Shown one piece after another: positions 1 through 21,155 of a stretch of 21,155 nt of DNA. Source of the stretch: a virus. The translations under genes were made by a program, and so were the position numbers. The notes beneath the pieces are model-generated. The model ran no database searches. It had not been told where the DNA came from and worked only from the letters and a program-made list of their open reading frames with translations. The stretch lies in IMG/VR virus record IMGVR_UViG_3300033149_006359, positions 1-21,155 of that record, one strand, 5' to 3'. Position 1 is the first letter of the stretch, and every line of letters starts with the position of its first letter.

Positions 1-435
1 ACCGAGTACGCCTTCGGATCTTGCGTCGATTCGCCCCTTGAGACGACCGATCCCTCGCGCGCTGTCCGGGTCTTTTTTCCGTTCGACGTCCGCTTCAACG
101 GCCAGAGTTATCCGGCGTCGATCTCTGGCGAGCTCACCGTCTCGTGGTTGCACCGAAACCGGCTCGGCGCGTGGAGTTATGCAGACTCGGGAAAGACAAC
201 CGAGGCCGAACCGGGGACCGAATACGATGTGCTCGTCTATGGCGAGCTGGGCACGCTTGTCCATACCGAGAGTGGTCTCACCGGCACCTCATGGACCTAC
301 CTTGAGGCAGACGAGATAGCTGAGTCAGGGCTGGGGCGTTTGAACAACCACCTGCGAGTCATAATCCGGACATTCGGCGATTCTCGGGCGCACCAGGCTA
401 TTCGCGAGATCGAGTGGGAGTTTGATAGGGTGTAG
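1..435 (+). CDS. Phage tail/tip protein, C-terminal part (5' end outside window)
   Basis: The reading frame is open from base 1 to a TAG at 433-435, so only the last 144 residues of a longer protein are present. The visible part reads like the fibronectin-like domain at the end of large tail or baseplate proteins of siphoviruses and gene transfer agents: a SWLHRNRLGAWSYADSG strand pair, an EPGTEYDVLVYGE segment, then GTSWTYLEADEIAESG and a final block of beta-strand-like residues. In that family the domain belongs to the host-contacting tip structure of the virion. The assignment rests on pattern recognition of the family's W-R-R/W-D and T-Y-A-Q signature positions. There is no catalytic motif to check. 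It is the only complete end of a virion late gene in this part of the window, and it is followed at once by the oppositely oriented cargo island. Confidence 0.6.
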   Translation, partial: TEYAFGSCVDSPLETTDPSRAVRVFFPFDVRFNGQSYPASISGELTVSWLHRNRLGAWSYADSGKTTEAEPGTEYDVLVYGELGTLVHTESGLTGTSWTYLEADEIAESGLGRLNNHLRVIIRTFGDSRAHQAIREIEWEFDRV

Positions 436-502
436 AACATGCCGAGGCCAGACTCCTGCAAAGTTATCCTAGAAGCCAGCTCGAGTGGAGCACAGAGCGG
501 AT

Positions 503-1423
503 TCAATCCAAACTTCCATCATCCACGTGCGAATTCAGAATGCCAGCGGCAGGGATTTCTCTCCGCTCACCAGCCGGGATGATAGACTGTGTAAGAGCCA
601 TGCCGCGTCGTCCTGCTTCCGACGCCCAGTCCCAATACTCAGCTGGAACAAAGGACGGCGTCATTCTCTCTTCCTCTTCAATCCTCTTTAGCACATCGTC
701 TTTGGGCAGCTTGAGTTTAGGCTTCTCTGTTCTCCTGAACTCAGCGAGGGCCTGCGACAACTTATCAAAGAGGTATACGGAGGGTTCCCCCTTCTTTCGT
801 GACCTCAATTCGGCATAAAGATAGGCATTCAGATATAGGTCCGTCTTCAAATAGGGAGTGAAATAGTCTTCATCCCTCGTCACAATCCACGCGCCGCCCG
901 CGGGATCCCAGGCGTCGAGGTACTGAATCCAAGTAAGTTGGTCACCAAGGGGATCCTTGGGCTTGCCTGGAGGAATACCGAGTTCTCTTCGCTCCCGGGC
1001 GCGCTCTATCATCCCTTTCTCGGGCTCGACGGCACTCTCCAGAAGTGGTTCGAGGACACTGGATATTTCATCGCGCCCACTTTGAACAGCCCTCAGCGTC
1101 TTCCGCGCACTCTCATCGAAACCCTTGAGAATGTCCTTGTAGTCCTTTTCGAACTGACTCCTCTTCTTGTTCCACTCCTTCGCTCCTCCACCGAGGTGCT
1201 CAGGTAGTCTCACCTGCTGCATGGTAGTGAGGTTTTCTCTGTACTGAAGCAAGGATTGTGCGCAAACTGCCAATCGGTTCCGACGGACTTCGTCAGCGAC
1301 CTGCCTTGTAATGAACAAGTGCCCTCTAATCTTCTTCAAGACCTTGAGCAATGCGCGGAATTCCCGAGCTTTCCCATCATAGAACCGCAACAGAATCGAG
1401 GCGTCGACTAGCAATTTCGGCAT
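503..1423 (-). CDS. PIN-like nuclease of the DUF4935 (PIN_12) type
   Basis: This 306-residue protein looks like a metal-dependent RNase of the PIN superfamily. The N-terminus carries the first acidic residue in LLVDASILL (D7), followed by D44-E45 in QVADEVRRNR. A charged, probably helical middle leads to PLGDQLTWIQYLDAW (D161), and then a strand with VTRDEDYF (D184, D186). A G-D-x-x-x-W block followed by a T-x-D-x-D/E strand is characteristic of DUF4935 proteins, so the catalytic acidic set appears intact. The start at 1423 has an AGGGGA ribosome site about 9 bases upstream. It is transcribed toward the tail gene and separated by 223 bases from the four-gene operon behind it, so it may have its own promoter. 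PIN proteins act as toxins or as effectors in phage defence. Which applies here is inference. The C-terminal 90 residues are basic and not recognised. Confidence 0.7.
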   Translation of the reverse strand: MPKLLVDASILLRFYDGKAREFRALLKVLKKIRGHLFITRQVADEVRRNRLAVCAQSLLQYRENLTTMQQVRLPEHLGGGAKEWNKKRSQFEKDYKDILKGFDESARKTLRAVQSGRDEISSVLEPLLESAVEPEKGMIERARERRELGIPPGKPKDPLGDQLTWIQYLDAWDPAGGAWIVTRDEDYFTPYLKTDLYLNAYLYAELRSRKKGEPSVYLFDKLSQALAEFRRTEKPKLKLPKDDVLKRIEEEERMTPSFVPAEYWDWASEAGRRGMALTQSIIPAGERREIPAAGILNSHVDDGSLD

Positions 1424-1553
1424 CTCTGATTTCCCCTATTACCTCTGCGTCCCAGTCGTCATCAATGATAATGCAAGAGACCGTTCTCTTCGCAACACGG
1501 ACCTTACCATTGACAATCTCGTGTGAAGCGAGGTCATTCCTCTGGAGGCCCAT
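1377..1553 (-). CDS. Possible 58-residue antitoxin-like protein overlapping the PIN gene
   Basis: A short frame starts at ATG 1553, directly after an in-frame TGA, and overlaps the first 47 bases of the PIN gene in another frame. The product contains VSCIIIDDDWDAEVIGEIRD. Its acidic turn followed by a V-I/G-I/E-I strand resembles the end of DUF2283 proteins, some of which are paired with toxins. A small gene just ahead of and overlapping a nuclease gene is a classic toxin-antitoxin arrangement. Against it: no clear ribosome site precedes 1553, and the frame is short. The same stretch holds a perfect 6-base inverted repeat (1475-1480 and 1485-1490, 4-base loop) that could instead be an operator for the PIN gene. 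This is a weak call. Confidence 0.25.
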   Translation of the reverse strand: MGLQRNDLASHEIVNGKVRVAKRTVSCIIIDDDWDAEVIGEIRDAEIASRRLDSVAVL

Positions 1554-1646
1554 GCATCACAAGTCTATTGCCTGACACAGCCCATCCGCCTCTGACCTAA
1601 TCCGCTAGCCACCCGCCCGCACGGCTGATTTATCCGCCCGACGCTG

Positions 1647-1898
1647 TCACTGTCTCCGCGGTTCCGGATCCTGTGCAGACTGCCTCTCACCCAACCCCGC
1701 ACTTCCCCTACCTGCCTCGCCGGCGTTTCCCTTTTGTCTCTCAATCCATGCGTCTATGTCACCTCGCCTAAACCTCCATTGCCCACGGACCTTGAAACCT
1801 GGAAGCTCTCTCTCTTGTGCCATAGTATATGCCGTCTTCTCGCCAATCTTCAAGAGAGCCGCGACTTCCCTCATGGTCAAAACCTCTTCGCCATTCAT
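1647..1898 (-). CDS. Excisionase-family helix-turn-helix DNA-binding protein
   Basis: This 83-residue protein opens with LTMREVAALLKIGEKTAYTM and continues with PGFKVRGQWRFRRGDIDAWI. That is the MerR-like HTH_17/excisionase fold: a tri-helical segment (residues about 7-27) followed by the G-x-W-R-F-x-x-x-D-I-D-x-W wing (about 39-51). Residues after 55 are low complexity, rich in G, E and R. Its start codon overlaps the stop of the PNP gene as ATGA, and a GGAGGT ribosome site lies 8 bases upstream inside the PNP gene, so translation is probably coupled. It is the last gene of the FAD-NDT-PNP-HTH operon. Proteins of this family are often named excisionases but just as often regulate their own operon. 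With no integrase in view, an operon regulator or a DNA-targeting partner is the likelier role. Confidence 0.75.
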   Translation of the reverse strand: MNGEEVLTMREVAALLKIGEKTAYTMAQERELPGFKVRGQWRFRRGDIDAWIERQKGNAGEAGRGSAGLGERQSAQDPEPRRQ

Positions 1899-3763
1899 CG
1901 TAAGCTACCTCCATGACCTGAGAATCCCCCCTGCCCGATCGTGTGAAACACAAAGTCCGCAGCTGCTTTCGCCGCCGATTCCTGCCGTTGTCGCTTCTTG
2001 TATCGCTTGCGTCCATCCGCCCAATCGCATATAGCCTTCACGATAATCCAGTCAACGTGGCGTTCACTGGCCGCCGCATAAAGGCCAGCCCCCTCCATCT
2101 CTCCGCCTAATGCCTCCGGCTCGAATGTCGTGAGCTGATTACGGAAGTCGACGTTGTCCACCAACTTCTCGCCTGACAACACTAGACCGAATTCGGCTTT
2201 GTTCCCCGTCCAGTTGGAAGTCGCGGCACGGAATCGGCCCAGCAAAGTCGTATCTGCCGTTACACGATCTCCACGAGGAATGATCTTCATCTCACTATGG
2301 CTCCCAGTGCCAATCCGTTGAATCTCATAGCACTGCAGCTGTTTGCTCACTAGGATCTCCGCAAGCTCTTGCTCATGAGGATTAACCCCGAATGCGATCC
2401 CAAGCAAGATCACAGCTGAAGGCCTCGTCTCATCTATCGCATCCTCGATGGTCTGAAGTGATCCCCCAGGCACTACGGACCCCTTCTCGGATTGAACCAG
2501 CAACACGCGGGCACCCCCAACCGTCCCAAGAGTGAAGTACGTCCTGCGAACGCCAAATCTTAGAGATACCCCGGCCCCGTTCCTCCTAGCAGCATCCAAA
2601 ACAGCATCACGCTCGACCTTTGCAGCGACAACCAGCAAAAGGTCACAGCGTCCCTCATCTTCCTCCGCCATACTCTTCTCCCAATTCGCGGCAAACGTGT
2701 TGTCACCACGAAGGACCCCCACGAGGTTGCGAGCGCGATCCACTGCGCTCAGGAAGTCCGGCCCAATGCTGGCGCTGCGTCCCGAAACCGCCATTGCGGC
2801 CCCTCGCGCAATCGCCTCCGACATCCTGCATCGAGCAGCGTACATACCGCCCGGTTCTCCACGCCTGCCAGCACTCATCCATGTCATGCGACTTAGAGTC
2901 CTTAGCAGAAGCCTCACTTGCCTTCGAAATTCGACATGCCCGCTTCCCACTCCCCTACTTGCCAAGAAGCCGTCCCACCAGATCCTGGTCTCTCTAGCAT
3001 TGCCCTTGATATACCTATCAAGACCACAAACACGAAGGAGTAAGACGATTAGACCTAGGTCGTACAATGGAAATGCCGTGCTCAGATGATCAAAGAACTC
3101 AAGCCCCCGTATGCCCGTTGGGATCTCACCACCAGCGTAATCCAAGTAGTGCGATGTGTACGCCGTCGAAATGCGACGGCGTAGAATGCCTTGATCACGA
3201 ACAGACTTGTCAAGCTCCGCAAGGCTCTGCTTGAAGAGCGCGAATGTCACCGCCCGTTCTTCTCGTTCCATCAATGCCTTGGCAACAGCCTTCTTCGTTA
3301 ACCGCAATCTGGCCTCTTCCTGCTTCTCCCGCGATTCATCCGGACCACTAAGGGCCCACGTGACCATGTCTCGTTCGATCTCGCTGGTAGTGTCAGAACG
3401 CTTCAAGGCTGTGGGACCAAACCCAGAATCCAATGCCTTCCCTCCCAAGAAGTACATTGGATATCGCCTCTCATCATGCCTATAGATCCACACCCTTGAT
3501 TCCAGGAATTCACCCAACGTTGAATGGTCGCTTACCAGATCGAGAACCTGCAGCCGCAAGAGTATAGAGATCAGATCGACAAGACCTGGGCTAGTCACGT
3601 CAGTTTCCCAAACCAGAGACAGACCACAATAGAGCTTGGACGTCGTACCGAGCAGCAGGCTCCTCATCGTTAGCTCTATGTCAACCGGACTGAGTCGACA
3701 TCCAACGGAAGTCCTTAGCTCACGGTCCAGGAAGTGTAGATAGAGAGGCGGCTCCCACCACAT
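1895..3763 (-). CDS. Large protein with C-terminal nucleoside phosphorylase/nucleosidase (PNP_UDP) domain
   Basis: This protein has 622 residues. Residues about 373-605 form a domain of the purine nucleoside phosphorylase/MTA-SAH nucleosidase superfamily, which cleaves the N-glycosidic bond of nucleosides. Visible markers are the core strand SAVILLGIAFGVNPHEQELA (about 450-469), the ribose-binding GGEMEGAGLYAA (553-564, E557) and the catalytic-acid strand IVKAICDWADGRK (D580), so the active site looks complete. The CDWADG form, with a lysine-rich tail and an alanine-rich last helix, matches the stand-alone effector-type PNP domains fused to other modules in bacterial conflict proteins. Residues 1-370 are mostly helical and I do not recognise them; they could be a sensor or oligomerisation module. 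An in-frame TGA sits 6 bases upstream of ATG 3763, which fixes the start at or after that point. The gene lies 6 bases after the NDT-like gene and overlaps the HTH gene by 4. Confidence 0.75.
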   Translation of the reverse strand: MWWEPPLYLHFLDRELRTSVGCRLSPVDIELTMRSLLLGTTSKLYCGLSLVWETDVTSPGLVDLISILLRLQVLDLVSDHSTLGEFLESRVWIYRHDERRYPMYFLGGKALDSGFGPTALKRSDTTSEIERDMVTWALSGPDESREKQEEARLRLTKKAVAKALMEREERAVTFALFKQSLAELDKSVRDQGILRRRISTAYTSHYLDYAGGEIPTGIRGLEFFDHLSTAFPLYDLGLIVLLLRVCGLDRYIKGNARETRIWWDGFLASRGVGSGHVEFRRQVRLLLRTLSRMTWMSAGRRGEPGGMYAARCRMSEAIARGAAMAVSGRSASIGPDFLSAVDRARNLVGVLRGDNTFAANWEKSMAEEDEGRCDLLLVVAAKVERDAVLDAARRNGAGVSLRFGVRRTYFTLGTVGGARVLLVQSEKGSVVPGGSLQTIEDAIDETRPSAVILLGIAFGVNPHEQELAEILVSKQLQCYEIQRIGTGSHSEMKIIPRGDRVTADTTLLGRFRAATSNWTGNKAEFGLVLSGEKLVDNVDFRNQLTTFEPEALGGEMEGAGLYAAASERHVDWIIVKAICDWADGRKRYKKRQRQESAAKAAADFVFHTIGQGGFSGHGGSLR

Positions 3764-3769
3764 TGCACA

Positions 3770-4243
3770 TCAACCCTCGTCGACAAAGAGCCCAAGCTGG
3801 CGCGGGGGCGGATGAGCAGGCGAATATCCGAGTACTGCGGTCAGAACTGCCTCCTTTGTCTTGAATGGGGTGGTGCGGTATACTTCGCGCTCGAAGCGAA
3901 GATCCTCCGGCTCGATTTCCTTGATCATCTCTGCACGGTTGTCAATTGTGAAATAGCGAATGGGCTTTCCTAGCTCCTTGGCGAGGAGAATCTCGAACAG
4001 GACACCATCAGCAATCGTCTGACCAAACACCCAAAGCTCGTCAACTATGCGAAGGAGGTTGTTGTTACCCTGACGGACCAAATCACGGTCGACCTTATCG
4101 TGGAGGAAGTATTCAAACACTCGAAAGGGATTCAGTGGCACCGCCTGGCGACTGAACACGTATTCACAAACTGCGTCTCTGCAGTAGAAGTACACTTTGG
4201 ACTGTGCGGTATAGACAACAGGCAGGGGCTCTTTGGAACTCAT
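3770..4243 (-). CDS. Nucleoside 2-deoxyribosyltransferase-like (NDT-fold) protein
   Basis: This 157-residue protein has the outline of small Rossmann-like proteins related to nucleoside deoxyribosyltransferases (DUF7768/DUF4406-like). It has a first strand VVYTAQSKVYFYCRDAVCEY, a middle region with conserved N and F residues, then RIVDELWVFGQTIADGVLFE (65-84) and LAKELGKPIRYFTI (87-100). The D-E-L-W-V-F-G strand followed by a glycine turn and a glutamate (E84) corresponds to the substrate-binding and nucleophile region of the NDT family. Catalysis is not proven, since many relatives are uncharacterised and may hydrolyse NAD or nucleotides instead. I chose ATG 4243 over longer starts because an AAGGAG ribosome site lies 6 bases upstream and only 2 bases separate it from the FAD gene's stop. 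A start at 4330 would overlap that gene by 85 bases. Second gene of the operon. Confidence 0.65.
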   Translation of the reverse strand: MSSKEPLPVVYTAQSKVYFYCRDAVCEYVFSRQAVPLNPFRVFEYFLHDKVDRDLVRQGNNNLLRIVDELWVFGQTIADGVLFEILLAKELGKPIRYFTIDNRAEMIKEIEPEDLRFEREVYRTTPFKTKEAVLTAVLGYSPAHPPPRQLGLFVDEG

Positions 4244-4245
4244 CT

Positions 4246-5547
4246 TTAGCTCCTTATGCATCGCGCCGCTTGGCAGCCGGAAAAGTAGCCACTGACGAGA
4301 GCCGCCGTCAGTCCTCGAAATAGCCCACACGCGTCGCCGACGACCCAGACGGGGTGTTTCCCCAGCTGAAGATTCGAAGCTGTGACAAACGGATACGACG
4401 CAACTCCTTCGATGGCAGGGCCATGTACATGGGCACCAACAAAACGATCTCTCCCGATCTGATCGCGGAGCAAAGCCAGGCCCTCCACCAGTACATCTGC
4501 CAATTCATCCCCCAGTACAGCGCGATGACCAACGGGGCTGCCCGAACGCACGTTCATAAAGCCATCTAATGATTCGGCGATTGGTTCAGAGATGTCCATG
4601 AGGCGGCGGAGGAGGCTTGGCCACTGTGCAGCTGGGTCCAAAGAGTTGGTAATCCGAACTAGAAAGCCTACGTTGGACATCTGAGTGGGGGAACCGTCGG
4701 CCCGTCCTGAGACGCTTAGAACGCCATCTGCACGTGAAACCACCAGCTCACCGTGTCGGCAACAACAGAATGTTCTCCATTCTCGCTCGAACACACCCCG
4801 ACAAATCAGCTTGGGGTCAATACCTCCCTCCGAATTCAGAAAGAATGCGGATGCTTCCTGCTCTATCCGAACTCCGACTTCAAGGCGGCGGAAGACTAGG
4901 TTCGCGGACGAGAGCTGCTTCTGCAAGAGCAAGGGGCCCAATCGACCTGTGGCAAAGATGACAGCCTTGGGCAGTATCTCGGCGGACCCGGAAGCTCGGG
5001 AGGAACTAAGCGTCTTGCCATTCTTTACGGCGAGAAGGGAAAGAGGAGAAACAGAAACAGCGCAGACTGATGTCTCTGTCTGGAGGACTGACTTGGATTC
5101 GTCGGCAAGCCGCCTAATCAGCGCCTCTCTCTGAGAACGAGTCATGTAGAAGGACGGATAGGCTTTCCGAACGAAACCCTCACCGACAGGAGTCGGAACG
5201 GGCTTCTCAAGGTTGGCCGGCAGGTCGGGGGCGTTGACACCGTGCGAACGAAGAATCGTCCGGCACCAGTCATATGCCTTCTCCAGATCAACAGCTGGCT
5301 TCAGTTCCCAGAGCTTCGAAGCGGCTGGATAAAAGGAGAACTTCCCATCTGAGAAAAGCCCCGCTCCTCCGATCCCCGTAATGGTCTGTTCTGAGTGCTG
5401 GCGATCGCGTGAAGAGAGGTGTCGGCCGCGTTCGACGAGCAGAGTATCGACGCCCTTTTGGAGACAAGCGATTGCGGCTGCGAGCCCGGCTGGGCCTCCA
5501 CCAATGACAACGACATCGGGGCGCTTGCGGGGTCCCGAGTCGATCAT
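4246..5547 (-). CDS. FAD-dependent oxidoreductase, COG2509-like
   Basis: This 433-residue flavoprotein begins with a Rossmann dinucleotide-binding motif, VVVIGGGPAGLAAA (12-25), and the acidic end of the second strand, LLVERG (E39). Next comes GIGGAGLFSDGKFSF (58-72), which is diagnostic of the uncharacterised FAD-dependent dehydrogenases of COG2509. A cysteine-rich RTFCCCRHGELVVS block corresponds to their conserved C-x-C-x-G-G segment. The C-terminus has VWVVGDACGLFRGLTAALVS, where the G-D strand closes the FAD site and an R-G turn follows. Length fits the family (about 430-540, here at the short end). Substrate is unknown. AGGAGG lies 6 bases before ATG 5547. It is the first gene of the four-gene operon, so its product is probably needed together with the two N-glycosidic-bond enzymes, either to make or modify a nucleotide-like compound or as a redox effector; that role is inferred. 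Confidence 0.8.
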   Translation of the reverse strand: MIDSGPRKRPDVVVIGGGPAGLAAAIACLQKGVDTLLVERGRHLSSRDRQHSEQTITGIGGAGLFSDGKFSFYPAASKLWELKPAVDLEKAYDWCRTILRSHGVNAPDLPANLEKPVPTPVGEGFVRKAYPSFYMTRSQREALIRRLADESKSVLQTETSVCAVSVSPLSLLAVKNGKTLSSSRASGSAEILPKAVIFATGRLGPLLLQKQLSSANLVFRRLEVGVRIEQEASAFFLNSEGGIDPKLICRGVFEREWRTFCCCRHGELVVSRADGVLSVSGRADGSPTQMSNVGFLVRITNSLDPAAQWPSLLRRLMDISEPIAESLDGFMNVRSGSPVGHRAVLGDELADVLVEGLALLRDQIGRDRFVGAHVHGPAIEGVASYPFVTASNLQLGKHPVWVVGDACGLFRGLTAALVSGYFSGCQAARCIRS

Positions 5548-5643
5548 GCGATCCTCCTCTTCAGCATCTGCATTGGAATCGCTAACTGTGATCGGAATCG
5601 ACGTTGCGGGACATCGATTCCTGCAGTTACCAAGACATTCTAA

Positions 5644-5671
5644 AGTCTATCAAAGAACGCCACCCAGTCAA
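5644..5671 (-). promoter_or_regulatory. Possible promoter of the FAD-NDT-PNP-HTH operon
   Basis: On the minus strand, TTGACT (5671-5666) and TAGACT (5649-5644) are separated by 16 bases. They match the sigma-70 hexamers at 5/6 and 4/6 positions. This would give a leader of roughly 90 bases before ATG 5547. Short promoter-like matches are common by chance, so this is only a candidate. Confidence 0.3.
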
Positions 5672-5824
5672 GATGAGAGTGCAAATTCGAAACCAAGAAA
5701 GCCCCTGTCATCCGCCTCTCCCGGGCGCGTCGTAGCCTCCGATGCATGTCCACACGACCGGTTACCCGGAGGCGACCTGTCCCCACCTGAGGCCCTCGAC
5801 CCCCCTTTGGCCTTCGGAGGTGGT

Positions 5825-5855
5825 ATGCCCTCGCCCGCGATCGGGCGAAGGGCAT
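5825..5855. promoter_or_regulatory. Strong inverted repeat in the leader of the Cro-like gene
   Basis: The arms ATGCCCTCGCCCG (5825-5837) and CGGGCGAAGGGCAT (5842-5855) pair over 13 bases with one bulged A and a CGAT loop. It lies 30 bases before the ATG at 5885. There is no following T-run, so a simple intrinsic terminator is unlikely. It may be an operator for the downstream regulator or an RNA structure in the leader. Confidence 0.4.
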
Positions 5856-5884
5856 TGCTGCGCTCGATTCATAGAGGGAAAACC

Positions 5885-6211
5885 ATGTCCCGACAGGAAG
5901 CCCTCGGGAGGGGGCGCCACAAACGAGTCCCCTACCGCTGGCAGACCGAGTTCGGCCGGTGGGTAAACGACTTCGGTGTGCCGCGCATCGTGAGGGCGCT
6001 CGCCCACGACCCGGACCTACGGATCACCAATCAGGCTGTCTACGAGTGGTTGCAGGGCCACGCTCCCCGTCCGGCGCGGGCGGTGGCGCTGGTCGAGATG
6101 TCGCGCGGACGTCTCACGCTCGAGGCGATCTATCAGCACGGTCGCGAGGTCCGGCAGTCGCCAGGGGCTGCAATGAGGGATATCGCAGCACAAGGAAGGC
6201 TTGAACGATGA
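5885..6211 (+). CDS. Cro-like / YdaS-type helix-turn-helix regulator
   Basis: This is a 108-residue protein. The core FGRWVNDFGVPRIVRAL is followed by RITNQAVYEWLQGHAPRPAR. The second segment has the shape of a lambda-repressor-type HTH with its recognition helix: T/N-x-x-A-V-Y-x-W-L-x-G, then the proline-containing turn. The segment ending SRGRLTLEAIYQH matches the tail of phage Cro/YdaS-like regulators, in which a helix with R/L-T-L follows the HTH. I chose ATG 5885 because GAGGG lies 7-11 bases upstream. The frame is open further back to 5381, but that part runs antisense through the FAD gene. The stop overlaps the start of the next gene as ATGA, so it is coupled to a minor tail gene. That is an odd partner for a repressor and may mean it controls late genes or is a structural-module protein that only resembles Cro. 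Confidence 0.55.
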   Translation: MSRQEALGRGRHKRVPYRWQTEFGRWVNDFGVPRIVRALAHDPDLRITNQAVYEWLQGHAPRPARAVALVEMSRGRLTLEAIYQHGREVRQSPGAAMRDIAAQGRLER

Positions 6212-6877
6212 AGATCAACCTGCGAATCGACTCCGCCGCGCTCGTCCTCCGCCTGCAGAACGGCCAACGACGGCTCGCCTACGCCGCCGTGAACGCGATC
6301 AACAACACGGCGAAGCGAATCCAGGAAGCGGAGCGCCGACGCGTGGAGGAGGAGTTCACAGTCCGTAAGTAAGACGCGGTTCATGCGCCGCGAGGCGGCC
6401 ATCATCAAGCCGTTCGCCTCGGTCAAGCAAGGACGTCCATATGTGGAGATCTCCGTTGGGAAGAAGCCGCGCGTTCTGCTGTCGCTATTCGAACGGGGAG
6501 CTACACGCAAGCCTGCAACGTCGGGAGCGAGGCGAGTCGCAGAACCGGTGGTCGGCGGGCCTGCGCGTCCGGAATTCAGACGTCCGGTGACTCCCGAGTT
6601 TAAGCTGCGGCGTCTACGTTTTGACCGCACGTCGACCGGGAAGCGGCGTGCGGGCGTGGTGGCGACTAAGACATTTCTCGTTCCGAGCGTCGGGATTTTC
6701 CAACGCATCGGCGAGGGAGCGGCGCGCGCGGTCTACCTCTTCACCACCGGGAAGCGACTGCGTCCCCGCTTGCGGTTCGTCAAGACCGCCGAGCGTGTCG
6801 CACAGAAATGGTTCCGCGAGGAGATGGAGCGCGAGGTTATCAACGCGATCGCCCGCGCGCGCGGGAAAGGTCTATGA
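6208..6877 (+). pseudogene. Minor tail protein Z-like gene, broken by a 4-base tandem duplication
   Basis: Two adjacent frames together spell one protein of the phage minor tail Z family, which acts in tail completion and head-tail joining. The first frame (6208-6372) gives LAYAAVNAINNTAKRIQEAE, the typical start with an A-V-N-A-I-N helix, and stops at VRK. The second, +1 shifted, continues KTRFMRREAAIIKP and runs to 6877 through the GKKPRVLLSLFERG core to the helical end REEMEREVINAIARAR. The break is at TAAGTAAG (6366-6373). Deleting one TAAG copy joins the frames as V-R-K-T-R-F-M-R-R with no stop. The duplication therefore explains the frameshift exactly. It could be a true mutation, an assembly or sequencing error, or, less likely, recoding. 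The start overlaps the Cro-like gene by ATGA. Confidence 0.65.
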
Positions 6878-6960
6878 GTTATTCCGCATGCGCTTTAGTT
6901 ACTTTGGGAAGCTAGGACCGCGGGTGCCGGCGACCGCGGGTTTCAAAGCGTGGAAGAGAC

Positions 6961-8436
6961 GTGAAACAAGTTACCACCAAGGTTAACACCAGGGGGCCGC
7001 AGCGGTCGCCGAAGTCGTCCGGCAAGCAGTCGAAGAAGCGCACTGACGGGACCAAATCTGAGCCTGATCCGGCGCCCGATTCCCCCGTCAGACTGCCGGG
7101 CAAGCTCGTTCACTGGCCCATAGACCGGCTCCGCCCCTACGAGCGAAACCCCAGGACTCACAGCCCCGAGCAGATCACCAAGATCGCGGCGAGCCTTCTT
7201 GAATTCGGCTGGACGAACCCCATCCTCGTCGATGGCGAGGCCGGGATAATCGCAGGCCACGGACGCTTGCTCGCGGCCCGGGAGATCGGGATGACGACCG
7301 TCCCGGTGATCGAGCTCACCCATCTCAGCGAGGCACAGAAGCGCGCCTACGTCATCGCCGACAATCGCCTGGCGCTGGATGCAGGTTGGGACGAGGACCT
7401 CCTTGCCGAGGAGCTCAAGGCACTGGAGGGCCTCGAGTTCAACCTCGAGCTGACCGGGTTCGACCTGGACGAGATCAAGGGTTTGCTCGAGGACGAGACC
7501 ACCGAGGAAGTCGCCGCACCGGAACCACCTGAGGATCCCATATCGCGCCTCGGCGAGCTTTGGATCCTCGGGAATCACCGGCTGCTCTGCGCCGACTCCT
7601 CCGACCCAGCAGCGGTCGATCGGCTCCTCGGCAGCGCTAAGGTTCACCTCGTGAACACCGATCCGCCCTACAACGTGAAGGTTGAGCCGCGCTCGAACAA
7701 CGCGATCGCCGCAGGGCTCTCCTCCTTCTCTGGACTGAAGCACCACCAGAGGTTCGATCTGGAGCGCCACAAGGCGAAGGCAACGGGCAAAGGCAAGATG
7801 CGCCCCAAGGACCGCCCCTTGGCCAACGACTTCGTCACCGACGAAGCCTTCGACGAGATGCTCCTGGCATGGTTCGGAAACATGGCTCGAGTCCTCCTCC
7901 CAGGCCGTGCCTTCTACATCTGGGGCGGCTATGCCAACTGCGCGAACTACCCGCCGGCCCTCAAGGCGGCAGGCCTCTACTTCAGTCAGGCGATCATTTG
8001 GGTAAAGGAGCATCCGGTTCTCACCCGGAAAGACTTCATGGGTAACCACGAGTGGTGCTTCTACGGTTGGCGCGAGGGGGCGGGCCACAAGTTCTTCGGC
8101 CCATCGAACGCGGTCGATGTCTGGGCGGTCAAGAAGGTCAATCCGCAGAGCATGGTCCATCTGACAGAGAAGCCGGTCGAGCTGGCGGTTCGCGCGATCC
8201 AGTACTCCTCAAAGCCCAAAGAAAACGTGCTCGATCTCTTCGGCGGAAGCGGGAGCACGGTTATCGCGGCCGAGCAAACGGGGCGGCGATGCTTCGTGAT
8301 GGAGCTCGACCCGGCGTACTGCGACGTCATTATCGAACGCTGGCAGACGGCGACCGGCGAGAAGGCGGTGATGGAGGCAGACGGGACCACCTTCGAGGAG
8401 GTTGCCGCAGACCGCGGGACCGCTCAGGATGAGTAG
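6961..8436 (+). CDS. ParB-like domain fused to a DNA methyltransferase
   Basis: This 491-residue two-domain protein is of a type common in phages. After a basic, disordered N-terminus (1-45), residues about 50-150 form a ParB/sulfiredoxin-like domain: DRLRPYERNPRTH, then IIAGHGRLLAAREIG (96-110) with the G-H-G-R nucleotide-binding motif, and KRAYVIADNRLALDAGWD. Residues about 195-470 form an S-adenosylmethionine-dependent DNA methyltransferase. It has motif IV NTDPPYN (232-238) before motif I LDLFGGSGSTVIAA (424-437), the beta-class order. HLTEKPVELAVRAI is the segment that normally precedes motif I. DPPY indicates amino-methylation, most often N6-adenine. The start is GTG 6961 with GGAAGAG just upstream. 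The target sequence cannot be read from the protein. A likely role is marking phage DNA against host restriction or in packaging control, given its place next to the terminase genes. Confidence 0.85.
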   Translation: MKQVTTKVNTRGPQRSPKSSGKQSKKRTDGTKSEPDPAPDSPVRLPGKLVHWPIDRLRPYERNPRTHSPEQITKIAASLLEFGWTNPILVDGEAGIIAGHGRLLAAREIGMTTVPVIELTHLSEAQKRAYVIADNRLALDAGWDEDLLAEELKALEGLEFNLELTGFDLDEIKGLLEDETTEEVAAPEPPEDPISRLGELWILGNHRLLCADSSDPAAVDRLLGSAKVHLVNTDPPYNVKVEPRSNNAIAAGLSSFSGLKHHQRFDLERHKAKATGKGKMRPKDRPLANDFVTDEAFDEMLLAWFGNMARVLLPGRAFYIWGGYANCANYPPALKAAGLYFSQAIIWVKEHPVLTRKDFMGNHEWCFYGWREGAGHKFFGPSNAVDVWAVKKVNPQSMVHLTEKPVELAVRAIQYSSKPKENVLDLFGGSGSTVIAAEQTGRRCFVMELDPAYCDVIIERWQTATGEKAVMEADGTTFEEVAADRGTAQDE

Positions 8437-8438
8437 GC

Positions 8439-9002
8439 TTGGCCAGAGGGCGAAAGAGGGAGCTCATCTCCCTACGCGAGTATGCCCGCCGACGCGGGAT
8501 CTCGCACGTCGCTGTCCACAAAGCCATCAAGGCCGGTCGGATATCGACCGTCGACGGGAAGATCGATCCCGCGCAGGCCGACCGCGAATGGCGCGAGAAC
8601 ACTGATCAGAGCAAGCCACGAAATCGAATCACGGGCACGCCCAAACGTGCCCGCGCTGCATCGGCACCACCCAAGCCCATGGATCTCGGCGGTGGCGAGG
8701 GGCCCGGCGGCGGAAACGGCACCGCGACGGGCTACGCCAAGGCGCGCGCAGCGCGGGAACTCTATCAGGCGCAGCTCGCCAAACTTGAACTCGACCGCCA
8801 GCGCGGCGTCCTAATCCGAGCCGATGAAGTCAGGGTTGGCGCCTTCAACATGGCCCGCAAAGCACGAGACCAGCTGATCGCCCTTCCCGAGCGGGTAGCA
8901 GCGATCCTCGCGGCGACGGATGACCCCGCAGAGGTCCAGTGCATCCTCGAAGAAGAAATCGAGCGGCTCTGCCAGGAGATAGCGGATGCAGAACGGTCGT
9001 GA
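8439..9002 (+). CDS. Terminase small subunit, Nu1-like
   Basis: This 187-residue protein has an N-terminal helix-turn-helix, SLREYARRRGISHVAVHKAI (11-30), followed by a K/R-A-G-R-I-S wing and a proline- and glycine-rich linker. Its C-terminal half has the helices ARAARELYQAQLAKLELDRQ and FNMARKARDQLIALPERVAA. This is the layout of small terminase (DNA-recognition) subunits of the Nu1 type, in which the C-terminal region contacts the large subunit. The only reasonable start is TTG 8439, because an in-frame TGA lies at 8430-8432. It begins 2 bases after the methyltransferase stop and overlaps the large subunit by 17 bases, as expected for terminase pairs. Confidence 0.75.
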   Translation: MARGRKRELISLREYARRRGISHVAVHKAIKAGRISTVDGKIDPAQADREWRENTDQSKPRNRITGTPKRARAASAPPKPMDLGGGEGPGGGNGTATGYAKARAARELYQAQLAKLELDRQRGVLIRADEVRVGAFNMARKARDQLIALPERVAAILAATDDPAEVQCILEEEIERLCQEIADAERS

Positions 9003-10836
9003 CGTCTACGAGACCGCCTACCGCGCAGGCTGGCGTCCGGAGCCGCGACTGTCCGTGAGCGCATGGGCCGACGAGCACCGCGTCCTCGGCAACCGCGCAG
9101 GACATGCCGCGATCCATTGGCGGACGGCGACCACACCCTACCTCCGAGAGATAATGGATGCGCTCGGTCCCCGTTCGCCCGCACGCCGCGTCGTCCTCAT
9201 GAAGGGTTCGCAGCTCGGAGGCACCGAGGCCGGCAACAACTGGCTCGGGTTCGTCATGCACCATACCCCGGGCCCCATCCTCGTGGTACGCCCCACCGTG
9301 GAAGAGGCGCGACGGTTCAGCAGGCAACGACTCGATCCGATGATCGCGACCACACCTGCGCTCCACGATCTCGTGAAGGAGGCGCGATCGAGGGATGGCG
9401 GAAATAGCCTTCTCATCAAGGAATTCCCCGGCGGGGTGCTCTTCCTGACCGGATCCAACTCGGCCACCGGCGTCAAGTCAATGCCCATCCGCTGGCTCTT
9501 CTGCGACGAGATCGACGAGTACCCGGGCGACGTGGATGGCCAAGGGGATCCCATCGCGTTGGCCGAGAAGCGCACAACGGGCCCGACGTACTCCCGCCGA
9601 AAGGTCTTCCTCGTCTCGACGCCCACGATCAAGGGGCTCTCCCGGATCGAGCGGGAGTTCCTCGCATCTGACCAGCGCCGCTACTTCGTCCCCTGCCCCC
9701 ACTGCGGCAACTTCGACTGGATCAGGTGGGAGAACATACGTTGGGTGAATGATGACCCGAAGACCGCCGCTCTCGCCTGCGTGGCATGCGGGACTCTGAT
9801 CGAGGAGCGGTTCAAGATGGAAATGCTGGCCGAAGGCAAGTGGCGTGCAACCGCGCCTGGCAACGGCGAGACGATCGGGTTTCATCTATCGAGCCTCTAC
9901 TCCCCGCTCGGATGGCTTCCCTGGTCGGCGGCCGTCGCCGAGTTCCTCGAGGCGAAGGAGAATCCGATGCGCCTCAAGAACTGGATCAATAGCGTCCTCG
10001 GCGAGACTTGGGAGGAGCGTGGGGAAACCGTGGAGCCGGAGAGTCTTCTGGCCCGGGCGGAGCGCTATGCGGCGGAAGTTCCCGCCGGCGTCGGCGTGCT
10101 GGTCGCCGCCGTTGATGTCCAAGGGGATCGCCTCGAATGCGCGGTCAAGGGCTACGGCGCCGGCGAGGAGTCATGGCTCATCGCGTTCTCGCAGTTCCAC
10201 GGCGACCCCGGAAGGGAGCAAGTCTGGCTCGATCTGGACCGATTCCTTCGGCAGGAGTTCACGCACGAAAGCGGACAGAGGGCTCCGATCGCCTGTGTGG
10301 CCGTCGACAGCGGCGGTCATCACTCCGAACAGGTCTACCGGTTCTGTCGAGCGCGGATCGACAGGCGCGTGTTCGCCGTGCGGGGCGGCTCCGAGCGCGG
10401 CAAGCCCGTTGTCGGCCGGCCGACAGCCCACAACCGCTACCGCGCGAAGCTATTCACCCTCTGCGTCGACACCGCGAAAGAGATCGTCTACTCGAGGCTG
10501 CGGATCGGCACGCCCGGCCCGGGGTACTGCCACCTTCCCGAGTGGATTGACGCCGAGTACGTCGCACAGCTCACCGCCGAGAAGGCCGTTCGGAAGTGGG
10601 TAAAGAACCGCGGGACCGTCCGCGAGTGGATCAAGACCCGTGAGCGGAACGAGGCCCTCGACCTCGAGGTCTACTGCCTCGCCGCGCTCTACATTCTCGG
10701 TCCCGCCTTCGTGAGGTCCCTTCCGGAGCGCGCCGCGGCGCTGGCCCGGAAGACCGAGGCGCAGGCCCCGGCGGACCCGACGCCGACAGCGCCACTACCG
10801 AGGCGGCCGGGATGGATCGGCGGGTGGCGGGGGTGA
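8986..10836 (+). CDS. Terminase large subunit, GpA family
   Basis: This 616-residue packaging motor and nuclease has the length usual for lambda gpA-like proteins. The N-terminal ATPase shows a Walker A-like VVLMKGSQLGGTEAGNN (69-85), Walker B WLFCDEIDEYP (170-180) and the coupling motif VSTPT (210-214). A zinc ribbon follows, CPHCG (237-241) and CVACG (265-269), which GpA proteins often carry. The C-terminal nuclease has acidic positions in VAAVDVQGDRLECAV (D377), CVAVDSGGHH (D441) and NEALDLEVYC near the end. AGGAG lies 8 bases before ATG 8986. It is normally followed by a head-tail connector and the portal gene. Here the next gene is an oppositely oriented PIN-like cargo gene, and no portal or capsid gene appears in the window. 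Confidence 0.93.
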   Translation: MQNGRDVYETAYRAGWRPEPRLSVSAWADEHRVLGNRAGHAAIHWRTATTPYLREIMDALGPRSPARRVVLMKGSQLGGTEAGNNWLGFVMHHTPGPILVVRPTVEEARRFSRQRLDPMIATTPALHDLVKEARSRDGGNSLLIKEFPGGVLFLTGSNSATGVKSMPIRWLFCDEIDEYPGDVDGQGDPIALAEKRTTGPTYSRRKVFLVSTPTIKGLSRIEREFLASDQRRYFVPCPHCGNFDWIRWENIRWVNDDPKTAALACVACGTLIEERFKMEMLAEGKWRATAPGNGETIGFHLSSLYSPLGWLPWSAAVAEFLEAKENPMRLKNWINSVLGETWEERGETVEPESLLARAERYAAEVPAGVGVLVAAVDVQGDRLECAVKGYGAGEESWLIAFSQFHGDPGREQVWLDLDRFLRQEFTHESGQRAPIACVAVDSGGHHSEQVYRFCRARIDRRVFAVRGGSERGKPVVGRPTAHNRYRAKLFTLCVDTAKEIVYSRLRIGTPGPGYCHLPEWIDAEYVAQLTAEKAVRKWVKNRGTVREWIKTRERNEALDLEVYCLAALYILGPAFVRSLPERAAALARKTEAQAPADPTPTAPLPRRPGWIGGWRG

Positions 10837-10945
10837 GCTTAGTGACACCTCTGTCCATAGAAGAATCTCTGAGTCACAGTAATGCCTTCGGCGTATCTGG
10901 ATCGCGAAACGTCAGGTTGACGCTGATCCATCCTCTTGTGCAACA

Positions 10946-10965
10946 ACCAGACTTGAAGGTCTGGT
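10946..10965. terminator. Small hairpin at the end of the second PIN-like gene
   Basis: ACCAGAC (10946-10952) and GTCTGGT (10959-10965) are perfect 7-base arms around a 6-base loop. On the minus strand the hairpin starts at the stop codon of the PIN-like gene and is followed by TTGTTG, a weak T-rich tail. It could end that transcript and also read-through from the terminase side. Confidence 0.35.
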
Positions 10966-12125
10966 CATTGCCAAGACGGCGGACCAGTCTCCAAAGCATC
11001 GATAATAGCTCCAACTGACGCCGAGACGTGAATAGGCGGCAAGACTTGTCTCCAGATACTGAGTTGTGGATCTCTCCGCTGGGCCTGGCGAACGAAGTGA
11101 GCAATGCGCTTGTCCGAGAAGAACACGTCAACATACGGAAGGTGGACTACATGCTCCAAATCGTACTCGTTGCTCACCGGATTGACAGGATCCTCCCTCT
11201 CCATCTCCAGTCGCACAAGGTGGCGGAGCCATGTCCCCAGACAGCACTCTAATTCAATCTTCGATTCCAATTCTGCTACCGTGGCTGGCTCCAATTCGCT
11301 CAGATACTCTCTCGCACAGCTCTGGACCTGTTGCCTGAGAACCGTCCTGTCAATGAGGTATTCAACTGTCTGTTTGTCGTCTCGCTTGGGCTCGGCGTCA
11401 ACAGATTCCTCCAAAGCCCGCCGCGGACCAACTTGTCTCATGCGCTGGACAAAGCCTATCATGAGGTCTCGCGCCTCTTGTTTAGATTTCTCGACCAGAG
11501 CTGGATCCCAGTTTCTGACCAAGGCTGCCCAGTCATTGTCATCAGAGAACACTCTATCCAGCTCTTGTAGAGCGCTATCGAGATCGACGTTCTCCGGAAC
11601 ATCCTCTGATATCTTCCGAAGCCGGGCCGGAGCGTATTTCTCGTCACGCGGTCGAGACTTCGCTGACGCTCCAAGGCTTCTTGCATGATGGAACGCGGAT
11701 TTCAACGATCGCACTATGGGGATCTCACTTACCAAGGGGATCAGCCGTACCTCAATGGATGTCAAGACCATAGGGAATCCCGCCCAGTAGCGATCATATT
11801 GCTCAATCTCGCTCTGTCGCCCGAGTAACCGCATCAAAGCCAAATAGAGCTCCCTCATCATTACCAGATCAAACTCAAGCCGCGTCCGCCCAGGAAACGG
11901 CAGATGGCTGCGGATAGGAATCAACTTCTGTATGAGTTCATACCTCCGCTTACGATCTCTGTAGTATTCGCAGTTCTGGATCTCGTCCAGATGAATACGA
12001 GACACCGCCAAGGTACAGCCTAGCGATCGCCAGATCTGCAGGAAGCGGTCGAATTGGTCATCGGATTGGCTCATCGCATCTGCCAGGACATTCAGGTTGC
12101 TATTGTCCAAGTAGACTAGACTCAT
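10965..12125 (-). CDS. PIN-like domain protein, orphan cargo gene
   Basis: This 386-residue protein starts with LVYLDNSNLNVLAD (D7), the first-strand aspartate of a PIN-like fold. It continues with VSRIHLDEIQNCEYYRD (D47, E48, E53) and ends with EYDLEHVVHLPYVDVFFSDK (D322, D333, D338), where a D-x-x-x-H-x-x-x-x-P-Y-x-D-x-F-F-x-D block supplies the later acidic residues. That pattern is seen in uncharacterised PIN-like proteins of mobile elements; the middle 200 residues are helical and unrecognised. I chose ATG 12125 because GGAG lies 8 bases upstream and the MSLVYLD start is typical. The frame extends to 12263 but adds no family-like sequence. It is the only minus-strand gene between the terminase and the small early genes, and its GC (33/60 at 11581-11640) is lower than the backbone, which fits an acquired gene. 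An RNase effector or toxin role is inferred. Confidence 0.6.
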   Translation of the reverse strand: MSLVYLDNSNLNVLADAMSQSDDQFDRFLQIWRSLGCTLAVSRIHLDEIQNCEYYRDRKRRYELIQKLIPIRSHLPFPGRTRLEFDLVMMRELYLALMRLLGRQSEIEQYDRYWAGFPMVLTSIEVRLIPLVSEIPIVRSLKSAFHHARSLGASAKSRPRDEKYAPARLRKISEDVPENVDLDSALQELDRVFSDDNDWAALVRNWDPALVEKSKQEARDLMIGFVQRMRQVGPRRALEESVDAEPKRDDKQTVEYLIDRTVLRQQVQSCAREYLSELEPATVAELESKIELECCLGTWLRHLVRLEMEREDPVNPVSNEYDLEHVVHLPYVDVFFSDKRIAHFVRQAQRRDPQLSIWRQVLPPIHVSASVGAIIDALETGPPSWQ

Positions 12126-12633
12126 GGCTGCATCTCCAAATGCAAGCATCGATCGGTGTAGCCAGCACAACTTCCGTATGCCCAACTCCGAGTTACACAG
12201 AAGACGGGCAACGGATACCGCGGGCCCTCTAGCGAGAGTATCCGAGGTCGCCGCGAAACTCAACGGGCCAGCCTGCCTGATATGTCCCCCACCCCGCTTA
12301 TCTGTCCGTCCCTAACGCTGGATAACCCGCCCCCCTTTGTAGTTGGAGTGCCCTCCTGTTCGGTCGGCCTGAGCTAACCACCGGGCCGCCGCCAGGGCGC
12401 GACAGGCGCGTCGTGGGCGTAGATTCCCGGATCCAGGCCCAAGGCTACCTCCCGATACCAAGTCGCCGCCCAGGGGCCGCCCTCCAACCGGACAGGAATC
12501 GTCCGGTCGAATCGGCGTAACCCACTGGAATAGATGCGATTACGTGTCGAATTGCCTTCACTTCCGGCCCCAAACGCTCGTTACTGTCCCTGTACCGGGC
12601 ATGGGGCCCGGCGCGCCACAAAAGGAGGGACTG
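12126..12633. other. Long intergenic region ahead of the small + strand genes
   Basis: These 508 bases lie between two divergent genes and contain no convincing coding frame. They hold a 7-base inverted repeat (ACCGGAC 12487-12493 and GTCCGGT 12501-12507), one isolated CCTTCAC copy near 12553 like the repeats at the proposed origin, and, at the right end, the strong AAAGGAGG ribosome site of the next gene. Base composition changes from the lower-GC cargo to the backbone near 12260-12350, a plausible insertion boundary. Promoters for both sides must lie here, but I cannot pick hexamers with confidence. Confidence 0.5.
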
Positions 12634-12900
12634 ATGACTGTGAACGAGATGATCGAGCGGCTGCAAGACGTCGCGGAGGACGGATTCGGTGAATGCGAGC
12701 TGCGGCTCGCTTTTCAGCCGAGGTGGGCGCTGCAGTTCACAATCGGCGGAATCGCTGTGCCGGACGACGAATCGCGGGACATGGGTGAGCCCGACGAGGA
12801 GCCGGATGACGCCGCATCGGTGGTCTACATCGTCGAGGGCGAACATCCGCGTGACGATTCGCCGTACGCGCCCCCCTGGGCGTTCGCGGCGGCGCGATAG
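12634..12900 (+). CDS. Small phage protein, unknown function
   Basis: An 88-residue acidic protein starting MTVNEMIERLQDVAEDGFGE. ATG 12634 is preceded by a near-perfect ribosome site, AAAGGAGG (12621-12628). The start resembles small phage proteins that begin with an M-T-V-x-E-L/M-I-x-x-L-Q helix followed by strands (here ECELRLAF and ALQFTIGGIAV) and an acidic stretch rich in D and E (GEPDEEPDD), so an alpha-beta fold is likely. I do not recognise a function. It is the first of four closely spaced + strand genes, which suggests an early operon, and it is 12 bases from the next gene. Highly acidic small early proteins sometimes bind host proteins or mimic DNA; that is only a thought here. 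Confidence 0.7.
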   Translation: MTVNEMIERLQDVAEDGFGECELRLAFQPRWALQFTIGGIAVPDDESRDMGEPDEEPDDAASVVYIVEGEHPRDDSPYAPPWAFAAAR

Positions 12901-12912
12901 GAGGGAAGAGAT

Positions 12913-13239
12913 ATGCGCTACGGACCTGACCACAAGTTCTGGGTGGTGATCGACCCGGGACCGCACAGCACGCTGGGGGACATCGTATTCCAGGCGTCGC
13001 TCACGGATCTCGAGCTGCAGTTCAAGGGCGGGCTCACGATCGAAGAGAACCCGACGCTCTTCACTGAGCAGCGCGAAGCGGAGCTGGAGGCCCACGGGCG
13101 CCTCGTGGCGATGAGGGCAGCTCAGGCCATCGCGGGAAGCGGCGCCTGCTCGAAGATTCCTAATGCGACCCGGATCGAATTGCTCGACGGCGACGGCAAC
13201 GTCCTCCTCGAAGCGGACCTTCCAAGCGAGGTGAAGTGA
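12913..13239 (+). CDS. Small phage protein, unknown function
   Basis: A 108-residue protein with an AGGAGGG ribosome site 9 bases before ATG 12913. The N-terminus WVVIDPGPHSTLGDIVFQA looks like two strands around a glycine-proline turn, the middle is a charged helix (FTEQREAELEAHGRLVAMRA), and the end is a strand-turn-strand (TRIELLDGDGNVLLEADLPS) typical of small beta-rich domains. No catalytic pattern or membrane segment is visible. It is second in the small-gene operon, and its stop overlaps a possible GTG start of the third gene. Function unknown. Confidence 0.7.
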   Translation: MRYGPDHKFWVVIDPGPHSTLGDIVFQASLTDLELQFKGGLTIEENPTLFTEQREAELEAHGRLVAMRAAQAIAGSGACSKIPNATRIELLDGDGNVLLEADLPSEVK

Positions 13240-13241
13240 CC

Positions 13242-13496
13242 ATGGCCGCCCGAACGCCGCGATTCGGCTTTCAGGAGCACCAGGTATTCTGGAACGAGCG
13301 TGGCAGCATCGTGTGCGCATGCTGCCACATCCCCTACCCCGGCTCCGATACCTGGGTGTGGGAGCGATGGGAGGAGATAACGCCCGAAACCATGGCGGAG
13401 ATCGACCGCCAGGGCGGGCGCGTGGCGTGCGAAGGCTGCGGCAGGGAGCCGCGCCGCATCGCGCGCGTTACCCCAGCCGAAGGGAGCGTATCATGA
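13242..13496 (+). CDS. Small zinc-binding protein, unknown function
   Basis: An 84-residue protein with two cysteine pairs, CACC (after residue 20) and CEGCG (near residue 70), separated by an aromatic stretch (YPGSDTWVWERWEEITPE). The spacing suggests a single zinc ribbon or a split treble clef. The start is taken at ATG 13242, with GAGGTGA 7 bases upstream. A GTG at 13236 in the same frame overlaps the stop of the preceding gene and is possible. Its own stop overlaps the next start as ATGA. It may bind nucleic acid or protein, but nothing in the sequence decides this. Confidence 0.7.
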   Translation: MAARTPRFGFQEHQVFWNERGSIVCACCHIPYPGSDTWVWERWEEITPETMAEIDRQGGRVACEGCGREPRRIARVTPAEGSVS

Positions 13497-13774
13497 CAAA
13501 GCGCAGGACCACGAAGAAGAACGCGACGGCCAAGACGCCGAAACCGGCCGCGAAGGCAGGCTCGAAGTCGCAGGAGAAGCCTGAGAAGAAGGCCGCACGC
13601 GACAACCTCTGCGTGTTCGCGTTTCGCCTGACCGCCGAGGAGCGCGCCGCGATCCACAAAGCGGCCGGCCCGGCCAGGGCCTCCAAGTTCGCGCGCAGCC
13701 TCCTCGTTGCCGCCGCCCGTAACGACGAGGCTGGCGTCAAGGCCATCATGAAAGCGGTCCACAGCAAAGCTTAG
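13493..13774 (+). CDS. Basic N-terminal tail plus ribbon-helix-helix-like protein
   Basis: A 93-residue protein. Residues 1-35 are rich in lysine, alanine, threonine and proline like a histone H1 tail. From about residue 38, LCVFAFRLTAEERAAIHKAA leads into SKFARSLLVAAA. The strand-then-two-helices pattern, with F-R-L-T-x-E-E-R at the turn, resembles ribbon-helix-helix proteins such as MobC-like relaxosome components and type II antitoxins. ATG 13493 has AGGGAG upstream and overlaps the preceding stop as ATGA. It is the last gene of the small + strand operon and is followed by a strong hairpin. DNA binding is likely. A regulator of the divergent or neighbouring early genes, or a nucleoid-like protein, are both possible. 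Confidence 0.65.
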   Translation: MTKRRTTKKNATAKTPKPAAKAGSKSQEKPEKKAARDNLCVFAFRLTAEERAAIHKAAGPARASKFARSLLVAAARNDEAGVKAIMKAVHSKA

Positions 13775-13795
13775 ACGTCCACGACAACCCGCAGC

Positions 13796-13829
13796 CCGAG
13801 GGCCTCTCGGTACTCCGAGGGGCCTTCGG
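13796..13829. terminator. Bidirectional-type hairpin between convergent genes
   Basis: CCGAGGGCCTCTCGG (13796-13810) and CCGAGGGGCCTTCGG (13815-13829) pair over 15 bases, with two G-U wobbles and a TACT loop. It sits between the stop of the ribbon-helix-helix gene (13774) and the end of the convergent zinc-ribbon gene (13833). Neither side has a good U-run, so efficiency as an intrinsic terminator is uncertain, but position and strength fit a transcription barrier. Confidence 0.55.
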
Positions 13830-13832
13830 TGT

Positions 13833-14156
13833 TCAGAGGCGGCCCTCCCCTAATCGGTTCCGCTGTCGCCAAGCCGTCGCCCGACACGCGTCGGAGCAGT
13901 AGATCCTCTTCGAGCGCCGACCGCGGCAAATCCGCTCTGTTCCGCAGACCGGACACCGCACAACACGGTCGCCGTTAGCGTTCTCGTGCACTGCATAGCG
14001 TTCGTTTGGCGAGGTAGGTTGTATGACTCCCGATCTAGCAGAAACACTGCCCTGCGACGAATTCGACGACGGCACTGTCGATGACTCCACGGATGGAGAG
14101 ACTGATGCTAGTAGGTGCCGGGAAACTCTGGATCGAGTCGCCTGAGGAGGTTTCAC
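13833..14156 (-). CDS. Small zinc-ribbon protein
   Basis: A 107-residue frame whose C-terminal half looks real: VVRCPVCGTERICRG followed by RIYCSDACRATAWRQRNR. Two C-x-x-C/C-x-x-x-C pairs with Y-C-S-D-A-C-R and a basic tail are common in small phage and actinobacterial zinc proteins. The N-terminal half is serine-rich and low complexity. The start used is GTG 14156, inside the TTTCAC repeat region, with a G-rich but not ideal ribosome site. The true start could lie further in, though no ATG is available there. It lies downstream of the primase-polymerase gene in the same direction and would be read across the proposed origin. Function unknown; nucleic-acid binding is plausible. Confidence 0.5.
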   Translation of the reverse strand: MKPPQATRSRVSRHLLASVSPSVESSTVPSSNSSQGSVSARSGVIQPTSPNERYAVHENANGDRVVRCPVCGTERICRGRRSKRIYCSDACRATAWRQRNRLGEGRL

Positions 14157-14365
14157 TCTTTCACCCCACCCTTACATACGCGCGCGGGAGGAGGGACATA
14201 TCCAGTGAGAGAGGAAGGTAGGGGTGAAAGGTAGAAAGATAGAAAGAAATATATATATTGTATGTAGTTACAGTCATAGATCCTTCACGATCCTTCACTC
14301 TATTTCACCTCCTGAAGATGTTTCACGATTCTTTCACCCATGGCTTGGCCGTTAAGATCCTTCAC
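14151..14365. repeat. Iteron-like TTCAC repeats with AT-rich tract: candidate replication origin
   Basis: The 10-mer GATCCTTCAC occurs exactly at 14279-14288, 14289-14298 and 14356-14365. The variant core TTTCAC occurs at 14151-14156, 14159-14164, 14303-14308, 14321-14326 and 14332-14337, and in inverse orientation (GTGAAA) at 14224-14229. Several copies are 10-11 bases apart, about one helical turn. Next to them, 14241-14270 is 25/30 A or T in an otherwise GC-rich genome, and TAGAAAGA is repeated in tandem at 14232-14247. Phased direct repeats beside an AT-rich tract, immediately downstream of a primase-polymerase gene, are the usual elements of an iteron-type origin. The last copy lies inside the 3' end of the primase gene. 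An operator array is the alternative. Confidence 0.55.
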
Positions 14366-16526
14366 TCTCGCCTGGTCCTTCTCCGGATTCTTGCTGCTGC
14401 GTGGTTCCGACCAGCTGGTAGAACCGCCCAGGTTTCGTTGCGGTCGGCTGGTTTCGGATCACAATATCCCCGCGTTGTTCGAGCGTGTTCACAATAAGCA
14501 TGAAGTTCTTCGTGTCCATCTTCATGCGCTTGAGCAGAACGCTGTGCGGGAGCTCGAGTTCAGGGGCCCCGCGCAGCTTCTCCAAGAACTTTAGGCACTC
14601 GGCATGGAAGGGGTTCGCCGCAACGTGGGACTGTGTCATGAAGAGCATCCGCCTGGCCTGGTGCATGACGAAGCGCCTGGCCCACTGCGCCGCTGTCTTT
14701 CCTATCTCAGGATGGGCGCGGTTCTCGCTCACAGCGTGGATCAGCGCGAGCTTCCGCGCGTGCTCGGTCACGCGGCCCCACACAGCGGTACCTACCGTGT
14801 CTCCAGAAGCCTCCGCCTTGGCGTACTCCGCCTCCGCTTCGATCCGGTTCTCGATCAAGATGCGGACCGCCTCTTGGCTAATGGGGACAACCCGAGGCAC
14901 GGGGTGCCACTGTTCGAGGTTCCCGGCCCCTGGACGGAAGTCCGCCCACCACTTGGCTGCCTCCAGCACGCGAGGGGGCGGCGGCTCGATCGTCGGTTCC
15001 TGCCCCGGTGACCGCTTGCCCGATTCCAGGATGATCATGCGGGCGAAGAACCCGTTGGTGAGCATCCGCTCAGAGAGCGCCTCGTAATAGTGGTTCGGGA
15101 TCGCCGTGCCGAAGACCACGAGGCAGGGCTGATCGATGGCCCCCGGAGATTCTTTGCCTGCCTTGCGGCGCATTGGAAAGATCGAGTTCGCCGCCGAGTA
15201 CATCGTAAGAAGCGTCCCCATGATGTTCTCGTGTCTGGCGTCCCTGGCCTTGTTGATCGACTGGAGCATCCCGTCGATCTCGTCGGTCTGGAACAACATG
15301 CATGGTTCGCCGAAGAGAGCGTCCTGAACACCCTCGCCCGAGGCGAACCGGCCACCGATCTGGTCCGCCAATCCGACCGCGTGGAGGATCTCGATGTTGA
15401 TCTTACGCGGATGCTCCTTCCCGGCGGAGGAGTGGGCGAGACCCAGCAGATAAAGGTTCGTCCGGTTGTTCCCGGGGTCGCGCACCTTACGGCCGGCGAG
15501 CACCGCCTGGAGCGCCAGCGCCCCCGCGAAGGCCATAACCACGTTCGGATACGGCGCGGTGGCCAGGCAGTGGTCCATCACCTCGGAGACGAAGCCCGGC
15601 ACGCGCAGGAGCTCGTCCGGCAACGGGCCGGGATCGAAGATTTCAGGCGCGCTGTCGTCGCTTGAGGCAGCGCAGTCCGTATCCTGCGCCCAGTGGTTTT
15701 CGGCCACGGCCACGGCCACCTGATCGGGTTCGTAGCGGGAGATGCTTGAGGCGATCCGCTTGACCTCCCGGGCCGAGAGCGGCGGCCGGCATCGATTCTG
15801 GTTGGCACGTTCCAGAGCGGCGAGGATCTCCTCCCCGCCCATTCCCACGCGGCGCATGGTCCCCGCCAAGCGCGCAAGGGTAGCGTTGCGCTGACCGGCT
15901 GGGATAGTGTTGCCATCCGGGGGCGGGGTCTCTCCCCTGGGCGCGGCCCACGTGTCTGGTGGAGCGGTCGCTTCTCCGTTGCCTCCGGGGGCGTCTCGGG
16001 CGAACAGACCCTCCGATCCGTCCAGCAGCGCCACGATCCATCCGGGAGGTTCGGGCAGCTCGTGGGGAGCGGTCTTCAGCTCTGACTTCTCGGCCCACCG
16101 GTACGGTTTCCCGTCCACGATCGAGGGCGGCACTACGATGTAGCCGCCGTTCGCTCGGGTATCCACCTTCGGCGCGATCTTTCCGGCCGTGTTGCTCCAG
16201 CTCTTGCCCGCCGGCTGGCGGAATATGTGGTGCCGCCCGCCGCGCGGCGTGAGGGATATCGGACAACGCAAGAGATCCTCCGCCTTGACCTGGTCGCCCG
16301 GCCAGGGATTCTCCGCGCCATCGACGTCGATGACGAGGAGTCCCGCGGTGGGCATAGCGACGTTCGCGTTCGGGCGTTTCGCCCACCACGCCTTGATCTG
16401 CGCGGCTTCGGTGGTTGCGTCCCTAAAGCCGTGCGGTGTGATCGGCGCCTTCCCCCCGGGAGCGCAGGGGAAGACAGGATAGCCCAGCGCGGCGTAGCGG
16501 AGCGCGGAATCGAGCAGCGTGCTCAA
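14352..16526 (-). CDS. Bifunctional primase-polymerase with DUF3987 helicase-like C-terminus
   Basis: A 724-residue replication protein. Residues 1-165 are a prim-pol domain: YAALGYPVFPCAPGGKAPIT, the metal-binding VIDVDG (65-70), RGGRHHIF (95-102) and DTRANGGYIVVPPS (122-135). Residues about 208-265 (AGQRNATLARLAGTMRRVG, ending EVKRIASSISRYEP) are the PriCT-type linker domain. Residues about 300-710 match DUF3987, a P-loop helicase-like region, with HSSAGKEHPRK (365-375) as Walker A and LFQTDEIDGM (411-420) as Walker B. It probably primes and unwinds phage DNA at the adjacent repeat cluster. The start overlaps the helicase stop as ATGA, so it is the penultimate gene of the minus-strand replication operon. 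The GEGPGESEGS end is encoded partly by the repeat region. Confidence 0.9.
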   Translation of the reverse strand: MSTLLDSALRYAALGYPVFPCAPGGKAPITPHGFRDATTEAAQIKAWWAKRPNANVAMPTAGLLVIDVDGAENPWPGDQVKAEDLLRCPISLTPRGGRHHIFRQPAGKSWSNTAGKIAPKVDTRANGGYIVVPPSIVDGKPYRWAEKSELKTAPHELPEPPGWIVALLDGSEGLFARDAPGGNGEATAPPDTWAAPRGETPPPDGNTIPAGQRNATLARLAGTMRRVGMGGEEILAALERANQNRCRPPLSAREVKRIASSISRYEPDQVAVAVAENHWAQDTDCAASSDDSAPEIFDPGPLPDELLRVPGFVSEVMDHCLATAPYPNVVMAFAGALALQAVLAGRKVRDPGNNRTNLYLLGLAHSSAGKEHPRKINIEILHAVGLADQIGGRFASGEGVQDALFGEPCMLFQTDEIDGMLQSINKARDARHENIMGTLLTMYSAANSIFPMRRKAGKESPGAIDQPCLVVFGTAIPNHYYEALSERMLTNGFFARMIILESGKRSPGQEPTIEPPPPRVLEAAKWWADFRPGAGNLEQWHPVPRVVPISQEAVRILIENRIEAEAEYAKAEASGDTVGTAVWGRVTEHARKLALIHAVSENRAHPEIGKTAAQWARRFVMHQARRMLFMTQSHVAANPFHAECLKFLEKLRGAPELELPHSVLLKRMKMDTKNFMLIVNTLEQRGDIVIRNQPTATKPGRFYQLVGTTQQQESGEGPGESEGS

Positions 16527-18217
16527 AACGGCAGGTCTCCTTCATCTGCGTAGGCGTACACTTCCTCACCGACATCCTCGTCACAGCCCGGGTCCCGCCA
16601 GGCGGGTCTGTCACCCAGGTCATAACCGATGATGCGGGGATATTCTTCCCCGGCGACGCTGCGTACGGTGATGGATCGGGTTTCGCAGAGGGCACCATCA
16701 CTGGCGAGCACCTCGGCCTCGGCGGCCGAGTCCGGAACCGGCGCCTCCGAGCGCCTTCGCCACCACGATTCGGCCTTGTGGCGCGGCCAGCCGGTGTGCT
16801 CGAAGCAGATCCACTCCGACTGATACTTGTGGAAGCCGATGCGATACTCGACCCGCAGCGTCTTCGGCGCATCGTCCGGGGCTCCACGCTTGTGGTGCAC
16901 GCTGTAGTGGACCGCTTCGACCTCATAGACCGTCGTCGTCACCTCGCCGGAGAGGATGTCGTCGGTCGAGGCGGTCGCCTCGTGGTTTTGCCGCTTGGGC
17001 GGCGGGAACTCGTAGCCGCAGTCGGGGCACACTGCGTACCCTGCCGCGATCAGGCTCCGGCACTCGGGGCACTGCTTCGCCGGCGGATCCCCGTTCCCAC
17101 GGTGGTTTACCTTGTGGACGCGAATGGCATCGACAGGCCCGTGCCGCAGGACGTTTCCGCCGAAGTCCAGGACCAGGCAGTTTTCCTTCCCGTCGTGGAG
17201 CCGAAAGCCCCGCCCGACCATCTGGTAGTACAGGCCCGGCGACAGTGTAGGCCTGACCATGGCCACGCAGTCGATGTTGGGCGCGTCGAACCCCATGGTC
17301 AGCACGTTCACGTTGACCAAGTACTTGAGCTCCCCAGCCCTGAAAGCCCCAAGCACCTCGCCGCGTTCGGCATCGGCCGTCTCACCGAAGACCATCCCGA
17401 CGTCCTCTCCAGACTTCGCCCGCAATACCTCCGCGACGTGGTGGCCGTGCCGGACCCCGGCGGCGAAGATGAGCACCGAGCGGCGCGCAAGGGTCTGCTC
17501 AAGGATCTCATGGCACGCCGACTCGACTAGTTCGTCCGTGTCCATCAGATCCTCGGCATCGCCCGCGACGAACTCCCCGCCGCGAACATGCAGACCGGAG
17601 GTGTCGATCGCCTCGCGGCTTCCCTTAGTCACGAGCGGACAGAGGTAGCCTTGGACGATCAGCTCCTTCACACCGACCTCGTAGCAGACTTCGTTCAGCA
17701 CGTTGTCCGGCTCGCAGATCATCCCGCTTCTCATCCGGAACGGCGTCGCGGTGAGGCCGATGACCCGCAGGCTCGGGTTGACCGTCCGGGCATCCTTCAG
17801 AAAGGTCCGATACATGCCGTCCCCCTCCGGGGGGATCATGTGCGCCTCGTCGATGATTACGAGGTCGAAGGCGTCGAGCTCGCAGGCGCGCTTGTAGACC
17901 GACTGGATACCCGCGATGATGATCGGGTGCTCGGTGTCCCGGCTCCTGAGGCCCGCCGAGTAGATCCCGGTCTTAGTCCACATCTCAGGCGCCACCATGC
18001 GAATCTTCTCCAATGCCTGCTCGAGCAGCTCCCTAACGTGGGCAAGTATGAGCACGCGCCCGTTCCAGCGGCCCACTGCATCGGCGCAGATCCGAGCCAT
18101 CACGAAGGTCTTGCCGCTACCTGTTGGAAGCACAACACACGGGTTGTCGTCGCGTTCCCGCAGGTGGCCGTAGATCGCGGCCACCGCCTCGTGTTGATAG
18201 GGTCGAAGCTCAAGCAC
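16523..18217 (-). CDS. DEAD/DEAH-box superfamily 2 helicase
   Basis: A 564-residue ATP-dependent helicase of the type III restriction/UvrB-like class, common in phage replication modules. It has Q-like RPYQHEA (5-11), Walker A PTGSGKT (31-37), motif II IIDEAH (121-126), motif III LTATP (155-159), motif V LTMGFDAPNID (306-316) and motif VI QMVGRGFR (332-339). After the helicase core, a zinc ribbon CPECRSLIAAGYAVCPDCG (383-401) is followed by about 160 residues with strand-rich segments and a basic WPRHKAESWWRRR stretch. These probably guide DNA or protein contacts. The start is GTG 18217, with AAGGGGG 10 bases upstream, overlapping the resolvase gene by 8. Its stop overlaps the primase start as ATGA. 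Confidence 0.9.
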   Translation of the reverse strand: MLELRPYQHEAVAAIYGHLRERDDNPCVVLPTGSGKTFVMARICADAVGRWNGRVLILAHVRELLEQALEKIRMVAPEMWTKTGIYSAGLRSRDTEHPIIIAGIQSVYKRACELDAFDLVIIDEAHMIPPEGDGMYRTFLKDARTVNPSLRVIGLTATPFRMRSGMICEPDNVLNEVCYEVGVKELIVQGYLCPLVTKGSREAIDTSGLHVRGGEFVAGDAEDLMDTDELVESACHEILEQTLARRSVLIFAAGVRHGHHVAEVLRAKSGEDVGMVFGETADAERGEVLGAFRAGELKYLVNVNVLTMGFDAPNIDCVAMVRPTLSPGLYYQMVGRGFRLHDGKENCLVLDFGGNVLRHGPVDAIRVHKVNHRGNGDPPAKQCPECRSLIAAGYAVCPDCGYEFPPPKRQNHEATASTDDILSGEVTTTVYEVEAVHYSVHHKRGAPDDAPKTLRVEYRIGFHKYQSEWICFEHTGWPRHKAESWWRRRSEAPVPDSAAEAEVLASDGALCETRSITVRSVAGEEYPRIIGYDLGDRPAWRDPGCDEDVGEEVYAYADEGDLPF

Positions 18218-18989
18218 TGGAGCTTTGCCCCCTTCTTAGCCGTCTACCTTCTCGCCGACATTGCCTACACTCGCGGCCGACACCGAGATGGCTATTCTTG
18301 TTTAGGTTGAACTCCTTGAGCTCCTTGATCTGCCCGCAGTACGAGCACACTTGGCAGTTCTTGTCCGAGTCTTGACCTATTCCAATGAAGAGCTTTGGAT
18401 CCTCCTTGACCACTTCCCAATCCAGACGCCGAATGCAGAACCAGCGGTCATCCACGCCCACGGCCTTCTTGAGCGCGTCGCATACGAGATCGACAACATT
18501 CACCGCGTCACCGCGGTGGTTCGGTTTCTGCACCAGGATGTCGATCCACACCTTGTTGTTCGCGACATGGCGACCTCTTAGGGCATCGCGGATCAGGAGG
18601 ACGATCTCATCCCGCTTCGCTCGGCTCTCGCGGCGCAAGGCCACATGCCCGCTCCGCCGCAGCGCATAGATGTGGTTCTTGGAGGCTGCGTAGCTGAACG
18701 GGATCGCGATACGGACCTGCCACCGCAGCTCTGGGCCCCGAGGGTCAAACCAGGTAATTGCCCGCTTATTCTCTTGGTTCGTCACAGCACCCGCTTCCCG
18801 TGCAAGCTCTTTCCTCCGCCTGGCATGCGTTAGATTTCGCGCTTCTTGTTTCCTAGAGGGTGGATGTTCTCGTGCCCAGAGCTTCTTTCTGAGAAGGTCG
18901 CGCTTCTCGGAGCACTGCGGGCAATACAGCTGAACAGGACCACGTCTTTTCGTAGTGACTCCGCAGTCGCGGCAGACCAGAAACTTCAT
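18210..18989 (-). CDS. RusA-like Holliday junction resolvase flanked by zinc ribbons
   Basis: A 259-residue protein. The core LRWQVRIAIPFSYAASKNHI, the basic helices, and RGDAVNVVDLVCDALKKAVG followed by VDDRWF (159-184) fit the RusA family. That family resolves four-way DNA junctions using conserved aspartates at the start and end of such a block (here D161, D167, D171, D180, D181). Unusually, an N-terminal ribbon (C6, C9, C23, C26) and a C-terminal ribbon (C215, C218, C241, C244) surround it; canonical RusA is only about 120 residues. ATG 18989 overlaps the DUF669 stop as ATGA, which fixes the start even though no good ribosome site is seen. It probably processes recombination intermediates or branched packaging substrates. 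Confidence 0.75.
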   Translation of the reverse strand: MKFLVCRDCGVTTKRRGPVQLYCPQCSEKRDLLRKKLWAREHPPSRKQEARNLTHARRRKELAREAGAVTNQENKRAITWFDPRGPELRWQVRIAIPFSYAASKNHIYALRRSGHVALRRESRAKRDEIVLLIRDALRGRHVANNKVWIDILVQKPNHRGDAVNVVDLVCDALKKAVGVDDRWFCIRRLDWEVVKEDPKLFIGIGQDSDKNCQVCSYCGQIKELKEFNLNKNSHLGVGRECRQCRREGRRLRRGQSSSA

Positions 18990-19441
18990 CGACGGGCCCA
19001 GGGAGGAGTGCTCGTCGCTTCCTGCTGAGGCGTGCCCGTCGCCGCCTCCTTCTTGGCGTAGCCCCGGATCTCGTTCACCACGTCCCCGGTGTCGTCGCGC
19101 TTCTTGCACTTCACGGTCACGAGAAGCGGCAGGTTGTGCAGCTCGGTCGAGTCCTTGGGCTGCATCACGCCGACCGCGCGGCAGATGGCCGAGAGCTCTC
19201 CCTGCGCGATCTGGACGGCTTGTCGGTTCGGGTTGTCCAGGTTGAGCCTGGACCAGAGCATGCGGTTCTTGTACTGCCCGTCGATCACCTGGAAGGTCAG
19301 CTCCAGGTAATGACCGTTCCCGTTTTTCGTCGGCTTCATCTCCGAGTCGGTGATGACCGCGAGGTACTTGCCCGCCGGGAGGGGCTCGAAGTCGGTTGCG
19401 GGATCGACAGTGTTAGCGTCAAATCCGTTCAAGTTCGGCAT
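18986..19441 (-). CDS. DUF669 family protein, putative ssDNA-binding partner
   Basis: A 151-residue protein with FEPLPAGKYLAVITDSEMK followed by NGNGHYLELTFQVIDGQYKN and RMLWSRLNLDNPNRQAVQIA. These are the hallmarks of DUF669: a P-x-G-x-Y start strand, an N-G-x-G/Y-L-x-L-x-F-x-V-x-D-G-x-Y-x-N-R core and the L-N-x-x-N/P segment. Members are phage early proteins found with annealing ATPases and are thought to have an OB-like, ssDNA-binding fold; that role is inferred from context. ATG 19441 has AAAGGAG 10 bases upstream and begins 2 bases after the stop of the ATPase gene. The proline- and threonine-rich end resembles the flexible tails of SSB proteins. Confidence 0.8.
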   Translation of the reverse strand: MPNLNGFDANTVDPATDFEPLPAGKYLAVITDSEMKPTKNGNGHYLELTFQVIDGQYKNRMLWSRLNLDNPNRQAVQIAQGELSAICRAVGVMQPKDSTELHNLPLLVTVKCKKRDDTGDVVNEIRGYAKKEAATGTPQQEATSTPPWARR

Positions 19442-19443
19442 AG

Positions 19444-20226
19444 TTACTTCGCTCCTTTGCTCTTCCCGCCATGGGGCGAGCCTGTGGGGCCGCTGGTCAA
19501 GTGCTTGGCGTAAACGTTCCAGTCGAGCGGCATCTCTTCGGGAAGGCTCAGGCGGTTCTTCGCCACGTGGGCGGGGCGCTCGACGGTGCGGATGATCCGC
19601 TCTCCCGTCCCGATGCCCTGCGTGCGCTTGCGGTCGAATCCTTCGTCGGTCTGCTTGGTGTAGACCTTGAACGTCGCGAAGAGCACCTCGTCGCACCACT
19701 CCTGGAGCACCTGCGACGCGAGCCGATGAAGGCGGGGAACGTAGCGGTCGTAGGACTCCGTCTCGGGGTTCTCGAACCGTTCGATCCGGGCATGCGCGAT
19801 CAGGACCACGATCATGCCCTTGTCGTTGCGCAGCGCCGTCAATCCCTCGAGGAACTCGCGCCACTGCGTGAGGGCGAACACGTAGCCCTTCGCGTAGCCA
19901 ATGTCCTCGATGCTCTCGACGTTGCGCTTGCGGCACACCTCGGCCCAAATGAGGCGCTCCAGCCAATCCAGCGAGTCCACGACAACCGTCCGATAGGGAT
20001 GCTTCTCGGTGTAGAGCTCCGAGAGGGCCTGCATGGCCTGATCAAACGTCGCGGTGAGGGGAAACTTGTCGCAGTCGATCTCGCCCAGGCCGTCCTCCGT
20101 CTGGATGAACACGGGCTTGGGCGCGCACGAGGCGAACGTCGACTTGCCGATGCCATGCGTGCCGTAGAGCATCACGCGCCTCGGCGCCGGATTCCGTCCG
20201 CTCGTTACTTGTTCCAAGAGCTTCAT
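19444..20226 (-). CDS. AAA_24 / Sak4-like ATPase (putative single-strand annealing protein)
   Basis: A 260-residue RecA-like NTPase with Walker A YGTHGIGKST (21-30) and Walker B TVVVDSLDW (80-88). It also has IVVLIAHARIERF (about residues 140-152), a sensor-like strand with a histidine, and a basic C-terminal tail (HGGKSKGAK). This is the phage nucleotide-binding family AAA_24, to which the Sak4 single-strand annealing proteins belong. The neighbouring exonuclease upstream and the DUF669 protein downstream support a recombination role. AGGAGG lies 8 bases before ATG 20226. The probable function is loading onto ssDNA left by the exonuclease and annealing it, in recombination-dependent replication or repair. 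Confidence 0.8.
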   Translation of the reverse strand: MKLLEQVTSGRNPAPRRVMLYGTHGIGKSTFASCAPKPVFIQTEDGLGEIDCDKFPLTATFDQAMQALSELYTEKHPYRTVVVDSLDWLERLIWAEVCRKRNVESIEDIGYAKGYVFALTQWREFLEGLTALRNDKGMIVVLIAHARIERFENPETESYDRYVPRLHRLASQVLQEWCDEVLFATFKVYTKQTDEGFDRKRTQGIGTGERIIRTVERPAHVAKNRLSLPEEMPLDWNVYAKHLTSGPTGSPHGGKSKGAK

Positions 20227-20336
20227 CGGCCGTACCTCCTCTCATTCAGCCTGACGGGGAAACGGGCGGGTCCAGGGAGTCCCGACGCGCCCCGGCTGTC
20301 AGCGCGTCACGCCATTCCGCCCGCTCCCCGCCGGTT

Positions 20337-21134
20337 TCATATCCAGTCGAAGACGCGGACGTCCTCGTATCCCGTGGGCCAGTGATCGCGCTCGCGGCAG
20401 GTCTTGAGCCTCTCGATGGCCTCCTCGTTCTCCTTCTGCGCGATCCCCAGGACCTCCTCGCCCATGCGCCAGACGCCGCAGCGAAGCGGCTCGCGCTTCT
20501 CCGCGGCGATCAGATACACCGGAAGGGCTGGGCCGGTGACGCAGGCGACGACGGACCGGTAGAAGGCGAGCTGGTGGGCATACCCATAGGTGCGGGCGTC
20601 CGATTGCAGCCAGTCCAGGTTGTCGCAAGTCTTCAGGTCCACGATGCCGCGCCCGGGGTTCAGCCAGTCGAGCCGCGCCTGGGACGGCACGCCGCAGTAC
20701 TCGGCTCGCACCACACCTTCCGCCACGCCGTCGGCCAAGAGCGCTGCCCCGTGCTCGTCTGCGTGGACTGCGGCGTTCAGGTTCTCGATCAGTGCTGCCT
20801 GCTCATCGTCGAGCACTGGCTTTCCCTGCGCGTCGGCCCATTCCTGAAACGCCTTGGTGCGGGTGCCGAAGGGCTCGCCGGTCTTGGGATTGACCGGCGC
20901 GCCGAAGGCGTACCCGCGCTCGTAGGCCTCGCGCCCCTCCAGGATGAGCACGTGCGCAGCGCGTCCGATGACGTAGGCTGGCCGATCTTCATCCTTAACG
21001 AGCCCCAACTCCTTCTTGTGGAAGAGCAGAGCGTTGCGGCGGAAGTCCGCCAGCTGGTGGCTCGTGAGGAAGCTCTCGGACTTGGCGTGATAGACTTCGG
21101 CCGGCTCACGGATCAGGAAGCTCATGTCACCCAC
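20337..21134 (-). CDS. PD-(D/E)XK exonuclease, RecE/ExoVIII type (DUF3799)
   Basis: A 265-residue nuclease. VIGRAAHVLILEG (55-67) carries the G-x-x-x-H motif, QARLDWLNPGRGIVDLKTCD (152-171) holds the acidic residue and the D-x-K of the PD-(D/E)XK site (D156, D166, K168), and YGYAHQLAFYR (183-193) supplies the glutamine-Y motif. These match DUF3799 and the nuclease domain of RecE, which degrades double-stranded DNA to leave single strands. The longest start is GTG 21134 with AAGGGGG 7 bases upstream. ATG 21125 (MSFLIREP) is an alternative with a weaker site. The window ends only 21 bases beyond, so I cannot see what precedes it. It is followed by the annealing ATPase after a 110-base gap. Confidence 0.85.
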   Translation of the reverse strand: MGDMSFLIREPAEVYHAKSESFLTSHQLADFRRNALLFHKKELGLVKDEDRPAYVIGRAAHVLILEGREAYERGYAFGAPVNPKTGEPFGTRTKAFQEWADAQGKPVLDDEQAALIENLNAAVHADEHGAALLADGVAEGVVRAEYCGVPSQARLDWLNPGRGIVDLKTCDNLDWLQSDARTYGYAHQLAFYRSVVACVTGPALPVYLIAAEKREPLRCGVWRMGEEVLGIAQKENEEAIERLKTCRERDHWPTGYEDVRVFDWI

Positions 21135-21155
21135 CAGGTCGCCCCCTTCTCCTCG

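Follow-up and report, generated by a model that had tools for sequence, protein, structure and literature searches.

A candidate iteron-type replication origin at the 3' end of a phage Prim-Pol primase gene

Where could replication start in a phage whose primase gene runs out into a cluster of short repeats? This question is raised by virus record IMGVR_UViG_3300033149_006359, analysed over its whole length of 21,155 bp (the window). A phage replication operon comprising DUF3799 (exonuclease-like), Sak4-like AAA_24, ResIII/DEAD-type helicase and Prim-Pol primase genes lies on the - strand; terminase and ParB-N methylase genes lie on the + strand. An earlier note, made from the window alone, regarded repeats next to the primase gene as a strong candidate for the phage replication origin. 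The position, conservation and layout of this element, its co-variation with the primase and the predicted folds were computed here. The genes concerned are as follows.

14352..16526, - strand: Prim-Pol primase gene, 724 aa, stop at 14352
16523..18217, - strand: ResIII/DEAD-type helicase gene of the primase operon, lying upstream of the primase gene in 111 of 132 loci
19444..20226, - strand: Sak4-like AAA_24 recombinase gene, present in 90 of 132 loci
6961..8436, + strand: ParB-N/N6-N4 DNA methylase gene, downstream of the element in 80 of 132 related loci (76 on the primase strand)
13833..14156, - strand: zinc-ribbon ORF, 107 aa, downstream of the primase, with relatives in 2 of 132 loci

Four further - strand ORFs (306, 622, 433 and 432 aa, at 1-5547 and 10965-12263) lie in stretches whose G+C is below that of the phage genes. 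For the 432-aa ORF, the 132 loci contain no relative. These ORFs are perhaps cargo, possibly of a defence type.

Nine TTCAC/GTGAA copies are found within 14151-14365 (215 bp), the densest such stretch of the window. TTCAC is read on the + strand at 14152, 14160, 14284, 14294, 14304, 14322, 14333 and 14361, and the single GTGAA at 14224. Exact copies of GATCCTTCAC start at 14279, 14289 and 14356, and TTTCAC at 14151, 14159, 14303, 14321 and 14332, so that the three exact copies, five variants and one inverse copy described earlier are all present. The cluster exceeds chance: in first-order Markov simulations matching the whole window, the surrounding 800 bp or the region itself in composition, a 6-mer with six copies per 215 bp arose in 0/1000, 0/500 and 1/500 runs, and a 5-mer with nine copies in 2/1000, 1/500 and 0/500, respectively. 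A repeat finder reports little of the array, whose short copies with their uneven spacing presumably escape it.

The iteron reads GTGAA(A/G)G on the primase strand; GATCC is a local feature that relatives do not conserve. The repeats had been called helically phased, which is partly borne out by the window, where successive spacings on the primase side are 28, 11, 18, 10 and 10. Across 67 nonredundant loci with at least four GTGAA, the distances between pairs of copies show peaks at 10 (38), 20 (31) and 31 (31), and further peaks at 7 (27), 13 (18) and 18 (21); helical phasing is therefore a tendency and not a rule.

Read on the primase strand, the element begins with six direct GTGAA cores, from the last primase codons to about +68. 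These are followed by an A+T-/pyrimidine-rich stretch and a single inverted core; next comes a 60-bp segment in which CG/TG steps alternate, and then two direct cores. The array thus reaches both the coding end of the primase (stop 14352) and the opening codons of the zinc-ribbon ORF (14156), as had been noticed before. Its parts are listed below.

14284..14365, - strand: primase-side iteron block with six GTGAA cores, conserved in relatives
14232..14272, no strand assigned: A+T-rich tract, presumed unwinding element, with a run of pyrimidines on the primase strand, its placement kept in relatives
14224..14228, + strand: single inverted iteron
14157..14231, - strand: right half of the element, which can fold as a hairpin (window fold z -2.1)
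14152..14164, - strand: outer iteron pair (TTCAC at 14152 and 14160)

The A+T stretch of 25/30 reported beside the repeats is confirmed: at starts 14232-14243 it is the maximum of the window, and the tract lies between the iteron blocks. The right half consists of the inverted iteron, a pyrimidine-rich arm, alternating CGCGCGTATG, a purine arm and a direct iteron. A GTGAA-specific search for this half gave matches in 56 of 133 nonredundant loci. Right-half folds lie below those of shuffled sequences in all eight sequences examined (window z -2.1, others -4.3 to -6.5). Hairpin covariation is absent, RNAalifold giving only the invariant iteron pair with 0 compensatory changes; no Rfam family matches at the element among the eight sources scanned, and no T-run follows the hairpin on the primase strand in the window. 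Type II hammerhead ribozymes score above the Rfam gathering threshold a few kb past the primase in three of these eight sources (L148:11378-11441, L083:10861-10924 and L185:12329-12413, - strand); the window has none.

Relatives of the primase were drawn from viral contigs and one-genome-per-species assemblies, the hosts of the latter being mostly Planctomycetota, also Eisenbacteria, Krumholzibacteriia, Verrucomicrobia and others. Repeats around the primase stop were sought as any repeated 8-mer, with no prior choice of GTGAA, and equal-length windows of the same loci served as controls. At least seven copies of one 8-mer occur in 98/163 primase-stop regions versus 13/1058 control windows, and at least six in 116/163 versus 49/1058. 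In 32 of 133 nonredundant loci, every 8-mer has fewer than six copies. The candidate origin is positioned directly downstream of the putative initiator gene, the element beginning at the primase stop; the repeat unit differs among relatives while position and layout are kept. Five distant named phages (Vibrio H188, Pseudoalteromonas C7, Synechococcus Ssp-JY40, Roseobacter CRP-902 and Sinorhizobium NV1.1.1; 5 of 534 matched records) have only 3-5 copies after the primase, the same as controls; hence not every Prim-Pol phage carries the element.

A second conserved motif follows the iteron element, about +130 to +500 past the primase stop, in L040, L093, L097, L099, L102, L116, L121, L142 and other loci. 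It consists of TAGGTACTTCC, hairpin-like GCGGGAACAGCCGC and then GACAGAGTTTGTTT, and is perhaps a packaging or processing site. Its first part (GGTACTTC) was found in 25 of 133 nonredundant loci; the motif is not obvious in the window.

By class patterns chosen after inspection of the sequences, as were the wing patterns given below, 75 of the 133 nonredundant loci belong to the GTGAA class. The other classes are CAARARGT (11), GCAATAA (10), CAAYRGGT (8) and TCCGTCA (3), with GGCCATAAG/GGTAAGT (3), CGGAAAGA (2) and GAAYCGAG (1) as minor ones; 20 loci fit no class. The cultured Planctomycetota laboratory strain Rhodopirellula rubra CECT 8075 has one such module (L185). Some Planctomycetota genomes hold the primase module in two copies. 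Those of SV_7m_r (L180/L205) differ in repeat unit (GTGAAAGA versus CGAAAGAA), as predicted by incompatibility; both copies in Neorhodopirellula pilleata (L199/L203) carry CGGAAAGA.

Which protein could read such repeats? The zinc-ribbon protein had been proposed as one binder, a suggestion that found no support: its ORF has no relative in the viral contigs and was recovered by local tblastn in 2 of 132 loci. It probably stands outside the system. The other proposed binder, the primase, is a multidomain protein with the following parts.

aa 8-159: Prim-Pol domain
aa 207-268: PriCT_1
aa ~310-630: MCM-like AAA+ ATPase
aa ~639-706: winged helix, followed by a disordered tail whose codons contain an iteron
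14409..14612, - strand: winged-helix codons (aa 639-706), the predicted iteron reader (AlphaFold2 H-b-H-H-b-b and co-variation)

The Prim-Pol domain is matched by PF09250 in Pfam (E 3.9e-41), and PriCT_1 is matched as well. Residues 310-630 of the window primase have no Pfam match, DUF3987 (PF13148) giving none at E 1; this profile matches 10 of 31 family members, with a best value of 2.6e-16. The predicted ATPase fold (aa 310-629) resembles MCM helicases, the best VIA-align match (Z 15.5) aligning 266 residues at 4.4 A with 12% identity. The model is of low confidence at about aa 391-480. All 50 structure matches listed are MCM proteins or complexes, some of them also covering the MCM winged helix, as far as aa 706-708. 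By sequence, MCM was not recovered: Pfam gave no such match up to E 1 in the 31 members, and neither did PDB sequences, where the primase found one chance match (E 0.48). The MCM likeness of the predicted ATPase is one of fold only and is no proof of helicase activity. The AlphaFold2 winged helix (aa 639-705) has a block pLDDT of 71-90, and the domain was also modelled alone. For the winged helix alone, Foldseek gave MarR/PadR-like matches, none with E <=0.001, and the P4 origin-binding domain is not among the matches listed. DUF927, the family of SaPIbov1 Rep, has no Pfam match up to E 1 in the 31 members, as judged by family profile.

The link between helix and repeats is given by co-variation, measured as the occurrence of one locus's best 8-mer in the element of another versus windowed protein identity, with partial r computed given core identity (aa 300-640). 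Partial r is -0.09 to 0.15 within aa 300-639, 0.38 for 600-659 and 0.53-0.55 within 620-709. The value observed for aa 647-706 was reached by 0/999 permutations, in which kinship between loci remains. In short windows, partial r is 0.02 for 620-635, 0.43 for 636-653 and at its maximum of 0.56 for 654-669; it stays at 0.43-0.56 across 636-687 and is then 0.13 at 688-706, the codons nearest the repeats. The signal is near zero at aa 600-635 and sets in sharply at residue 636. Within the GTGAA class alone it is 0.36 for aa 640-706, with four other windows tested at -0.02 to 0.10.

On a FastTree core tree, the repeat class changes 15 times, of which only five independent pairs lie on supported branches; the helix type follows the repeat class in 3.9 of these five on average and never opposes it (p 0.125). 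Between L201 and L182, 2109 bp of DNA are 88.9% identical, up to a point 149 bp before the L201 stop; beyond it, winged helix and repeats are both different (TCCGTCA versus GTGAA). This pair shows one swap of helix together with repeats. Among 40 loci with a PFW-like helix, wings TPQR/SPQR/APQR pair with CAAYRGGT in 9/9, and wings RPSK/RPSR/RPTK/RPGK with CAARARGT in 11/11, neither group carrying the other's unit. Wing RPGL occurs with at least two GCAATAA in 8/8, one also having one CAAYRGGT and another two CAARARGT; the remaining 12 of the 40 are mixed or lack these units. That the C-terminal domain of the primase sets origin specificity is supported by the co-variation, the one swap and the wing pattern, all at the level of sequence comparison.

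An element of the same kind is found on a replicon. Plasmid pC of Spartinivicinus ruber, an 82,464-bp circle with phage structural genes, keeps the replication gene order of the window; the pC primase aligns over 90% of the query at 24.0% identity, and after its stop come 11 copies of TTTCACAT, compared with 3-4 in controls. No other replication initiator is named in the pC gene table, which is incomplete; pC encodes a DnaT-like protein. GC skew, which had been suggested as a check for a replication start, gave no signal. The window is flat, the mean over 46 loci stays within bins of -0.02 to +0.03 with no switch at the element, and the cumulative minimum of pC is near 2 kb while its element is at 10.6-10.9 kb. 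The origin claim thus gained comparative support from position, winged-helix co-variation and a circular phage-plasmid, none from GC skew, and the element stays a candidate. With a probability of roughly 0.8, it is the phage replication origin, of iteron type, placed at the 3' end of the initiator gene and bound by the primase's own winged helix.

Several other readings of these repeats have to be weighed. Plasmid iterons used for handcuffing, and P4 crr, provide copy control or incompatibility, and the present repeats could likewise bind the primase for this function, with the true melting site elsewhere. Iteron arrays often do both jobs, and an array entering the coding end of a gene fits a control locus equally well. 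The element is, however, the densest array of the window and is accompanied by an A+T-rich tract of its own whose place is conserved; copy control by itself is unlikely. The repeats might instead be an operator through which the primase or another phage regulator controls downstream genes or its own level, replication starting elsewhere. A winged helix would suit a MarR/PadR-like DNA binder, and the element does precede the next gene. Yet it stands at the end and not the start of the primase operon, its many copies flank the A+T-rich tract on both sides, the genes downstream vary (ParB-methylase in 80/132, zinc ribbon in 2/132), and its co-variation partner is a replication protein, which makes this reading distinctly unlikely.

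The co-variation could also reflect linkage only, neighbouring repeats and 3' codons being inherited or recombined together without contact. The repeats adjoin these codons, and the five supported pairs provide few independent contrasts. Mere proximity is nevertheless unsuited to a signal that does not rise smoothly towards the repeats but is near zero at 600-635, high at 636-687 and lower at 688-706. Moreover, the repeats persist as sets of many copies of a single unit, which wing residues match, and linkage alone is judged very doubtful. A packaging site (cos/pac) or transcription terminator, suggested by the hairpin that the right half can form, is hardly credible: the hairpin lacks a T-run on the primase strand, a large-terminase relative is present in 12 of 132 loci (downstream in 11, median offset 3.5 kb), and the tie to the primase helix is conserved.

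For the preferred reading, a replication origin, the following scheme could be proposed. The primase would act as a one-protein initiator, its C-terminal winged helix binding the GTGAA(A/G)G iterons that flank the A+T-rich tract on either side. The MCM-like AAA+ ring would assemble at the element and melt its A+T-/pyrimidine-rich middle, perhaps aided by the hairpin-forming right half. The Prim-Pol domain would then lay the first primers, and the host polymerase would take over. We infer iteron binding, melting, priming and a replication start at the element. Reader and sites are adjacent and could therefore be changed or swapped together, so that related phages would come to differ in origin specificity.

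An origin after a primase gene is known from S. thermophilus Sfi21. Among the papers listed by the literature search, none deals with the present element and none with the Sfi21 origin and primase. In SaPI Rep, as described by Ubeda et al. 2007 (via PMC7581432), the C-terminal domain recognises an iteron origin directly after its gene. The present protein differs in joining AEP Prim-Pol, PriCT_1 and a DUF3987-type ATPase, in its mostly Planctomycetota hosts and in a repeat unit whose class varies with the winged helix; SaPI is compared here by its description. P4 alpha is a primase-helicase whose winged helix binds origin repeats, followed by unwinding and priming, but its primase is of TOPRIM type and not AEP Prim-Pol; the likeness is again one of description (PMC4234260). 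ORF904 of the crenarchaeal plasmid pRN1 combines AEP Prim-Pol, helicase and a C-terminal winged helix, and the region directly after its gene is needed for replication. According to the same account, pRN1 requires a stem-loop, has no iterons, showed no specific binding and has an SF3 helicase, in contrast to the iterons and MCM-like fold found here (PMC4234260).

SCCmec Cch is MCM-like, and Cch2 binds direct repeats after its gene, with only three iterons in the site; the text available in PMC7581432 describes no fused Prim-Pol, unlike the fusion here. PrimQH/all3500 AEP families have DUF3987 and a C-terminal winged helix in the domain order found here; as predicted by the authors who described them, the winged helix would recognise the origin and DUF3987 would act as a helicase. 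The candidate origin and co-variation are supplied by the present data, the text available in PMC5862659 giving no origin. By analogy, the present system would operate in a similar way, joining the AEP fusion and position of pRN1 with the iterons and C-terminal reading of SaPI/P4.

A somewhat wider conclusion is slightly favoured by us. In a large, mostly Planctomycetota-linked phage and prophage family, a single Prim-Pol/MCM-like/winged-helix protein may serve as the complete initiator, its specificity residing in a swappable cassette of winged helix and iterons with a readable code (TPQR to CAAYRGGT, RPSK to CAARARGT, LLKRM-type helices to GTGAA), and such cassettes may set incompatibility groups among co-resident phages. 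A candidate origin is thereby provided for widespread fused primases, whose origin recognition by the winged helix is only predicted in PMC5862659. About a hundred natural readers are paired with their sites, which makes residue-to-base rules directly testable. If the element works with the primase on a plasmid, it would offer a first basis for building vectors that replicate in Planctomycetota.
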